From Rhizobiaceae bacterium (GTDB taxonomy: Bacteria > Pseudomonadota > Alphaproteobacteria > Rhizobiales > Rhizobiaceae): DNA of 64,000 nt. The notes under the pieces are model-generated. The model was not told where the DNA came from. It was given only the letters and a program-made list of their open reading frames with translations, and did not search any database. A program made the translations under genes and the position numbers. Within the stretch, counting starts at the first letter, position 1; each line of letters starts with the position of its first letter. This document shows positions 1 to 64,000 of the stretch, piece after piece. Location of the stretch: positions 62,001 through 126,000 of the forward strand of contig JARGOF010000003.1 in NCBI GenBank assembly GCA_029212415.1, given 5' to 3'.

Positions 1-345
1 TTCCACTTCCTGAAAACCGCCCTGACCGATGGTCTTGTTGGCGGCTTGCGGTGTGACCAGCAGCATTGGCGTATGGTTCCAATAGGCGGTCTTGATGGGG
101 GTAACGAAATTGGTGATGCCGGGGCCGTTCTGGGCAATCGCCAGGGCCATTTTGCCGGTTGAACGGGTGTAGCCGTCACAGATGATCCCCGCATTGGTTT
201 CATGGGCGCAATCCCAGAACGTGATGCCAGCCTTGGGGAACAGATCGGAGATCGGCATCATGGCGGAGCCGATGATGCCAAAGGCATGTTCGATACCATG
301 CATCTGCAAAACCTTCACGAAAGCTTCTTCGGTGGTCATTTTCAT
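1..345 (-). CDS. xsc: Sulfoacetaldehyde acetyltransferase, N-terminal part (cut by window edge)
   Basis: This is the first 115 codons of a thiamine-diphosphate enzyme that converts sulfoacetaldehyde plus phosphate to acetyl phosphate and sulfite, the desulfonation step of taurine breakdown in the cytoplasm. The start MKMTTEEAFVKVLQMHGIEH and the following stretch AFGIIGSAMMPISDLFP are characteristic of Xsc within the acetolactate-synthase superfamily; the cofactor-side glutamate region (WDCAHETNAG) is present. The ATG at 345 has an AAAGGAA ribosome site about 9 nt upstream. The gene lies downstream of tauR on the same strand, which fits taurine-responsive control. The rest of the protein is outside the window, so intactness cannot be judged. 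Confidence 0.9.
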   Translation of the reverse strand, partial: MKMTTEEAFVKVLQMHGIEHAFGIIGSAMMPISDLFPKAGITFWDCAHETNAGIICDGYTRSTGKMALAIAQNGPGITNFVTPIKTAYWNHTPMLLVTPQAANKTIGQGGFQEVE

Positions 346-492
346 GGCGACGGTTCCTTTGAATTTCACGGTTCGGGCGCTCACACCTGCAGTGCCTGCA
401 CCTTTGATAGGGGGAGACTGGCACCATGGCGTAGAGCCAGATCAGGCCAAATGCCTGAGCCAGTCATGTTTAAAGCGTTCATTGTGGATCTA

Positions 493-2028
493 TCAGGCAG
501 GCTTCATTGCCGCAACGATATGCGACAACCGCTCGAGTCCGGGTTCTATGCGTTCCTCCGCGATTGAGGAAAATCCCAACCGGATGAAGTGCCGATGGTT
601 CTGCGGATCGGAAAAATAGATGTCTCCGGGTTCGATGACGATGCCTTCCTCCAGCGCCCGGCTCGCCAGCAGGGTTCCGTCCAGCCATGGTGGCCCCTTC
701 AGCCAATAGGAGGTTCCGCCAAAGCCGGGGGCCTGTGTCCAACCGGGAAAATATTTCTCCAATGCCTTGCCCATGGTGACCCAGCGATTGCGATAGCTGC
801 GGTGCAACCGTCCGATCAGCGTGTCATGGTGACCAAGCGACAGAAACAGGGCGACGACGCCCTGATTGTTGCCGGGCGGGTGGCGCAACATGAGACGCCG
901 CAAGGCCCGGGCTTCGCGAATAAGCGGGGCAGGGGCAACCATGAAACCCATGCGAAGGCCCGGCATCAGTGATTTTGACAGGCTGCCGACATAGAGAACG
1001 CGTTGCCCCTGATCGAGGGATTTCAGCGCCGGTGTCGGTTCGCCCTGGTAATTGGTCTCGAATTCATAGTCGTCTTCAATGATCAGCCCGTTGTTTGTGG
1101 CCGCCCATTGCAGGAGGGCTTTTCTGCGTTCCGGGCTCATGGTGGCATTGGTCGGATACTGGTGGCTGGGGGTGACAAAAACCAGTTCGGATTTGAACAG
1201 TTCGGGCGTCAGGGTAATGCCTTCCTCGTCGACAGGAATATGGTTGATCTGATCGGTGCGCAGCTGAAATATATTGCGAATGTCCGGGTAGCCGGGGTCT
1301 TCGATGGCCACTGTCATGCCGCGTTTGACCAGCAGGCTCGACAGGATGTAGAGCGCGTTTTGCGCACCCAGCGTGATGAGAATCTCATCGGCATTGGCGA
1401 GGATGCCGCGCCGCGTGAGAATACGTTGCCGCACCTGTTCGATGAGCATGCGGTCGTCTTCGGCAAAATGGTCATTGGTCCAGGCATCCAGCCACTTGCG
1501 GCCCATGGACTGGCGCATGCAGTCGCGCCAGGCGGCGATGGGGAAGAGTGCGGCATCGGCCTGTCCATAAATGAATGGATAGGGGTAATCATGCCAATTG
1601 TCCGGCTTGACGATATTGGTCTGCTCGCTGGGTTGCACGCGAAAGCGGCCTGCCCAGTCAGGCTGGGGTTCGCCAGTCAGCGGCGGTTTGGCCGGGACGG
1701 AGCCCGCCATGGTGCCATCGTGAATATCCGATGATACATAAAACCCGGATCGCTCACGCGCCACAAGGTAGCCATCGGAAGCCAGTGCCTGATAGGCCAG
1801 CATGACCGTGTTGCGGGATACTTTCAGCCGCTTGGCCATGGCCCGGGTGGAGGGAATGGGCGCGCCTACGGGCAATTGCCCCGACAGCATGGCCGAGACC
1901 AGCATCTCGCGGATCTGGGTCTGGAGTGTTGTCATCTCCATTCGTTCAACATGAAACAGCGCATTACGCATGATGGTGGCCTGACCTCGGATCTGCCCGC
2001 TTTCTGATGGACCGAAAGTGCAATCCAT
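493..2028 (-). CDS. tauR: TauR-like MocR-family regulator (GntR winged helix plus aminotransferase fold)
   Basis: The protein (511 aa if the first ATG is used) has a GntR winged helix near residues 35-100, with STRAMAKRLKVSRNTVMLAY as the recognition region. A class I aminotransferase fold follows, with the PLP-lysine motif GSLSKSLMPGLRMG. MocR proteins of this kind are cytoplasmic activators that sense an amine through bound PLP. Position directly upstream of xsc on the same strand suggests TauR, the activator of taurine genes. The start is uncertain: ATG 2028 has only a weak GGGG upstream and ATG 1971 (MRNALFHVERMEM) is an alternative. PdxR or another MocR member is possible, but the context argues for taurine. 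Confidence 0.78.
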   Translation of the reverse strand: MDCTFGPSESGQIRGQATIMRNALFHVERMEMTTLQTQIREMLVSAMLSGQLPVGAPIPSTRAMAKRLKVSRNTVMLAYQALASDGYLVARERSGFYVSSDIHDGTMAGSVPAKPPLTGEPQPDWAGRFRVQPSEQTNIVKPDNWHDYPYPFIYGQADAALFPIAAWRDCMRQSMGRKWLDAWTNDHFAEDDRMLIEQVRQRILTRRGILANADEILITLGAQNALYILSSLLVKRGMTVAIEDPGYPDIRNIFQLRTDQINHIPVDEEGITLTPELFKSELVFVTPSHQYPTNATMSPERRKALLQWAATNNGLIIEDDYEFETNYQGEPTPALKSLDQGQRVLYVGSLSKSLMPGLRMGFMVAPAPLIREARALRRLMLRHPPGNNQGVVALFLSLGHHDTLIGRLHRSYRNRWVTMGKALEKYFPGWTQAPGFGGTSYWLKGPPWLDGTLLASRALEEGIVIEPGDIYFSDPQNHRHFIRLGFSSIAEERIEPGLERLSHIVAAMKPA

Positions 2029-2055
2029 CTGGCCCCATTATGAGGCCAATAGTGG
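2029..2055. promoter_or_regulatory. Possible MocR binding site (direct repeat)
   Basis: Two similar half-sites lie 13 bases apart just upstream of tauR: GGCCCCATTAT at 2031-2041 and GGCCAATAGT at 2044-2053. MocR regulators such as TauR usually bind direct repeats near their target promoters. The site abuts the annotated ATG at 2028, so either tauR is autoregulated or the true start is the downstream ATG at 1971. The match is by eye and weak. Confidence 0.3.
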
Positions 2056-2510
2056 TTGCAAGATCAAGGGCTGGCTTGAATATAGTCGACGGCTGCCTGT
2101 GTCATGGCAGCCGGGCAGGCGATAATTTACCAGAAGGATTGCCTTTTTGATTCATGAAAAGGTGCCAGTAAGTTGTAAACGCTCGGAAAAAGGGTCTCTC
2201 ACGGCAACGGCTTGAAATCTGCCGCCAAAGGACGGTCAGCCTTTCCTCATTTATGGAGATTACGATCCGGCGCGCGCGGTCTCTCCGCAAAGCTGCGGCC
2301 TCAGGGGGAATCAATGGGATGATCAGCCAGAACCCGGTGGAACTGCCTGCGGCCCTGTTGAAACGTGTCAAAGGGATGATGCGTCCATGGGAGCAATGTC
2401 GCTGCCGTTGATCTTCTATCCATCGGGGCTGGACGTGCGTTTCTTTTCGTGAAAATATCGCCATTAATTTCACGGTGCGTTTTTGCACGCTGTTGCAGGT
2501 GGTCTTCGTC
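2056..2510. other. Intergenic region between divergent tauR and the FAD dehydrogenase
   Basis: About 455 bases separate the two divergent genes. No reading frame here resembles a protein family; the open frames on the minus strand are shadows of the downstream gene. The region should contain promoters for both sides. I could not identify convincing -35/-10 boxes or an RNA structure. Confidence 0.5.
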
Positions 2511-4982
2511 ATGGCTGAATTTCCCAAACATACTCGCGTTCTGATCATCGGTGGCGGCGTTGTCGGCTGTTCTGTCGCCTATCATCTGGCGCATCAGGGC
2601 TGGAGCGACGTTGTGCTTGTCGAGCGCAAGCAATTGACCAGCGGAACGACCTGGCATGCTGCCGGATTGATTGCCCAGCTTCGGGCGACCATGAACATGA
2701 CCCGTCTGGCCAAATACAGTCAGGAACTCTATGGCCGCCTTGAAGAGGAAACCGGCATGGCCACCGGTTTTCGGCGCAACGGCTCGCTGTCTGTCGCCCT
2801 GAGCGAACACCGCATGGAAGAGTTTCTGCGCAATGCCTCCATGGCAAAGGCCCATGGTGTCGAAGTCAATGTGTTGAATGTGCAGCAATGCGCCGACATG
2901 TACCCCTATCTCAATGTGGATGGTGTCGTTGGCGGTCTGCATATCCCGCTGGACGGGCAGGGCGATCCGTCGAATATCGCCATGGCGCTGGCGCGTGGTG
3001 CGCGCAACAAGGGTGTGCAGATATTTGAAAATACCGTGGTTGAAGCCATTCACGTGGACAATGGCCGGGCGACGGGCGCGCGCACCGACAAGGGTGAGAT
3101 TTCTGCCGAGATCGTGGTCAATTGCGCCGGGATGTGGGGACATGAAGTCGGGCAGATGGCCGGTGTCAATGTGCCTTTGCATGCCTGCGAGCATTTCTAC
3201 ATTCTGACCGAAGCCGTGAAAGGCCTGCCGGGCAATCTGCCGGTGCTGCGGGTTCCCGATGAATGCGCCTATTACAAGGAAGATGCGGGCAAAATTCTGC
3301 TGGGCGCCTTTGAACCGGTCTCCAAACCCTGGGGCATGGACGGCATATCGAAAGATTTTTGCTTCGATCAATTGCCGGAGGATTTCGATCATTTCCAGCC
3401 GATACTGGAGCAGGCCGTGGAACGGATGCCTCTGCTTGAAAGCGCCGGCATTCACACGTTCTTCAACGGACCGGAGAGTTTCACACCTGATGACCGTTAC
3501 CTGTTGGGCCCGTCACCGGAGGTGGAGAACTTCTTTGTGGCAGCCGGTTTCAATTCGGTCGGCATTCAATCGGCCGGCGGCGCAGGCAAGGCGATTGCCG
3601 AATGGATCGTCGAGGGGGAGCCGCCCTTTGACCTTTGGGATGTGGATATTCGCCGTATGGAGCCGTTCCAGGGCAATCGGACCTATCTGAAAAACCGCGT
3701 GACGGAAACGCTTGGCCTGCTTTACGCCGACCATTTTCCCCATCGCCAGTACGAGACCGCGCGCCATATCCGCCATACGCCCCTGCATGAAAAAATGGCA
3801 GAGCGCGGGGCCTGTTTCGGCGAGACCGCCGGGTGGGAGCGACCGCACTGGTTCGTGCCAGCCGATGATCTGGCCAAGGGCGTGGCGCCGCAATATCAAT
3901 ATGGCTGGAAGCGACAAAACTGGTTTGCCTACGCGGAGGCTGAACATCGCGCCGTGCGCGAGACGGCCGGAGCCTTTGACCTGTCCACCTTCGGCAAGTT
4001 TCTCATTGAGGGGCGTGATGCGGTGGATGTGCTGCAACATATCTGCGGCAACGACATTGATGTTGAACCGGGACGCATTGTCTATACGCAATGGCTCAAT
4101 GCCCGCGGCGGCATCGAGGCGGATTTGACGGTAACGCGGCTGGCCAGGGACCGTTTCATGGTGATGACCGGTGCAGCCACCGTGACGCGCGATTTCAGTT
4201 GGCTGAAGCGACACATTCCTGAGGACGCGCGATGCATTGCCGTCAATGTCACCAGTTCAGAAGCTGTGCTGGCAGTGATGGGACCCAATGCGCGCAGGAT
4301 CCTGCAGAAAGTCACGCCTGCCGACCTGTCGCATGAAGCCTTTCCCTTCGCCACCGCCAGAACCATCGATATGGGTATGGTCACGGTGCGGGCGCATCGC
4401 ATTACCTATGTGGGTGAATTGGGCTGGGAACTCTATGTGTCCGCCGACATGGCGCGGCATGTTTTCGATGTGGTGATGGCGGCAGGCGAGGGTGAAGGCC
4501 TGCGGCTGGCCGGCATGCAGGTGCTGGATTCATGCCGCATGGAAAAAGGGTTCCGGCACTTTGGTCACGACATCACCGATGAGGACCATGTGCTGGAGGC
4601 CGGACTTGGCTTTGCGGTGAAAACAGAAAAGCCGGATGGCCGCTATGGACCCTTTATCGGTCGTGAGGCTGTGGTTGCGCGAAAACAGGCCGGACTGCAA
4701 AAACGTCTTTTGTCTTTCAAACTGGTGGACCCTGAGCCCCTGCTGTTTCACGGCGAACCCATCATGCGTGACGGCGTGATTTCCGGCTATCTGACATCGG
4801 GCAATTATGGCCACTTTCTCGGCGCTGCAGTGGGGCTTGGTTATGTGCCTGTGCGTGATGGAGAGAGCCTTTCTCAGATGCTGGCATCGACCTATGAAAT
4901 CGAAGTTGCCGGGAAGCTTTGCAGAGCGGAGGTCAGTGCAAAGCCGTTGTATGATCCCAAGAGTGAGAAGGTTCGCTCCTAG
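2511..4982 (+). CDS. GcvT-fused FAD-dependent dehydrogenase (dimethylglycine/sarcosine dehydrogenase-like)
   Basis: The 823-aa protein starts with a Rossmann FAD motif (IGGGVVGCSVAYHLAHQGW) and the TWHAAGL segment, whose histidine carries covalent FAD in dimethylglycine and sarcosine dehydrogenases. The C-terminal half is a GcvT-like tetrahydrofolate-binding domain (WLNARGGIEADLTVTRL, YVGELGWELYV). Such enzymes oxidatively demethylate N-methyl amino acids and pass the one-carbon unit to folate. ATG 2511 is preferred over the upstream GTG 2475 because AGGTGG sits 8 nt before it. The exact substrate is unknown; taurine genes lie on one side and the anthranilate operon on the other. A same-architecture paralogue lies at 61176-63599. 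Confidence 0.82.
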   Translation: MAEFPKHTRVLIIGGGVVGCSVAYHLAHQGWSDVVLVERKQLTSGTTWHAAGLIAQLRATMNMTRLAKYSQELYGRLEEETGMATGFRRNGSLSVALSEHRMEEFLRNASMAKAHGVEVNVLNVQQCADMYPYLNVDGVVGGLHIPLDGQGDPSNIAMALARGARNKGVQIFENTVVEAIHVDNGRATGARTDKGEISAEIVVNCAGMWGHEVGQMAGVNVPLHACEHFYILTEAVKGLPGNLPVLRVPDECAYYKEDAGKILLGAFEPVSKPWGMDGISKDFCFDQLPEDFDHFQPILEQAVERMPLLESAGIHTFFNGPESFTPDDRYLLGPSPEVENFFVAAGFNSVGIQSAGGAGKAIAEWIVEGEPPFDLWDVDIRRMEPFQGNRTYLKNRVTETLGLLYADHFPHRQYETARHIRHTPLHEKMAERGACFGETAGWERPHWFVPADDLAKGVAPQYQYGWKRQNWFAYAEAEHRAVRETAGAFDLSTFGKFLIEGRDAVDVLQHICGNDIDVEPGRIVYTQWLNARGGIEADLTVTRLARDRFMVMTGAATVTRDFSWLKRHIPEDARCIAVNVTSSEAVLAVMGPNARRILQKVTPADLSHEAFPFATARTIDMGMVTVRAHRITYVGELGWELYVSADMARHVFDVVMAAGEGEGLRLAGMQVLDSCRMEKGFRHFGHDITDEDHVLEAGLGFAVKTEKPDGRYGPFIGREAVVARKQAGLQKRLLSFKLVDPEPLLFHGEPIMRDGVISGYLTSGNYGHFLGAAVGLGYVPVRDGESLSQMLASTYEIEVAGKLCRAEVSAKPLYDPKSEKVRS

Positions 4983-5117
4983 CAAATCTTAAGGCCAAAC
5001 CTCTGGCATGCCGAAGGCGGCGCTGTTGCAAATGCTAAAAAGGCCTGTTGATTGAATCTGTTGCCCGCAAACCCTGCAGCGTCGCTTGATGGCATGCCCG
5101 CGGCAAAGCCGATAAAG

Positions 5118-5130
5118 TTTTAGTCTAAAA
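5118..5130. promoter_or_regulatory. Candidate MarR operator (perfect 13-bp palindrome)
   Basis: TTTTAGTCTAAAA reads the same on both strands around a central T and overlaps an A+T-rich stretch ending at 5147. It lies about 105 bases upstream of the first gene of an operon that encodes its own MarR regulator (8282-8758). MarR repressors of aromatic-acid operons bind AT-rich palindromes in this position. The assignment is inferred from placement and symmetry. Confidence 0.5.
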
Positions 5131-5234
5131 ATTTTAAGCTTGAAATATATTGCCGACGGTGGCAACATTCCCTCATGGAGCAATGGCGGGGCTGTCCTTT
5201 GGACGGCGCGCCGGGTAACAGCAGGGAAGTGCCA

Positions 5235-7520
5235 ATGCGTATTGCATGTCTTGGAGGCGGGCCGGCTGGCCTTTATTTTGCGATCAGCATGAAGCTGCGT
5301 GATCCGGCCCATGAGGTCGTTGTCATTGAGCGCAACAAGCCGGATGATACCTTTGGCTGGGGCGTTGTCCTGTCTGATGAAACCCTCGACAATCTGCAGG
5401 CAAACGATCCGATCAGTGCGGCGACGATCCGTCAGCATTTTGCCTATTGGGACGATATTGCCGTGCATTATCGCGGACGCAAGGAACTGTCCACCGGACA
5501 TGGTTTTTGCGGCGTCGGGCGTCGGCAATTGCTTTTGCTGCTGCAGGAAAGAGCCCGGGAACTGGGCGTGGACCTGCGGTTCGAAACAGATGTCAGCAGT
5601 GCGTCTGATTACGCAAAGGAATACGATCTTGTCGTCGCTTCCGATGGGTTGAATTCCAGAACGCGCACTGAATTTGCCGCGGAATTTCGTCCCGATATCG
5701 ATGTGCGGCAGTGCAAATTTGTCTGGCTGGGAACCCACCAGAAATTTGATGATGCCTTCACCTTCATCTTCGAAGAAACCGAACATGGCTGGATCTGGGC
5801 GCATGCCTATCAGTTTGATGATGACACAGCGACGTTCATTGTCGAATGTCAGGAGGACACCTGGAACAAATTCGGCTTCGGGTCGATGTCTCAGGATGAA
5901 TCCATAGCGGTTTGCGAGCGGATTTTTGCCAAACATCTGGGCGGACATTCCCTGATGACCAATGCCCGGCATATCCGTGGTTCCGCCTGGATCAATTTCC
6001 CCCGGGTGCTGTGTGAGCGGTGGTCACATGACAATATCGTGCTGTTGGGTGACGCCGCGGCAACGGCGCATTTCTCCATCGGTTCCGGCACAAAGCTGGC
6101 TCTGGAGAGCGCTATTGCCCTGGCCAACTATCTGGACAGCGAAAAATCCATGCCGGCCGCATTCGAGCGCTATGAAGAAGAGCGCCGCGTTGAAGTGCTG
6201 CGCCTGCAATCGGCAGCGCGCAACTCAACCGAATGGTTTGAAAATGTCGAGCGCTATCTGCATCTCGATCCCGTCCAGTTCAACTATTCCCTGCTGACAC
6301 GCTCGCAGCGCATCAGCCACGAGAACCTGCGCCTGCGTGATCCGCAATGGATGCAGCAGGCGGAGGGCTGGTTTCAGGCGCAGGCGGGCGCCACCGGTCA
6401 CAGGGCGCCAATGTTTGCGCCCTACCGGTTGCGGGACATGGAGCTGTCCAACCGCGTGGTCGTTTCGCCTATGGCGCAATACAAGGCCGTGGATGGCTGT
6501 CCGACGGATTGGCATCTGGTGCACTATGGCGAACGCGCCAAGGGTGGCGCCGGGCTGGTCTATACGGAAATGACCTGCATCAGCCCTGATGGGCGCATCA
6601 CGCCCGGCTGTCCGGGTGCCTATGCGCCTGAGCATGAGGCCGCATGGGCGCGGATCGTTGACTTCGTTCACCAGCAGACGGATGCAAAGATCTGCATGCA
6701 GCTGGGGCATTCGGGTGTCAAGGGATCGACGCAGCTTGGCTGGGAAAAGATGGACGGGCCGCTGGAGGAGGGCAATTGGCCTTTGATTTCGGCATCCGAG
6801 ACCCGCTGGTCGGAGCAAAACCAACTGGCACGGCAGATGAACCGGGATGATATGGATCTGGTGCGTGATCAATTCGTGGCCTCGGCCGAAATGGCTGATC
6901 GTTGCGGCTTTGACATGTTGGAAATTCATGCGGCGCACGGCTATCTCCTGTCATCCTTCATCACGCCGCTGACCAACCGGCGCGACGATGAGTACGGCGG
7001 TTCGCTGGAAAACCGCATGCGTTATCCGCTTGAAGTCTATCGCGCCGTGCGCGCCGTATGGCCGGATGGAAAACCAATTTCGGTTCGCATATCGGCCAAT
7101 GACTGGGTGGGGGATGAGGGCATTACGCCGGATGACGCTGTGGCGATTGCCGGCCTGCTCAAGGACGCAGGTGTGGATATTTGCGACGTTTCGACCGGCC
7201 AGACATCCATTGCCGCTCAACCCGTCTACGGGCGCATGTATCAGACGCCCTTTTCCGATCGCATTCGCAATGAAGCCCATATGGCGACCATGGCAGTCGG
7301 CAATATCTATGAGGCAGACCATGCCAATTCCATCCTGATGGCGGGTCGCGCAGATCTGGTGTGCCTGGCCCGTCCGCATCTTGCCAATCCCTATTGGACC
7401 CTGCACACGGCCGTTGGCCTTGGCGATACACAGGTTGCCTGGCCGCTGCCCTATCTGGCCGGACGTGATCAGATGGTGCGCCTGGCCGAACGGGCCGAGG
7501 CACAGACGGAAAAGGTGTGA
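5235..7520 (+). CDS. 2-Aminobenzoyl-CoA monooxygenase/reductase (bifunctional flavoprotein)
   Basis: The 761-aa protein joins two flavin modules. Residues 1 to about 390 are a class A aromatic hydroxylase with [19 protein letters not shown] and the FAD motif [20 protein letters not shown]. Residues from about 395 are an old-yellow-enzyme reductase with the catalytic HxxH of [20 protein letters not shown]. This fusion is known from Azoarcus evansii, where it hydroxylates and then reduces 2-aminobenzoyl-CoA to a non-aromatic CoA ester. Salicylyl-CoA 5-hydroxylases are related, so salicylate is the main alternative substrate. ATG 5235 follows GGGAAG and begins the FAD motif; the 20 upstream in-frame codons look non-coding. 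It leads a run of beta-oxidation-type genes and a CoA ligase. Confidence 0.85.
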
Positions 7521-7523
7521 GCC

Positions 7524-8285
7524 ATGAGTGATCTGATTGGCAAACATGCAGTGGTTACCGGTGGCGGATCCGGCGTCGGTGCATCCATTGCACTGGCTCT
7601 GGCCCATGCGGGAGCGACCGTGACCGTCACGGGGCGCAGCAAGGCAGCGCTTGTCGCTGTCGCTGAACAATCAGCGCTGATTTCCGCTGTCACCTGTGAT
7701 GTGACTGATCCGGTCAGCGTCAAGGCGCTGTTTTGCCGTATCTCGCAGGACTATGGCAAAGCCGATATCGTCATCGCCAATGCCGGAGTGGCGGAAAGCA
7801 TTCCCTTTACCCAGATGGATATCGAGAGCTGGAAAAGGATGATCAATGTCAATCTGACCGGCGCATTCCTGACGATGCAGGCAGGCCTGATCGGCATGGA
7901 GGATGCAAAATGGGGCCGCATCATATCCATTGGTTCCGTCGCCGGCCTGAAGGGCTATCCCTATGTGGCGGGCTATTGTGCCGCCAAACACGGCGTTATC
8001 GGCCTGACCAAATCGATTGCCCAGGAGGTCGCGAAGAGCGGTATTACCGTCAATGCGATCTGCCCGGGTTATACCGAGACGCCGATGCTGGAGCGGACGC
8101 TGGAAAACATCATGAGCAAAACCGGACGCAGCCGGGATGATGCCGCCAAAGCCTTGCTGCGGCAAAATCCAAGCGGTCGTTTTGTTCAGCCTGAAGAAGT
8201 GGCACAGACGGTCTTGTTCCTGTGCGGTCCCAATTCGGCATCGATTACCGGGCAGGCCATTTCCGTTTCGGGAGGTGAGGTATGA
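7524..8285 (+). CDS. SDR-family 3-hydroxyacyl-CoA dehydrogenase-like protein
   Basis: This 253-aa classical short-chain dehydrogenase has the cofactor motif TGGGSGVGASIALAL, the NAG motif (IANAGVAES), a serine in ISIGSVAGLKGY and the YCAAK catalytic pair. It is predicted to oxidise the 3-hydroxyacyl-CoA formed after hydration of the ring-derived CoA ester. It begins 3 nt after the monooxygenase/reductase stop and overlaps the MarR gene by 4 nt, so it is translationally linked. The position matches the dehydrogenase of known 2-aminobenzoyl-CoA clusters, but SDR specificity cannot be read from sequence. Confidence 0.85.
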   Translation: MSDLIGKHAVVTGGGSGVGASIALALAHAGATVTVTGRSKAALVAVAEQSALISAVTCDVTDPVSVKALFCRISQDYGKADIVIANAGVAESIPFTQMDIESWKRMINVNLTGAFLTMQAGLIGMEDAKWGRIISIGSVAGLKGYPYVAGYCAAKHGVIGLTKSIAQEVAKSGITVNAICPGYTETPMLERTLENIMSKTGRSRDDAAKALLRQNPSGRFVQPEEVAQTVLFLCGPNSASITGQAISVSGGEV

Positions 8286-8758
8286 GTGCAGCGGTTGCGC
8301 CCGTGGATGGCGGCACGGGAATTGAAAAACAAAGGCTGCGGATCTGGTTGCGCCTTTTGAAAATCTCACGGCAGATGGAAGCGGAAATTCGCGAAAGGTT
8401 GCGGGTGGAATTTGCCACGACCCTTCCGCGGTTTGATGTCCTTGCCGCCCTTTATCGGGAGACGGACGGGCTCAAGATGACCGAGCTTTCCTCTGCGCTG
8501 ATGGTATCCAACGGCAATGTCACCGGCATTGTCGAAAGGCTGGTGTCGGATGGTCTTGTGGTGCGTATTCCCGTCAGCGGAGACCGCCGGGCAATGATCG
8601 TTCAATTGACCCCGGCCGGCCGCAAGGATTTTGCCCATATGGCAAAAACCCATGAAGGCTGGGTTGCTTCCCTGCTGAAGACCCTGAGTGACGAGGACGC
8701 GAACACCCTGGTTCACCTGCTTGATAATGTTCACATACGCGGAGCCCTGCACAAATGA
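8282..8758 (+). CDS. MarR-family transcriptional regulator
   Basis: The 158-aa protein has the MarR winged helix: [20 protein letters not shown], then a recognition helix in [20 protein letters not shown] and the wing [14 protein letters not shown]. It is embedded in the middle of the catabolic operon, with ATGA overlaps on both sides (8282-8285 and 8755-8758), so it is co-expressed with the enzymes it probably controls. MarR members in aryl-CoA operons are typically derepressed by the pathway CoA thioester. The palindrome at 5118-5130 is its likely operator. The ligand is inferred. Confidence 0.88.
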
Positions 8759-9567
8759 CCCATATGGCCGAACTTGAGCCCAAACACTTCAACTGGCAAA
8801 TGGAAGGCCGGGTGGCCATTATCAGGCTTGACCGGCCCGACCGCAAAAATCCCCTGACCTTCGAGAGCTATGCGGAACTGCGCGACTGCTTTCGCGATCT
8901 GGTCTATGCGGAAGACGTGGACGCCGTTGTCTTTGCCTCCAATGGCGGCAATTTTTGTTCCGGCGGGGACGTCCATGACATCATAGGCCCGCTTCTCGAT
9001 ATGGACATGAAGGGCCTGCTGGCCTTTACCCGCATGACCGGCGACCTGGTCAAGGCGATGATCGGCTGCGGCAAGCCGATTATCGCAGCGGTTGACGGGG
9101 TTTGCGTTGGCGCCGGCGCCATCGTCGCCATGGCGTCCGATATTCGTTTTGCCAGCAATGAAGCTAAAACGGCTTTTCTTTTTACCCGCGTCGGGCTTGC
9201 TGCCTGTGACATGGGCGCCTGTTCAATCCTGCCGCGCATCATAGGCCAGGGCCGTGCGGCTGAACTTCTCTATAGCGGACGCACCATGTCTGCCGTTGAG
9301 GGTGAGCGCTGGGGTTTTTACAACCGGCTGGTGGATGGCGCGCAACTGGAAGCCGAGGCCGTTGCCTTTGCAACGCGGTTGGCTGATGGCCCGAATTTCG
9401 GTCACATGATGACAAAAACCATGCTGAAACAGGAATGGTCCATGTCTATCGACGAGGCCGTCGAGGCCGAAGCGCAAGCCCAGGCAATCTGCATGCAGAC
9501 CCGGGATTTCAAGCGTGCCTATGATGCTTTTGTGGCAAAGCAAAAGCCGGTATTTGAGGGGAACTGA
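8755..9567 (+). CDS. Enoyl-CoA hydratase/isomerase family protein
   Basis: The 270-aa crotonase-fold protein shows the oxyanion-hole regions [14 protein letters not shown] and [19 protein letters not shown]. The second normally supplies catalytic glutamates (here [18 protein letters not shown]), so the active-site acid arrangement differs slightly from housekeeping hydratases. It should hydrate or open the ring-derived enoyl-CoA in the anthranilate pathway. ATG 8755 overlaps the MarR stop; ATG 8764 is an alternative. The acyl-CoA dehydrogenase follows after 2 nt. Confidence 0.85.
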
Positions 9568-9569
9568 GC

Positions 9570-10745
9570 ATGGCAGACCGGAGTTTTCTGCAATGGCCCT
9601 TTCTGGATGACCGGCACCGGGAATTCCATGATCGGTTTGATGAATGGGTGGCCAACAATCTGGCGGATCTCGGCCATGACAATGTTGACGAGACCTGTCG
9701 CCAAATTGCCGAAATGCTTGGCGGCGCCGGATGGCTGCTGCACAGCGCGGTTGATCCGCAAAATGAACAATCAACCATTGATGTGCGCACCCTGTGCCTG
9801 TCGCGCGAAATTCTGGCGCGGCACAATGGTCTTGCCGATTTTGTCTTTGCCATGCAGGGACTGGGCATGGGGGCCGTCTCGCTTTTCGGGACACAGGCTC
9901 AGAGGCATGAATGGCTGACAAAAACCCGCCAGGGGCAGGCCCTGGCCGGTTTTGTCCTGTCCGAGCCGCGCTCCGGGTCGGATGTGGCCAATCTGGAAAC
10001 AAGTGCCACCCGTGATGGCAATGACTTCCTGCTCAACGGCGAGAAAACCTGGATCTCCAACGGCGGTATCGCCGATGTCTATACGGTTTTTGCACGTACC
10101 GGCGAAGCCGAGGGCGCCCGGGGCATCAGTGCCTTTGTGGTGCCTGCCGACACGCCGGGCCTGGAGGTTGCCGAGCGCATCAATGTCATTGCGCCACACC
10201 CGCTCGCCCGGCTGGCTTTCAATGATTGCCGCGTTCCCGAGAGTGCGATGATCGGCAAGCCCGGAGACGGATTTCGCATCGCCATGTCGGTCCTTGACAT
10301 GTTCCGCTCGACCGTGGGGGCGGCGGCGCTGGGCTTTGCCCGGCGTGCCCTGGATGAGACCATTGACCGGGCGACATCCCGTGAGCTGTTTGGTGCGCCG
10401 CTCGCAGAATTGCAGATGGTACAGGGGCATATTGCCGATATGGCACTGGACGTCGATGCGGCAGCCCTTTTGATCTACCGTGCGGCCTGGACCAAGGACA
10501 GTGGCGCTGCCCGGGTGACACGGGAGGCTGCCATGGCCAAGCTATTTGCCACCGACAAGGCGCAGGAGGTCATCGACAAGGCCGTGCAGATCCACGGCGG
10601 CGATGGTGTTCGCAGCGGACATATTGTCGAAAGTCTCTATCGTGAAATTCGCGCCCTGCGGATTTATGAAGGTGCTTCTGATGTCCAGAAAGTCATCATA
10701 GCACGACAAACACTAGCCAATGCACTCGCCGGAGCTTCGTCATGA
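9570..10745 (+). CDS. Acyl-CoA dehydrogenase
   Basis: The 391-aa flavoprotein has the family signatures [16 protein letters not shown] and [15 protein letters not shown] for FAD and substrate contacts. Near the C-terminus [10 protein letters not shown] and [13 protein letters not shown] carry the catalytic-base glutamate. It would introduce a double bond into the reduced ring or chain CoA ester of the pathway. It sits between the hydratase gene (2 nt gap) and the CoA ligase (4-nt ATGA overlap), which ties it to the operon rather than general fatty-acid oxidation. Confidence 0.88.
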
Positions 10746-12373
10746 CAGCGATCACACTCGGCCACTCGGCCCATATTGATACATTCACCCGGGATAATCT
10801 GCCGCCTTTCGAGAGCTGGCCGATACTCGATATGACGCAATTTGAATATCCCGAGCGGCTGAACGCTGCCGTTGAACTGACCGACGCCATGGTTGCCAAG
10901 GGATTTGGCGATCATACGGCGCTGATCGGCAATGGCCGGCGGCGGACCTACAAGGAACTTTCCGACTGGACCAACAAGATTGCCCACGCGCTGGTCGAGG
11001 ATTACGGCATTGTGCCCGGCAACCGGGTGCTGATCCGTTCGGCCAACAATCCGGCGATGGTTGCCTGCTGGCTGGCCGCGACCAAGGCGGGGGCTGTTGT
11101 TGTCAATACCATGCCGATGCTGCGGGCAGTGGAACTGTCGCAGATTGTTGACAAGGCTGAAATCTCCCTGGCGCTTTGTGATACACGGTTGATGGACGAG
11201 TTGGTCTTTTGTGCCAAGGAGAGTGCGACCTTGAAAAAGGTTGTCGGGTTTGACGGGACGGCCAATCATGACGCCGAATTGGACAGGGTTGCGCTGAACA
11301 AGTCGGTGCGATTCACTGCTGTCGATACCGGACGTGATGATGTGGCGCTGCTGGGCTTTACGTCCGGTACGACCGGAGAACCCAAGGCAACGATGCACTT
11401 CCACCGTGATCTGCTGGTTGTCGCCGACGGTTATGCGAAAGAAGTCCTTGGTGTGACGCCGGACGATATCTTTATCGGCTCACCGCCCCTGGCGTTTACC
11501 TTCGGGCTTGGAGGGCTGGCTATTTTTCCATTGCGGTTCGGCGCTGCAGCCACGCTGCTGGAAAGTGCCACACCACCCAATATGATTGAAATCATCCAGA
11601 CCTATAAGGCAACGATCTGCTTCACGGCGCCGACGGCCTATCGGGCGATGCTGGCAGCCATGGAGAAGGGGGCCGATCTTTCCTCCTTGCGCGTTGCCGT
11701 CTCGGCGGGAGAGACCCTGCCGCCGCCGGTCTATGATTCCTGGATGGCCAAGACAGGCAAGCCGCTGCTTGATGGTATTGGCGCTACCGAGATGTTGCAT
11801 ATTTTCATCTCCAACCGGCTCGGCAATTCAGCCGCCGGTGCGACAGGCACGCCGGTGACCGGGTATCAGGCAAAGGTTGTTGATGACAAAATGAATGAAT
11901 TGCCGCGAGGCGAGCCCGGAAAACTGGCCGTGCGCGGCCCGACCGGTTGCCGCTACCTCAATGACAAACGGCAAAAGGACTACGTGCGCGATGGCTGGAA
12001 CATCACCGGTGATGCTTTCATCCAGGATGAAGAGGGCGTGTTTCACTTTGTTGCCCGCGCCGATGACATGATCATTTCGTCGGGCTACAACATTGCAGGG
12101 CCGGAGGTTGAAGCGGCGTTGCTGGCACATGGAGATGTTGTGGAGTGCGGCGTGATCGGTGCTGCGGACGAGGAGCGCGGGCAAATCGTCAAAGCCTTTG
12201 TGGTTCTGTGCCAGGGTGTTGCGGCGGATGCAGAAACCGTCAAACGGCTGCAGGATCACGTCAAGGCAACCATTGCACCGTTCAAATATCCCCGATCCAT
12301 TGAGTTCATCGCCAATTTGCCAAAAACGCAGACAGGCAAAATTCAAAGATATCGCCTTAAAACGGAAACCTGA
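10742..12373 (+). CDS. Aryl-CoA ligase, probably 2-aminobenzoate-CoA ligase
   Basis: The 543-aa ANL-superfamily enzyme contains the P-loop GFTSGTTGEPKATMHFHRD, the DGIGATEMLHIF motif, GWNITGDAF, and the C-terminal lysine in PKTQTGKIQRYRL. The benzoate-CoA ligase subgroup shares this GATEMLHIF form. It activates the aromatic acid with ATP and CoA, the entry step of the pathway. Because the next enzyme is the fused monooxygenase/reductase known for 2-aminobenzoyl-CoA, anthranilate is the favoured substrate; salicylate or benzoate remain possible. It closes the tightly packed part of the operon. Confidence 0.85.
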   Translation: MTAITLGHSAHIDTFTRDNLPPFESWPILDMTQFEYPERLNAAVELTDAMVAKGFGDHTALIGNGRRRTYKELSDWTNKIAHALVEDYGIVPGNRVLIRSANNPAMVACWLAATKAGAVVVNTMPMLRAVELSQIVDKAEISLALCDTRLMDELVFCAKESATLKKVVGFDGTANHDAELDRVALNKSVRFTAVDTGRDDVALLGFTSGTTGEPKATMHFHRDLLVVADGYAKEVLGVTPDDIFIGSPPLAFTFGLGGLAIFPLRFGAAATLLESATPPNMIEIIQTYKATICFTAPTAYRAMLAAMEKGADLSSLRVAVSAGETLPPPVYDSWMAKTGKPLLDGIGATEMLHIFISNRLGNSAAGATGTPVTGYQAKVVDDKMNELPRGEPGKLAVRGPTGCRYLNDKRQKDYVRDGWNITGDAFIQDEEGVFHFVARADDMIISSGYNIAGPEVEAALLAHGDVVECGVIGAADEERGQIVKAFVVLCQGVAADAETVKRLQDHVKATIAPFKYPRSIEFIANLPKTQTGKIQRYRLKTET

Positions 12374-12573
12374 TCATCCGGCGGGAAATCCGGTCGAGCG
12401 TGCGCGGACTGAAAGACGGGGCAATCGATCCTGATTGTCGACAAGGCCTTGAGCGCGGACAAAGCGTCTGGGACGGAACGCCGGACAATCTGTCTAATGA
12501 CATCCGCGATCGCTACCTGGATGTCTGATGGAAGAACCGCAATGAACATGAACAGCATGAGGAGGGCAGAGCC

Positions 12574-12984
12574 ATGAAATTCCTGCAACCAGAGGGCTGG
12601 AAACCAGCCAGAGGCTATTCCAACGGCATTGCCGCCCGTGGACAATTCGTGGTGACCGGCGGGCAGATCGGCTGGAACAAGGACCAGGAGTTCGAGACGG
12701 ATGATTTTGTCGGCCAGTGTGAGCAAACCCTTGCCAATATCATTGCCATACTGGCGGAAGCCGGTGCCGGCCCCGAGCATATTGTCCGGCTGACATGGTA
12801 TGTGACGGACAAGGTCGCCTATATTGCCGGCCAAAAGGAACTTGGCGCAGCCTATCGTCGTGTCATGGGACGGAACTTTCCAGCCATGGCTGTCGTCCAG
12901 GTGACTGCCCTCATCGAGGACCGGGCCAAGGTGGAGATCGAGGCGACGGCCATTCTTCCCGATGATCATGAAGGCAATGCATAA
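12574..12984 (+). CDS. Rid-family (YjgF/YER057c/UK114) protein lacking the catalytic arginine
   Basis: The 136-aa protein has the Rid fold signatures: YSNGIAARGQFVVTGGQIGW near the start and KVEIEATAILP near the end. In RidA, arginine 105 in the segment PARSCVEV binds the imine acid; here the aligned segment reads PAMAVVQV with methionine at position 105. It therefore belongs to a Rid subgroup without that arginine and is unlikely to be a standard 2-aminoacrylate deaminase. Lying 200 bases after the CoA ligase on the same strand, it could act on the enamine or imine made from 2-aminobenzoyl-CoA. The start has GAGGAG upstream. Confidence 0.8.
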   Translation: MKFLQPEGWKPARGYSNGIAARGQFVVTGGQIGWNKDQEFETDDFVGQCEQTLANIIAILAEAGAGPEHIVRLTWYVTDKVAYIAGQKELGAAYRRVMGRNFPAMAVVQVTALIEDRAKVEIEATAILPDDHEGNA

Positions 12985-13125
12985 GGCAAGACAAATTGAC
13001 AGGGCGACGGAAAACCAGAGGCAATCAACCGTTGCGTTCGCGGAACGGGATTGACCATCGGTCAGGAATTCGGGCAAAGCAAAGCTGGCAGATGAATTCC
13101 ACAGGCAGTTGAGAGGTTGGAAGAG

Positions 13126-13950
13126 ATGACAGGTCAGCAACGGATCATCATTTTTTCCGATCTGGACGGAACATTGCTCGACCATGGTGACTATTCCTGG
13201 CAGGCAGCGCTTCCGGCGCTGAAAGAACTCAAGGAACAGGAGATCCCGCTTGTTCTTGCTTCCAGCAAGACGGCGGCCGAAATGGCGCCCATACGGGCCG
13301 CCCTCGGGTTTGACCATTGCGAGGCCATTGTTGAAAATGGGGCCGGTGTCTTGCCGCCTCAAGTCAGTCAGCCGACAGCGCAGCGATCCCATGATGGCTT
13401 GCTGGCGGTTCTGGCGGCCATGCCCGAAGCCCTTCGCAGCGGCTTTTCCGGATTTTCCGACTGGAGTGTCGAAGAGGTCTCCAGGCGCACAGGCCTTGAC
13501 CTTGCAGCATCAGAACGGGCCAAAATGCGCGATTTTTCCGAACCGGGCCTTTGGTCGGGAAGCGATGCGCAGCTGCAAGAATTCCTTCAGGCGCTTGAAG
13601 CAAAATCCTTGTTCGCCCAGCAGGGCGGGCGGTTCCTGACCTTGTCTTTCGGTGCCAGCAAGGCGGATCGGTTGCGCGAGATTGTTTCTCTTTATGAAAA
13701 CCGCTGGGACGGCCCGGTCGAGAGCTTTGCGCTTGGTGACGCGGCCAATGATGTGGCGATGCTGGAAGCGGCGAGCAGGGGAGCGATCATACCCAATCCC
13801 GCCCATGGCGGTATCGGACCCATGCAGGGGGAAAATGACGGCAGGATCATCCGGGCGACAATGGCGGGTCCAGCCGGTTGGAATGAATCTGTTTTGTCAT
13901 TTCTGGCAAACAGGGTTATGACAAAGACTGAGGTCAAGAAGGAAACCTGA
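13126..13950 (+). CDS. gpgP: Glucosyl-/mannosyl-3-phosphoglycerate phosphatase (HAD-IIB)
   Basis: The 274-aa protein has all HAD motifs: FSDLDGTLLDHGDYSW (nucleophile aspartate), VLASSKTAAEM, the lysine of GASKADRLREIV, and ALGDAANDVAMLEAA. The DHGDYSW and SSKTAAEM forms are typical of the mannosyl-3-phosphoglycerate phosphatase family. It should dephosphorylate the product of the next gene to give the compatible solute glucosylglycerate. ATG 13126 is favoured over TTG 13117 because GAGAGG lies 9 nt upstream. Its TGA overlaps the ATG of the synthase by one base (TGATG), indicating coupled translation. Confidence 0.82.
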   Translation: MTGQQRIIIFSDLDGTLLDHGDYSWQAALPALKELKEQEIPLVLASSKTAAEMAPIRAALGFDHCEAIVENGAGVLPPQVSQPTAQRSHDGLLAVLAAMPEALRSGFSGFSDWSVEEVSRRTGLDLAASERAKMRDFSEPGLWSGSDAQLQEFLQALEAKSLFAQQGGRFLTLSFGASKADRLREIVSLYENRWDGPVESFALGDAANDVAMLEAASRGAIIPNPAHGGIGPMQGENDGRIIRATMAGPAGWNESVLSFLANRVMTKTEVKKET

Positions 13951-15161
13951 TGGCGGATTTTCACCAGAACGGCAGTGTCGCAACGCTTCACAATCTATCG
14001 CACAAGTCGGCCGAGGATCTGGAGCGCCAGCTCGTGCAATTTGCCGAGAAGCGAAAAATAACATTGATTCTGCCGTCGCTTTTTTCGGAGCTGGAGACAC
14101 CGGCGCTGGCCGGAATTGTTGATGAACTTTGCGGCGCAAATTATATCAATCACATTATCATCGGTCTGGATCGCGCCAACAGGGAACAGTTTGAATTTGC
14201 CAGGGAATATTTTTCCCGCTTGCCGCAAAGACACGACATTCTGTGGAATGACGGACCGCGCTTGCGGGCTATACACGATCAGCTTGCCGACGCAAATCTG
14301 GCGCCCACGGAACCGGGAAAGGGCCGCAATGTCTGGTATTGCATCGGCCATGCCCTTGCATCGCAAAATTGCGACGTGGTGGCCTTGCATGATTGTGACA
14401 TCGTCACCTATTCGCGTGAAATGCTGGCCCGTTTGATCTATCCGGTGGCCAATCCGGGGTTTTCCTACCAGTTTTGCAAGGGCTATTACCCGCGTATCGC
14501 CGATGGCAAACTTAACGGCCGGGTGACACGGCTGTTGGTCACGCCCCTGTTGCTGAGCCTGCAAAAGACCTGTGGTCACCAGGACTATCTGGAATATCTG
14601 CAAGGATTCCGATATCCGCTTGCCGGCGAATTTGCCATGCGCACATCCATCCTGCCGGACATTCGCATTCCGTCCGATTGGGGGCTGGAAATTGGCGTCC
14701 TATCCGAAGTCTGGCGCAATCTCAGTCGCCATTCGGTTTGCCAGGTGGATATTTCCGACGCCTATGATCACAAGCATCAACCGCTTTCGGAAGACGATGC
14801 GAACAACGGTCTGTCGCGCATGTCGATGGATATTTCCAAAGCGCTGTTTCGAAAACTGGCGACGGATGGGGTTACCTTCAGCAAGGAGAATTTCCGCACG
14901 GTGAAAGCCACCTATTACCGGACAGCCCTCGATCTGATTGAAATGTATTACAATGATGCGGCCATGAATGGCCTGCATCTTGATCGCCATCAGGAAGAGA
15001 AGGCCGTCGAGCTTTTTGCCGCCAATATCGTCGAAGCAGGCACCACCTTTCTGGAAAACCCCATGGAAACCCCATTCATTCCAAACTGGAGCCGGGTCAC
15101 CGCTGCCTATCCCGATGTCATGCGCCATATTACCGAGGCGGTTGCGGCCGATAACAGTTGA
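13950..15161 (+). CDS. gpgS: Glucosyl-3-phosphoglycerate synthase (GT81-like)
   Basis: The 403-aa glycosyltransferase carries the metal-binding DCD in DVVALHDCDIVTYSREML, the YPLAGEFAMR acceptor-loop motif and the IPSDWGLEIGVL segment, all typical of GpgS. It transfers glucose from a nucleotide sugar to 3-phosphoglycerate in the cytoplasm, the first step in making glucosylglycerate, a solute linked to salt stress or nitrogen limitation. The length fits the roughly 400-aa family form. It is coupled to the phosphatase upstream. Its last codons (ITEAVAADNS) reappear in diverged form after the next gene (see the repeat at 16403-16489). Mannosyl transfer is a less likely alternative. Confidence 0.85.
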   Translation: MADFHQNGSVATLHNLSHKSAEDLERQLVQFAEKRKITLILPSLFSELETPALAGIVDELCGANYINHIIIGLDRANREQFEFAREYFSRLPQRHDILWNDGPRLRAIHDQLADANLAPTEPGKGRNVWYCIGHALASQNCDVVALHDCDIVTYSREMLARLIYPVANPGFSYQFCKGYYPRIADGKLNGRVTRLLVTPLLLSLQKTCGHQDYLEYLQGFRYPLAGEFAMRTSILPDIRIPSDWGLEIGVLSEVWRNLSRHSVCQVDISDAYDHKHQPLSEDDANNGLSRMSMDISKALFRKLATDGVTFSKENFRTVKATYYRTALDLIEMYYNDAAMNGLHLDRHQEEKAVELFAANIVEAGTTFLENPMETPFIPNWSRVTAAYPDVMRHITEAVAADNS

Positions 15162-15216
15162 TTGGGTTGTTTGGCGGATGCCTGCCTGCGTTTTACCAGT
15201 TTGAACAAAGGTGGCT
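15129..15216. repeat. Left copy of an imperfect direct repeat (gpgS tail and downstream)
   Basis: This 88-bp segment holds the last 11 codons of gpgS and 55 bases beyond. It matches 16403-16489 (87 bp): the first 33 bases agree at 26 positions, and both copies end in GAACAAAGGTG followed by G or A and then CT. The two copies bracket the glycosyltransferase-like gene at 15372-16376. Confidence 0.75.
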
Positions 15217-15371
15217 CGCGGACGTACGAATGGGATTTTTGTTGAACCGTGAGCAGATAGGGCTCTTCGTTGGATTTTACGTTTGCTTTGTTTATGCGCC
15301 ATCGTCTTGATGAGCCCTCTACAGCAGGCACTTGAGGTGTCATTAAAGCTGCTCAGATGGACTGACCTACC

Positions 15372-16376
15372 ATGCCTTCAAAGACAAATAGTACGGAAAG
15401 ATGGTTGATATGCAGGCCAAGAGGCGGTCTCAACGATGTACTATGTCAGATCGAGAATTGCTGGCAATATGCGGAGCGCTTCGATCGCACACTCGTCGTG
15501 GATACTGCCAGGTCGAATCTGGCTGCTGCCTTCTCTGAGTTTTTTGAGCCTTTGGATCACACGAAAGCCGTTGTCTTCTCGGCTGATGAGGACCTCATTG
15601 AAAAAATGAATGAGGCAGGCTGTTTTCCAGCATCTGCACAGGGTCGACTCTGGGATTATAGTGACGCAAGGAATTCGAAATACCACGATGTAGAACCATC
15701 TTCTGTTGCTGGTCTATCGTTTGATTTTGAACAGGATTATGCAGAACAGGTTTTATTGCTTTACAAAAGCGGTGGTGGCATTCGTTCGTTTGAACTTCTC
15801 AACCGGGTGAGGTTCGCTCCAAAGCTGGCTGAGATCGTCAGCGAGCGCACAAGACATCTGACGTTTGACTATGCCGCCATTCATGTTCGCAACACGGATC
15901 TACGAACCGATTATCACCGGTTTTTCCGGCGGATTTCAAACCGGGTCCGTGACAGGCCTTTGCTGGTCTGCAGTGATGATTCTGGTGTGCTTAGCGATGC
16001 AAAATCGTTTTTCACGACTTGCAATGTCTTTACTGTTTCAACAATTCCACAGACAAACGGATTGCCGGTTCACCATCCCACCTCCCTTGACAGCGCAGAA
16101 GAAATGACAAAGTCGACAATCGGTGCCTTCGTGGATCTGATCGCTCTGGGCAAGGCCACGCGCTACTATTACACATGCTCAGACCGCCTTTACCCTTCAG
16201 GCTTCTCGCGACTGGCGGGATATTTGTGCGACAACAAGGCCATTATCGATACTCTGTTGACCGGGGCAATCGGCAATCACTCTGCCAGGACAGGGGGTGC
16301 GGCTGTTTTTGTGCCCCCAATCAGCCTGAGGGTGTGCAAGGCCATACCAAGATTTGTTCGTAATCTCTTTCCATAA
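15372..16376 (+). CDS. Fucosyltransferase-like (NodZ/O-FucT fold) glycosyltransferase, low G+C
   Basis: I assign this 334-aa protein only tentatively. The N-terminus CRPRGGLNDVLCQIENCWQY resembles the GG-x-x-D nucleotide-sugar entry motif of NodZ-type fucosyltransferases. The middle AAIHVRNTDLRTDY matches their H-x-R-x-x-D box, and LLVCSDD fits the following strand. No signal peptide or membrane segment is evident. Base composition differs from the neighbours: three sampled 60-base lines (15601, 15721, 15841) hold 27, 23 and 32 G+C, against 35 in the line at 13201. The gene lies between two copies of the gpgS tail, so it looks acquired. Acceptor and donor are unknown; cell-surface polysaccharide decoration is plausible. 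Confidence 0.55.
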   Translation: MPSKTNSTERWLICRPRGGLNDVLCQIENCWQYAERFDRTLVVDTARSNLAAAFSEFFEPLDHTKAVVFSADEDLIEKMNEAGCFPASAQGRLWDYSDARNSKYHDVEPSSVAGLSFDFEQDYAEQVLLLYKSGGGIRSFELLNRVRFAPKLAEIVSERTRHLTFDYAAIHVRNTDLRTDYHRFFRRISNRVRDRPLLVCSDDSGVLSDAKSFFTTCNVFTVSTIPQTNGLPVHHPTSLDSAEEMTKSTIGAFVDLIALGKATRYYYTCSDRLYPSGFSRLAGYLCDNKAIIDTLLTGAIGNHSARTGGAAVFVPPISLRVCKAIPRFVRNLFP

Positions 16377-16402
16377 TCTGGATAACGGATCATTGCTCGA
16401 CC

Positions 16403-16489
16403 ATTTACCGATGCGGTTGCCACTGATAATTGTTGAGCAGGTTTTTTCGTTTGCCTGTCAACAGGATACTGATCGGAACAAAGGTGACT
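16403..16489. repeat. Right copy of the gpgS-tail repeat (gene remnant)
   Basis: Read in the gpgS frame this copy gives FTDAVATDNC then stop, parallel to ITEAVAADNS then stop of gpgS itself. It continues with a similar downstream stretch ending GAACAAAGGTGACT. It is not joined to any complete gpgS, so it is a remnant of a second, diverged gpgS 3' end. It directly precedes nagA and contributes that gene's ribosome-binding area (AAAGGTGA). Confidence 0.72.
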
Positions 16490-16497
16490 GACGCCCC

Positions 16498-17661
16498 ATG
16501 AACCAGAGATCGGCGATAAGCGCACGGAAGATATTTGACGGCTCTCGCTGGCATGAAGCGTGCTGCGTTGTTTTTGAAAACGGTATTGTCAGCGACATTG
16601 TGCCGGCCGGGCAATTGCCAGTGAACATGCCCTTGGCGGATGCGGGCGAGGGGATGCTGGTGCCCGGTTTTGTCGATCTGCAGGTCAATGGCGGCGGTGG
16701 TGTTTTGTTGAATGACGAACCCAGCGTCGAGGCGATTGAGCGCATATGTGCAGCTCACCGGCAATTTGGCACGACCGCATTGCTGCCCACCCTGATTTCC
16801 GATGGGCCTGAAACGATGGCTTTGGCCGTTAAAGCCGCACAGGCGGCCCACCAGCAAAGGATTACCGGTTGCCTGGGACTGCATCTGGAGGGGCCGCATT
16901 TGTCGCAGACGCGGCGCGGCGCCCATGATCCCAGCTTCATCCGGGTGGCGCATGAGGCAGATATCGCAAGCCTTGTGGCTGCCGGTACGGGGGTGGCAAA
17001 CCTGCTTGTGACCGTCGCGCCGGAAGCCGTTGACCCTGAACAGGTGCGCCAATTGGCAGATGCCGGCATCAAGGTCAGTCTGGGGCACAGTGATGCCAGC
17101 TGCGCCGATGCCGTGGCACTGGTGGAGGCAGGGGCAACTTTGGTGACGCATCTCTTCAATGCCATGAGCCCGCTTGGCCACCGTGAACCCGGCATGGTCG
17201 GCGCAGCCCTGTCACAGGGTGGCGTGTCGGTGGGGCTGATTGCCGATGGGTTCCATGTGGATCCGATCGTTATGGGCATTGCCATACGCGCCAAGCAGGG
17301 GCCGGGCAGGATATTCCTGGTTACCGACGCCATGTCGACGATTGGAAGCGAACAGACATTCTTTACGCTTAACGGTCGCAGGATTTCCCGTTCAGGAGGC
17401 AGGCTCACATTGGAAGATGGAACGCTTGCTGGCGCGGATATCGACATGATTGCTTCGGTGCGTTTTCTGCACGAGGAGGTCGGGCTCGAACTGGATGAAG
17501 CGCTGCGCATGGCGTCGCTCTATCCGGCCCAGGCATTGGGGGTTGAAAAACTTCACGGTCATATCGGTCCGGGTGGTCGGGCGGATTTTGTCCAGCTGTC
17601 CAATGCGCTTGCCGTGGAGCGCGTCTGGGTTGGAGGCACGGCTGTTTTTAAGGCGGACTGA
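16498..17661 (+). CDS. nagA: N-acetylglucosamine-6-phosphate deacetylase
   Basis: The 387-aa amidohydrolase has the NagA metal and substrate motifs in order: PGFVDLQVNGGGG, GLHLEGPHLS, LGHSDASCADA, THLFNAMSPLGHREPG, DGFHVDPIVM and LVTDAMS with the catalytic aspartate. It removes acetate from N-acetylglucosamine 6-phosphate during amino-sugar or cell-wall recycling. No nagB, nagK or sugar transporter lies nearby, so it is isolated here. ATG 16498 lies 9 nt after AAAGGTGA-type sequence at the end of the repeat copy. Confidence 0.9.
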   Translation: MNQRSAISARKIFDGSRWHEACCVVFENGIVSDIVPAGQLPVNMPLADAGEGMLVPGFVDLQVNGGGGVLLNDEPSVEAIERICAAHRQFGTTALLPTLISDGPETMALAVKAAQAAHQQRITGCLGLHLEGPHLSQTRRGAHDPSFIRVAHEADIASLVAAGTGVANLLVTVAPEAVDPEQVRQLADAGIKVSLGHSDASCADAVALVEAGATLVTHLFNAMSPLGHREPGMVGAALSQGGVSVGLIADGFHVDPIVMGIAIRAKQGPGRIFLVTDAMSTIGSEQTFFTLNGRRISRSGGRLTLEDGTLAGADIDMIASVRFLHEEVGLELDEALRMASLYPAQALGVEKLHGHIGPGGRADFVQLSNALAVERVWVGGTAVFKAD

Positions 17662-17700
17662 CTGGATAAAGAACCTGCATTGTCTTGAAAACGGTCTTTC

Positions 17701-19395
17701 TCAGAACAAAAGCAGATGCGGTTTTTCGGGTTTTTGAGCTTCCGTTTGCTGACATTCTGAGGATTCTGGGCAATCTGGGCAATCTGGGCAATCTGGGCAA
17801 TCTGGGCAATCTGGGCAATCTGAAAATCCCGTTGACTCGGGCAGAAACTGGAAGCAGCTATCGAGTTTTTTGTAAATATCGACGGTCTGCTGCGCTCCGA
17901 CATTCAGCCCCGCCGGCAGACAGAATTTGCGACCATTGGGCAAACAAAGCGTCCAGGCGATACTTTTTTCAAAGGCGCTGGAGCCATTTGATACGGATAG
18001 ATCAGGACGCCATGCTTCGGGATGGGCAAATCCGGGCGCGCCGCCTTTGGCGTTGGGGCCAATGGCGTAGCCCCTGTTGCGCAACGTTTCAGGAAAGTCG
18101 ATGTCCTGTGAAATATCACCATCAAAGGTGATGTCATGGTCTTTTGGTTGCCATTTCCGGGTGAAATGTCCGGCAATATCCTTGTCTGTCTCGGCTGCCG
18201 AAAAGGGGAGTGTTGTGCAGCCAAGGTCGGCGGTTTTTCCAAACATGCGGGCCTTTGGCGGATGGCCGTAGCCAATGGCATTGTTGAAGTGACGAAGTTT
18301 TTTCAGGATGCCGCTTGGAAAAATTCCTTTGCCGGAGCGGTAGAACCAGGAGTTGTTGAAAACATAGATTTTACCCTCATTGTGCTGCGCGCCTCCCAGC
18401 TTGAAATGAGAACATTTGCGGCGGTGTCCATCCGAATTGGATGCGGGCGGATTGTTCACCCAGCCATAGTTTCCGTAAACATAGAACCAACCGGCGCGGT
18501 CCAGTTCAAAAGAAAACGGACGGTAGCAATCGGCCAGAATATTGTGACGGATAACCCAGTTCCAGGCATGATTTTCCGGTTCGATGACATTGTCACGAAT
18601 GCGCTTGAACCTGTTTTTCTCAATCAGGACATTGGCAGACGCTCGCTTGCCATCGTTGAATTCCAGGCTGTTCGGATCGACGCCCGGCGCCAGTCGATCC
18701 ACGCGATTGAAGAAATGGATGGCATTGAAAGCGTCGGATATCCTGTTTTTGCGAATGGTGATGTTGCCGGCGATATCCCATGCCCGGAAAAAATCACCGT
18801 CCCAGGCCCGGTAGTCTGCCTGCAGATCCACACCGGGACGGCCGGTGTTGTCCTTTGAGCCGTGGATGGCCGACCAGGGGATCCTGTTCCACATGGCATG
18901 GTCAGCGCTGACGTCCTGTTTCCATTTACAACGGGTTATTTTGAGGTCGCGCGTGGTTGATCCATTCGCGCCGATGGCAATTGTTCCTTCCCGGAAACGT
19001 ATGCGGCTCAGCGTGATGTGCTGACATTCATCCAGATAAAGCGCTGTCGGCCAGCATCGGACAAATTTGAACTTGCGCACGATGACATGCTTGCAGTGCA
19101 AAAAGACCAGGGCGGCTTCATCCGCAGTCTGTCCGACGCTGGGATAATAGCCAGCGGCCTGGCGGCGCTGGGCGATCAGATTGGCCCGTTTTGTGTATTC
19201 AGAAAGACTCAGACCGCTGGTAAAGATCGCGCCCTTTTCTGCTTCGATAAGGATGGGGTTGTTCCAGGTGCCCGCCAGGCCATTGAAGACAACGGGCTTG
19301 TCATAGATGCCCTTTTTGACAATCAGGCGATCGCCGGCGGTCAGCTTTTTGCTTTTGCGTGTGATATTTGCCGGGTTAACGCGGATACACACCAT
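17701..19395 (-). CDS. Right-handed beta-helix protein with a (DCP)6 tail
   Basis: The 564-aa protein opens with LTAGDRLIVKKGIYDKPVVF and PILIEAEKGAIFTSG, the usual first rungs of a parallel beta-helix as in pectate lyases and chondroitinase B. Helix-like strands continue through ITIRKNRISDAFNAIHF and VLIEKNRFKRIRDN to about residue 400. No signal peptide is visible at the annotated ATG and no strong ribosome site precedes it, so the start may be wrong. The C-terminus has six Asp-Cys-Pro triplets encoded by a 9-bp tandem repeat. It ends the ROK/di-haem/ASPIC gene series. A carbohydrate-active or structural surface role is inferred; no catalytic residues can be named. Confidence 0.7.
   Translation of the reverse strand: MVCIRVNPANITRKSKKLTAGDRLIVKKGIYDKPVVFNGLAGTWNNPILIEAEKGAIFTSGLSLSEYTKRANLIAQRRQAAGYYPSVGQTADEAALVFLHCKHVIVRKFKFVRCWPTALYLDECQHITLSRIRFREGTIAIGANGSTTRDLKITRCKWKQDVSADHAMWNRIPWSAIHGSKDNTGRPGVDLQADYRAWDGDFFRAWDIAGNITIRKNRISDAFNAIHFFNRVDRLAPGVDPNSLEFNDGKRASANVLIEKNRFKRIRDNVIEPENHAWNWVIRHNILADCYRPFSFELDRAGWFYVYGNYGWVNNPPASNSDGHRRKCSHFKLGGAQHNEGKIYVFNNSWFYRSGKGIFPSGILKKLRHFNNAIGYGHPPKARMFGKTADLGCTTLPFSAAETDKDIAGHFTRKWQPKDHDITFDGDISQDIDFPETLRNRGYAIGPNAKGGAPGFAHPEAWRPDLSVSNGSSAFEKSIAWTLCLPNGRKFCLPAGLNVGAQQTVDIYKKLDSCFQFLPESTGFSDCPDCPDCPDCPDCPDCPESSECQQTEAQKPEKPHLLLF
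17766..17819. repeat. 9-bp tandem repeat, six perfect copies
   Basis: The unit CTGGGCAAT is repeated six times without error on the plus strand. On the minus strand it encodes Asp-Cys-Pro in frame near the end of the beta-helix protein. Such perfect short repeats change length easily by slipped replication, here adding or losing three residues at a time without a frameshift. Confidence 0.95.
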
Positions 19396-19446
19396 TTGTC
19401 AGGACTGCCTTTTCTGCCAGCAACACGCAACAATCTTGCATTGGCA

Positions 19447-21129
19447 TCAAGTTTTGACAAGTCTGGCCTTCCTCTCAGGATACCAGTAGCGCGCATTGGC
19501 ATCACCGCGACGAATAATGACAAAATTATTGGCAAAGACCCGATAGGGTGGGCTCCATTCGCCATCGGGCCATTGCACGCGGATCTGGGCGCGCTCGGCA
19601 ACGCCTGTGCCCACATGGACGAAACCGGCATGACCGGAAGCGTGGCCGCCGCCTGTCTGTATCTTCCGCAGACGCGTCGCATTGCCGGACTTGACGAGGA
19701 TGGTCGCTCCAACCGCGTTGATATTTTCGCCGTCCTGCTGGAGTTCTATCTGCAGCCAGTTGCCCATGGGGCTGGCGCCCCAGTCGGCTTTTCCACCCAG
19801 ATTGCGAAAGACACTGGCCGGGGCTTCCCGGTTGACAACCACCAGATCGAGATTGCCGTCCATGTTGAAATCGGCGATCGCTGCCCCGCGGCCCCGCCGG
19901 TCAAGGTCGATGCCCGCTCGGTCACCGACCTCGACAAAAGTCCCGTCGTGTTGGCCGAGCAAAAGATTGTCCGGATCGAAGGCGGCAAAATCAGGCATTC
20001 TTTCCACATTGCCCTTGGCAATGTAGAGGTCCAGCAGGCCGTCGTTGTTGAAATCGGCGAATTCGGAGTGCCAGCCGGTGGAGGGTTTGAGATCACTGCC
20101 AATATAGGGGCGGTGGGCGGTCGCATGGCGCTCATAGGCGATGTCGCGGTAAACCGGACGCCCTTCTTCTGCTTCACTGTCCAGCGTTTGCAACTTGGTG
20201 TCGCCCATGGATGTCAGGGCATATTCGGGGAAGCCGTCGGCATCGATATCGCCTTCAGCGATCCCCATGCCCCAGATGTTGACCCGTTTCCAGCCATCGG
20301 ACCGGCGAAAAAGACGCGGTGGCTTGCCGGGGTCGACACGCCACATCTGTTCTTCGCCATCGCGGTAATATTGCCGGTCATTGGTCATGCGCAGCGCCGG
20401 TGTGCCGGAGCGGTTCCAGTCGGTAAAGAGCATCGACAGGGTGCAAAAGCCAGGCGTCAGAATGTCCGCTTCGCGGTAGTGCGGGCTGTCCGTTCCCTGC
20501 GGGCGCAACAGGATATTGTCGTGGCAGGTGCCCCAGGGTGATCCGGGTGCCGAGCGGTCGACATAGTTGCCGAAGGCGAGGGTGGGGAAGGGCTGGTCCC
20601 TTTCAAAAGTGGCAGCGAAGGCCGTTGTCCAGGCGCGTCCGCCGTCAAAGGCAAATTCGCGGTTGGCATTGCTGAAGCTGCAATCGGGTCCGCCTTTCAA
20701 AATGATGTTGCGGCCAAGGCGCAGCATGACGACATCCTTGAAGCCGTCATTGTTCAGGTCGATCGGATAAAGCCCGGTCACGCTCTCCAGTTCCGTGTCG
20801 TTGATATCCAGTTTTTGAGGGGTAAATTTCAGCGGTCCTGCCGGTTTGCTTTCATTGACGAAGAGTTGCATCTTGCTGGTTCCGCCGGCCAGCATCAGGT
20901 CTGGAAAACGGTCGCCGTTGCAATCAAGGGACGCTGCTCCACCACCGACGAAATATTCCCAGGGACCCGTGTAGCTGTGTTCGAGGCCTGCAGCCTTTGC
21001 CTGTTCAGCCATGACGGGAATATCCATTTGCACAGCTGTTTGCCCGGCTTCATCGGCGGCATGGGCCATCAAGACCCAGCCACTCATCAACAGTGCTGTG
21101 GTTATGCAGAAGGCGGATGTCTTGTTCAT
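19447..21129 (-). CDS. Exported FG-GAP/VCBS repeat protein with ASPIC/UnbV domain (CRTAC1-like)
   Basis: The 560-aa protein has a signal peptide (MNKTSAFCITTALLMSGWVL then AHAADE, cleavage near residue 25). At least five calcium-binding FG-GAP/VCBS loops follow: DCNGDRFPDL, DLNNDGFKDV, DIDADGFPEY, DFNNDGLLDL and DFNMDGNLDL. An ASPIC/UnbV domain lies near residues 455-530 (GNWLQIELQQDGENINAVGA, then VQWPDGEW). This architecture forms a beta-propeller used for adhesion or as a partner of secreted enzymes; its biochemical job is not established. It overlaps the di-haem cytochrome gene by 4 nt, so the two products are probably made together and both act outside the cytoplasm. Confidence 0.82.
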   Translation of the reverse strand: MNKTSAFCITTALLMSGWVLMAHAADEAGQTAVQMDIPVMAEQAKAAGLEHSYTGPWEYFVGGGAASLDCNGDRFPDLMLAGGTSKMQLFVNESKPAGPLKFTPQKLDINDTELESVTGLYPIDLNNDGFKDVVMLRLGRNIILKGGPDCSFSNANREFAFDGGRAWTTAFAATFERDQPFPTLAFGNYVDRSAPGSPWGTCHDNILLRPQGTDSPHYREADILTPGFCTLSMLFTDWNRSGTPALRMTNDRQYYRDGEEQMWRVDPGKPPRLFRRSDGWKRVNIWGMGIAEGDIDADGFPEYALTSMGDTKLQTLDSEAEEGRPVYRDIAYERHATAHRPYIGSDLKPSTGWHSEFADFNNDGLLDLYIAKGNVERMPDFAAFDPDNLLLGQHDGTFVEVGDRAGIDLDRRGRGAAIADFNMDGNLDLVVVNREAPASVFRNLGGKADWGASPMGNWLQIELQQDGENINAVGATILVKSGNATRLRKIQTGGGHASGHAGFVHVGTGVAERAQIRVQWPDGEWSPPYRVFANNFVIIRRGDANARYWYPERKARLVKT

Positions 21130-22559
21130 GGTTCAATCACCAGGGTTTTCAGATAGGCAATGAGCGCCACCCGTTGGGCATCGTCCAGTTCCATGTAGCG
21201 ATCCCGGCTTTGCCGTGCGTCGCCGCCATGCACCCGGATGACCTCGTCAAGCGTTGACAGATCACCACGATGTCCAAAGGGGGCCGTTGATGCGATGCCC
21301 CATAATTCACCGGTCATGAAGACGTCCCGATCCACGAAGCGCTGGCCGAGCAATTCATTGCCGAGATGGGCGATTTGCTGATCGGCAATGGTGTGCCGCT
21401 TCAGGTCGCCAAAAAGCGGCACCAGGACGGCGCCGTTGTCATCGCGGGGCAGGGTGGCCGACCAGGCCATGAGCGCCAGGTCATAGGTCGCGGTTTGGCT
21501 GACGTCGCCCTGGCGCAGGGTGCCTGCGCTGTCGAGCGGGCCGGGATCGGCAAAGGACAGGCTGTTGAGCGGTAGATGCCGCCGGTGACATTGTGTGCAG
21601 CCAGTCTCGTCAAGCAATTCGGAGCCTTCCGCAGCCAATTGTCGCCATTGGGCATTTCCCGGCGCAAGCTCTATTGGTGGTTTCAAGGTGGCCTGCCAGG
21701 CGACCAGCGCGGAAATATCACCGCGGGTCATTTCACCTTCTATCCCGTCCGCATCAAAGTCATTTTCTCCGGTCCATCGTGCGCCAAAACGTTCCTCTGC
21801 CTGCATGCCGTGATGGTGATTGAGGGCATTGACGGTGAACTGTCTGAGCGAACCAATGACGCCTTTCTGGCTGAACGGGCGGATGACCAGATCCGTATCA
21901 ACACCGTCGATTGCTGACAGGTCGACGATGCCGTCAGGGCCTGCGATGATTTTTCCGAAATCAACGCCTTTGCTGTTGAGCTGTGCCACCTGCGGCTTGC
22001 CGCTGGTCCGTGCCGCTTCCAGGGCAGCACGGCGCTGGTCTTGCAGATCGGCGCTCATTTCACGGGCGAGCAGTTCGATGAGCCCCGCACCCATCAGATG
22101 ATTGGTGTTGCGTTCATTGGAAAATTGCGGGTCGGTGCTGTCAAAATCAGCGTTGGTAAACCCTTCGGAAACAAAGACATTGGTGACGAAATCGCCTGCA
22201 CCGCCGATGATCGGATCATTGTGGCAGGACGAGCAGGCATTGGAATCGGTGCCGGCCAGCCGTTGGAATGATTGCTGCGGCGGTCTTTTGCGTTTTGTCG
22301 GAATGATGGCCTGGGTGGCCATCGGTCGGCCAACGCCGTCAATGGTTGTAAATCTGGCCGTGAACAGGGCCTCGCCTATGGTCGTCAGGGACTGCAATTG
22401 GTCCTTTGACAGTGTTCCTGAATATTTTTCCGGATCCACGTGATGGCCGATTGTCTTTTCCAGCCAGGGGTCGGGGACAGTTGAATCGTCGGCAGCGGCA
22501 GGCGCACCCATGGCTGCCAACATGAACAATCCGGTCAGAAGAGCTTTAGAAGTCGGCAT
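21126..22559 (-). CDS. Exported di-haem c-type cytochrome (MauG/di-haem peroxidase or DHOR-like)
   Basis: ATG 22559 gives MPTSKALLTGLFMLAAMGAP and an Ala-x-Ala cleavage site near residue 22; an upstream in-frame ATG at 22610 would bury this signal. Two haem-binding CxxCH motifs are present: CSSCH at about residues 109-113 and CTQCH at about 321-325. The length of 477 aa fits the di-haem oxidoreductase (COG3488-type) group better than the shorter cytochrome c peroxidases. Members perform periplasmic peroxide or protein oxidation; MauG oxidises a partner protein. The coupled gene for an ASPIC protein offers a candidate partner. Its start lies within the end of the ROK gene (14-nt overlap), so it is cotranscribed. 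Confidence 0.8.
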   Translation of the reverse strand: MPTSKALLTGLFMLAAMGAPAAADDSTVPDPWLEKTIGHHVDPEKYSGTLSKDQLQSLTTIGEALFTARFTTIDGVGRPMATQAIIPTKRKRPPQQSFQRLAGTDSNACSSCHNDPIIGGAGDFVTNVFVSEGFTNADFDSTDPQFSNERNTNHLMGAGLIELLAREMSADLQDQRRAALEAARTSGKPQVAQLNSKGVDFGKIIAGPDGIVDLSAIDGVDTDLVIRPFSQKGVIGSLRQFTVNALNHHHGMQAEERFGARWTGENDFDADGIEGEMTRGDISALVAWQATLKPPIELAPGNAQWRQLAAEGSELLDETGCTQCHRRHLPLNSLSFADPGPLDSAGTLRQGDVSQTATYDLALMAWSATLPRDDNGAVLVPLFGDLKRHTIADQQIAHLGNELLGQRFVDRDVFMTGELWGIASTAPFGHRGDLSTLDEVIRVHGGDARQSRDRYMELDDAQRVALIAYLKTLVIEP

Positions 22560-23799
22560 AATTGGAAACCTCGATGGCAGGATTGCTTGCCCCGGCAAAC
22601 ATGACGTCAAGTTCGAACAGTGCGGTGATTGTACAGCCGTCTATGATCAGTGGATTCTCGTCCGGAAAACAGTGAATCTCGATGTCGTCATCAATCACGT
22701 CCAGCTTGGTCTTGTTGATTGTTTCACGCAGGGACACTTCGATGAATTCAAAAGCTTCCGTTCCCTTTCCGACAAAGGCCACGGGAAAGGAATCCATCAG
22801 GGCATACATGTCGGCCAGGCCGGTGCCCAGTGCTTGTCCTGCCTCCCTGTAGGCCGCAATGGCGTCGGCATCTCCGGCACTTGCGGCCAGATGGACGGCC
22901 CGCATCTGCTGGGCATTGATATCGTTTCTGGGTTCCTTTGCATCGCTGATTGCGTGGGAACGACGGTAGATGGCATAGTCGCCTGCGTAGGCCTCTATGC
23001 AGCCGGTGCGGCCACAGCGGCAGAGCGCGCCATTGGGGATGTAGGATATATGGCCAAATTCGGTGCCGGAAGAGCGAATGCCGCTGACCAGTTCGCCATT
23101 CAGCATGAGACCCATGCCGATACCATGTGACAGCAGCACTGCTGCATAATTTCTGTTGTAACGGTCCGGGGCCCGCCAGTGCAGGGCGCGGGCGATCATG
23201 CTGCAATCATTGGCGACCCCGACATGCGCATGGAACAGGGGTTCCAGTTCTGCTTTGAAGGCGAGGTTGCGATGCGGGGTGATCGGCGACCAGAGCATGG
23301 ATGTGCCATCGACGTCTGTGACGCCCTGCACACCCAGCATGATGCGCTTCAAAGCGCGCCCTTCAGTCGGCAATTGAGACAAGGCGCTGTTGGTCGCGTC
23401 CTTGACGATTTCATAAAAGGCCTGAGGGCTGGCAAGGCGTGCCTCGAAGGCCCGATCAATGCCGGCAACGATATTTCCGGCATAGTCGGAAATGGTCACC
23501 GACACCCGGTCAAGTTGCAGCACGATGGAAGCCACCAGGGCGGCAGCGGGGTTCAGTGCCAGGCGAACCTGCGGCCGACCCCGTCCGCTGTTTTCAGTGG
23601 CTGTGGCCTCCATGATGACGATAATTCCTTCGTCCAGAAGTTCGGATGTGATGGCCGATACGGTCGAGGCGCTCAGCCCGGTTTTCGCGCAGATTCCCTT
23701 TCGTGATCGGGATGTATTGTGCCGCAAAACACCAAGAATACGGGCCCGATTGCGCTTGCGCACATCATCTGATCGTTCAAGCTCAGCCACCGCCCCCAT
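22546..23799 (-). CDS. ROK-family transcriptional repressor (XylR/NagC-like)
   Basis: The 417-aa protein has an N-terminal winged helix (NTSRSRKGICAKTGLSASTV, then SAITSELLDEG) and a ROK sugar-binding domain. The zinc cluster region GALCRCGRTGCIEAYAG matches the CxCGxxGCxE signature. It is divergent from the xylose transporter operon and separated from it by about 200 bases containing paired operator-like repeats, so it is the probable xylose repressor. The same transcript carries a di-haem cytochrome, an ASPIC protein and a beta-helix protein, which would place those under its autoregulation. The ligand (D-xylose) is inferred from the neighbours. Confidence 0.85.
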   Translation of the reverse strand: MGAVAELERSDDVRKRNRARILGVLRHNTSRSRKGICAKTGLSASTVSAITSELLDEGIIVIMEATATENSGRGRPQVRLALNPAAALVASIVLQLDRVSVTISDYAGNIVAGIDRAFEARLASPQAFYEIVKDATNSALSQLPTEGRALKRIMLGVQGVTDVDGTSMLWSPITPHRNLAFKAELEPLFHAHVGVANDCSMIARALHWRAPDRYNRNYAAVLLSHGIGMGLMLNGELVSGIRSSGTEFGHISYIPNGALCRCGRTGCIEAYAGDYAIYRRSHAISDAKEPRNDINAQQMRAVHLAASAGDADAIAAYREAGQALGTGLADMYALMDSFPVAFVGKGTEAFEFIEVSLRETINKTKLDVIDDDIEIHCFPDENPLIIDGCTITALFELDVMFAGASNPAIEVSNYADF

Positions 23800-23820
23800 T
23801 TCCTCCCGGGTTCACAGATG

Positions 23821-23858
23821 AATTGCTGCAATGCAATATAATTGCTGCATTACAACAA
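23821..23858. promoter_or_regulatory. Candidate ROK repressor operator (tandem half-sites)
   Basis: AATTGCTGCA occurs twice, starting at 23821 and 23840, 19 bases apart. The first continues as ATTGCTGCAATGCAAT, an imperfect inverted repeat. The pair lies just upstream of the ROK gene start (23799) and upstream of the xylF promoter candidate, so one repressor could control both directions. Placement and symmetry are the only evidence. Confidence 0.55.
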
Positions 23859-23881
23859 CTTAGCGCAATATGAAAATCAAG

Positions 23882-23910
23882 TTGACACAGCTTGGCGATT
23901 AAGTCACTAT
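23882..23910 (+). promoter_or_regulatory. Candidate sigma-70 promoter of xylF
   Basis: A perfect -35 box TTGACA (23882-23887) is followed after 17 bases by CACTAT (23905-23910), a four-of-six match to the -10 consensus. It lies 95 bases upstream of the xylF start and downstream of the operator-like repeats. Confidence 0.5.
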
Positions 23911-24005
23911 TTTTTTCGAGCCTCGAATTAAATGGCTCATGTGTAAGCGAGACCAATCGTTCCGAATGGGCGGTTCGATGGTCCACTCACCGGGAGGTTG
24001 TTAAT

Positions 24006-25046
24006 ATGAAGATCCTTAATGCTGCACTTTTAGGTGCAGTTTTTGCTGTTTCCTTTGCTGGTTCTGCACTGGCTGATGGCAAAGTCATTGGTGTGTCCTG
24101 GTCCAATTTCCAGGAAGAACGCTGGAAGACAGACGAAGCTGCGATGAAGGCCGCCATTGAGGCAGCCGGCGACAGCTACATCTCTGCTGATGCGCAGTCT
24201 TCTGCTTCCAAGCAGTTGACCGATGTGGAAGCGCTGATTGCCCAGGGCGCCAATGCTCTGATCATTCTCGCTCAGGATGCCGGCGCCATCGGACCGGCAG
24301 TTGAAAAAGCATCTGCAGAAGGCATTCCAGTTGTCGGATACGATCGGCTGATCGAAAATCCGGAAGCCTTCTACATCACATTCGACAACAAGGAAGTCGG
24401 TCGCATGCAGGCGCGTGCGGTTCTGGCTGCCAAGCCCGAAGGCAATTATGCTTTCATCAAGGGGTCAGCGGCTGATCCGAATGCGGATTTCCTGTTTTCC
24501 GGTCAGATGGAAGTTCTCAAGGAAGCCATGGATTCAGGCAAGGTCAAGAATGTGGGCGAAGCCTATACGGATGGCTGGAAGCCGGAAAATGCTCAGCGTA
24601 ACATGGAGCAGATCCTGACGGCTAACGACAACAAGGTTGACGCTGTTGTTGCATCCAATGACGGTACAGCCGGCGGTGTTGTTGCTGCATTGTCTTCCCA
24701 GGGTATGGACGGAACCGTGCCTGTATCCGGTCAGGATGGCGATCATGCCGCGCTGAACCGCGTTGCATTGGGAACCCAGACCGTTTCCGTCTGGAAAGAT
24801 GCCCGTGAACTTGGCAAGAACGCAGCGGCAATTGCCTCATTGCTGGCCAATGGAACGGCGATGGCTGATGTGCCTGGTGCGGTCAAATGGTCGGGTGGTC
24901 CCGGCGGTGTCGAAATGGACGCCATTTTCCTGGCGCCTGTGCCGATCACCAAGGATAACCTGAACGTCGTGATCGACGCTGGATGGGTTTCCAAGGATGT
25001 CGTATGCCAGGGCGTCAAGGCCGGCACGACGGCTGCCTGTAACTGA
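24006..25046 (+). CDS. xylF: Xylose ABC transporter, periplasmic substrate-binding protein
   Basis: ATG 24006 has GGGAGG upstream and gives a clear signal peptide (MKILNAALLGAVFAVSFAG, cleavage after SALA). The in-frame extension from 23892 lacks these. The 346-aa product is a type I sugar-binding protein, with VIGVSWSNFQEERWKTDEAA near the mature N-terminus and QLTDVEALIAQGANALIILA as in XylF. It captures D-xylose in the periplasm and delivers it to the XylH/XylG complex. A hairpin-terminator pair follows the stop, a common way to make more binding protein than permease. Confidence 0.92.
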   Translation: MKILNAALLGAVFAVSFAGSALADGKVIGVSWSNFQEERWKTDEAAMKAAIEAAGDSYISADAQSSASKQLTDVEALIAQGANALIILAQDAGAIGPAVEKASAEGIPVVGYDRLIENPEAFYITFDNKEVGRMQARAVLAAKPEGNYAFIKGSAADPNADFLFSGQMEVLKEAMDSGKVKNVGEAYTDGWKPENAQRNMEQILTANDNKVDAVVASNDGTAGGVVAALSSQGMDGTVPVSGQDGDHAALNRVALGTQTVSVWKDARELGKNAAAIASLLANGTAMADVPGAVKWSGGPGGVEMDAIFLAPVPITKDNLNVVIDAGWVSKDVVCQGVKAGTTAACN

Positions 25047-25049
25047 TCA

Positions 25050-25106
25050 GCACATTCCGGATGAATGTGCGAAGCGCCGCGGTCTTTGAAGATCGCGGCG
25101 TTTTTT
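25050..25106 (+). terminator. Tandem hairpins with T-run between xylF and xylH (attenuator)
   Basis: The first hairpin pairs GCACATTC (25050-25057) with GAATGTGC (25063-25070). The second pairs CGCCGCG (25075-25081) with CGCGGCG (25094-25100) and is followed directly by six T (25101-25106), the form of a Rho-independent terminator. Because xylH and the other genes follow on the same strand, partial read-through is expected, so this sets the binding-protein to permease ratio. Confidence 0.8.
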
Positions 25107-25131
25107 GAAATATCTCAGGGGAGGTCCCGAC

Positions 25132-26454
25132 ATGACGGACGACAAGGGCTTGCAGGCAGCGCCTGAAGGCGAAAAGGCCCGTGCTTCGCAGATGTCGATC
25201 CTGGCGCGTTTTTTCAAGGCGACGGAACTCGACACCCGCATGCTGGGGATGATCGGCGCATTGCTGCTGATCTGGATATTGTTTGATATTTTTTCCGGTG
25301 GCCTCTTTCTGACGCCCCGCAATCTTTGGAATCTGTCTGTTCAGACAGCCTCTGTGGCGGTGATGGCCACAGGCATGGTTCTTGTCATCGTGACGCGCAA
25401 TATTGACCTGTCAGTCGGATCCATTCTGGGGTTCGTGGGCATGATCATGGCCGTCACCCAGGCGGAACTATTGCCGGCGCTTATCGGCTACGACAATCCT
25501 GTCACCTGGGTGATTGCTCTGGCTGTCGGTATCGCCGTGGGGGCTGCGATCGGCGCTTTGCATGGCTATGTCATCGCCTATCTTGGCGTGCCCGCCTTCA
25601 TTGTGACGCTTGGAGGTCTGCTCGTATGGCGCGGTGCTGCCTGGTGGGTAACGTCCGGGCGAACCGTTTCACCGATGGATTCCACCTTTCGGTTGATGGG
25701 GGGTGGTCCCACGGGGTCCATCGGCGCGACCGCAAGCTGGGCCGTGGGGATCGTGGCCTGTATCGCCATTATTGCAATGATCTGGAACTCGAGACGTCAG
25801 CGTCAAAGGTTCAAATTTCCGCTGCGGCCGCTTTGGGCGGAAGGGTTTCTTGCCGGTATCGGCTGTTTCGTCATTCTTGGCGCCGTTTGGGTCGTCAACA
25901 GCTACTACTGGCCGATCGGCATCGTGCGCAAATATATTGCGGCCAATGATTTGCAGATTGCCGAAGCCGATCTGCAGATTGCCCATGGCATTGCCATTCC
26001 GGTGCTCATGGCCATTGCTGTCGGCATTGTCATGACTTTCATCACCACACGGACACGGTTCGGGCGCTATGTCTTTGCGCTGGGGGGCAACCCCGAGGCA
26101 ACGGATTTCGCCGGGATCAATACGCGATGGGTAACGATGAAGATTTTCATCATCATGGGTATCCTGTGTGCCATCGCGGCAGCCATTTCGACGGCGCGTC
26201 TGAATGCGGCGACAAATGCGCAGGGCACCCTGGATGAGCTTCTGACCATTGCTGCAGCAGTCATCGGCGGCACCTCTCTGGCCGGTGGCGTTGGAACGAT
26301 CGTCGGCGCGATGATCGGTGCCGTCGTCATGCAATCGCTGCAATCGGGCATGGTCCTATTGGGACTTGATACACCGCTGCAGGCCATTGTTGTCGGCATT
26401 GTTCTGGTAATCGCGGTTTGGCTGGATTCGCTTTACCGTCGGTCTCAACATTAG
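25132..26454 (+). CDS. xylH: Xylose ABC transporter, permease
   Basis: ATG 25132 follows GGGGAGGT and gives 440 aa; the upstream TTG 25105 falls in the terminator T-run. The protein has about ten hydrophobic segments and the sugar-permease signatures TGMVLVIVTRNIDLSVGSIL and the C-terminal GGTSLAGGVGTIVGAMIGA. A longer cytoplasmic segment rich in Arg (WNSRRQRQRFKFPLRPL, about residue 225) is typical of XylH. A short internal duplication, LQIAEADLQIAHG, lies near residue 285. It forms the inner-membrane channel for xylose. Confidence 0.9.
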   Translation: MTDDKGLQAAPEGEKARASQMSILARFFKATELDTRMLGMIGALLLIWILFDIFSGGLFLTPRNLWNLSVQTASVAVMATGMVLVIVTRNIDLSVGSILGFVGMIMAVTQAELLPALIGYDNPVTWVIALAVGIAVGAAIGALHGYVIAYLGVPAFIVTLGGLLVWRGAAWWVTSGRTVSPMDSTFRLMGGGPTGSIGATASWAVGIVACIAIIAMIWNSRRQRQRFKFPLRPLWAEGFLAGIGCFVILGAVWVVNSYYWPIGIVRKYIAANDLQIAEADLQIAHGIAIPVLMAIAVGIVMTFITTRTRFGRYVFALGGNPEATDFAGINTRWVTMKIFIIMGILCAIAAAISTARLNAATNAQGTLDELLTIAAAVIGGTSLAGGVGTIVGAMIGAVVMQSLQSGMVLLGLDTPLQAIVVGIVLVIAVWLDSLYRRSQH

Positions 26455-26472
26455 AAAGCGCGGGGAAAAGAG

Positions 26473-27261
26473 ATGAACTCTGTCAATAAAGCTCAATCCC
26501 TTGTGGACATGGACAATATCTCGATCGCCTTTGGTGGTATCCAGGCAGTGGATGATACGTCGGTTGACCTTTTTGCCGGTGAAGTGGTGGCCCTGCTGGG
26601 CCACAATGGCGCCGGCAAGTCCACTCTGGTCAAGATCCTTTCCGGCGCCTACCGCCGCGACAAGGGCACCATCAAAATTGATGGCAAGGAAGTTGCGATC
26701 AACAACCCACGGGATGCCAAGGCCTACGGCATCGAGACGATCTATCAGACGCTCGCGCTGGCGGATAATGTCGATACGGCAGGCAATCTTTACCTCGGTC
26801 GTGAATTGCTGACCCCCTGGGGTACGCTGGACGATGTGGCCATGGAGGCCCGCGCCCGTGATGTCATGGGGCGGCTCAATCCGCGTTTTCAGCGCTTCAA
26901 GGAACCGGTCAAGGCGCTGTCGGGCGGACAAAGGCAATCGGTCGCCATCGCCCGTGCCATTTTGTTCAATGCACGCATCCTGATCATGGATGAGCCGACT
27001 GCAGCCCTCGGGCCGGAGGAGACGGCCCAAGTGTCGGAGCTGATCCTGCAACTCAAGTCGGAAGGCATCGGCATCTTCCTCGTCAGTCATGATATCCACG
27101 ATGTTTTTGATCTGGCCGACCGTGTCACGGTGATGAAAAACGGGCAGGTTGTGGGACATGCCAGAACGGAAGACGTCAACAAGGATGAGGTGCTGGGGAT
27201 GATCATTCTCGGCAAATGCCCGCCGGGTGCCATACCGGGCCCGGGCGCGCTGGCCTCGTAA
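26473..27261 (+). CDS. xylG: Sugar ABC transporter ATP-binding protein, single-domain
   Basis: The 262-aa protein has one complete nucleotide-binding domain: Walker [10 protein letters not shown], signature [14 protein letters not shown], Walker [12 protein letters not shown] and the switch histidine in FLVSHDIHD. Enterobacterial XylG has two such domains in about 500 residues; this half-length form, like FrcA, is common in alphaproteobacterial pentose transporters and presumably works as a homodimer. The gene starts 18 nt after xylH with GGGGAAAAG upstream. The C-terminus ends in a Gly/Pro-rich tail. Confidence 0.88.
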
Positions 27262-27266
27262 AATGC

Positions 27267-27284
27267 CCCGGGCTGTTGCCCGGG
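27267..27284 (+). other. Hairpin between xylG and xylB
   Basis: CCCGGGC (27267-27273) pairs perfectly with GCCCGGG (27278-27284) around a TGTT loop. There is no T-run, so it is more likely a transcript-stabilising or processing hairpin than a terminator. It lies in the 69-base gap before xylB. Confidence 0.6.
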
Positions 27285-27330
27285 TCGCTGCTCGCCGGTT
27301 CGTTCGGCAGGCGGCATGATGGGAGGTAAT

Positions 27331-28782
27331 ATGTATCTTGGAATTGATCTTGGCACATCCAGTGTCAAGGCGCTGATCATTGACGATAAACAGGCCATTG
27401 TCGCGAGTGCTTCTGCCAATCTCGACGTTTCACGGCCGGCTGCCGGTTGGTCCGAACAGAACCCGGCAGACTGGATTTCGGCGACTGAAAAGGCGCTGCT
27501 GAAGCTCAAATCGGACCATGCGTCCTTGCTGGCTGCGGTTTCAGGCATTGGCCTGTCCGGCCATATGCACGGCGCCACCTTGCTGGATGACAGCGACAAG
27601 GTTCTGCGGCCCTGCATCTTGTGGAATGATACGCGCAGTCACGCGGAAGCTGCCACATTGGACAGCAATCCATTGTTTCGTGATCTTTCCGGCAACATCG
27701 TTTTTCCCGGATTTACTGCGCCAAAGTTGCTGTGGGTGAAAAACAATGAGCCCGACATTTTTGCAAGGACCGCCAAGGTCCTGCTGCCCAAGGACTTCCT
27801 GCGCCTGTGGCTGACCGGCGATTACGTTTCGGAGATGTCCGATGCGTCGGGGACAAGCTGGCTGGATGTCGGAAAGCGGGCCTGGGCGTCCTCCTTGCTG
27901 GATGCCTGCGACATGGATATTTCGCATATGCCGCGACTGGTCGAGGGAAGCGATGTCAGCGGCCTGCTGCGCGGAGCGCTGGCAGCTGAATGGGGTATGG
28001 CAGACAATGTCGTGGTTGCAGGCGGGGCAGGAGACAATGCCGCGACTGCGATCGGCATGGGCACGATTGCGGAGGGGCAGGCCTTTGTCTCTCTTGGTAC
28101 CTCTGGTGTGATCTTTGCGGCCAATGACAGCTATCGTCCCAATGCGGACAGTGCGGTTCACACCTTCTGCCATGCCGTTGCAGAGCGTTGGCATCAGATG
28201 GGTGTGATCCTGTCGGCAACCGATACGCTGAACTGGTTCGCGGGCATTACAGGTCGCTCGGCAGCCGATTTGACCGGTGAACTGGGCGACACCCTGCAAG
28301 CGCCCGGAGCCATTTTCCTGCCTTATCTTTCCGGTGAGCGCACGCCCCACAATGACGCCGCCATCCGCGGTGCCCTGACGAATATTTCGCATGCAACGGA
28401 TCGTCCAGCCATAACGGCGGCGATCTTGCAGGGTGTCGCCTTCGCCTTTCGCGACAATCTTGAGGCACTGGGCACCGTCGGCACGAAAGTCGACCGGTTG
28501 CTGGCCAGCGGCGGTGGTTCGCGGTCGGGCTTCTGGTTGAAAACCATTGCGACGGCCCTCAACGTGCCCATCGATGTGCCCGCTGCCGGCGAAGTGGGTG
28601 CTGCCTTTGGTGCGGCCCGCCTCGGCATGCTGGCGTCCATTGGCGCTCAGGGACTGGCGCTGTGTACGCCACCTGCCACAGATCACACGATTGAACCGGA
28701 TGCGGAATTTCTTTCGGCCTTCGATGATGCCTATCAACAATACCGGAAAACATATCCGGCCCTACGGAGTACACTATCATGA
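27331..28782 (+). CDS. xylB: Xylulokinase
   Basis: The 483-aa FGGY-family kinase has [18 protein letters not shown] (phosphate loop), [13 protein letters not shown], and [17 protein letters not shown] plus [13 protein letters not shown] in the C-terminal domain. It phosphorylates D-xylulose to enter the pentose phosphate pathway. ATG 27331 is chosen over ATG 27316 because GGGAGG at 27320-27325 is a good ribosome site for the later codon. The stop overlaps the xylA ATG by 4 nt. Confidence 0.92.
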
Positions 28783-30089
28783 GCACAGGTTTTTTTGGGG
28801 ATATCGAGCGCATTGCGTTTGAAGGTGCGGACAGCATAAACCCGCTGGCTTTCCGCCACTATGATCGCGATGAAGTGGTGCTTGGCAAACGGATGGAGGA
28901 TCACCTGCGGTTTGCCACGGCCTATTGGCACTCGCTGTGCTGGGAAGGGCTGGACCCCTTTGGCGGCCGGACCTTCGATCGGCCCTGGTTTGGCAATACG
29001 ATGGAACTGGCCAGACAAAAGGCCGATGTGGCCTTTGAAATGTTCTCGCTATTGGGGGTTCCCTACTATTGTTTTCATGATGTCGATGTGCGGCCTGAGG
29101 GCGCCGATTTTTCGGAAAATACAAAAAACCTGAATGCCATGGTGGATTATCTCGAACAGAAGCAGGCCGACACCGGCGTCAAGCTGCTGTGGGGCACAGC
29201 CAATCTGTTTTCAAACAGCCGCTACATGGCGGGTGCCGCCACCAATCCCGATCCCGATGTCTTTGCCTTTGCTGCTGCAACGGTGAAAACCTGCATGGAT
29301 GCGACCTTCCGTCTGGGCGGACAGAATTATGTGCTTTGGGGTGGTCGCGAAGGTTATGAAACGCTGCTCAATACGGATATGGGCCGGGAGCTTGATCAGC
29401 TTGGACGGTTCCTCAACATGGCTGTCGAATACAAGCACAAGATCGGCTTCAGTGGTGCCATTCTGCTTGAACCAAAGCCGCAGGAACCGACAAAACATCA
29501 ATACGATTACGATGTAGCGACCGTATACGGCTTTTTGAAACGTTATGGGCTTGAAAACGAGGTTCAGGTCAATATCGAGCAGGGTCATGCGATCCTGGCT
29601 GGCCATTCCTTTGAACATGAATTGGCAACAGCCAATGCACTGGGAATTTTCGGTTCCATCGACATGAACCGCAATGATTACCAGTCCGGCTGGGATACAG
29701 ACCAGTTCCCCAACAATGTGCCTGAAATGGCGTTGGCCTATTACCATGTCCTGCAGGGCGGTGGGTTCAAGACCGGCGGCACGAATTTTGATGCCAGGCT
29801 GCGTCGCCAATCGATCGAACCGGACGATCTGCTGATCGCCCATGTCGGTGGCATGGATTGCTGCGCCCGCGGACTGAAAGCCGCTGCGGCAATGATCGAG
29901 GACGGTGTTCTGCCTGGCTTCGTTGAAGAACGTTATGCCGGATGGCAGGGTGAAGAAGCCCGCAAAATGCTCAGTGGCCAGTATGGTTTTGATGACATCG
30001 CCAAATATGTCACCGATGCCAATGTCAATCCAAAGCCCAGGTCCGGCCGCCAGGAATATCTGGAAAATGTCGTCAACAGGTATGTCTGA
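28779..30089 (+). CDS. xylA: Xylose isomerase
   Basis: The 436-aa TIM-barrel enzyme contains FWGGREGYE in the form [20 protein letters not shown], the metal-site segment [17 protein letters not shown], and [19 protein letters not shown] then [17 protein letters not shown]. These give the glutamate, aspartate and histidine ligands of the two metal ions. It converts D-xylose to D-xylulose in the cytoplasm. The length fits class II enzymes. It is translationally coupled to xylB. Confidence 0.95.
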
Positions 30090-30102
30090 GCCATTGTGAC
30101 AC

Positions 30103-30141
30103 GGAACGCATTGTTGCCAGTCTGAATCAGCAATGCGTTCC
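30103..30141 (+). other. Long hairpin between xylA and the xylosidase
   Basis: GGAACGCATTG (30103-30113) and CAATGCGTTCC (30131-30141) form a perfect 11-bp stem around a 17-base loop. No T-run follows. It may protect the xylA message or mark a processing point before the GH43 gene. Confidence 0.6.
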
Positions 30142-30196
30142 AATTGTCTGTTTCCATGTCATCTTTTAGAAGTTGCGTTGAAGGGATGCGTCGTCG

Positions 30197-31858
30197 ATGC
30201 TGAAAAATCCGATACTGCCGGGGTTCAATCCCGATCCCTCCATCTGGCGGGTGGGAGAGGATTATTATATCGCAACCTCGACCTTCGAGTGGTATCCGGG
30301 GGTTCAGATTCATCATTCACGCGATCTGGTCAATTGGACATTGGCCTGTCGGCCTCTGACGAGAGCCAGCCAGCTTGATATGCGCGGCAATCCGGATTCC
30401 TGCGGGATATGGGCGCCATGCCTGTCCTTCGCGGACGGTCTTTTCTGGCTGATCTACACGGATGTGAAGCGGTTGGACGGCAGTTACAAGGATGCCCATA
30501 ATTATCTGGTTACGGCGCCTGCGATAGACGGGCCATGGTCTGATCCTGTTCACCTCAATTCTTCCGGCTTCGATCCATCGCTGTTTCATGATGATGACGG
30601 TCGCAAATGGTTCTTGAACATGGTGTGGAATCATCATGGCAAGCGGCCTGGCCCCGATGGTGTGGAACCGGGAAGTTTCGGTGGCATTCTCATTCAGGAA
30701 TATGATGCGGACAGTCAGAAACTGATCGGGCCGGTGACCAATATTTTCGCCGGTTCAAAACAGGCGCTGACCGAAGCACCGCATCTGCTGCGCCATGACG
30801 GCTGGTACTTTCTGTGCACGGCAGAGGGCGGCACCGGCTATGACCATGCCATAACCTACGCACGTTCAAGATCCCTTTTGGGCCCCTATGAGATGCATCC
30901 GGATATTCATCTGATGACCACCAAGGATGCGCCGGATTCAAAATTGCAGCGGGTGGGCCATGGGCAATTGGTGGAAACGCCGAATGGTCAATTCTTCCAC
31001 ACCTTTCTCTGTTCCCGGCCACTGGACGGACTGCGTCGCTCGCCGCTGGGACGCGAAACCGGTATTGCGCCGGTGGTCTATGGTGATGATGGCTGGTTCC
31101 ACACGCCGGATCGCAATCCTGTTCCGCCGGTAACAGTGGAAAGCGTTACGGCCCTGCCGACACAGGCCGGTCCGGAGAAGTGTCTTTACGAATTTGACAA
31201 TGGTCGATTGCCTGCTGATTTCCAGTGGCTGCGAACTCCGGAGCCGGATCGGATTTTTTCGACCGTTGCGCGTCCCGGTTACCTCAGGCTGTTCGGGCGG
31301 GAATCCATCGGTTCGTGGTTCGAGCAATCACTTGTCGCGCGGCGGCAGACGGCAATTCGCTATAGTGCAGAAACAGCGGTGGACTTTCAGCCACATTCGT
31401 TTCAGCAAATGGCAGGGCTGACGGCCTACTACAACAAGACCAAGTTTCATTATCTCTGCGTCAGCCTGAACAAGGAGGGGCAGCGGGTTCTGGATATCCA
31501 GAGTTGTCCGGGAGACTGGCCCAATGGAGATGTGACCTATCCGCTGGCGCAGGAACTTGTCTTGCCAGAGGGTGGGCCAGAGGGTGGGCCAGAGGGTGGG
31601 CCAGAGGGTGGGCCAGAGGGTGGACCAGTCTGGCTGGGCGTTGATGTGCGCGGTGCCGAATTGCAATTTCGCTTTGCCCTGAAAGAGGGTGCATGGCAGC
31701 CGATCGGGCCGGTGCTGGACGCATCCGTCCTTTCGGACGAGGGTGGCCGTGGTGAACATTCCAGTTTCACCGGTGCATTTGTCGGCATGGCTGCACAGGA
31801 TCTGACCGGCGCTGGACTCAGTGCTGATTTTTCCCACTTCAGCTATGAAAATTTCTAA
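30197..31858 (+). CDS. Beta-xylosidase, glycoside hydrolase family 43
   Basis: The 553-aa enzyme has the GH43 five-bladed propeller with three acidic residues in place: NPILPGFNPDPSIW (base), SSGFDPSLFHDDDG (pKa modulator) and LTEAPHLL (acid). A concanavalin-like GH43 C-terminal domain follows from about residue 320. There is no signal peptide, so it acts in the cytoplasm on imported xylo-oligosaccharides and yields xylose for XylA/XylB. Five Pro-Glu-Gly-Gly units, encoded by a 12-bp repeat, interrupt the C-terminal domain near residue 460. It follows xylA by 107 bases, so it probably belongs to the same regulon. Confidence 0.9.
   Translation: MLKNPILPGFNPDPSIWRVGEDYYIATSTFEWYPGVQIHHSRDLVNWTLACRPLTRASQLDMRGNPDSCGIWAPCLSFADGLFWLIYTDVKRLDGSYKDAHNYLVTAPAIDGPWSDPVHLNSSGFDPSLFHDDDGRKWFLNMVWNHHGKRPGPDGVEPGSFGGILIQEYDADSQKLIGPVTNIFAGSKQALTEAPHLLRHDGWYFLCTAEGGTGYDHAITYARSRSLLGPYEMHPDIHLMTTKDAPDSKLQRVGHGQLVETPNGQFFHTFLCSRPLDGLRRSPLGRETGIAPVVYGDDGWFHTPDRNPVPPVTVESVTALPTQAGPEKCLYEFDNGRLPADFQWLRTPEPDRIFSTVARPGYLRLFGRESIGSWFEQSLVARRQTAIRYSAETAVDFQPHSFQQMAGLTAYYNKTKFHYLCVSLNKEGQRVLDIQSCPGDWPNGDVTYPLAQELVLPEGGPEGGPEGGPEGGPEGGPVWLGVDVRGAELQFRFALKEGAWQPIGPVLDASVLSDEGGRGEHSSFTGAFVGMAAQDLTGAGLSADFSHFSYENF
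31565..31624. repeat. 12-bp tandem repeat, five copies, inside the xylosidase gene
   Basis: The unit CCAGAGGGTGGG is present five times; only the last base of the fifth copy differs (A instead of G). It encodes Pro-Glu-Gly-Gly in frame. The insert probably forms a flexible loop in the beta-sandwich domain and can lengthen or shorten by four residues per unit. Confidence 0.95.
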
Positions 31859-32012
31859 GCGCGATTGACGGCAAGTCCTGCCGGCGCGACCTTCTTGGAC
31901 AGAAAAAATGACGTTCAATCTGCACTGTGCGTTGTGGTCAGTCAATTGGCGAAAATTGGCGCTGGCATTCGTTCAATGAACCATCCATATTTCGTCCATC
32001 TTCAATATCTGC

Positions 32013-33023
32013 ATGATGGAGCCTGAATTGATCGAAACACCCTATCTGCTTTTTCTGGGCGATGCCCCGGATGCCCTGACTGCTAAAGTTGCTCGTGGAA
32101 TCAAGGATTGGCGTCCGGAATTCGCTGTCGGACAATTGCGCTTGCCCGGCTGCAAAGCCGATATGGGAATCGCCGACCTGACCATAGAAGAGGCCATGGC
32201 CAAGGGTGCCAGAACGCTGGTCATCGGCGTTGCCAATCGCGGCGGGGTGATTTCGGAACGTTGGCTGGAAGTGCTGACAGCAGCCCTCGAGGCCGGCATG
32301 GATCTCGCATCGGGACTGCACAATCGCCTGACGGATGTGCCGGTGCTGGCATCTCTGGCTGCTGCCAAAGGGCGCAGCCTGCACGATGTCCGGGTTCCCG
32401 AGGTCGCCTATCCGATAGCAAATGGTGAGAAACGACAGGGCAAAAGATGCCTGGCTGTCGGAACGGATTGTTCCATCGGCAAGATGTATACGGCGCTGTG
32501 CATGGAACGCGAGATGCGTGCTCGCAACATGAAGGCATCCTTCCGTGCCACCGGCCAGACGGGTATTCTGATCACCGGATCCGGCGTGCCGCTTGATGCG
32601 GTGGTGGCTGATTTCATGTCCGGGGCCGTGGAGTATCTGACACCGGATAATGATCCGGACCATTGGGATCTGATCGAAGGGCAGGGCAGTATCTTTCACC
32701 CCTCCTATTCCGGTGTCACCATGGCGCTGATCCATGGCGGGCAACCCGATGCACTGATCCTGTGCGACGAGCCAAACCGTCCCCATATGCGCGGCCTGCC
32801 GGGCTATAAGGCTCAGAGTCTCGAGATCTTGCGCGATACGGCGCTGCAGCTTGCCCGGATCGTCAATCCGGATTGCAAGGTGACCGGTATTTCGCTGAAC
32901 ACGTCAGCCATGGGAGACGATGAGGCTTTGGATTATGCGGCCAAGGTTGAAGAGCGTATGGGGCTGCCGACGGTTGATCCCTACCGCCACGGAGCCATGC
33001 GACTGGTGGATGGGCTTTCATGA
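32013..33023 (+). CDS. dgcN: DUF1611 family protein, DgcN-like N-acyltransferase of D-glutamate catabolism
   Basis: The 336-aa protein has a Rossmann-like first half (YLLFLGDAPDALTAKVARGI) and a P-loop second half (AVGTDCSIGKMYTALCME), as in the DUF1611 family. In marine bacteria DgcN is reported to N-acetylate D-glutamate, and DgcA then racemises the acetylated product. The adjacent enolase-superfamily gene overlaps its stop by 4 nt and a D-amino-acid aminotransferase follows. That pairing is the basis for the name. The substrate has not been shown here. Confidence 0.75.
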   Translation: MMEPELIETPYLLFLGDAPDALTAKVARGIKDWRPEFAVGQLRLPGCKADMGIADLTIEEAMAKGARTLVIGVANRGGVISERWLEVLTAALEAGMDLASGLHNRLTDVPVLASLAAAKGRSLHDVRVPEVAYPIANGEKRQGKRCLAVGTDCSIGKMYTALCMEREMRARNMKASFRATGQTGILITGSGVPLDAVVADFMSGAVEYLTPDNDPDHWDLIEGQGSIFHPSYSGVTMALIHGGQPDALILCDEPNRPHMRGLPGYKAQSLEILRDTALQLARIVNPDCKVTGISLNTSAMGDDEALDYAAKVEERMGLPTVDPYRHGAMRLVDGLS

Positions 33024-34012
33024 TGGGGTCACAGTGCATATTGAGCGTCGAGGAAACCATTTTTCCGATGGCGGAGATCTTTACAATATCCCGTGGTTCG
33101 CGCACCGAGACGCGCGTTGTAACGGTGTCACTTGAACAGGACGGACTGATCGGGCGGGGAGAAAGTGTGCCCTATGGGCGCTATGACGAGACTGTCGAGG
33201 GTGTCATTGCCGACATTCGTTCCATGAGCGACACTATGGCTTCGGGCATGACCCGCCAGGCGCTGCAGGATCTGCTCCCGGCCGGCGCTGCCCGCAATGC
33301 CCTGGACTGCGCCCTGTGGGATCTGGAATCCAAACAAAGCGGCAAACGCGTCTTTGAACTGGCGGGTCTTGCCCCTCCGGTCGCCGTGCAGACGGCTTTT
33401 ACCCTTTCGCTCGCCACACCTGAAACAATGCGCAGCAAAGCGCAGCTCAATGCGCATCGCCCGCTTCTCAAGGTAAAACTGGGTGGTGAAGGTGATCTCG
33501 CCCGGTTGGAAGCGGTGCGCCAGGGGGCTCCGAATTCGGCGATCATTGTTGATGCCAATGAGGGGTGGACCCCTGATATTTATGCCGCACTGGCGCCGGA
33601 ACTTTTGAGGCTTGGCGTTCGCATGGTCGAACAACCATTGCCTGCTGGTCAGGATGAAGCGTTGTTGCATATGCAAAGGCCGCTGCCCGTATGCGCCGAT
33701 GAGAGTTGCCATGACAGGTCAAGCCTGCCGGAACTGGCGGGCAAATATGACATGATCAATATCAAGCTCGACAAGACCGGTGGCCTGACCGAAGCACTTG
33801 CGCTGAAACGCGAGGCCGCAACATTGGGCTTTGGCATCATGGTCGGCTGCATGGTCGCCTCGTCACTGGCCATGGCACCCGCCGTATTGGTTGCCCAGGG
33901 CGCAGACATTGTTGATCTCGACGGTCCCTTGCTGCTTGGTAAGGACCGGTCGAACCCACTTTCCTACGACGCCGATGGCGTTCATCCTTCCAACCCTGAG
34001 CTATGGGGCTGA
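33020..34012 (+). CDS. dgcA: Enolase-superfamily epimerase/racemase, DgcA-like
   Basis: The 330-aa protein is a muconate-lactonising/dipeptide-epimerase subgroup member. It has the KxK base motif (LLKVKLGG), metal ligands in IIVDANEGW, MVEQPLP and CADESCHD, and the opposing lysine in INIKLDKTGGL. Members epimerise L-Ala-D/L-Glu or N-acetyl-glutamate. Coupling to dgcN (ATGA overlap) favours N-acetyl-D-glutamate racemisation, though dipeptide epimerisation during murein recycling is a real alternative. Confidence 0.8.
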   Translation: MMGSQCILSVEETIFPMAEIFTISRGSRTETRVVTVSLEQDGLIGRGESVPYGRYDETVEGVIADIRSMSDTMASGMTRQALQDLLPAGAARNALDCALWDLESKQSGKRVFELAGLAPPVAVQTAFTLSLATPETMRSKAQLNAHRPLLKVKLGGEGDLARLEAVRQGAPNSAIIVDANEGWTPDIYAALAPELLRLGVRMVEQPLPAGQDEALLHMQRPLPVCADESCHDRSSLPELAGKYDMINIKLDKTGGLTEALALKREAATLGFGIMVGCMVASSLAMAPAVLVAQGADIVDLDGPLLLGKDRSNPLSYDADGVHPSNPELWG

Positions 34013-34014
34013 TC

Positions 34015-34869
34015 ATGCGCACTGTTTATGTCAATGGAGAATATGTCTCCGAAGAAGATGCAAAGGTGTCGATCTTCGACCGCGGCTTTCTTTTTGCTGA
34101 TGGTGTCTATGAAGTGACATCGGTTCTGGATGGCAAACTGGTGGATTTTCCGGGTCATTGTGCACGGTTGCGGCGCTCCCTGGGGGAATTGGCCATGGGT
34201 TTGCCGATGAGCGACGAGGACCTGTTGGCAATTCACCGCCGACTTGTGGTGGAAAACAAGCTTCAGGAAGGGTTGATCTATCTTCAGGTCACCCGTGGTG
34301 TCGCTGAACGGGATTTTCTGTTCCCGCCGGAAGAAACGCCACGCACCTTGGTTCTGTTCACCCAGGCAAAACCGTTGATCGAAAGCGCGCTTGCCGCAAG
34401 GGGGCAGAAAGTGGTGACGGTTGAAGACTTGCGCTGGTCGCGCTGTGACATCAAGACCGTTCAATTGCTCTATCCCTCAATGGCCAAGATGGAAGCCAAA
34501 TCCAAGGGCGCCGACGATGCCTGGCTGGTGCGTGATGGCGCGGTGACCGAAGGTTCGTCCAACAATGCCTATATCGTTCTGGAAGATGGAGCGATTGTCA
34601 CCCGCGATCTCTCCAACGTCATTTTGAGCGGCATCACCCGGCGTGCCGTTTTGAAATGCGCCCGGACATTGCAGATGAAAGTGGTGGAACGTGCCTTTAG
34701 CGTCGAGGAAGCATTGGCGGCCGTTGAAGCCTTCACAACCTCAGCTTCGGGATTTGTCACGCCGGTTGTCGAGATCGATGGTCAAAAGATCGGCGATGGA
34801 ATGCCCGGCCCAACGGCGAAACACCTGCGGGAGGTTTACATCGCCGAAATGCGCAAGGCGGCAATCTAA
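34015..34869 (+). CDS. dat: D-amino-acid aminotransferase (class IV)
   Basis: This 284-aa fold-type IV PLP enzyme has YVNGEYVSEEDAKVSIFDRG and FLFADGVYEVTSV at the N-terminus, the PLP-lysine region VQLLYPSMAKMEAKSKG and the TEGSSNNAYIV loop, all typical of D-alanine aminotransferases. It would interconvert D-alanine, D-glutamate and their 2-oxo acids. The start is ambiguous between ATG 34003 and ATG 34015; the latter matches the family N-terminus and lies 2 nt after the dgcA stop. Context makes this the third gene of a D-amino-acid unit. Confidence 0.85.
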   Translation: MRTVYVNGEYVSEEDAKVSIFDRGFLFADGVYEVTSVLDGKLVDFPGHCARLRRSLGELAMGLPMSDEDLLAIHRRLVVENKLQEGLIYLQVTRGVAERDFLFPPEETPRTLVLFTQAKPLIESALAARGQKVVTVEDLRWSRCDIKTVQLLYPSMAKMEAKSKGADDAWLVRDGAVTEGSSNNAYIVLEDGAIVTRDLSNVILSGITRRAVLKCARTLQMKVVERAFSVEEALAAVEAFTTSASGFVTPVVEIDGQKIGDGMPGPTAKHLREVYIAEMRKAAI

Positions 34870-34914
34870 GCGCTGCAATCCGCGCGCTTCAAATTTCGGG
34901 TTAAAGGGAATCGG

Positions 34915-34943
34915 TATGTTCATTCCATTTTGTAATGAACATA
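34915..34943. promoter_or_regulatory. Nested inverted repeats upstream of gcdH
   Basis: TATGTTCATT (34915-34924) and AATGAACATA (34934-34943) form a perfect 10-bp inverted repeat with a 9-base spacer. ATTCCAT and ATGGAAT form a second, overlapping pair starting at 34922. The area is A+T-rich and about 210 bases upstream of gcdH, so it is a candidate operator or a terminator of the dgc unit. No T-run follows directly. Confidence 0.45.
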
Positions 34944-35153
34944 TTATGGAATCTCGGTTTACCTCGCCGGTTTTTTAACGCATTTTGCAAAAAGCTTTAA
35001 GCACTCATGAGTAATCTGGATAATGGTATTCATGAGAGCTGACATTTTCAGTCACCCGTTGCGGCAAACAGGCAGGCGTTCTGTCCTGTCGTCGCAATGG
35101 AGACATAGTCCGGCAGACTTGGTGCTGCGAACCTGATCAGGGAGACAATCAAA

Positions 35154-36368
35154 ATGAACACCCGCCTGAAACCAAAGGAAATGCCATCCCTTTCGAAATT
35201 CGATTGGGAAGATGCGTTTCATCTGGATGATCAGCTGAATGAAGACGAGCGGATGATTCGCGATGCGGCCCGTGCCTATGCGCAGGACAAATTGCAGCCA
35301 CGCGCCATTGCCGCCTATCGTGACGAGATCACCGATCCGGAAATTTTTCAGGAAATGGGTGAAATGGGGCTTTTGGGCACCACCATTCCCGAAGCCTATG
35401 GTGGCGCGGAAGCCAGCTATGTGGCCTATGGCCTTGTGGCGCGCGAAGTGGAGCGCGTTGACAGTGGTTATCGCTCGATGATGTCCGTTCAGTCATCGCT
35501 GGTCATGTATCCGATCTATGCCTATGGCTCTGAAGAGCAACGAAACAAGTATCTGCCCGGTCTTGCCAGCGGAAAGCTGATCGGTTGCTTTGGTCTGACC
35601 GAGCCTGACGCCGGCAGTGATCCGGGCGGCATGAAAACAAAGGCCGAAAAGGTGGATGGCGGTTACCGTCTGAACGGCTCGAAGATGTGGATATCGAATT
35701 CGCCGATCGCCGATGTTTTTGTCATCTGGGCCAAATCGGATGCCCATGATGGCGCCATTCGCGGTTTTGTTCTGGAAAAGGGTACCAAGGGCCTTTCAGC
35801 GCCCAAGATTGGTGGAAAGCTCTCCTTGCGGGCCTCGATTACGGGTGAAATCGTTCTGGAGAATGTTGAGGTCGGTGAAGACGCTCTGCTGCCGCACGTT
35901 CAGGGGCTCAAAGGACCATTTGGATGTCTCAATCGTGCCCGTTATGGTATTTCCTGGGGTGTATTGGGCTCTGCGGAATTTTGCTGGCATGCCGCGCGTC
36001 AATACGGGCTCGATCGCAAGCAATTCAATCGTCCGCTTGCCCAGACACAGCTGTTTCAGAAAAAGCTGGCGGATATGCAAACCGAAATTACCCTGGGTCT
36101 GCAGGGGTCCTTGCGGGTTGGCCGGTTGATGGATGAAGGCAACGCGGCGCCGGAGATGATCTCGCTTGTCAAACGCAACAATTGCGGCAAGGCTCTGGAT
36201 ATCGCCCGAATGGCGCGCGACATGCATGGCGGCAACGGCATCTCGGAAGATTTTCAGGTCATGCGCCATATGTGCAACCTGGAAACGGTCAATACCTATG
36301 AGGGTGCGCATGATGTGCATGCGCTGATCCTGGGACGGGCGCAGACCGGATTGCAGGCCTTTTTCTGA
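35154..36368 (+). CDS. gcdH: Glutaryl-CoA dehydrogenase
   Basis: The 404-aa acyl-CoA dehydrogenase has the GcdH forms of the family motifs: [20 protein letters not shown] with the substrate-binding arginine, [35 protein letters not shown], and [20 protein letters not shown] with the catalytic glutamate. It oxidises and decarboxylates glutaryl-CoA to crotonyl-CoA in lysine and aromatic breakdown. ATG 35154 follows GGGAGACAA. A LysR regulator gene lies 56 bases downstream on the same strand. Confidence 0.92.
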
Positions 36369-36424
36369 GGCGTGGCAAATCCAGGGTCGTGGTTGTTTCG
36401 CCATAATCCAAGCGGGTAGGGAAC

Positions 36425-37330
36425 GTGTCACGCAGGCTACCGCAAACCAGTTTTCTGGAGACCTTTGAAGCTGCCGCCCGGCGCGGCAGCTTCACGCTCG
36501 CGGCGCTTGACCTGAACATGACCCAGGGGGCCGTCAGCCGGCAGATAAAAGCGCTGGAAGAACAGCTCGGCACAGCGCTGTTCCTGCGCGAACGACAGCG
36601 TGTATCGCTCTCACCGGCGGGGGCAGTCTATCTGGATGAGATATCGCAAGCCCTGGCGATCATTCGCAAAGCCTCCACCGCCTTGCAGATAAACCCTGAT
36701 GGCGGTGTTCTCAATCTGGGTATCCTGCCAACATTCGGCACACGTTGGCTCGCCCCGAAATTGCCGGAATTCCTGCAGCAGAACCCCGGTATTACCGTTA
36801 ATCTGAGTACACGGCTGCGGCCCTTTGATTTTGATGTGGATCTGCTGGACGCGGCCATCCATTTTGGTTCACAGGAATGGCCGGGGACGGAGCATCTGTT
36901 CATTGCAGAGGAAACCGTGGTCCCTGCCTGTTCGCCGACATTGCTGCCCGAACTCAACATCCGATCCGTCGAGGATATTGCCCGTGCGCCACTCCTGCAT
37001 ATTGCCACGCGACCGGAGGCCTGGACACGCTGGTTTGCCATGAACGGCATGGAGACGGAGATCGTAGCGGGCACGACTTTCGATCAGTTCGCCACTCTGG
37101 CGCAGGCGGCTGCCCATGGTCTTGGCCTGGCCCTGCTGCCGGAATTTCTGATTGAGGAGGAATTGCGCAGTGGCAAGCTTGTGGCTGCCTGGGACAAGGC
37201 CAACAGGAGCATCGGCAGCTATGCGCTCATCTGGCCCAAACGGCGGAGCAGCCACCCGCCCTTGCTGCGTTTTCGGCGCTGGATGGAAACGGTCGTTGCC
37301 AAAAACAGCGACAGTCTGTCGATCCCCTGA
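36425..37330 (+). CDS. LysR-family regulator (GcvA-like)
   Basis: The protein is about 301 aa, with a start read as GTG at 36425. It has the LysR helix-turn-helix (SFLETFEAAARRGSFTLAAL, then MTQGAVSRQIKALEEQLG) and an effector domain with LGILPTFGTRWLAPKLPEF. The QTSFLETFEAAARRGSFT opening resembles the GcvA subgroup. Adjacent and co-directional with gcdH, it likely regulates glutarate use, perhaps through the inverted repeats upstream of gcdH. Ligand and operator are inferred. Confidence 0.8.
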   Translation: MSRRLPQTSFLETFEAAARRGSFTLAALDLNMTQGAVSRQIKALEEQLGTALFLRERQRVSLSPAGAVYLDEISQALAIIRKASTALQINPDGGVLNLGILPTFGTRWLAPKLPEFLQQNPGITVNLSTRLRPFDFDVDLLDAAIHFGSQEWPGTEHLFIAEETVVPACSPTLLPELNIRSVEDIARAPLLHIATRPEAWTRWFAMNGMETEIVAGTTFDQFATLAQAAAHGLGLALLPEFLIEEELRSGKLVAAWDKANRSIGSYALIWPKRRSSHPPLLRFRRWMETVVAKNSDSLSIP

Positions 37331-37466
37331 TGCCCTTTGTGCCCTGCACATATTATGGCCGTTTGCGTATAAATCCACCATTGATCGCCGGTTCGGCTGG
37401 TGCAAGAACGATGCTTGAAATCCAGCAAGATACTGAAAAACTTAGATTAAGATAGGTATTTCGGAA
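37331..37466. other. Spacer before the sigma-54 promoter
   Basis: The 333-base gap between the LysR gene and the convergent AraC gene (37331-37663) has no reading frame that looks real. Its first part up to 37466 is A+T-rich toward the end and holds no feature I can name; upstream activator sites for a sigma-54 promoter would be expected here. The rest is described in the next two entries. Confidence 0.5.
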
Positions 37467-37483
37467 TTGGCACGGGTTTTGCT
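37467..37483 (+). promoter_or_regulatory. rpoN-dependent: Sigma-54 (-24/-12) promoter without a downstream gene
   Basis: TTGGCACGGGTTTTGCT matches the sigma-54 consensus: TGGCAC at the -24 element, N5 spacing, TTGCT at the -12 element. Transcription would start near 37493 and run on the plus strand into hairpins and then antisense to the 3' end of the AraC gene. No co-directional gene starts before 38703, so the promoter appears to drive an RNA or the remnant of a lost operon. Confidence 0.72.
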
Positions 37484-37492
37484 TATTTTAAG

Positions 37493-37612
37493 GCAGGTCC
37501 AGAGGGGACCCCAACCAGGCGCCCGTTAAAGGGCGTCGGAAACAGCTGTCAGGCGAAAGCCGGCATCGCATGAATGAATGCGGCCCGCCTGACAGCGATT
37601 TTGCAGCAGGAG
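37493..37612 (+). ncRNA. Structured leader or small RNA downstream of the sigma-54 promoter
   Basis: Three stem-loops follow in order. GGTCC (37496-37500) pairs with GGACC (37506-37510). GGCGCCC (37518-37524) pairs with GGGCGTC (37531-37537), with one G-U. GCTGTCAGGCG (37545-37555) pairs with CGCCTGACAGC (37586-37596), and inside this GGC..CGCAT (62-71 of the 37500s) pairs with ATGCG..GCC (78-85). A ribosome-site-like AGGAG lies at 37608-37612, but the GTG after it (37616) opens only four codons before a stop. It matches no riboswitch class I know. It may be a small regulatory RNA or the leader of a deleted gene. Confidence 0.5.
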
Positions 37613-37663
37613 TACGTGTCGTCCTATTGAAGCAATCTGTTCCGGAGCTTGTGTCGCATTGCT

Positions 37664-38545
37664 TTAGATGCTTCGCATCCTCTCACGGAACGCCCTTGGG
37701 CTTTCGCCGGTCTGGCCGGAGAAAAAACGACTGAAATAGGATGGAGAGGCGAATTTTTGTGCGTAGGCGATCTCCGCTATCGGCATGTCGGAAAACATCA
37801 ATTGCCTTTTTGCTTCCAAAACAATGCGCGCGTGGATGATCTCGCCTGCAGTCTTGCCTGATACAGTCTTGATCGAACGCGACAGGTGCGTGGGTGTGAC
37901 AGACATAAGGTCTGCATAGGCCGCCACTGAGCGGATCTCATTGAAATGTTGATCGATCAGGTTTTGAAACTGGCGCATAAGCTGTACCCGTCGGTCATTC
38001 ACCACGGTTTTCAATCCGCTATGGCGCTTGAGGCCGCGATAGAGGCAGACAAGCAGCAAACGAAAAAGCGATTCCAGAACGATGTTTCGCTCTTCGTTGG
38101 ATTTGCGGTGTTCCAGTTCAATTTTCTCGCTCAGCAATTTTGCCTCCGTGAGAATGTTCTGATGCGCTTTGCCTTCAATCAATCGCGGGTGATTGATCCA
38201 GTGTTCCATCCAGGTCATGTTCTGCATCAGGCGTGCAACGTCCGAGGTCGGTACTGTCATGACCCAGCCTTGCATGTTTTTTTGGTATTCAAATCCATGC
38301 GTACTCATTGCGGGTAACCAGATAAGGGCTGGGCCGTGGATTGGTACATCTCGACCATCGATCCGCCCTTGCACCAGGCCTTTGTCGAAGACAAAAAGCT
38401 GCGATAATCCCTCGTGATAATGAACATCGACTTTCCAGCCGTGAATGTGGCGCCGTTCAGCAATTCTTTCGCAATTGAGAAAGCCCATGTGCTCGGATGC
38501 ATCTCCAAGCACGAAGCGTTCTCTATCCGGCTTTGTCTCAGGCAT
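37664..38545 (-). CDS. AraC-family transcriptional regulator
   Basis: The 293-aa protein has an N-terminal cupin-like sensor (HIHGWKVDVHYHEGLSQLFVF) and a C-terminal pair of helix-turn-helix motifs (VAAYADLMSVTPTHLSRSIK and IAEIAYAQKFASPSYFSRFF). The layout resembles PobR-type activators of aromatic catabolism. It is divergent from the flavin monooxygenase gene, with about 157 bases between them, so it probably controls the hydroxyquinol branch (38703-41871). The inducer is unknown. Its 3' end is faced by the sigma-54 transcript at 37493. Confidence 0.85.
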   Translation of the reverse strand: MPETKPDRERFVLGDASEHMGFLNCERIAERRHIHGWKVDVHYHEGLSQLFVFDKGLVQGRIDGRDVPIHGPALIWLPAMSTHGFEYQKNMQGWVMTVPTSDVARLMQNMTWMEHWINHPRLIEGKAHQNILTEAKLLSEKIELEHRKSNEERNIVLESLFRLLLVCLYRGLKRHSGLKTVVNDRRVQLMRQFQNLIDQHFNEIRSVAAYADLMSVTPTHLSRSIKTVSGKTAGEIIHARIVLEAKRQLMFSDMPIAEIAYAQKFASPSYFSRFFSGQTGESPRAFRERMRSI

Positions 38546-38702
38546 GCGTCTCGTCCAATGTTGAAAAAGTGCTAGAAATAGTCAGCTATGTGTATTGATT
38601 TGATCGTGATTTCCACAGAACTTATGGAAAAATAACGGGTTGGGTAAGCCGACCAAAGTTTCTTCCTGTCGATATTGTGAAAATTATGCGGAGACAATCG
38701 AG

Positions 38703-39911
38703 ATGAATATTGCGATTGCCGGGGCTGGTATCGGCGGGCTGACCACGGCGCTCTGCCTGCACGAGATGGGATTCACGGTAAAGGTCTTTGAATCCGTAGG
38801 CACAATTCGGCCGCTGGGAGTCGGTATCAACCTGATGCCGCACGCGTCCGAGGTGCTGCACAGGCTTGGCTTGGCAGAGATGTTGCAAGCGGTGGCAATT
38901 CGCACCCGCTGTATAGAATACCGCACAAAGTACGGGCACCTCATACAGTCCGACCCGCGCAATGTGGCGGCGGGTTTTTCGGCGCCGCAGTATTCAATCC
39001 ATCGTGGCGATCTTCAAATGATATTGCTTGATGCAGTCCGGGAGCGGCTGGGCGCGCAAGCGGTCGAAGCAGGAAAGTCGGTAGCAGGTTTTGCGCAGAC
39101 CAGCAGCGGCGTCACTGTGCAGTTTGAAGATGGCGGCAGCCATGTCTGTGATCTATTGATCGGCGCAGACGGATTGCATTCGAATGTCCGCCGTCAATTG
39201 CACCCGAAGGAAGGTCCGATCAACTACGAAGGCACAATGATGTTTCGTGGCGCTCTGGAGATGGATCCGATCGGAGACGGCAAGACCATGGTGATTGCGG
39301 GCAATCACGATGTGAAATTTGTCACCTATCCGATCAGCGAAAAAGCGCGCAAACAGGGCCGTGCCCTGACCAATTGGGTGGCTGAGGTGCGCAATGAGCG
39401 GCCGCGCCACATTTTTGATGCCGACTGGACCCGGGAGGGCAGCCGCGACTTCATTCAATCGTTCAGGGACTTCCATATGAACGATATGGACGTTGTGGAT
39501 ATTCTGGAAAAAACAGCAAAAGTGACGGAATTCCCCATGGTGGACCGTGATCCTCTGTCCTTCTGGACTTCGGGGCGTATAACCCTGGTGGGTGACGCGG
39601 CGCATCCGATGTACCCGATTGGTGCCAATGGCGCCTCGCAGGCCATTCTTGACGGGCGTTGCCTTGCCGATAGTCTGGCGGCCAATCCGGGACCGCAAGG
39701 CCTGCAGGATTACGAGGAAACAAGACTGCCGGCAACGACAAATATCGTCCTGTCAAACCGACAGTCAGGTCCGGAGCGCGTGCTGGATATTGCCGCTGCA
39801 CGGGTTAGGGGACCGAATGACAGAATTGAAGATTTGATTACCCGGGAAGAGTTGGAAGAGGTTGCGGCCTCCTATCGCAATGTTGCCGGGTTTCAGCGCA
39901 AGGGGAAATGA
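38703..39911 (+). CDS. FAD-dependent aromatic monooxygenase (salicylate hydroxylase/PhzS-like)
   Basis: The 402-aa protein has the class A flavoprotein motifs: MNIAIAGAGIGGLTTALCLH, the DG segment CDLLIGADGLHSNVRRQL, and ITLVGDAAHPMYPIGANGAS. ATG 38703 begins the FAD motif and follows GGAGACAATCGAG; the in-frame TTG at 38640 is not needed. The next genes encode maleylacetate reductase and hydroxyquinol dioxygenase, so it likely makes hydroxyquinol from a resorcinol-type or hydroxybenzoate substrate, possibly with decarboxylation since no decarboxylase gene is nearby. The exact substrate cannot be read from sequence. Confidence 0.8.
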   Translation: MNIAIAGAGIGGLTTALCLHEMGFTVKVFESVGTIRPLGVGINLMPHASEVLHRLGLAEMLQAVAIRTRCIEYRTKYGHLIQSDPRNVAAGFSAPQYSIHRGDLQMILLDAVRERLGAQAVEAGKSVAGFAQTSSGVTVQFEDGGSHVCDLLIGADGLHSNVRRQLHPKEGPINYEGTMMFRGALEMDPIGDGKTMVIAGNHDVKFVTYPISEKARKQGRALTNWVAEVRNERPRHIFDADWTREGSRDFIQSFRDFHMNDMDVVDILEKTAKVTEFPMVDRDPLSFWTSGRITLVGDAAHPMYPIGANGASQAILDGRCLADSLAANPGPQGLQDYEETRLPATTNIVLSNRQSGPERVLDIAAARVRGPNDRIEDLITREELEEVAASYRNVAGFQRKGK

Positions 39912-39914
39912 TTG

Positions 39915-40985
39915 ATGGGTGCGTTTTACGCTGGTTTTATTGCAGACCAAATGCCTGTGCGCGTGCGCTTTGCGCGCGGTGGGCGCCTCGAGCTTGCTGA
40001 GGATATGGAAAAACTGGGTTGCATGCGGGCTTTGGTTTTGACCACGCGGCATCAGGCGGGGCAGGGCGAGCAAATCGTGTCTGCCCTTGGATCAAAATGT
40101 GTCGGCCTGTTTTCCAATGCCACCATGCATACGCCGGTTGAGGTGACGCAAGAGGCCATGGAGGTTGCGCAGAAGCTGAAGGCGGACTGCCTGATCTCCA
40201 TTGGCGGTGGGTCCACCACCGGGTTGGGCAAGGCCATCGCCTATCACACGGATCTGCCACAGATTGTGGTGCCGACCACCTATGCGGGCTCCGAGGCGAC
40301 GTCGATTCTGGGCCAGACCGAGAATGGTGTGAAGACAACACTTACGTCAGAACGCGTGCAGCCCGAAGTCATTGTCTATGATGCGGAATTGGTCGTGGGT
40401 CTGCCAGCGGCGATGACGGTTACCAGCGGCTTGAACGCAATTGCCCATGCCGTTGAGGGCTTATACGCCCGTGACCGCAACCGGCTCTCCGATACACTTG
40501 CGCTTCAGGGGATCGGAGCCTTTGTGGACGGCTTGCCTGTGGTTGTCGATAATCCGTCTGATCTGGAAGCACGCGAGGATACTTTGTTCGGCTCCTGGCT
40601 GTGCGGTACAGTTCTGGGCCAGGTCGGGATGTCGCTGCATCACAAGCTCTGCCACGTTCTGGGCGGCAGCCTGAATCTGCCGCATGCCGAAACCCATGCG
40701 ATCATACTGCCGCACGCGATTGCCTATAATGAACCTGGGGCCAAAGCGTGCATGGCACCAGTGGCCGCTCTTTTGGGCAGCAAAACGGCGGGGGCGGGGC
40801 TTTACGATTTTGCAATGAAGCTTGGTGCCCCTGCGGCCTTGAAGGATCTGGGTGTGACCAAGAACCAGTTGGATCTTGTGGCTGATCTGGCCGTCAAGAA
40901 TGTCTATTGGAACCCCCGTCCGGTGGAGCGCGATGAGGTCCATGCCTTGTTGACCCGGGCCTGGGAAGGTGCGCCACCTGTCTAG
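39915..40985 (+). CDS. Maleylacetate reductase
   Basis: The 356-aa iron-alcohol-dehydrogenase-family enzyme shows SIGGGSTTGLGKAIAYHTDL and QIVVPTTYAGSEATSILGQT, the NAD and substrate regions specific to maleylacetate reductases. Metal-site histidines follow in GLNAIAHAVEGLYA and SLHHKLCHVLGG. It reduces maleylacetate, the product of hydroxyquinol cleavage, to 3-oxoadipate. ATG 39915 is preferred over TTG 39912; the gene starts 3 nt after the monooxygenase stop, so the two are coupled. Confidence 0.92.
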   Translation: MGAFYAGFIADQMPVRVRFARGGRLELAEDMEKLGCMRALVLTTRHQAGQGEQIVSALGSKCVGLFSNATMHTPVEVTQEAMEVAQKLKADCLISIGGGSTTGLGKAIAYHTDLPQIVVPTTYAGSEATSILGQTENGVKTTLTSERVQPEVIVYDAELVVGLPAAMTVTSGLNAIAHAVEGLYARDRNRLSDTLALQGIGAFVDGLPVVVDNPSDLEAREDTLFGSWLCGTVLGQVGMSLHHKLCHVLGGSLNLPHAETHAIILPHAIAYNEPGAKACMAPVAALLGSKTAGAGLYDFAMKLGAPAALKDLGVTKNQLDLVADLAVKNVYWNPRPVERDEVHALLTRAWEGAPPV

Positions 40986-41022
40986 TCAGTAAAAAAATAC
41001 AGGCGCATTGGGAGGATAGGTA

Positions 41023-41871
41023 ATGACTCGCTTTTTTAACGAGGAAAGCTCGGTGGAAACCGTTAACGAGCGCATGGGCGATGAAGTCAATCCGCGCTTG
41101 AGAACGCTGATGACTTCGCTGGTGGCGCATCTGCATGCTTTTGCAAAAGACGTGAATCTCACGCAGGACGAGTGGGATTTCGCCATCGATTTCCTGACGA
41201 AGACCGGTCAGATTTCCAGTGTCGAGCGGCAGGAGGTTATCTTGCTCAGCGACGTTCTGGGGCTCTCCATGCTGGTGGACGCCATGAACAACCGTCGGCC
41301 TGTCGGCGCCACGGAGAACACCGTGTTGGGTCCCTTCCATGTTGAGGGTGCCCCCATTCGCAAGATGGGCGATACCATATCAATTGATGGAAAAGGTGAG
41401 AGCTGTGAGTATGTTGGCAGGGTCTGCGATCTGCAGGGCAATCCAGTCGCGGGTGCGCGGATCGATGTCTGGTCTGATAATGCAGATGGCTATTACGACG
41501 TGCAGCAGCCTCAGGTGCAGCCGAAATGGAACAATCGGGGCATTTTTGTCACGGAGGCGGACGGCAAATACAACTTTCTCGGTATCAAACCCGTGTCGTA
41601 TCCGATCCCCAATGACGGACCAGTGGGCAAAATGCTGGCGGCCCTGGGGCGCCATCCCTATCGTCCCGCGCACATGCATTATCTGGTGACGGCACCTTCC
41701 TTTCAGAAACTGATCACCCACACTTTTGTCGGCGATGATCGCTACATCACCTCAGATGCCGTGTTCGGCGTGAAGGATACGCTTGTTGCGCCCTTTGAGC
41801 GGGTCACCCATGGCAAAACAGTCTGGCGTTCTCCTTTCGATTTCATTCTGGTGCCAGACGAAAACACGTAG
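41023..41871 (+). CDS. Hydroxyquinol 1,2-dioxygenase
   Basis: The 282-aa intradiol dioxygenase has an N-terminal helical linker domain (LRTLMTSLVAHLHAFAKDVN) and a catalytic domain with iron ligands in DNADGYYDVQ (Tyr), SYPIPNDGPVG (Tyr) and RPAHMHYLV (two His). The substitution pattern fits hydroxyquinol rather than catechol dioxygenases, as does the maleylacetate reductase 37 bases upstream. It opens hydroxyquinol to maleylacetate. The start follows GGGAGGA. Confidence 0.9.
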   Translation: MTRFFNEESSVETVNERMGDEVNPRLRTLMTSLVAHLHAFAKDVNLTQDEWDFAIDFLTKTGQISSVERQEVILLSDVLGLSMLVDAMNNRRPVGATENTVLGPFHVEGAPIRKMGDTISIDGKGESCEYVGRVCDLQGNPVAGARIDVWSDNADGYYDVQQPQVQPKWNNRGIFVTEADGKYNFLGIKPVSYPIPNDGPVGKMLAALGRHPYRPAHMHYLVTAPSFQKLITHTFVGDDRYITSDAVFGVKDTLVAPFERVTHGKTVWRSPFDFILVPDENT

Positions 41872-41937
41872 GTGCAACCAGTTGCGGTCTTCTGAGAATT
41901 GATATGATGAAAGGTCGGTTACGGTTTCGTGCCCGGA

Positions 41938-42861
41938 TCACGGGTGGGCCTGCGCAACGACCTTTCTGAGGATGTCTGCAAAATAGTCGCCGGCTGAGCT
42001 CAGGGCGGATTGGGCTTTTGTGATCAGGCCGACCGAGCCCATCGTGGAATCCGTATCAATGGGCAATGTCACGAAGGAGCCATCGGCGATTTCGGCGGAT
42101 ACGACGCCGCGGGAAATGATCCAGATTGCCTGATGTTTCGACACAAAGGCGCGACCAAAGGAATCCGACACCGTTTCAATCACCTTCAGGGGCTCCGTGA
42201 TGCCCTGTTCAATGAACAACCGGTCGACAAATGGCCGGATGATGGACTGTTTGGTTGGAACGAGCACCGGGTAATTGTTCAGCGCATCGACGGTGAAGCG
42301 TTTCTTGCCGGCAAGCGGATGATGGGCGTCGACTGCAAAAATGACCTTGTCGCGAAACAGCGGTTCGAAAATCAGTCCCTGCATGTTTTCCGGCGCGGGC
42401 AATCGGCCCATCACCAGATCCAGTTCCCCCATGCGCAACTGATCAAGCAAAGCCCGGTTCTCACCGGTAACGATCTTGAGCCGGTTGCGCATGCCCGATG
42501 AAAGATATCTGGAAACGGCGGTCGGTATGATGGTTGTCGAAACAGTCGGCAAGGCGCCTAGCCGGATATTCGGGCCATCGGCAAGGTTAAGCTCGGCAAG
42601 CGCGTTAATTCCATTGCGGGCCGAGGCCAGGCTGCTGCCGGCGTGGCGCAGAAAAACCTCACCATAATTGGAGATGCGAATGCCGCGGCCTTCGCGTTCG
42701 ATCAGCGGTTTGCCGCATATTTCTTCCAACTCGCGGATCGTTCTCGTCACGGCAGGTTGGGTCAGATGAAGGCTTTCCGCAGCGCGGCTGACGCTTTTCT
42801 GGCGCGCCACTTCGACAAAGGTCTCGAGGTGGCGCAGTTTTATTCTGCGCAATAAATTCAT
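41938..42861 (-). CDS. pcaQ: pca operon regulator, LysR family
   Basis: The 307-aa protein matches the PcaQ subgroup of LysR: IKLRHLETFVEVARQKSVSR, then LHLTQPAVTRTIRELEEICG and GRGIRISNYGEVFLRHAGSS. PcaQ activates protocatechuate genes in rhizobia in response to pathway lactone/carboxymuconate intermediates. It is divergent from pcaC across about 220 bases. The published-style PcaQ box (ATAACC..GGTTA) was not seen there; a different palindrome is present at 42911-42930. Confidence 0.85.
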   Translation of the reverse strand: MNLLRRIKLRHLETFVEVARQKSVSRAAESLHLTQPAVTRTIRELEEICGKPLIEREGRGIRISNYGEVFLRHAGSSLASARNGINALAELNLADGPNIRLGALPTVSTTIIPTAVSRYLSSGMRNRLKIVTGENRALLDQLRMGELDLVMGRLPAPENMQGLIFEPLFRDKVIFAVDAHHPLAGKKRFTVDALNNYPVLVPTKQSIIRPFVDRLFIEQGITEPLKVIETVSDSFGRAFVSKHQAIWIISRGVVSAEIADGSFVTLPIDTDSTMGSVGLITKAQSALSSAGDYFADILRKVVAQAHP

Positions 42862-42910
42862 ATCGGTTTCGCTATTTTTTATGACGATTTATGCATTATT
42901 CATCTCTGAA

Positions 42911-42930
42911 AAAACATGTAAATATGTTTT
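42911..42930. promoter_or_regulatory. 20-bp perfect palindrome in the pcaQ-pcaC promoter region
   Basis: AAAACAT (42911-42917) and ATGTTTT (42924-42930) are perfect inverted repeats with a 6-base A+T spacer. The site is 50 bases upstream of pcaQ and 150 upstream of pcaC. It could be the PcaQ site of this organism or bind another regulator; the evidence is symmetry and placement only. Confidence 0.45.
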
Positions 42931-43080
42931 TGAAGGATTTGTCCGTTTTCTTTGCCTCTGTCAGGCGTGCTTTCGAAGTCAAACTTCGGTCTACAGCGCC
43001 TTGTGATGGTCTGCCTCACGGCGGAGAACAGGTTTGAAGGCAGGGCTTTTCGTGGCAATTGAAACAGAATGGAGTGACCG

Positions 43081-43500
43081 ATGTCCAAGGTCGATGAGAC
43101 GGCTGACTTGCTTGACGCCGGCATGAAAACACGCCGCAAGGTCCTGGGCAATGCCCATGTTGATCGGTCTGAAGCGCGGAAGACGCCTTTTGACGCACCC
43201 TTTCAGGAATTGATTGTTGATGCGGCATGGGGGCGTGTATGGTCAAGGCCACAATGGACATTGCGTGAGCGTTCAATCGTTACGATCGCGCTGCTGGCAG
43301 CTCTCGGTCATGATGACGAGGTTGCCATGCATGTGCGTGCAACCGCCAATACGGGTGCGACGCGTGAGGATCTTTGCGAAGCGCTTTTGCATGTGGCCAT
43401 CTATGCCGGCGTTCCGGCAGCCAATCATGCCATCGGCATCGTGAAAAACACTTTTGCCGAGATGGATTTACAGGAAACTGAGGAGGCCAAAAATGGGTAA
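43081..43500 (+). CDS. pcaC: 4-Carboxymuconolactone decarboxylase
   Basis: The 139-aa protein has the AhpD-like helical fold of the family with [20 protein letters not shown] and the catalytic region [20 protein letters not shown], then [20 protein letters not shown]. It decarboxylates 4-carboxymuconolactone to 3-oxoadipate enol-lactone. ATG 43081 follows GGAGTGACCG. The last codons overlap pcaH by 8 nt. The enzyme that makes its substrate (PcaB) and the hydrolase that uses its product (PcaD) are not in the window. Confidence 0.9.
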
Positions 43501-44233
43501 TGCAAAACCTGAAACCGGGGCGTTTTTTCCACGCAACCGCAGCTTGCATCCGAAAGCATTTACGCCTGATTACAAGACCAGCGTGGTGCGCTCTCCACAA
43601 AAGGCGCTGCTGTCGCTTAATGATACGATCAGCGAGATCACCGGCCCGGTTTTCGGTCACGAGATACTGGGTGAAAAGGACAATGATCTCATTCTCAATT
43701 TTGCAAGGCCAGGTGAAAGTGCGCTTGGTGAGCGTATCGTCGTGCATGGCCGCGTCCTTGATGAACGCGGCAGGGGTGTTTCAGGTGCACTGCTTGAGTT
43801 CTGGCAGGCCAATGCCGGTGGACGGTATCGCCACGCCAAGGAAGGCTATATTGCGCCACTTGATCCGAATTTTGGTGGCTGTGGCCGTACCATCACCGAT
43901 GACGATGGCTATTATTCGCTCAGAACCGTGAAGCCGGGGCCTTATCCGTGGCCCAACGGGGTCAATGACTGGCGTCCCTCGCACATTCATTTTTCCGTTT
44001 TTGGTCATGGTTTTGCCCAGAGGCTGATCACCCAGATGTATTTTGAAGGTGATCCGCTTATTCCGCTTTGTCCGATCGCACGCACGATCACCGATCAGGC
44101 AGCGCTGGATCAGCTCATTGCGCCTCTCGACATGGCCAATACAATTCCGATGGATGCGCGGGCTTTCAAGTTCGACATCGTCTTGCGCGGTCGGCGTTCA
44201 ACGCTCTTTGAAAACCGTATGGAGGGCAATTAG
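43493..44233 (+). CDS. pcaH: Protocatechuate 3,4-dioxygenase beta subunit
   Basis: The 246-aa subunit carries the non-haem iron site: tyrosines in [10 protein letters not shown] and PGPYPWPNG and histidines in [16 protein letters not shown] 43493 follows a strong GAGGAGG; the longer frame from 43454 runs inside pcaC. With PcaG it cleaves protocatechuate between the hydroxyls to 3-carboxymuconate. It is coupled to pcaC by overlap and to pcaG with no intervening base. Confidence 0.94.
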
Positions 44234-44848
44234 ATGGCTCAACAGCTTAATCAATTGAGGGAAACCGCTTCGCAGACCGCCGGGCCTTATGTGCATATCG
44301 GCTGCGTCCCGAATTTCTCCGGCATATCCGGTGTCTATGATGAAGATCTGGGCATCGCCATGGTCAATGAGAAGACCGCAGGAGAGCGGATTGTCATCGA
44401 GGGTCGCGTGTTTGACGGGACAGGGACGCCGCTGAAGGATTCGCTGATTGAAATTTGGCAGGCGGACAGCCAGGGGCTCTACAACAGCCCGTCTGAAATG
44501 CGCGGTACAGCAGATCCCAATTTCACCGGTTGGGGACGTCAGGCCATGGACATGGATACGGGTGTGTTCCGGTTCGAGACCGTCAAGCCTGGTCGGGTGC
44601 CGTTTCTGGATGGTCGGTTGCAGGCGCCGCATGTTTCCCTGTGGATCGTTGCACGCGGTATCAATCTCGGCCTTAATACACGGATGTATTTTGCCGATGA
44701 GGAAGCTGCCAATGCTGAAGATCCGGTTCTTGTGCGCATTGAGCATCAGGTCCGTGTTCCGACGCTCATGGCAACGCGCAAGGGCGATACCTATCATTTC
44801 GACATTTACCTGCAGGGTGAATCCGAAACCATATTCTTCGACATCTGA
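44234..44848 (+). CDS. pcaG: Protocatechuate 3,4-dioxygenase alpha subunit
   Basis: The 204-aa subunit has the same intradiol fold as PcaH but without the full iron-ligand set. Characteristic stretches are LRETASQTAGPYVHIGCVPN and EIWQADSQGLYNSP, then PNFTGWGRQAMD. It pairs with PcaH to form the active dioxygenase. Its ATG directly follows the pcaH stop (TAGATG), and 11 bases separate it from the CoA-transferase gene. Confidence 0.93.
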   Translation: MAQQLNQLRETASQTAGPYVHIGCVPNFSGISGVYDEDLGIAMVNEKTAGERIVIEGRVFDGTGTPLKDSLIEIWQADSQGLYNSPSEMRGTADPNFTGWGRQAMDMDTGVFRFETVKPGRVPFLDGRLQAPHVSLWIVARGINLGLNTRMYFADEEAANAEDPVLVRIEHQVRVPTLMATRKGDTYHFDIYLQGESETIFFDI

Positions 44849-44859
44849 GGACTTTTTGT

Positions 44860-45714
44860 ATGGCAAAATTCTTGTCTATTCGTGACGCGGTCGCGGATAA
44901 CCTGAAACACGGCGACAGTGTGGCGTTTGAGGGCTTTACCCATCTCATTCCCCATGCCGCTGCCCATGAGGTGATCCGTCAGGGTTTCAAGGACCTGACA
45001 GTCATGCGCATGACCCCCGATATCATCTACGATCAGTTGATTGGCATGGGCATGGTCAAAAAGATGATTTTCTCCTTCGCCGGAAATCCCGGTGTTGGTC
45101 TGTTGCGCCGCGTGCGCGATGCGGTTGAAAATCAGTGGCCGCATGCGCTTGAGGTGGAAGAACACAGTCACGCCGCCATGGCCAATGCCTATGAAGCCGG
45201 TGCTGCCGGTCTGCCTTGCGCTGTGTTTCGCGGCTATCTGGGTGCGGAACTGGCAAAGGTCAACGCCAATATCAAGTCCATCATCGGCCCGTTTACTGGT
45301 GAACAACTGGCCGCTGTCCCCGCCCTGCGCCCCGATGTAACCTTCATTCATGCGCAAAAGGCCGACCGCAAGGGCAACGTGCTGATCGAGGGAATTCTGG
45401 GCGTTCAAAAGGAAGCCGTTCTGGCAGCCAAACGGGCGGTCATCACGGTTGAGGAAGTGGTCGACGATCTCGATACCCACACCAATGCCTGCATACTTCC
45501 GCACTGGACGATTGCCGCCATTTGCGTGGTTCCGGGCGGTGCGCATCCATCCTATGCAAGCGGCTATTATGACCGTGACAATGTCAATTATATTGAATGG
45601 GACGCCATTGCTGCCGACCGTGAGAAATTTCTGGCATGGATGGACGAACATGTGTTGAAAGCAACACCCGAAATATTCGCCGAGCGGGTGCGGCATTTGA
45701 GGGCCTCCGCATGA
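44860..45714 (+). CDS. pcaI: 3-Oxoadipate CoA-transferase subunit A
   Basis: The 284-aa family I CoA-transferase alpha subunit has DSVAFEGFTHLIPHAAAHEV and FAGNPGVGLLRRVRDA, as in PcaI/CatI, followed by VTFIHAQKADRKGNVLIEG. It moves CoA from succinyl-CoA to 3-oxoadipate. It serves both the protocatechuate and hydroxyquinol branches, since both give 3-oxoadipate. It overlaps the subunit B gene by ATGA. Confidence 0.9.
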   Translation: MAKFLSIRDAVADNLKHGDSVAFEGFTHLIPHAAAHEVIRQGFKDLTVMRMTPDIIYDQLIGMGMVKKMIFSFAGNPGVGLLRRVRDAVENQWPHALEVEEHSHAAMANAYEAGAAGLPCAVFRGYLGAELAKVNANIKSIIGPFTGEQLAAVPALRPDVTFIHAQKADRKGNVLIEGILGVQKEAVLAAKRAVITVEEVVDDLDTHTNACILPHWTIAAICVVPGGAHPSYASGYYDRDNVNYIEWDAIAADREKFLAWMDEHVLKATPEIFAERVRHLRASA

Positions 45715-46505
45715 GCAATGATTTTACACCTGACGAAATGATGACCATTGCCGCCTCGCGGGCATTGAAAAATGATGATGTGTGTTTTGTCGGCATTGGT
45801 GCCCCCTCTGCTGCCTGTAACGTGGCGCGGCTGACCCATGCGCCGGAGATCACGCTGATCTATGAAAGCGGAACAATCGGAACTGCGCCGAGCGTGCTGC
45901 CGCTTTCCATCGGTGATGGTGAATTATGCGAAACGGCCGTGTCGACGGTGGCCGTGCCGGAAATGTTTCGCTACTGGCTGCAGGGCGGACGGGTCACCAT
46001 CGGCTTTCTGGGTGCCGCGCAGCTCGACAGGTTCGGCAATATCAATACAACCGTGATCGGTGACTACGACCGGCCCAAGATACGGTTGCCCGGTGGTGGT
46101 GGCGCACCCGAGATTGCTTCCTCATCGGGTGAAATCTATATCACCATGAAACAGACGCTGCGGGGCATGGTGGAAAAGATCGATTTTGTTACCTCCTTTG
46201 GACATGGCACCGGCGGCGATGACCGCCAGAAGCTTGGGATGACAACGCTTGGTCCGACCCTGCTGATTACCGATCTTGCCGTCTGGCGTCCCGATCCGGT
46301 AACCAAGGAATTTACGGTGGTCTCAATGCACCCGGGCGTGACGAAGGAAAACGTTCAGGCGACCTGCGGCTGGACAGTCAAATTTGCCGACGATGTGGAG
46401 GTAACTCCTGCGCCAAGTGTTCTTGAGCTGAAAACACTCAGAGATTTGAAAGCACGCACAAAAGCGGCGCATGCAGCGCCATCAACCAGCGGAGCAAATG
46501 CATAA
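45711..46505 (+). CDS. pcaJ: 3-Oxoadipate CoA-transferase subunit B
   Basis: The 264-aa beta subunit starts MSNDFTPDEMMTIAASRALK and contains VCFVGIGAPSAACNVARLTH and the catalytic glutamate region LIYESGTIGTAP. ATG 45711 overlaps the pcaI stop by 4 nt and matches the family N-terminus, so the longer frame from 45636 is rejected. The GGGGAPEIASSSGEIYI motif supports the CoA-transferase assignment. Its stop overlaps the pcaF start (TAATG). Confidence 0.9.
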   Translation: MSNDFTPDEMMTIAASRALKNDDVCFVGIGAPSAACNVARLTHAPEITLIYESGTIGTAPSVLPLSIGDGELCETAVSTVAVPEMFRYWLQGGRVTIGFLGAAQLDRFGNINTTVIGDYDRPKIRLPGGGGAPEIASSSGEIYITMKQTLRGMVEKIDFVTSFGHGTGGDDRQKLGMTTLGPTLLITDLAVWRPDPVTKEFTVVSMHPGVTKENVQATCGWTVKFADDVEVTPAPSVLELKTLRDLKARTKAAHAAPSTSGANA

Positions 46506-47707
46506 TGTCAGAGGCTTTTATCTGCGACTATATTCGCACACCGATCGGACGTTTTGGAGGAAGTCTTTCAAGCGTGCGGGCCGATGATCTTGGTGCTGTT
46601 CCGCTGAAGGAATTGGCCCTGCGCAACCCCTCAATCGATTTCGAGGCGGTTGACGAAGTGATTTACGGCTGTGCCAATCAGGCTGGCGAAGACAATCGCA
46701 ATGTCGGTCGCATGAGCCTTCTATTGGCCAATTACCCTGTGTCGGTGCCGGCCTGCACGATCAACCGGCTTTGCGGTTCCGGCATGGACGCGATCATCAC
46801 AGCGGCGCGCGCAATCAAAGCCGGCGAAGCCGATCTGATTATTGCCGGTGGTGTTGAATCCATGTCCCGGGCACCATTTGTCATGCCGAAGGCAGAAGCT
46901 GCCTTTTCGCGTCATGCGGAAATCCATGACACGACAATTGGCTGGCGGTTCGTCAATCCCTTGATGAAGGCCCAATACGGTGTCGACTCGATGCCTGAGA
47001 CGGGTGAGAATGTCGCCGAAGACTTTGGCATATCGCGCGCTGATCAGGACGCCTTTGCCATGCGGTCACAGACAAAGGCGGCTGCGGCCCAGGCCAATGG
47101 ACGTCTGGCGAAGGAAATTACGGCTGTGAGTGTTCCCCAGCGCAGGGGCGATCCGGTCGTGGTTGATCGCGATGAGCATCCGCGCGCCACCACTCTGGAA
47201 AAACTCGGCAGCCTTGGCACACCGTTTCGCAAAGGTGGATCGGTGACCGCAGGCAATGCTTCGGGTGTCAATGATGGCGCCGCTGCGCTCGTCATCGCTT
47301 CAGAGGCAGCCATCAAGAAATATGGCTTGCGACCCATTGCCCGGATCATGGGCGGCGCCACAGCGGGCGTACCGCCGCGCATCATGGGCATTGGGCCGGC
47401 ACCGGCAACGAAGAAACTGGTCGCCCGCCTGGGAATTTCCGCCTCCGACTTTGACGTCATAGAACTCAATGAGGCCTTCGCCAGCCAGGGGATTGCTGTT
47501 TTGCGCGAACTGGGCGTGCCAGAGGATGCGGATTTTGTTAATGCCAATGGTGGCGCCATTGCCCTTGGCCATCCTCTGGGCATGTCAGGCGCCCGCATCA
47601 CCGGCTCTGCTGCGCTGGAACTTGCAGAACGCAGCGGAAAATACGCCCTGGCAACCATGTGTATCGGCGTCGGGCAGGGCATTGCCATTGCGCTGGAGCG
47701 GGTCTGA
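46505..47707 (+). CDS. pcaF: 3-Oxoadipyl-CoA thiolase
   Basis: The 400-aa thiolase has the nucleophilic cysteine in INRLCGSGMDAIITAARAIK, the GGVESMSRAPFVMPK motif, the histidine in NANGGAIALGHPLGMSGARI and the second cysteine in ALATMCIGVGQGIAIAL. The opening ICDYIRTPIGRFGGSLS is typical of 3-oxoadipyl-CoA thiolases. It cleaves 3-oxoadipyl-CoA to succinyl-CoA and acetyl-CoA, the last step of both aromatic branches here. Confidence 0.93.
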   Translation: MSEAFICDYIRTPIGRFGGSLSSVRADDLGAVPLKELALRNPSIDFEAVDEVIYGCANQAGEDNRNVGRMSLLLANYPVSVPACTINRLCGSGMDAIITAARAIKAGEADLIIAGGVESMSRAPFVMPKAEAAFSRHAEIHDTTIGWRFVNPLMKAQYGVDSMPETGENVAEDFGISRADQDAFAMRSQTKAAAAQANGRLAKEITAVSVPQRRGDPVVVDRDEHPRATTLEKLGSLGTPFRKGGSVTAGNASGVNDGAAALVIASEAAIKKYGLRPIARIMGGATAGVPPRIMGIGPAPATKKLVARLGISASDFDVIELNEAFASQGIAVLRELGVPEDADFVNANGGAIALGHPLGMSGARITGSAALELAERSGKYALATMCIGVGQGIAIALERV

Positions 47708-47776
47708 TATTCAATCAGGTTCGACGGGGTGAAAAGCCTGCGACCAGAATGGGTTGCAGGCGCCCCTGAATATTTT
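47707..47776 (+). terminator. Large stem-loop after pcaF, probable terminator
   Basis: Nested pairs surround a central hairpin: GCCTGC (47736-47741) with GCAGGC (47756-47761), a flanking GGGG with CCCC, and ATATTCA (47707-47713) with TGAATAT (47767-47773), followed by TTTT. It lies right after the pcaF stop and before the zinc operon promoter. The stem has internal loops, so termination efficiency is uncertain. Confidence 0.55.
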
Positions 47777-47830
47777 GATTCCGCTGTTTTTTTACGGTCC
47801 GGTTCATAAGAAACGGCGGGATTACGCATC

Positions 47831-47845
47831 TGTTATACAATAACA
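47831..47845. promoter_or_regulatory. Zur box-like operator upstream of znuC
   Basis: TGTTATACAATAACA has perfect 6-bp inverted arms (TGTTAT and ATAACA) around ACA. This closely matches the alphaproteobacterial Zur consensus of TGTTAT and ATAACA arms. It lies 64 bases upstream of the znuC start, and zur is the third gene of the same operon, so zinc repression with autoregulation is expected. Confidence 0.8.
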
Positions 47846-47908
47846 TCGATTGCGTAACTGTATTACATATGCCATAGACAATTCCTGTCTCGCCAAGGAG
47901 TTTTGTCT

Positions 47909-48772
47909 GTGCTCAATCCCTCGGAGCCGCTGGTATCGCTGAAAAATGTCGGTCTGGAGAAATCCGGACGATGGCTGGTGCGCGGCATTGATCTGCAGGT
48001 TCGCAGCGGTGAAATCGTCACTCTGATCGGACCCAATGGTTCGGGCAAATCAACCACAGCGAAACTGGCGCTTGGTATTCACCAGCCTGACGAAGGTGAG
48101 GCCCGACGGGCCAGCGGGTTGAAAGTCGGCTATGTTCCGCAGAAGATCTCAGTCGACTGGACCCTGCCGCTGACGGTCGAACGCTTCATGCGGTTGACCC
48201 GGCGTCTGTCGTCGGCAGATATCAAGCAGGCTCTGGCCGCAACCGGAATAGCGCATCTTGCCTCGGCTGAAGTGCGCAATCTATCGGGTGGTGAGTTTCA
48301 GCGGGCCATGTTGGCACGGGTCATTGCTGCGCGGCCGGATTTTCTGGTGCTTGATGAGCCGGTGCAGGGCGTGGACTTTGCCGGCGAGATCGCCCTCTAC
48401 GAACTGATAACCAAAATACGCGATGATCTGGGCTGCGGCATTTTGTTGATATCGCACGATCTCCACGTGGTCATGGCGGCCACCGATCAGGTGATCTGTC
48501 TTAATGGCCACGTATGCTGCAAGGGCTCTCCCGATGCGGTCGCCGAAAGTGCGGAATATCGAAATCTCTTCGGAGGCAGGGCCGCCGCATCCCTGGCCAT
48601 CTATCAACACAACCACGATCATACACATCTGCCGGATGGCACCGTTCGCCATGCCGATGGTTCGGTTACGGATCATTGCCATGCGGATGACGGGCATCAC
48701 CATGACGATGGTGAGCACAAAGATCCTGTGAGCGCTGCGGTTCGCAACAGGCAGGAGACAGACCATGTTTGA
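47909..48772 (+). CDS. znuC: Zinc ABC transporter ATP-binding protein with His-rich tail
   Basis: The GTG at 47909 lies 8 nt after AAGGAG, whereas the TTG at 47903 is only 2 nt from it, so the GTG (287 aa) is chosen. Walker A is GPNGSGKSTT, the signature LSGGEFQRAMLARV, Walker B FLVLDEPVQGV and the switch is LLISHDLHV. Residues from about 232 form a tail with HNHDHTHLPDG, HADGSVTDHCHADDGHHHDD and more His/Asp, a likely zinc buffer or sensor common in this group. It powers zinc uptake with ZnuB. No znuA is in the window. Confidence 0.92.
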   Translation: MLNPSEPLVSLKNVGLEKSGRWLVRGIDLQVRSGEIVTLIGPNGSGKSTTAKLALGIHQPDEGEARRASGLKVGYVPQKISVDWTLPLTVERFMRLTRRLSSADIKQALAATGIAHLASAEVRNLSGGEFQRAMLARVIAARPDFLVLDEPVQGVDFAGEIALYELITKIRDDLGCGILLISHDLHVVMAATDQVICLNGHVCCKGSPDAVAESAEYRNLFGGRAAASLAIYQHNHDHTHLPDGTVRHADGSVTDHCHADDGHHHDDGEHKDPVSAAVRNRQETDHV

Positions 48773-49592
48773 CGATTTCTTCACAAGAGCCATTATCGCA
48801 GGCGTCGGGGTGGCCCTGGTCGCTGCCCCGCTTGGATGTTTTGTCGTATGGCGCAGACTTGCCTATTTTGGCGATACGCTTTCCCATGCGGCGCTTTTGG
48901 GTGTTGCCATGGCTTTCCTGCTGGAACTCAATGTCACTTTGTCGGTGTTCATCGTTTGCGGTGCCGTGGCGCTGGCGCTGGTGTTCCTGCAGCGGAATGC
49001 GACGCTGTCGTCGGATGCCCTGCTGGGACTGCTGGCGCATTCCTCTCTGGCCCTGGGGCTTGTTGCCCTGGCGTTCATGACCTGGATACGCATCGATCTG
49101 ATGGGCCTGCTGTTTGGCGATATTCTGGCGGTTTCCGTTGCGGACATATCCGTCATCTACCTGGGTGGGGCGGCGGTTCTGGCTGTGCTGACATTGATCT
49201 GGAATCCGCTCTTTGCCGCAACGGTCAACCACGAGATTGCCGAGGCAGAGGGTCAGAAACCGGATCGCACCAACATCATCTTCATGCTGCTGATGGCCAC
49301 GGTCATCGCCATATCCATGAAAATCGTTGGTGTCCTGCTGATTACCGCATTGTTGATCATTCCTGCAGCCACAGCGCGTCGTTTTGCCCGTGGCCCCGAA
49401 CAAATGGCCATTATTGCGGCGCTGATTGGCGCTGCTGCGGTGGTTGGGGGGCTTTTTGGCTCATTGAACTGGGATACCCCGTCAGGACCGTCCATAGTCG
49501 TGGCAGCCATGGTGCTGTTTCTCCTCAGCCTGTCACCCTTGGCCGGACTATTGTTGCGTAACCGCGTTGTTTTACCGGGAGAGAAACCATGA
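48765..49592 (+). CDS. znuB: Zinc ABC transporter permease
   Basis: The 275-aa ABC-3 family permease has about eight hydrophobic segments. It begins MFDDFFTRAIIAGVGVALVA and contains the family loop GDTLSHAALLGVAMAFLLEL and VGVLLITALLIIPAATARRF. It forms the inner-membrane zinc channel. It overlaps znuC by 8 nt and zur by 4 nt, so all three are made from one message. Confidence 0.93.
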   Translation: MFDDFFTRAIIAGVGVALVAAPLGCFVVWRRLAYFGDTLSHAALLGVAMAFLLELNVTLSVFIVCGAVALALVFLQRNATLSSDALLGLLAHSSLALGLVALAFMTWIRIDLMGLLFGDILAVSVADISVIYLGGAAVLAVLTLIWNPLFAATVNHEIAEAEGQKPDRTNIIFMLLMATVIAISMKIVGVLLITALLIIPAATARRFARGPEQMAIIAALIGAAAVVGGLFGSLNWDTPSGPSIVVAAMVLFLLSLSPLAGLLLRNRVVLPGEKP

Positions 49593-50002
49593 GATCATCT
49601 GAACATGGCGCATTGACCAAGAATCAGGAGCTTGTCTATGACGCCCTGACGGATGCCAAAGGGCCCTTGAGTGCCTACGCAATCCTGGATGGTTTGCGTG
49701 AACACGGCATACGGGCACCTTTGCAGGTGTACCGGGCTCTCGACAAGCTGCTGGAGTTCGGCCTTGTGCATCGGCTGGAGAGTCTCAATTCCTTTGTGGC
49801 GTGCAGTCATCCCGAATGCGATAGCCGGGAAACCATGGTTTTTACCATCTGTGAAAAATGCGGGAAGGTTTCGGAACTGGCCGACAAGGCCATTGCGGGC
49901 CAGCTTCAGTCTCTGGCGGATCTGGACCATTTTGCCCTCAAGGCAGCCACGGTTGAACTCAGAGGCTTCTGCCAGGCGTGCCAGACAGCATCGACGCAAT
50001 AG
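49589..50002 (+). CDS. zur: Zinc uptake regulator, Fur family
   Basis: The 137-aa protein has the Fur winged helix (LSAYAILDGLREHGIRAPLQ then VYRALDKLLEFGLVHRLES) and two structural cysteine pairs, CEKCGKV and FCQACQT. The sensory segment FVACSHPECDSRETMVF supplies further ligands. It is the third gene of the zinc operon and its expected operator is the palindrome at 47831-47845. Zur rather than Fur is favoured by this context. Confidence 0.9.
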   Translation: MRSSEHGALTKNQELVYDALTDAKGPLSAYAILDGLREHGIRAPLQVYRALDKLLEFGLVHRLESLNSFVACSHPECDSRETMVFTICEKCGKVSELADKAIAGQLQSLADLDHFALKAATVELRGFCQACQTASTQ

Positions 50003-50051
50003 GTCGCATTTACGGCTTGTTTGAATAAAGGGATATTGTATAGATTTTGCC

Positions 50052-51455
50052 ATGACATTGTGGCGACCAAAATCAGGACAATTGACGCGTCCGATCTATC
50101 TTTCCCTGCAACGGCAATTCATTGATGCCATTGAGAGTGGTGCCCTGTTTGCGGGCGAGCAACTCCCGACCCACAGAGACCTGGCTTACGATCTCAATAT
50201 TTCGGTACAGACCGTGTCACGTGCCTATGAAGCCTTGCGTGATCTTGGCTATGTCACGGGCGAAGTCGGACGCGGCAGTTTTGTGCGTGCCAGTCGCGGC
50301 GACAATGCCGTTCCCTTCCTGCCCAACCGCGGGGAGGAACTGATTGACCTCTCCCTCCTCAAACCCGCGCTGGAGTCGCTTCACAGGGATGCCATGAGCC
50401 GGGCTCTGCATGCGCTTGCCGACAGATTGCCGTTCAGTCTTGTTCAGTCCTTTCGGCCCGATGCCGCTGTGCAAACCCAGATCAGCGGAATTTCCAATTG
50501 GCTGAACGGGCACGCGGTTCGCGCAAGCCCTGACAATATTCTGCTTACCAACGGGGCGGTTTCCGCCCTTACAGCGGCCCTGATGACAGTCGCACCACCG
50601 GGTGCCGTCGTGATAGCCGAAGCGATCAGCTTTCATGTCTTGAAGCCTTTGTGTCGTTATCTCGGTCTGCGCCTGTTTTCAGCCGAAATGGATGAACAGG
50701 GATTGTGTCCCGAGGCGTTTGAACATGCCTGCAGATCAACCAACCCCAGTGTTGTGGTGCTGTTTCCGACGGCCAGCGGCCCCAAGGCGGGCGTGATGAG
50801 CACAGAGCGGCGCAATGAGATCGTTGCAATTGCTGAAAAATACAGTCTTTTCATCATTGAAGACGACGTTCTTGGTAAAATGATTCCGGATGCGCCGCCG
50901 TCCATACAATCCATAGCTCCGGACCGTACTTTTTATCTCAGCTCGTTGAGCAAAACCATCATGCCGGGTCTGCATTTCGGTGTTCTTGTGTGTCCGGACA
51001 TCAAGATCACAAGCGCCCGCAACCGGCACATGATGACCAACTGGATGGCCAACCCTCTAATGGTCGATATTGCACAAGGCTGGATGTCGGATGGCACGGC
51101 GGATGAACTGATTTTGTGGCAGCGCAGGGAATTGGCGCACCGGCAGGGCCTTGTGGCCAAAGCTCTGAGTGGTTTTGACTATTCGTGCCATCCCTGCGGT
51201 CTGCATATTTGGTTGCCGCTGCCTTCCGCCTGGGATGAGGCGGAGTTTGTTCAGCAATTGCGGCGTCAGAATGTGGCCGTAGCCGGCAGTCTGCCCTTCA
51301 TCATGGAAGAGCAAAGCAGTGGCGGCAAGATTGCGCCGGCCAATGCGGTTCGCATTTGCCTTGGTACTGTCGGACGTGAACCGCTCCGTGAAGCGCTGGC
51401 AGTCATGCGCGGTTTGCTGGATGGCCAGTCTGAAAGGCCACTGCCGGTTTTCTGA
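50052..51455 (+). CDS. enuR: EnuR, MocR-type regulator of ectoine breakdown
   Basis: The 467-aa protein joins a GntR winged helix (EQLPTHRDLAYDLNISVQTV then SRAYEALRDLGY) to an aminotransferase fold with the PLP lysine in LSSLSKTIMPGLHFG. EnuR represses ectoine catabolic genes and is relieved by N-acetyl-diaminobutyrate or diaminobutyrate bound to its PLP. It is directly upstream of eutB and eutC on the same strand. The following 272 bases (51456-51727) hold no recognisable gene and should contain the eut promoter. Confidence 0.88.
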   Translation: MTLWRPKSGQLTRPIYLSLQRQFIDAIESGALFAGEQLPTHRDLAYDLNISVQTVSRAYEALRDLGYVTGEVGRGSFVRASRGDNAVPFLPNRGEELIDLSLLKPALESLHRDAMSRALHALADRLPFSLVQSFRPDAAVQTQISGISNWLNGHAVRASPDNILLTNGAVSALTAALMTVAPPGAVVIAEAISFHVLKPLCRYLGLRLFSAEMDEQGLCPEAFEHACRSTNPSVVVLFPTASGPKAGVMSTERRNEIVAIAEKYSLFIIEDDVLGKMIPDAPPSIQSIAPDRTFYLSSLSKTIMPGLHFGVLVCPDIKITSARNRHMMTNWMANPLMVDIAQGWMSDGTADELILWQRRELAHRQGLVAKALSGFDYSCHPCGLHIWLPLPSAWDEAEFVQQLRRQNVAVAGSLPFIMEEQSSGGKIAPANAVRICLGTVGREPLREALAVMRGLLDGQSERPLPVF

Positions 51456-51727
51456 AATGCAAAGTCCCTATTGGCAGATGGTATCGGGCGTCGGTCATCG
51501 GCAGAAATAGATTGTCATGAGATAATGTTTCGATTGACCCCTGCCTGCTCATGGGGCTGGTATGAGCCATGCTTGCGCAACTTGCGGCATGACAGCTTTT
51601 ATATCGGGGTGTATCTGGCCATGGTTAAGCTTCCTGTTCTTCTGCCCACTTGTGCGGCTCGACGGCCAAAACCTGTGGATGCACAGCAGCACCATTCCTG
51701 CACAGTGATCGCGCGCAGACTTCTGGC

Positions 51728-52738
51728 ATGAGCAGGGCCACCAATCAGACAGAGACCGCCGAGCAGCTTCTGCCAGTGGCAAGTATCGTGGAAGCCGGCA
51801 GACGGATTGAAGACGATATTCTGCGAACCGCACTTGTGCCGTCCATGACGTTAAGCGCGCGAAGTGGCGGATCGATCCATCTCAAGCTTGAGCATCATCA
51901 ATTGACAGGCAGTTTCAAGTTGCGCGGTGCAACCAATGCCATTCTTTCGCTGTCAGAGGACCGCAAGAGAAAAGGCGTTGTGACGTTTTCCACCGGCAAC
52001 CACGGACGAGCGCTGAGCTATGCCGCCCGGCGCGCCGGCGTTGCCTGCGTCATATGCATGTCGGAACTTGTGCCGCAAAACAAGATTGATGCCATCGGGT
52101 TGCTGGGCGCTGATGTTCGCATTGTCGGGCGTTCACAAGATGAAGCACAGGTTGAGGTGGAAAGACTGGCCGAAGAGGCGGGCATGACCATTGTGCCACC
52201 CTTTGATGATCCATTGGTCATCGCCGGACAGGGCACGCTCGGCATGGAAATCCTTGATGATATGGCGCACCCGGACACGGTTCTGGTGCCTTTGTCCGGC
52301 GGTGGCCTGATCAGTGGTGTTGCCCGCGCAATCAAGGCCTATTGTCCCCAAACCAGAATTATCGGCATCAGCATGGAACACGGTGCGGCGATGGCAGCAA
52401 GCATCAGGGCCGGGAAGCCGGTAACGGTTGAAGAAGTGCCAACACTGGCTGATTCCCTGGGCGGTGGCATCGGGCTCGACAATCGCTGGACCTTTGAGAT
52501 GACCCGCGCACTTGTCGATGACATCGTGCTGTTGAGCGAACATGAAATTGCTGCCGGCATTTCCCACGCCTATTGGCAGGAAGGCGAAATTGTCGAAGGC
52601 GCTGGCGCGGTCGGCATCGCCGCACTGCTGGCCGGCAAGATCGACAATCCCGGCCAATGTGTGGCGATCATGACGGGCTGCAATCTGGATATGTCGGTTC
52701 ACCATCAACTGATTTCCGGTGAAAGGGTGTCGCAGTGA
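51728..52738 (+). CDS. eutB: Hydroxyectoine utilisation dehydratase EutB
   Basis: The 336-aa fold-type II PLP enzyme resembles threonine dehydratase. The PLP lysine lies in HHQLTGSFKLRGATNAIL and the phosphate loop in VLVPLSGGGLISGVARAIK. In ectoine clusters EutB with EutC is proposed to turn hydroxyectoine into ectoine. ATG 51728 gives the family length; the longer frame from 51650 adds an implausible Cys-rich leader. It overlaps eutC by 4 nt. Confidence 0.88.
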   Translation: MSRATNQTETAEQLLPVASIVEAGRRIEDDILRTALVPSMTLSARSGGSIHLKLEHHQLTGSFKLRGATNAILSLSEDRKRKGVVTFSTGNHGRALSYAARRAGVACVICMSELVPQNKIDAIGLLGADVRIVGRSQDEAQVEVERLAEEAGMTIVPPFDDPLVIAGQGTLGMEILDDMAHPDTVLVPLSGGGLISGVARAIKAYCPQTRIIGISMEHGAAMAASIRAGKPVTVEEVPTLADSLGGGIGLDNRWTFEMTRALVDDIVLLSEHEIAAGISHAYWQEGEIVEGAGAVGIAALLAGKIDNPGQCVAIMTGCNLDMSVHHQLISGERVSQ

Positions 52739-53736
52739 CGCAGCAGACCATGGCGCAGGATATTCGGGTGATTTCGGAGATTGAACTGCGCGCGTCTCTT
52801 GGGCTCGATGTGGCAATTGTCGATTGTATTGAAAGCGCCATCGCCACGCTGGCAACGGCTGCCGTCGTCATGCCGCCGGTTCTGTCGATGCATTTTGCCG
52901 AAGTGAATGGCGAAGTTGATATCAAGACGGCCTATGTGCCGGGGTTGCCCAGTTTTGCGGTAAAAATCAGTTCAGGCTTCTTCGATAACGCCACATTGGG
53001 CCTGGCGAGCCTCAGCGGCATGATGGCGTTGTTTTCAAGCCGAACAGGCTTTGTAGAGGCCATCCTGCTCGACAATGGATTTCTGACGGATTTGCGCACG
53101 GCAGCTGCGGGGGCCGTGGCCGCCCGGCAGCTTTCACGGAAAAATTCCAGCCGGGTTGCCATTCTGGGAACCGGTTTGCAGGCGCGCATGCAACTGGAGG
53201 CCTTGCGTCTCGTCAGGCCGATAGATCATGCGGTCATTTGGGGGCGCAGCTTCGACAAGGCCTGTTCTCTGGCAAACGAGTTGCACGAAAAAACCGGCAT
53301 TGCTATCGAAGCAAAGGCAAATGCCCGGGATGCGGTCGCCGGCGCAGACATTGTGGTGACAACGACGCCGGCACAGAGCCCGATCCTGCTTGCTGAATGG
53401 CTGGAGGCGGGGCAGCATGTGACGGCCATGGGGTCGGATGCCGCCATCAAGAATGAACTCGAACCGCAATGCCTCGCGCGTGCGGACCTCTACGTTGCCG
53501 ACAGGCTGTCGCAGGTCGAAAGACTTGGGGAACTGCGCAGCGCGCTGGCGACAGGAACCATCGGGGACACTGCAGGCATACCGGAGCTCGGTCAAATTAT
53601 CGCCGGGCAGGTGCAGGGGCGCCGATCGGAGCGTGACATAACGATCTGTGACCTGACCGGCATGGGGATACAGGATACGGCGATCGCAATTCTTGCCCGC
53701 GATCGTCTGGAACGAACCGAACGGAAATCGCATTAG
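52735..53736 (+). CDS. eutC: Ectoine utilisation protein EutC (ornithine cyclodeaminase-like)
   Basis: The 333-aa protein belongs to the ornithine cyclodeaminase/mu-crystallin family: VDIKTAYVPGLPSFAVKISS near the start, RTAAAGAVAARQLSRK, then the Rossmann motif VAILGTGLQARMQLEAL and DIVVTTTPAQSPIL. EutC partners EutB in hydroxyectoine use. It is coupled upstream to eutB, and doeA follows after 30 bases. Confidence 0.9.
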   Translation: MTQQTMAQDIRVISEIELRASLGLDVAIVDCIESAIATLATAAVVMPPVLSMHFAEVNGEVDIKTAYVPGLPSFAVKISSGFFDNATLGLASLSGMMALFSSRTGFVEAILLDNGFLTDLRTAAAGAVAARQLSRKNSSRVAILGTGLQARMQLEALRLVRPIDHAVIWGRSFDKACSLANELHEKTGIAIEAKANARDAVAGADIVVTTTPAQSPILLAEWLEAGQHVTAMGSDAAIKNELEPQCLARADLYVADRLSQVERLGELRSALATGTIGDTAGIPELGQIIAGQVQGRRSERDITICDLTGMGIQDTAIAILARDRLERTERKSH

Positions 53737-53766
53737 CAAAAATACTTTGATGAAGAGGAACCTGAC

Positions 53767-54960
53767 GTGAGCTTGCAGACCATTTCACCGAATTTGAATT
53801 TCTCGCTTGAAGAATATGCAGCGCGGCTTGCCGGTACCCGCAAGGCCATGGAAAAGGCCGGGCTTGACAGTCTGATCATCTCCGACCCGTCGAATATGGC
53901 CTGGCTGACAGGCTATGATGGCTGGTCGTTCTATGTCCATCAATGTGTCGTTGTGCTGCCGTCGGGCGAGCCGGTCTGGTATGGCCGCGGGCAGGATGCC
54001 AATGGCGCATTGCGGACCTGCTATCTGACGCGGGACAACATCATCGGCTATCCCGATCACTATGTGCAGTCCAATGAGTGCCATCCAATGGACCTTCTGT
54101 CATCGATCCTTGTTGACAAGGGGCAGGGCAGCGCCGTGATCGGTGTCGAGATGGACAATTACTATTTTTCTGCCGCCGCCTTTGGTTCTTTGACCCGAAA
54201 CATGCCCAATGCGACATTCAAGGACAGTCTTGGGCTGGTCAATTGGCAGCGGGCCGTCAAATCGCCCGGTGAAATCGCCTATATGCGCAGTGCCGGCCGG
54301 ATCGTCGAGGCGATGCATCAACGCATCCGCGAGACCGTCAAACCTGGTCTTCGCAAAAATGAGCTGGTTGCTGAAATCTACGATGCCAGTCTGCGCGGTG
54401 TCGACGGATTGGGCGGCGACTACCCGGCAATCGTGCCGTTGCTGCCTTCGGGCGCTGATGCATCTGCGCCGCATCTGACCTGGGACGACCAGCCGATGAA
54501 GATGGGTGAGGGCACTTTTTTCGAGATTGCAGGCTGCTACAAGCGCTACCATTGCCCGCTGTCGCGAACGGTTTTTCTCGGCAAACCCGATCAGCGGTTT
54601 CTCGATGGTGAAAAAGCTGTGCTTGAGGGTATGGAGGCAGGGCTTGAAAAGGCACGGTCCGGCAACAGATGTGAAGATATCGCGGCTGCCTTTTTTGCCG
54701 TCCTGACAAAATATGGGATCGTCAAGGACAACCGCGCCGGCTATTCCATCGGTCTTTCCTATCCGCCCGACTGGGGTGAACGCACCATGAGCCTGCGCTC
54801 AGGCGACAGGACAGTGCTGCAATCGGGCATGGTGTTTCACTTCATGTCAGGCCTGTGGCTGGAAGATTGGGGGCTTGAGCTGACCGAAAGCATCGTGATC
54901 GGAGACAATGGTCCGGAATGTCTTTCCGATGTTCCACGAGAGCTTTTCGTGGTTTCCTAG
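53767..54960 (+). CDS. doeA: Ectoine hydrolase DoeA (M24 family)
   Basis: The 397-aa pita-bread-fold protein starts at GTG 53767 after AGAGGAACC. Diagnostic regions include SNMAWLTGYDGWSFYVHQCV, GLGGDYPAIVPLLPSG and the C-terminal DWGLELTESIVIG. DoeA opens the ectoine ring to N-acetyl-diaminobutyrates. Its TAG stop codon is contributed by the end of a mobile-looking element (54958-55241). Without the element the site would read TAA, so the protein end is unchanged. Confidence 0.92.
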   Translation: MSLQTISPNLNFSLEEYAARLAGTRKAMEKAGLDSLIISDPSNMAWLTGYDGWSFYVHQCVVVLPSGEPVWYGRGQDANGALRTCYLTRDNIIGYPDHYVQSNECHPMDLLSSILVDKGQGSAVIGVEMDNYYFSAAAFGSLTRNMPNATFKDSLGLVNWQRAVKSPGEIAYMRSAGRIVEAMHQRIRETVKPGLRKNELVAEIYDASLRGVDGLGGDYPAIVPLLPSGADASAPHLTWDDQPMKMGEGTFFEIAGCYKRYHCPLSRTVFLGKPDQRFLDGEKAVLEGMEAGLEKARSGNRCEDIAAAFFAVLTKYGIVKDNRAGYSIGLSYPPDWGERTMSLRSGDRTVLQSGMVFHFMSGLWLEDWGLELTESIVIGDNGPECLSDVPRELFVVS

Positions 54961-55241
54961 AGCATGTCTTGCTTTGATGGATTCACTCTGCCAGTTGTTT
55001 TTTGGTCAGGATCAAGTTGGTTCGTGAAGCGCGTACCTCAAGGTACGGGCAAGCGAAACGACGCAGATAGTGGCGAAAAAACAGCTGGCCCGAAGGGTTC
55101 GCGACCAGTGGCCGCCCGCTGCGTCACCCGTTTTGTCTGGCGTCTCGACCGATGCGACAGCATCGCTCATTACCGCCTTCCTGTCGGATCGACGCACTGG
55201 ATCACGAACAGAGTGGTTCAATCAAAACAAGACATGCTCTA
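54958..55241. mobile_element. MITE-like element: TA-flanked, long terminal inverted repeats
   Basis: The segment from G 54960 to C 55239 (280 bp) starts GAGCATGTCTTGCTTTGATG and ends with the near-exact reverse complement, CAATCAAAACAAGACATGCTC. Symmetry extends about 32 bp, to CACTCTG and CAGAGTG. Each end is flanked by TA (54958-54959 and 55240-55241), as expected for target duplication by IS630/Tc1-mariner-type transposases. It contains short internal hairpins (GTACC/GGTAC; GATGC/GCATC) and no plausible gene. Removing the element and one TA restores TAAACCGGGTGATGCG before the next ATG, a 13-base doeA-to-deacetylase gap. Confidence 0.78.
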
Positions 55242-55255
55242 AACCGGGTGATGCG

Positions 55256-56422
55256 ATGAAACAGGACACATTGGCTGTCACGAAAGATATTCTGTCCAGG
55301 CTGGTGGCCTTTGAGAGCCTGTCGGCGCTTCCCAATCTGGACATGATCGACTTTATCCGGAGCTATCTCGACAGTTTCGGCGTCACCGCGTCGATCAGCT
55401 ACGATGAAAGCGGCAATCGCGCCAATCTCTATGCCACCATCGGTCCCTATGGCGATGGGGGCGTGGTGCTCAACGGGCATACGGATGTGGTCCCCGTCAC
55501 TGGTCAGATATGGACCGACGATCCATTCGTTCTGACAGAGCGCGATGGACGATTGTTCGGTCGTGGTTCAGTGGACATGAAAGGGTTTCTTGCCTGTATG
55601 CTGGCCATGGTGCCGGAATTTCAGGCTCACAACATGAATCGTCCGATTCACGTATCCTTTTGTTTCGACGAGGAAATAGGCGGTTTCGGAGCGCCGATAC
55701 TGGTGGATGATATTCTGTCAAAGGGCATGGTGCCGCAGGCTGTCATCGTGGGCGAGCCGACAAACATGCAATTGATATCGGGACACAAGGCCGGATTGGA
55801 ATTGCGCACCGAGATCGACGGATTTGAAGCCCATTCATCCGATCCGACAAAGGGCGTCAATGCGGTGGAATTTGCTGCCCGGTTCATGGGCCAAATACTT
55901 GCGACCGCGCAGCAACTGGCCGCAAAACCTGTCCATGGGTCTGCTTTTGAGCCGCCCTATACCACGCTAAATATCGGCATGATCAATGGTGGGGCTGCAC
56001 GCAACATCACCGCCGGCTCCTGTACATTCGACTGGGAGGTGCGACCATTGCCAGGCGATGACGCCCATGCCATCCTGAAAGAGCTGACAGATTATGCCGA
56101 CGGCGTCTTGTTGAACGAAATGCGCCGGTCTGCACCCGAAGCGGCAATCCGGACCATTATCGAGGCGAATGTGCCAGCCTTTCACGCCGATGAACAATCG
56201 GACGCCATGCGCCTGATCCGTGAACTGACAGGCCTGAATTCGAGCCATGTTGTACCATTTGGCACAGATGCCGGGTATTTTGAGCGGGCAGGACTTTCTA
56301 CGGTGGTTTTTGGACCGGGCAGCATTGACCAGGCGCACAAACCGGACGAATACATTGAGATTGCTGAAATCAAAAAATGTCTGGGTTTCATGCGCAAACT
56401 TGCCCGCTACCAGGCACAATGA
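55256..56422 (+). CDS. M20-family deacetylase, probably N-acetyl-diaminobutyrate deacetylase
   Basis: The 388-aa protein is ArgE-like: metal ligands in LNGHTDVVPVTG, RGSVDMKGFLACM and CFDEEIGGFGAP, and the C-terminal VVFGPGSIDQAHKPDEYIE. ATG 55256 begins the family N-terminus (MKQDTLAVTKDILSRLVAFE); the 62 codons upstream lie in the mobile element. The usual DoeB/EutE of ectoine operons is an M14-type (aspartoacylase-like) enzyme, absent here; this M20 enzyme occupies its place. It would remove acetate from N-alpha-acetyl-diaminobutyrate. Acetylornithine deacetylase is the alternative, less likely in this operon. Confidence 0.8.
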   Translation: MKQDTLAVTKDILSRLVAFESLSALPNLDMIDFIRSYLDSFGVTASISYDESGNRANLYATIGPYGDGGVVLNGHTDVVPVTGQIWTDDPFVLTERDGRLFGRGSVDMKGFLACMLAMVPEFQAHNMNRPIHVSFCFDEEIGGFGAPILVDDILSKGMVPQAVIVGEPTNMQLISGHKAGLELRTEIDGFEAHSSDPTKGVNAVEFAARFMGQILATAQQLAAKPVHGSAFEPPYTTLNIGMINGGAARNITAGSCTFDWEVRPLPGDDAHAILKELTDYADGVLLNEMRRSAPEAAIRTIIEANVPAFHADEQSDAMRLIRELTGLNSSHVVPFGTDAGYFERAGLSTVVFGPGSIDQAHKPDEYIEIAEIKKCLGFMRKLARYQAQ

Positions 56423-56434
56423 TCCGGAGAGACT

Positions 56435-56926
56435 ATGCGTGCCACCGGCCTGCGACTGGATGATCGCGACCTTGAGATCCTCAAGATATTGCAGGTGGAA
56501 GGACGCATCACCAAGGCGGCCCTGGCCGAACGGGTGAATCTGTCACCCACGCCCTGCTGGGAACGGCTCAAACGCCTGGAAGACGAAGGTCTTATCGAGC
56601 GCTATGAAGCGCGCCTTTGCGTCAAGGCCTTTTCACCTGTGACCATTGTCTTCATGGAGGCGGAACTCGACAGTCACAGAGCCGAGGATTTCAGTCGTTT
56701 TGAGCAGGCAATCATCGATTACCCGGAGATACTGGAATGCTGGGCTGTGGGCGGCGGAATCGACTATCTGTTGAAAATCATTGTCCGCGATGTGGATAGC
56801 TACCAGCGGCTGGTCGACGGTATGCTTGAGGCGCAGATCGGACTTCGGCGCTATTTCACCTATGTCGTCACCAAGTCGGTCAAATGCGAGACAGCCCTGC
56901 CGGTGGACGTGCTGGCCAATGGCTGA
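56435..56926 (+). CDS. doeX: Lrp/AsnC-family regulator of ectoine breakdown
   Basis: The 163-aa protein has an AsnC helix-turn-helix (LDDRDLEILKILQVEGRITK then SPTPCWERLKRLEDEGLIER) and a RAM ligand domain (ILECWAVGGGIDYLLKIIV). DoeX/AsnR is a standard member of ectoine catabolic clusters. It starts 12 nt after the deacetylase gene. Its ligand is not known from sequence. Confidence 0.87.
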   Translation: MRATGLRLDDRDLEILKILQVEGRITKAALAERVNLSPTPCWERLKRLEDEGLIERYEARLCVKAFSPVTIVFMEAELDSHRAEDFSRFEQAIIDYPEILECWAVGGGIDYLLKIIVRDVDSYQRLVDGMLEAQIGLRRYFTYVVTKSVKCETALPVDVLANG

Positions 56927-57059
56927 AAACTCTGTGAGAAGTGGATTCGTCTGAAGTCCGCAGGCTACAGAGACACACCGTCTTTTTTGTGCAGGTACTT
57001 CGGAAGCAACCTCTTCGAAAAACAGGGAATAATGGACGCATAGGCAGGGAAGTGCGTTC

Positions 57060-58550
57060 ATGATCGATACGTCACAAAAGAGCTTTCGCTCAACGGCGCT
57101 GGCACGGTTGCAGGACCCCCGGCTGTTCAGGGAATTCAGCTATATTGACGGACGCTGGCGGGCGGCCGCCAGTGGTGAAACGCTGATGGTGAATGATCCA
57201 TCTGACCAGCGTGTTCTGGGCTCGGTTCCACGTATGAGCACGGCGGAAAGTGCTGAAGCGGTAGATGCGGCACAGGCTGCCTTTGCCGATTGGTCAACGC
57301 GTCTGCCGCAAGAGCGCTCTGCAATCCTGCGACGCTGGTTTGATCTGCTCAAGCAAAATCGTGATGATCTGGCGTTGATCATGACCCTCGAGCAAGGCAA
57401 GCCCTTGTCGGAAGCGCGCGGCGAGATCGATTATGCCGCTGACTTCATCGAGTTTTACGCCGAGGAGGCCAAGAGACCCAATATTGAGGGGGTGACCTCG
57501 CATCTTGCCGGCGGTGAGGTTGAAGTCTGGCGCGAGCCCTGCGGTGTTGCCGCGCTGATTACCCCGTGGAACTTTCCCTGTGCAATGATTACCCGCAAGG
57601 CTGCGGCGGCTCTTGCTGCGGGCTGCACATGTGTTGTCCATCCTTCAAAGGAGACGCCCTTTTCAGCCACGGCTCTGGCTGAACTTGCCGAGCGAGCCGG
57701 CTTTCCATCCGGGGTGTTCAATGTGGTCACCGGGGCACCGGCAGAAATCGTCAAACCCTGGACGGAGGACCCGCGGGTGCGTGTGCTGTCGTTTACAGGT
57801 TCCACGGAAATCGGCCGGTTGCTCTATTCTCAGTGCGCCCCGACCATCAAACGTCTGGTCATGGAATTGGGTGGTCATGCGCCATTCATCGTTTTTGCGG
57901 ATGCCAATGTGGATCATGCCGTCGCATGCGCCATATCAGCGAAATTTGCCACTTCCGGCCAGGATTGTCTGGCGGCGAACCGTCTCTATGTGGAAGACGG
58001 TATCTACGATGAATTTGCCGAAAAATTCGTGGCGGCCACGGGTGCCTTGACTGTCGGCAGGGGAGTGGATGATCCCCGGATCGGACCGCTGATGAACGAA
58101 GATGCGATCCTCAAGCAGGAAAAACAGGTTGCCGATGCGGTGGCCAAGGGCGCCAAAGTCCTGTGTGGTGGCCAACGGCATGCCGCGGGGCCGCTTTTCT
58201 ACCAGCCAACCGTGCTTGGCGACGTACCACCAGATGCCCTAATGTTGCGGGAAGAAACCTTCGGGCCGGTGGCGCCACTGGTTCGTTTCGGGCCTGATGA
58301 TGACATCATGGCGCGGGCAAATGACACCGAATATGGATTGGTCGCCTATTTGCACACAGGGGACCCGAAACGCATATATATGGCCACAAGGGCGCTTCAA
58401 TTCGGTATGGTTGCCGTCAATCGTACGCGGGTGACCGGGGCGCCGATTCCCTTCGGGGGCATGAAACAATCAGGTCTTGGCCGTGAAGGTGCGCGCCAGG
58501 GACTGGAAGCCTTTACCGATATCAAATATGTCTGTCGCGATTTCGCGTGA
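57060..58550 (+). CDS. doeC: Aspartate-semialdehyde dehydrogenase of ectoine breakdown (ALDH family)
   Basis: The 496-aa aldehyde dehydrogenase resembles succinate-semialdehyde dehydrogenases. It has ALITPWNFPCAMITRKAAAA, the general base in MELGGHAPFIVFADA, the nucleophile in TSGQDCLAANRLYVE and EETFGPVAPLVRF. In the Doe pathway it oxidises aspartate semialdehyde to aspartate. A 133-base gap precedes it, without a clear promoter. The transaminase gene follows after 19 bases. Confidence 0.88.
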   Translation: MIDTSQKSFRSTALARLQDPRLFREFSYIDGRWRAAASGETLMVNDPSDQRVLGSVPRMSTAESAEAVDAAQAAFADWSTRLPQERSAILRRWFDLLKQNRDDLALIMTLEQGKPLSEARGEIDYAADFIEFYAEEAKRPNIEGVTSHLAGGEVEVWREPCGVAALITPWNFPCAMITRKAAAALAAGCTCVVHPSKETPFSATALAELAERAGFPSGVFNVVTGAPAEIVKPWTEDPRVRVLSFTGSTEIGRLLYSQCAPTIKRLVMELGGHAPFIVFADANVDHAVACAISAKFATSGQDCLAANRLYVEDGIYDEFAEKFVAATGALTVGRGVDDPRIGPLMNEDAILKQEKQVADAVAKGAKVLCGGQRHAAGPLFYQPTVLGDVPPDALMLREETFGPVAPLVRFGPDDDIMARANDTEYGLVAYLHTGDPKRIYMATRALQFGMVAVNRTRVTGAPIPFGGMKQSGLGREGARQGLEAFTDIKYVCRDFA

Positions 58551-58569
58551 CGCAAAGTGAGGAATAGAT

Positions 58570-59952
58570 ATGCTGACAAATGACAAATTGGCCGAATGGG
58601 ACCGTGAAAACTTCTTTCACCCCTCGACACATCTGGCGCAACACGCGCGTGGAGAAACAAACAGCCGCATTATCACCGGCGGCAGAGGCGTCTATATTGA
58701 AGACCGTGATGGCAAGTCATTCCTGGATGCATTTGCTGGTCTTTACTGCGTCAATGTCGGCTATGGTCGCACCGAAATTTCTGATGCCATTGCCGATCAG
58801 GCCCGCGAACTTGCCTATTACCACGCCTACGTCGGGCACGGCACCGAGGCTTCAATCACCCTGTCAAAGATGGTTCTCGATCGCGCTCCGGACAATATGT
58901 CGAAGGTCTATTTCGGCCTGGGCGGATCGGATGCCAACGAGACGAATGTCAAACTCGTGTGGTACTACAACAATGTTCTGGGACGCCCTGAGAAAAAGAA
59001 GATCATTTCCCGTTGGCGCGGTTATCACGGTTCGGGCCTGGTCACCGGCTCGCTGACCGGACTGGAGCTGTTTCACAAGAAATTCGACCTGCCCCTGGAT
59101 CGGATCATTCATACAGAAGCGCCCTATTATTTCCGCCGGGCAGATCGGAACATGAGTGAAGCGCAATTTGTCGCCCATTGTGTTTCAGAACTTGAAGCCC
59201 TGATCGAACGTGAAGGCGCCGATACCATTGCCGCTTTCATCGGTGAGCCGATATTGGGGACGGGTGGGATCATTCCTCCTCCCGAAGGCTATTGGGCTGC
59301 GATACAGCCGGTCCTGAAAAAACACGACATATTGCTCATTGCTGATGAAGTTGTGACGGGTTTTGGCCGCCTTGGCAGCATGTTCGGCAGCGATCATTAC
59401 GGTATGGAAGCCGACTTCATCACCATTGCCAAGGGACTGACCTCCGCCTATGCGCCGCTGTCCGGTTCGATCATTTCAGACCGCGTCTGGAAAGTTCTGG
59501 AAGATGGCACCGATGAGTTCGGACCGATCGGCCATGGTTGGACCTACTCGGCCCATCCCATTGGCGCTGCTGCTGGTGTCGCCAATCTCAAGCTGGTGGA
59601 TTCGCTTGATCTGGTCAGCAATGCCGGTGCGACGGGCGCCTATCTGCGCAAGGGCCTGAATGACGCGCTCAGCGATATTTCCATCGTTGGCGAAGTGCGT
59701 GGTGAAGGGATGCTGGCGGCGGTTGAATTTGTTCAGGACAAGGACACAGGCGCTGCCTTTGATCCTTCATTGAAAGTTGGACCGCAGATTGTCGGCGCAA
59801 TGCTTGAGCGCAGCAAGGTCATCGCACGGGCCATGCCACAGGGTGATATTCTGGGTTTTGCACCACCGCTTTGTCTCACCCGCGAAGAGGCCGACATCGT
59901 CATTGGTGCGACAAGGGATGCTGTAAAGAGCGTTGCTGAAAAAGTCGGCTGA
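58570..59952 (+). CDS. doeD: Diaminobutyrate transaminase of ectoine breakdown (class III)
   Basis: The 460-aa PLP enzyme has the [20 protein letters not shown] opening, [20 protein letters not shown], the PLP-binding aspartate in [15 protein letters not shown], and the lysine in [18 protein letters not shown]. It converts 2,4-diaminobutyrate to aspartate semialdehyde, the substrate of DoeC. It ends the ectoine cluster and is convergent with cysQ. Confidence 0.9.
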
Positions 59953-59973
59953 TCAGATAGAATACGGATGCCG

Positions 59974-60018
59974 GTGTTATTGAATCACGTGTTATTCAAT
60001 CACGTGTTATTCAATCAC
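59974..60018. repeat. 15-bp tandem repeat, three copies, at the cysQ 3' end
   Basis: The unit GTGTTATTCAATCAC occurs three times in a row; the first copy has one difference (GAATCAC). The third copy encodes the last residues and the TAA of cysQ on the minus strand. The upstream copies each offer a further in-frame stop, so the repeat protects the gene end and may reflect slippage. It fills the convergent gap between doeD and cysQ. Confidence 0.93.
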
Positions 60019-60780
60019 TGGCATCTGGCCTTTGGCGACAAAGGGTCCATTGCGGAAATCCGGTTTGCCGTAAAGGAATGGTCCATTTTCCGGTGTGGAG
60101 ATGTGGCCACCGGCGGCGCGCAGAACCGCATCACCGGCTGCCGTATCCCATTCCATCGTCGGGCCGAAGCGTGGATAAATATCAGCTTCGCCGCAAGCCA
60201 CCAGGCAGAACTTCAGCGATGAACCGATGGAGACCGTATTGGCGATACGGTGTTCCTCCAGCCATTTGTCCGTCTGCTCGTCCCTATGGGAACAGCTTGC
60301 CACGGCGGTAGGGCCTGTCTCAGGTATCTTTCGAATGGAAATGGCGCGACTTATGCCGTTTGCGGTTTCCCGCGCGCCTTCGCCGACCGTGCCGGTAAAC
60401 AGGCGACCAAGCGCCGGGGCATAGACAACACCCAGAACGGGAACGCCCTTTTCAATCAGTGCAATATTGACGGTGAATGAGCCGCTGCCATCATGCTTGA
60501 TGAATTCCTTGGTGCCATCCAGTGGATCAACCAGGAAAAAACGGTCCGGCACTTTCATGCAGTGACTGTCTTCATGCTCTTCGGAAACGATGGCAATATC
60601 GGGTGCAAGTTCGCGCAGGGATGTCAGAATGATTTCTTCTGCAGCTTCATCCGCCTCGGTAACGGGCGAGCCATCCGACTTGATTTTGGCCGCCGGTATC
60701 TCGCTGTAAATTTTCATAATGGCATCGCCAGCGGACAGGGCAATCCGGGTCAGTCGTTCTGTCAGTTCGGCGTAGTTCAT
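60007..60780 (-). CDS. cysQ: 3'(2'),5'-bisphosphate nucleotidase CysQ
   Basis: The 257-aa inositol-monophosphatase-family protein has the metal motifs DPLDGTKEFIKHDG and MEWDTAAGDAVLRAAGGH, with SDGSPVTEADEAAEEIILTS and SEEHED at the front. CysQ hydrolyses 3'-phosphoadenosine 5'-phosphate, recycling the by-product of sulfate activation. It is alone on the minus strand. The C-terminal GPFVAKGQMPVIE ends within the 15-bp tandem repeat. Confidence 0.9.
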   Translation of the reverse strand: MNYAELTERLTRIALSAGDAIMKIYSEIPAAKIKSDGSPVTEADEAAEEIILTSLRELAPDIAIVSEEHEDSHCMKVPDRFFLVDPLDGTKEFIKHDGSGSFTVNIALIEKGVPVLGVVYAPALGRLFTGTVGEGARETANGISRAISIRKIPETGPTAVASCSHRDEQTDKWLEEHRIANTVSIGSSLKFCLVACGEADIYPRFGPTMEWDTAAGDAVLRAAGGHISTPENGPFLYGKPDFRNGPFVAKGQMPVIE

Positions 60781-60967
60781 GGGCTTCAGGTTTCAGACAG
60801 AGAAAACTTCATATCTTGATCACAACAGTCTTAACAAATTAACAGTCGCGGGCAACCACCTTGGATCGAATATCTTGCAGTATTTGCTTTTTGTCAGAGT
60901 GATACATTCTTGTAGAGGGAGGAAGGGCTGCAGGACAGGCCGCATTTAGACTTCTGTGTCGGGCTGC
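60781..60967. other. Non-coding start of the cysQ-dehydrogenase divergent region
   Basis: The divergent gap runs from 60781 to 61175 (395 bases). This part is moderately A+T-rich and should hold the cysQ promoter. I see no reading frame with family resemblance and no clear promoter boxes. The remainder holds the inverted repeat below and an A+T-rich stretch (61085-61140) likely to carry the dehydrogenase promoter. Confidence 0.45.
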
Positions 60968-61000
60968 AACCATGACGCACAATGGATGTGCATCATGGTT
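60968..61000. promoter_or_regulatory. Strong inverted repeat in the divergent region
   Basis: AACCATGACGCACA (60968-60981) and TGTGCATCATGGTT (60987-61000) are inverted repeats with one mismatch and a 5-base centre. No T-run follows. It lies about 175 bases upstream of the dehydrogenase start and could be an operator or a small relic of a mobile element. Confidence 0.5.
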
Positions 61001-61175
61001 CTAAACGGTTCTCTGGAAAATAGGACGGTTGTGGGGCTGGGCTCTCGGCGTGGATCCGTTGGGTGCGCTAACGAAGGCCCTTCTTACGAATTGTTATATA
61101 AACCCACAAATTGAGTTGATTTATGTTGTTTTATTGCAATCATGTGAAGGATCGCATCAGGCAAGGTTTTCCGAC

Positions 61176-63599
61176 ATGGTCCAGCATTCTGCAAAACATC
61201 TCATCATTGGTGGGGGCATCATCGGCTGTTCGACGGCCTACCATCTTGCCAAGAATGGTGAGAAGGATGTCGTGCTGCTGGAAAAGGCCATGCTTACAGA
61301 CGGCGCCACCTGGCATGCCGCCGGTCTGGTGGGGCAGTTGCGCGGTTCACGCAACACGACCCGCATGCTCAAGCGGTCTGTTGACATGTATGACCAGCTG
61401 GAAGCCGAGACCGGGATGGCGTTTGACTGGAAAAAGGTTGGAAGCCTGCGTTTGGCCGCCACCCGGGAGCGGTTGCTCGAAGCAAAACGCCTGACCACAA
61501 TGGCCCGCAGCTTTGATCTTGAGATGCACATGATTTCTGCCGCGGAAGCAAAGGCGCTGTTTCCCTATATCGACGAAAGCGCGCTGCATGGCGCGGCCTT
61601 CATTCCCTCTGACGGGCATGTTGATCCAGCAGGCCTGTGCCAGGCCATTGCCAGCGGCGCCAGAAAATACGGGGCTGACATTCGCCAAGGTGTCAAGGTT
61701 CTGGATTTTGAGGTCACCAATGGGCGAATCACACAGGTGATCACGTCAAAGGGCACCTATGAGGCTGAAAACATCATCATGGCAGCCGGCATGTGGAGCC
61801 GTGAACTGGGTGCAAAGCTGAACCTTCATATTCCGGCCTGTGCGGTTGAGCACCAATATATCGTGACCGAACCCCTGCCGGATCCCGAATTGGTGAAATC
61901 ACTGCCGCAACTGCGCGACCCGGAACGGCTGGTCTATTATAAACCGGATGCCGGTGGCCGGTTGGTCATTGGCGGTTACGAGGAAGGAACGCTGCCCTTT
62001 GGTGACAAGGGAATTCCCGGAGAGTTCACCCGCCAGTTGCTGCCCGACAATTTGGACCGCTTTAGCCCGCTGGCCGAACTTGCGGCGCAGGTCACGCCGA
62101 TCTTGAACGAAGTCGGTATTCGAACCGTCATCAATGGGCCGATTCCCTATTCTGCCGATGGTGATTTTGTCATGGGCTGGGTGCCGGGCATTGACAATCT
62201 GATGATGGCCACGGGGTTCCTCTATGGCATCGCCGCCGGTGGCGGGGCGGGCGAAATGATTGCGCAATGGGTTGTCGAAGGACAGCCATCACTTGATCTG
62301 TGGCCTTTGGATATTCGCCGTTTTGGTCCTCACCATGGCACAAGGGCGTTCATGTATCCGCGTGCCGTCGAGCATTATGCGCATCACTACAAGATGCGTT
62401 ATCCGGGGCAGGAACATGAAACGGCGCGCGGTTTGCGACGCTCTCCACTCTATGAGACGCTGAAGCGCCAGGGTGCTGTCTACGGATCCAAAAACGGTTG
62501 GGAACGTCCGCTGTGGTTTGCGCCGGAGGGTGTGGAGCCGGTCGATCAGCTCGATTTTCTCAATCCGGGCTGGCACCAATATGCTGCAGCCGAACACCAG
62601 GCCGTGCGCAATGGCGTCGCCCTGATCGATCAGTCGAGCTTTGCAAAGTTTGAAATGTTCGGTGCGGCGGCGCTTTCGACTCTCCAGCGTCTTGCCGCAT
62701 GCAATATGGACAAGCCCATCGGTACGGTTATCTATGCTCAGCTTTGCAATGCAAAAGGCGGGATCGAGGCGGATGTTACCATCACGCGACTGGCCGAGGA
62801 CCATTTCTACATCGTTACCGGCTCAGGATTCGGCACCCATGACAGCGACTGGATCCGGCGACATATGCCATCGGATGGATCGGTGCATCTGATCGAAGTG
62901 ACATCTGCGCGCGCCGTGGTGAATATGTGCGGCCCGAAGGCCCGCGAGGTGTTGCAGACGGTCAGCGAAAGCGATGTCTCCAATTTGGCATTCCCCTTTG
63001 GCACAGCGCGCGACATCATCATCGGCGCGGCACCGGTGCGCGCTGTCAGGATCGGTTTTGTCGGGGAACTGGGATGGGAACTGCATGTTCCAACGGAATT
63101 TGCCGCCCATGTCTATGAGGCTTTGTGGCATGCGGGAAAGGCCCATGGGATTTGCAATGTCGGCTATCGCGCCATCGACAGCCTGCGCATGGAAAAGGGC
63201 TATGTCTATTGGTCGGGCGACATTTCACCCGATTATACACCCATTGAGGCGGGGCTTGGTTTTCGGGTTCACTTGAAATCCGGCGGCGACTTCATCGGCA
63301 GGCAAGCGCTTGTGCGCCAGAAGAAAGAGGGGCCTGAACGCAGATTGTGCACCTTCGTTTGCGACGAAAAACTGCCGCTGTTTGGTGGTGAAACGATCCT
63401 GAAGAATGGCCAGACCGTGTCGCTGGTGACATCCCAGGGGTATGGTCACAGCGTCGGAAAAATGATCATGATGGGATATCTGCCCGCAGCGTACTGGGAT
63501 GAGACTGACTTCGAAGTCGAGCTGTTCGGAGACCACGTCAATATCAGGCGTGTGGATGGGCCGCTTTATGATGCGGACAACCTGCGGCTTAAACACTAG
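61176..63599 (+). CDS. GcvT-fused FAD-dependent dehydrogenase, second paralogue
   Basis: The 807-aa protein has the same architecture as 2511-4982: FAD motif LIIGGGIIGCSTAYHLAKNG, the covalent-FAD segment TWHAAGLVGQLRGSRNTTRM, and a C-terminal GcvT/folate domain (LCNAKGGIEADVTITRLAED, VGELGWELHV). It is predicted to demethylate an N-methylated amino acid such as dimethylglycine or sarcosine. ATG 61176 starts just before the FAD strand; the 49 in-frame codons upstream fall in the intergenic region. A choline-kinase-like gene follows 15 bases later. No glycine-betaine or choline oxidase gene is in the window. Confidence 0.84.
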   Translation: MVQHSAKHLIIGGGIIGCSTAYHLAKNGEKDVVLLEKAMLTDGATWHAAGLVGQLRGSRNTTRMLKRSVDMYDQLEAETGMAFDWKKVGSLRLAATRERLLEAKRLTTMARSFDLEMHMISAAEAKALFPYIDESALHGAAFIPSDGHVDPAGLCQAIASGARKYGADIRQGVKVLDFEVTNGRITQVITSKGTYEAENIIMAAGMWSRELGAKLNLHIPACAVEHQYIVTEPLPDPELVKSLPQLRDPERLVYYKPDAGGRLVIGGYEEGTLPFGDKGIPGEFTRQLLPDNLDRFSPLAELAAQVTPILNEVGIRTVINGPIPYSADGDFVMGWVPGIDNLMMATGFLYGIAAGGGAGEMIAQWVVEGQPSLDLWPLDIRRFGPHHGTRAFMYPRAVEHYAHHYKMRYPGQEHETARGLRRSPLYETLKRQGAVYGSKNGWERPLWFAPEGVEPVDQLDFLNPGWHQYAAAEHQAVRNGVALIDQSSFAKFEMFGAAALSTLQRLAACNMDKPIGTVIYAQLCNAKGGIEADVTITRLAEDHFYIVTGSGFGTHDSDWIRRHMPSDGSVHLIEVTSARAVVNMCGPKAREVLQTVSESDVSNLAFPFGTARDIIIGAAPVRAVRIGFVGELGWELHVPTEFAAHVYEALWHAGKAHGICNVGYRAIDSLRMEKGYVYWSGDISPDYTPIEAGLGFRVHLKSGGDFIGRQALVRQKKEGPERRLCTFVCDEKLPLFGGETILKNGQTVSLVTSQGYGHSVGKMIMMGYLPAAYWDETDFEVELFGDHVNIRRVDGPLYDADNLRLKH

Positions 63600-63614
63600 C
63601 GAGAGGGGCATGCC

Positions 63615-64000
63615 ATGAGTGAGTATCTTTCAGAAGTGACCAGAGCGCTTCGCCATGCTCCCGGTTTTGAGACCATAGGTGAGGATGAATGCCTACTGAC
63701 CCGCCTCGGAGGAATGACCAATCTGGTTTTTCTTGTTGAAGCAAGGCAGCAGAACATCATTGTGCGTATTCCGGGCGAGGGGACACAGGAATATATCGAC
63801 CGGGCGGTGGAGGCCAACAATGCACAGGCGGCCTATGCGGCCGGTGTATCGGCGAAAGTGCTCTACGTGAACCCGGACACCGGGTTGATGGTCAGCGAGG
63901 CAATCGAGAATATCGAAACAATGACGCCGGATCTCTTTGCGACGCACATGGGCGCACCGGCGCGGGCCGGCGCTGCACTTGCCAAGCTGCATGGATCCGG
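63615..64000 (+). CDS. Choline/ethanolamine kinase-like phosphotransferase, N-terminal part
   Basis: The frame from ATG 63615 is open to the window edge (128 codons). It shows the kinase-like N-lobe LLTRLGGMTNLVFLVEARQQ followed by NIIVRIPGEGTQEYIDRAVE and the acidic turn VNPDTGLMVSEAIEN, as in LicA-type choline kinases and related aminoglycoside phosphotransferases. AGAGGGG upstream is a good ribosome site. The catalytic loop is beyond the window. Pairing with a GcvT-fused dehydrogenase suggests a role with methylated amines; the substrate is not determinable. Confidence 0.72.
   Translation, partial: MSEYLSEVTRALRHAPGFETIGEDECLLTRLGGMTNLVFLVEARQQNIIVRIPGEGTQEYIDRAVEANNAQAAYAAGVSAKVLYVNPDTGLMVSEAIENIETMTPDLFATHMGAPARAGAALAKLHGS

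Follow-up and report, generated by a model that had tools for sequence, protein, structure and literature searches.

Gene content and layout of the locus

The window (the whole 64,000-nt stretch of DNA analysed here) contains two divergent gene sets separated by a short intergenic region (Table 1). The minus strand carries four packed genes, encoding a ROK-family repressor, a di-haem protein (DHOR), an FG-GAP/ASPIC propeller protein (ASPIC), and a beta-helix protein. ROK and DHOR overlap by 14 nt, DHOR and ASPIC by 4 nt (ATGA), and 51 nt separate ASPIC from the beta-helix gene, exactly as the first-pass annotation described. The plus strand carries xylFHGBA and a GH43 gene. Pfam cut-offs are passed by the ROK, DHOR, FG-GAP/ASPIC, and GH43 products, and NCBIfam cut-offs by those of xylF, xylB, and xylA; with xylH and xylG named by position and similarity, the divergent xylose operon recognised earlier is borne out. 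The ORF listing gives a TTG at 23892, upstream of the xylF ATG start.

Table 1. Features of the divergent locus, in window coordinates
Feature	Position	Strand	Remarks
ROK-family repressor gene	22546..23799	-	First in unit; Pfam ROK 2e-29 and winged HTH
DHOR, exported di-haem enzyme (PF06537, MauG/bCCP superfamily)	21126..22559	-	ATG start; core
ASPIC, exported FG-GAP/ASPIC (CRTAC1-like) propeller with C-terminal ASPIC domain	19447..21129	-	Core
Beta-helix gene	17701..19395	-	No signal peptide; genus-limited, outside core; match below Pfam cut-off
Two imperfect direct repeats AATTGCTGCAATGCAA / AATTGCTGCATTACAA	23821..23855		Upstream of ROK
Near-palindrome TTTTTTCGAGCCTCGAATTAA	23911..23931	+	Candidate ROK operator, between divergent units
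xylF, D-xylose binding protein	24006..25046	+	ATG start; TIGR02634 431.4 bits, cut-off 389.55
xylH permease	25105..26454	+	Named from position and similarity, without family search
xylG ATPase	26473..27261	+	Named from position and similarity, without family search
xylB xylulokinase	27316..28782	+	TIGR01312 554.5 bits, cut-off 380.25
xylA xylose isomerase	28779..30089	+	TIGR02630 688.4 bits, cut-off 533.25
GH43 beta-xylosidase-type gene	30197..31858	+	Pfam GH43 6e-95, GH43_C2; linked here, outside core

DHOR contains the two CxxCH motifs attributed to it earlier (C109/C112/H113 and C321/C324/H325), and hydrophobic, signal-like N-termini are present in DHOR and ASPIC and absent from the ROK and beta-helix products, in agreement with the first reading of the sequence. 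ASPIC has the FG-GAP propeller followed by an ASPIC domain that defines the CRTAC1/ASPIC family (PF07593), as judged by Pfam and by structure.

A recurrent DHOR–ASPIC pair beside xylose genes

From the 116 relatives found by a DHOR scan of one genome per species, the best 80 were retained as loci; being selected by DHOR similarity and including many related rows, these are no unbiased census. Among these best 80 of 116, an ASPIC homologue lies directly downstream of DHOR on the same strand in 74, ROK lies upstream of DHOR in 67, and xylF is divergent in 66 and upstream on the same strand in one, with divergent-strand homologues of xylH in 62 and of xylG in 58. The 4-nt stop/start overlap between DHOR and ASPIC recurs in 61 of the 74 pairs from these loci, which points to translational coupling, and since the packing recurs this widely it exceeds what chance would give. 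The six loci lacking ASPIC are either at contig ends (two) or distant relatives (four, 42–45%). The pair stands apart from xyl genes in three of the 80 loci, and xylF is present elsewhere in all three of those genomes. A second search, of 61 relative genomes, found a close DHOR in 18 (E ≤ 1e-141), with ASPIC adjacent in 18/18 and ROK in 16/18. Judged by record title, hosts include Rhizobiaceae, Kiloniellaceae, Amylibacter, Hoeflea, Nitratireductor, and the gammaproteobacterial Granulosicoccaceae, among others.

No further gene is generally conserved downstream of ASPIC across the best 80 of 116 loci. There, xylB follows ASPIC in 16, of which 15 carry Granulosicoccus or Granulosicoccaceae in their titles. 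In these loci, some of which run into a contig end, L022 alone was found to have the beta-helix gene. ASPIC with the beta-helix gene behind it is seen only in the window and four other genomes of its genus (G004–G007; the two genes are adjacent in L234–L237), and inspection by eye showed no signal peptide in any of the four syntenic products. Homologues (46–47%) occur in G002 and G003 on a contig other than that of DHOR, and none was found in G001. The beta-helix protein, once proposed to bind or cleave a glycan within the pathway, is therefore genus-limited as well as signal-less, which rules out a four-gene unit. Recurrence of the minus-strand genes across genomes holds for DHOR and ASPIC beside ROK and xylFHG and fails for the beta-helix gene; the conserved unit is the DHOR–ASPIC pair beside ROK/xylFHG, not all four genes. 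The exported di-haem/ASPIC pair is encoded among the xylose uptake and catabolism genes in many Alphaproteobacteria and in Granulosicoccaceae.

Among rows passing length and stop filters (window included), a simple hydropathy rule assigned export-type N-termini to 74/80 DHOR and 51/60 ASPIC sequences, versus 0/68 ROK and 0/28 XylA. The rule scored just 40 of 54 XylF rows positive and so under-counts.

The operator-like repeats described by the first-pass annotation also recur. Allowing up to 3 mismatches, the 21-bp near-palindrome occurs once in the 64 kb (0.02 expected), and with no more than 4 it is present in 53 of 67 ROK/xylF regions (the window and 66 loci, without L022) versus 0.8% of Markov shuffles, a count inflated by relatedness and made on the same sequences that defined the motif. 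The direct repeats recur, by eye, in genomes of the same genus. ROK probably co-regulates both divergent units.

Two di-haem families as partners of xylose-type ASPIC

ASPIC was also searched directly, so that DHOR would not choose the loci, in 289 genomes of the class (10 matches) and by profile in 398 genomes of the phylum (21 matches), giving a union of 26 genomes with xylose-type ASPIC. A di-haem partner is present in 21 of the 26, at the ASPIC gene itself in 15 of these: DHOR in five genomes, a CCP_MauG-type gene in nine, and a CCP–ASPIC fusion in one (G610). The CCP_MauG call was made by Pfam on the G214 protein only, to which the other eight are 57–66% identical. DHOR is encoded elsewhere in the genome in three cases (G130, G397, G307), as is a CCP in three more (58–59% identical to the G214 protein; paralogues reach at most 49%). 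Neither DHOR nor a close CCP was found in the remaining five of 26, and a di-haem partner is therefore not obligatory for ASPIC. One of the five, G256, has a 36% CCP match that was excluded from the count.

The association with xylose genes is broader still, with xylF or xylAB in 24 of the 26 genomes. XylF is encoded within the ASPIC locus in 19 and elsewhere in the genome in four (G130, G397, G307, G640), and in one (G253) xylAB lies beside ASPIC on a cut contig; xylF was not found in G256 or G610. DHOR and xylF are divergent in G130 and G397, and G307 has DHOR next to xylA/xylB, though ASPIC has moved away in all three. Because DHOR stays with the xyl genes there, DHOR and ASPIC are each independently tied to them.

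A maximum-likelihood tree of 52 ASPIC rows places the 32 DHOR-linked rows inside one clade of 35 (support 96/94) and the nine CCP-linked rows inside another clade of 12 (99/99), and the partner labels require 9 changes versus 18.9 in shuffles. Placement of the fused row, on a very long branch, is unsure. The family that supplies the di-haem partner changes between ASPIC clades, being DHOR in one and CCP_MauG in the other. CCP_MauG–ASPIC fusions occur in two genomes. In L156, a frame of 1093 codons combines CCP_MauG, FG-GAP, and UnbV_ASPIC domains, and its relative in G729 (67%) is matched by both the CCP profile and the ASPIC profile (L156 itself was among the sequences behind these profiles). 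Genes for PQQ dehydrogenase, Rieske, and TonB-receptor proteins accompany the L156 gene, and the G729 gene adjoins an FMN dehydrogenase, so the fusion genes are not in a xylose context; no xylF was found in either fusion genome.

PF07593 is present in 39 of the 398 phylum genomes, and 26 matches fall outside the xylose-type set. As a control, 19 stretches holding 20 of these 26 matches were searched, some of them short (L200, L202, L204, L208), and none (0/19) contained CCP or DHOR (E 1e-4). Two of the 19 carry multi-haem ORFs, with 5 and 8 CxxCH. A general link between ASPIC and di-haem proteins is ruled out by this control, and the pairing is therefore a trait of xylose-type ASPIC and the fused proteins rather than of ASPIC generally.

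These patterns bear on another account of the locus, that the di-haem protein acts simply as a peroxidase, shielding exported proteins from peroxide during aerobic sugar use, and that ASPIC works separately, binding glycans or sugars in a calcium-dependent way and sharing its regulation without interacting. The bCCP fold of the di-haem protein and the five genomes that have ASPIC without a found partner would fit this account, as would the CCP loci, where the di-haem gene is convergent with ASPIC and outside its operon, and two genomes in which, by eye, a CCP paralogue lies beside TRAP-like transporter genes. The frequent 4-nt overlap, the fusions, and the specificity of the pairing against other ASPIC genes count against it, and we consider it unlikely, ranking it below the maturation route discussed next.

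Haem ligation, possible roles, and related systems

DHOR scores 36.7 bits against PF06537 (cut-off 22), its best stretch covering just residues 408–473. Its two CxxCH haem sites and two-domain bCCP fold place it in the bCCP/MauG superfamily; the AlphaFold model was made without haem and has low confidence in the N-terminal haem region. Scores against the MauG equivalog (TIGR03791, 19.6 bits, cut-off 443.85) and the MbnH model (TIGR04039, 21.9 bits, cut-off 362.85) fall far short. DHOR H444 aligns with H352 of the CCP-type protein, and both share a column with the only Met that bCCP sequences have in this region, which we take to be the ligand of the six-coordinate haem. By this column assignment, made from sequence alignment, His occupies the position in 44/44 DHOR and, where MauG has Tyr, in every DHOR and CCP row examined. 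Seven CCP paralogues without ASPIC linkage share the His, which rules it out as a mark of that linkage.

According to PMC6405878, ligation is Met–His in bCCP and Tyr–His in MauG and BthA; the Y463H variant of BthA lost its near-IR bis-Fe(IV) feature on peroxide treatment and kept peroxide reduction, and MauG Y294H, as cited there, likewise lost the near-IR feature. Since the His is natural and invariant here, these variants speak for electron transfer or a peroxidase reaction rather than maturation of the MauG type. The earlier suggestion that the di-haem enzyme oxidises ASPIC is weakened by the same predicted ligand. Such a maturation route, in which the di-haem enzyme with peroxide would oxidise or cross-link Trp/Tyr of ASPIC and ASPIC would be active only afterwards, draws on the superfamily shared with MauG and MbnH, on the tight pairing and fusion, and on the many invariant Trp/Tyr of ASPIC. 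However, 120 of 130 conserved ASPIC columns persist in at least four of the five rows without a di-haem partner, with no Trp, His, Cys, or Met among the other 10 (three CCP-subset controls lose 3–5 columns), and these five rows offer no clear case of a residue lost specifically with the di-haem gene. Their Phe at Y218 (4/5) and Y53 (2/5) is a weak hint of maturation. Together with the His ligand, this makes maturation less likely than a redox complex, and improbable in itself.

Another candidate function comes from aldos-2-ulose dehydratase, which matches ASPIC in fold only. The propeller would then be an enzyme of this type with oxidised sugars as substrates, and the di-haem protein would remove peroxide or make the oxidised sugar. 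Many non-enzyme propellers reach an equal or higher Z (LGI1, 27.6), no sequence match was found in the PDB, which precludes mapping the dehydratase active-site residues, and no catalytic site was identified in the ASPIC propeller. Of the explanations considered, this is the least probable.

We tentatively favour, as a possibility still short of an even chance, that DHOR and ASPIC form a periplasmic (or envelope) redox complex within a ROK-controlled xylose/glucose uptake regulon. The propeller–ASPIC protein would be the substrate-binding subunit, with a function of its own, and the di-haem protein an exchangeable redox subunit, working through its predicted His/His-ligated second haem to pass electrons to or from propeller-bound substrate or to reduce peroxide. 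Complex formation, the direction of electron flow, and substrate binding by the propeller are our inference. The likely role would be an oxidation step linked with import through XylFHG, acting just outside the cytoplasm on a sugar or a compound derived from one. XylFGH of R. pomeroyi imports both glucose and xylose according to PMC10130141, so the pair may serve either sugar. XylA and XylB form a complete non-oxidative route, so xylose use needs no oxidation, which counts against the redox complex. Further points against it are the five partnerless genomes, the convergent CCP genes, the three loci apart from xyl genes (L025, L027, L029), the non-xylose context of the fusions, and the His in unlinked paralogues.

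It is rather doubtful, if worth stating, that the pair constitutes a new extracytoplasmic redox enzyme for sugar acquisition, with a substrate-binding or catalytic CRTAC1-type propeller and a swappable di-haem redox subunit. We know of no biochemical role for the CRTAC1/ASPIC family, and this would be the first, the animal protein included. The recurrent pairing points to an undescribed oxidation–reduction step tied to sugar uptake: a textbook-complete module, XylFGH xylose uptake, carries a conserved exported redox pair in many Alphaproteobacteria and Granulosicoccaceae. The pair offers a tractable bacterial system for a poorly understood family, in which the partner switch between two di-haem families and the natural fusion make a direct protein–protein hypothesis testable, and the predicted His ligand is a clear spectroscopic discriminator against MauG-like chemistry.

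The pairing is real, recurrent, and built from known families, and apparently undescribed. The literature searched (titles and abstract starts, with few subscription papers or preprints and no supplements) held no description of it with xylose and, as the first-pass annotation supposed, no pathway with this gene set. The word "ASPIC" is absent from the available text of PMC9283371, PMC4496055, and PMC8023676, as are "ASPIC" and "cytochrome" from the main text of PMC10130141, so far as available.

Several known systems resemble parts of the locus. Loci of the xylFGH–xylAB type, such as the R. pomeroyi glucose/xylose transporter, share the transporter family and catabolic genes, but the di-haem and ASPIC genes are extra here. 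MauG with pre-methylamine dehydrogenase and MbnH with MbnP are alike in genetically pairing a periplasmic di-haem enzyme with one exported partner, whereas DHOR lies far below both family cut-offs, has His at the Tyr position, and is paired with an unrelated protein. The bacterial ASPIC subfamily differs from murine CRTAC1 (PDB 9etn) in its particular set of invariant residues, in having four Cys, and in its di-haem partner. In overall layout the pair resembles hydrazine synthase beta–gamma, where a propeller likewise goes with a bCCP-like di-haem protein; the chemistry differs. One neighbouring idea was found in print: PMC12758564 places hydrazine-synthase homologues next to a gene of the CRTAC1 family and, for one clade, next to ABC binding-protein genes as well. 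Compared with hydrazine synthase and its non-anammox homologues, the pair described here is distinguished by its FG-GAP/ASPIC propeller and its sugar-regulon context.

C-terminus of the beta-helix proteins

The beta-helix proteins encoded after ASPIC genes, both in the window and at the same-genus loci L235-L237, share a C-terminus ending KPxLLLF, and no N-terminal signal was found in these four KPxLLLF-ending proteins. A C-terminus of this type is absent from the non-syntenic beta-helix homologues L238, L239, and L242. The KPxLLLF ending may be a C-terminal signal for export.

In-frame repeats and ASPIC gene variants

The end of the window beta-helix gene contains a perfect, in-frame 9-bp tandem repeat (6.4 copies) that encodes Cys-Pro-Asp repeats, an expansion absent from the near relative L234. 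The GH43 gene carries a 12-bp tandem repeat (5.4 copies), also in frame, that encodes Gly-Pro-Glu-Gly repeats. In the near relative L022, a TAG interrupts the ASPIC gene at the ninth codon counted from the end of the window protein.

Coordinates of the features described
Feature	Locus	Coordinates
KPxLLLF C-terminus	window	17701-17730
9-bp repeat	window	17765-17822
12-bp repeat	window	31564-31628
ASPIC gene with TAG	L022	11431-13110
CCP_MauG-type paralogue	L226 (own genome, contig C39)	4633-6270
CCP_MauG-type paralogue	L227	3925-5736

Transporter and redox gene neighbors

Read by eye, xylose-type ASPIC genes at L114 and L117 adjoin LIV-type ABC permease-like genes in place of xylFHG, and a CCP_MauG-type paralogue adjoins TRAP transporter-like genes (DctP, DctM, and DctQ) in two genomes (L226 and L227). 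Tested neighbors of the fused CCP_MauG-ASPIC genes include PQQ dehydrogenase, Rieske, and TonB receptor genes at L156, and an FMN dehydrogenase gene at L219.
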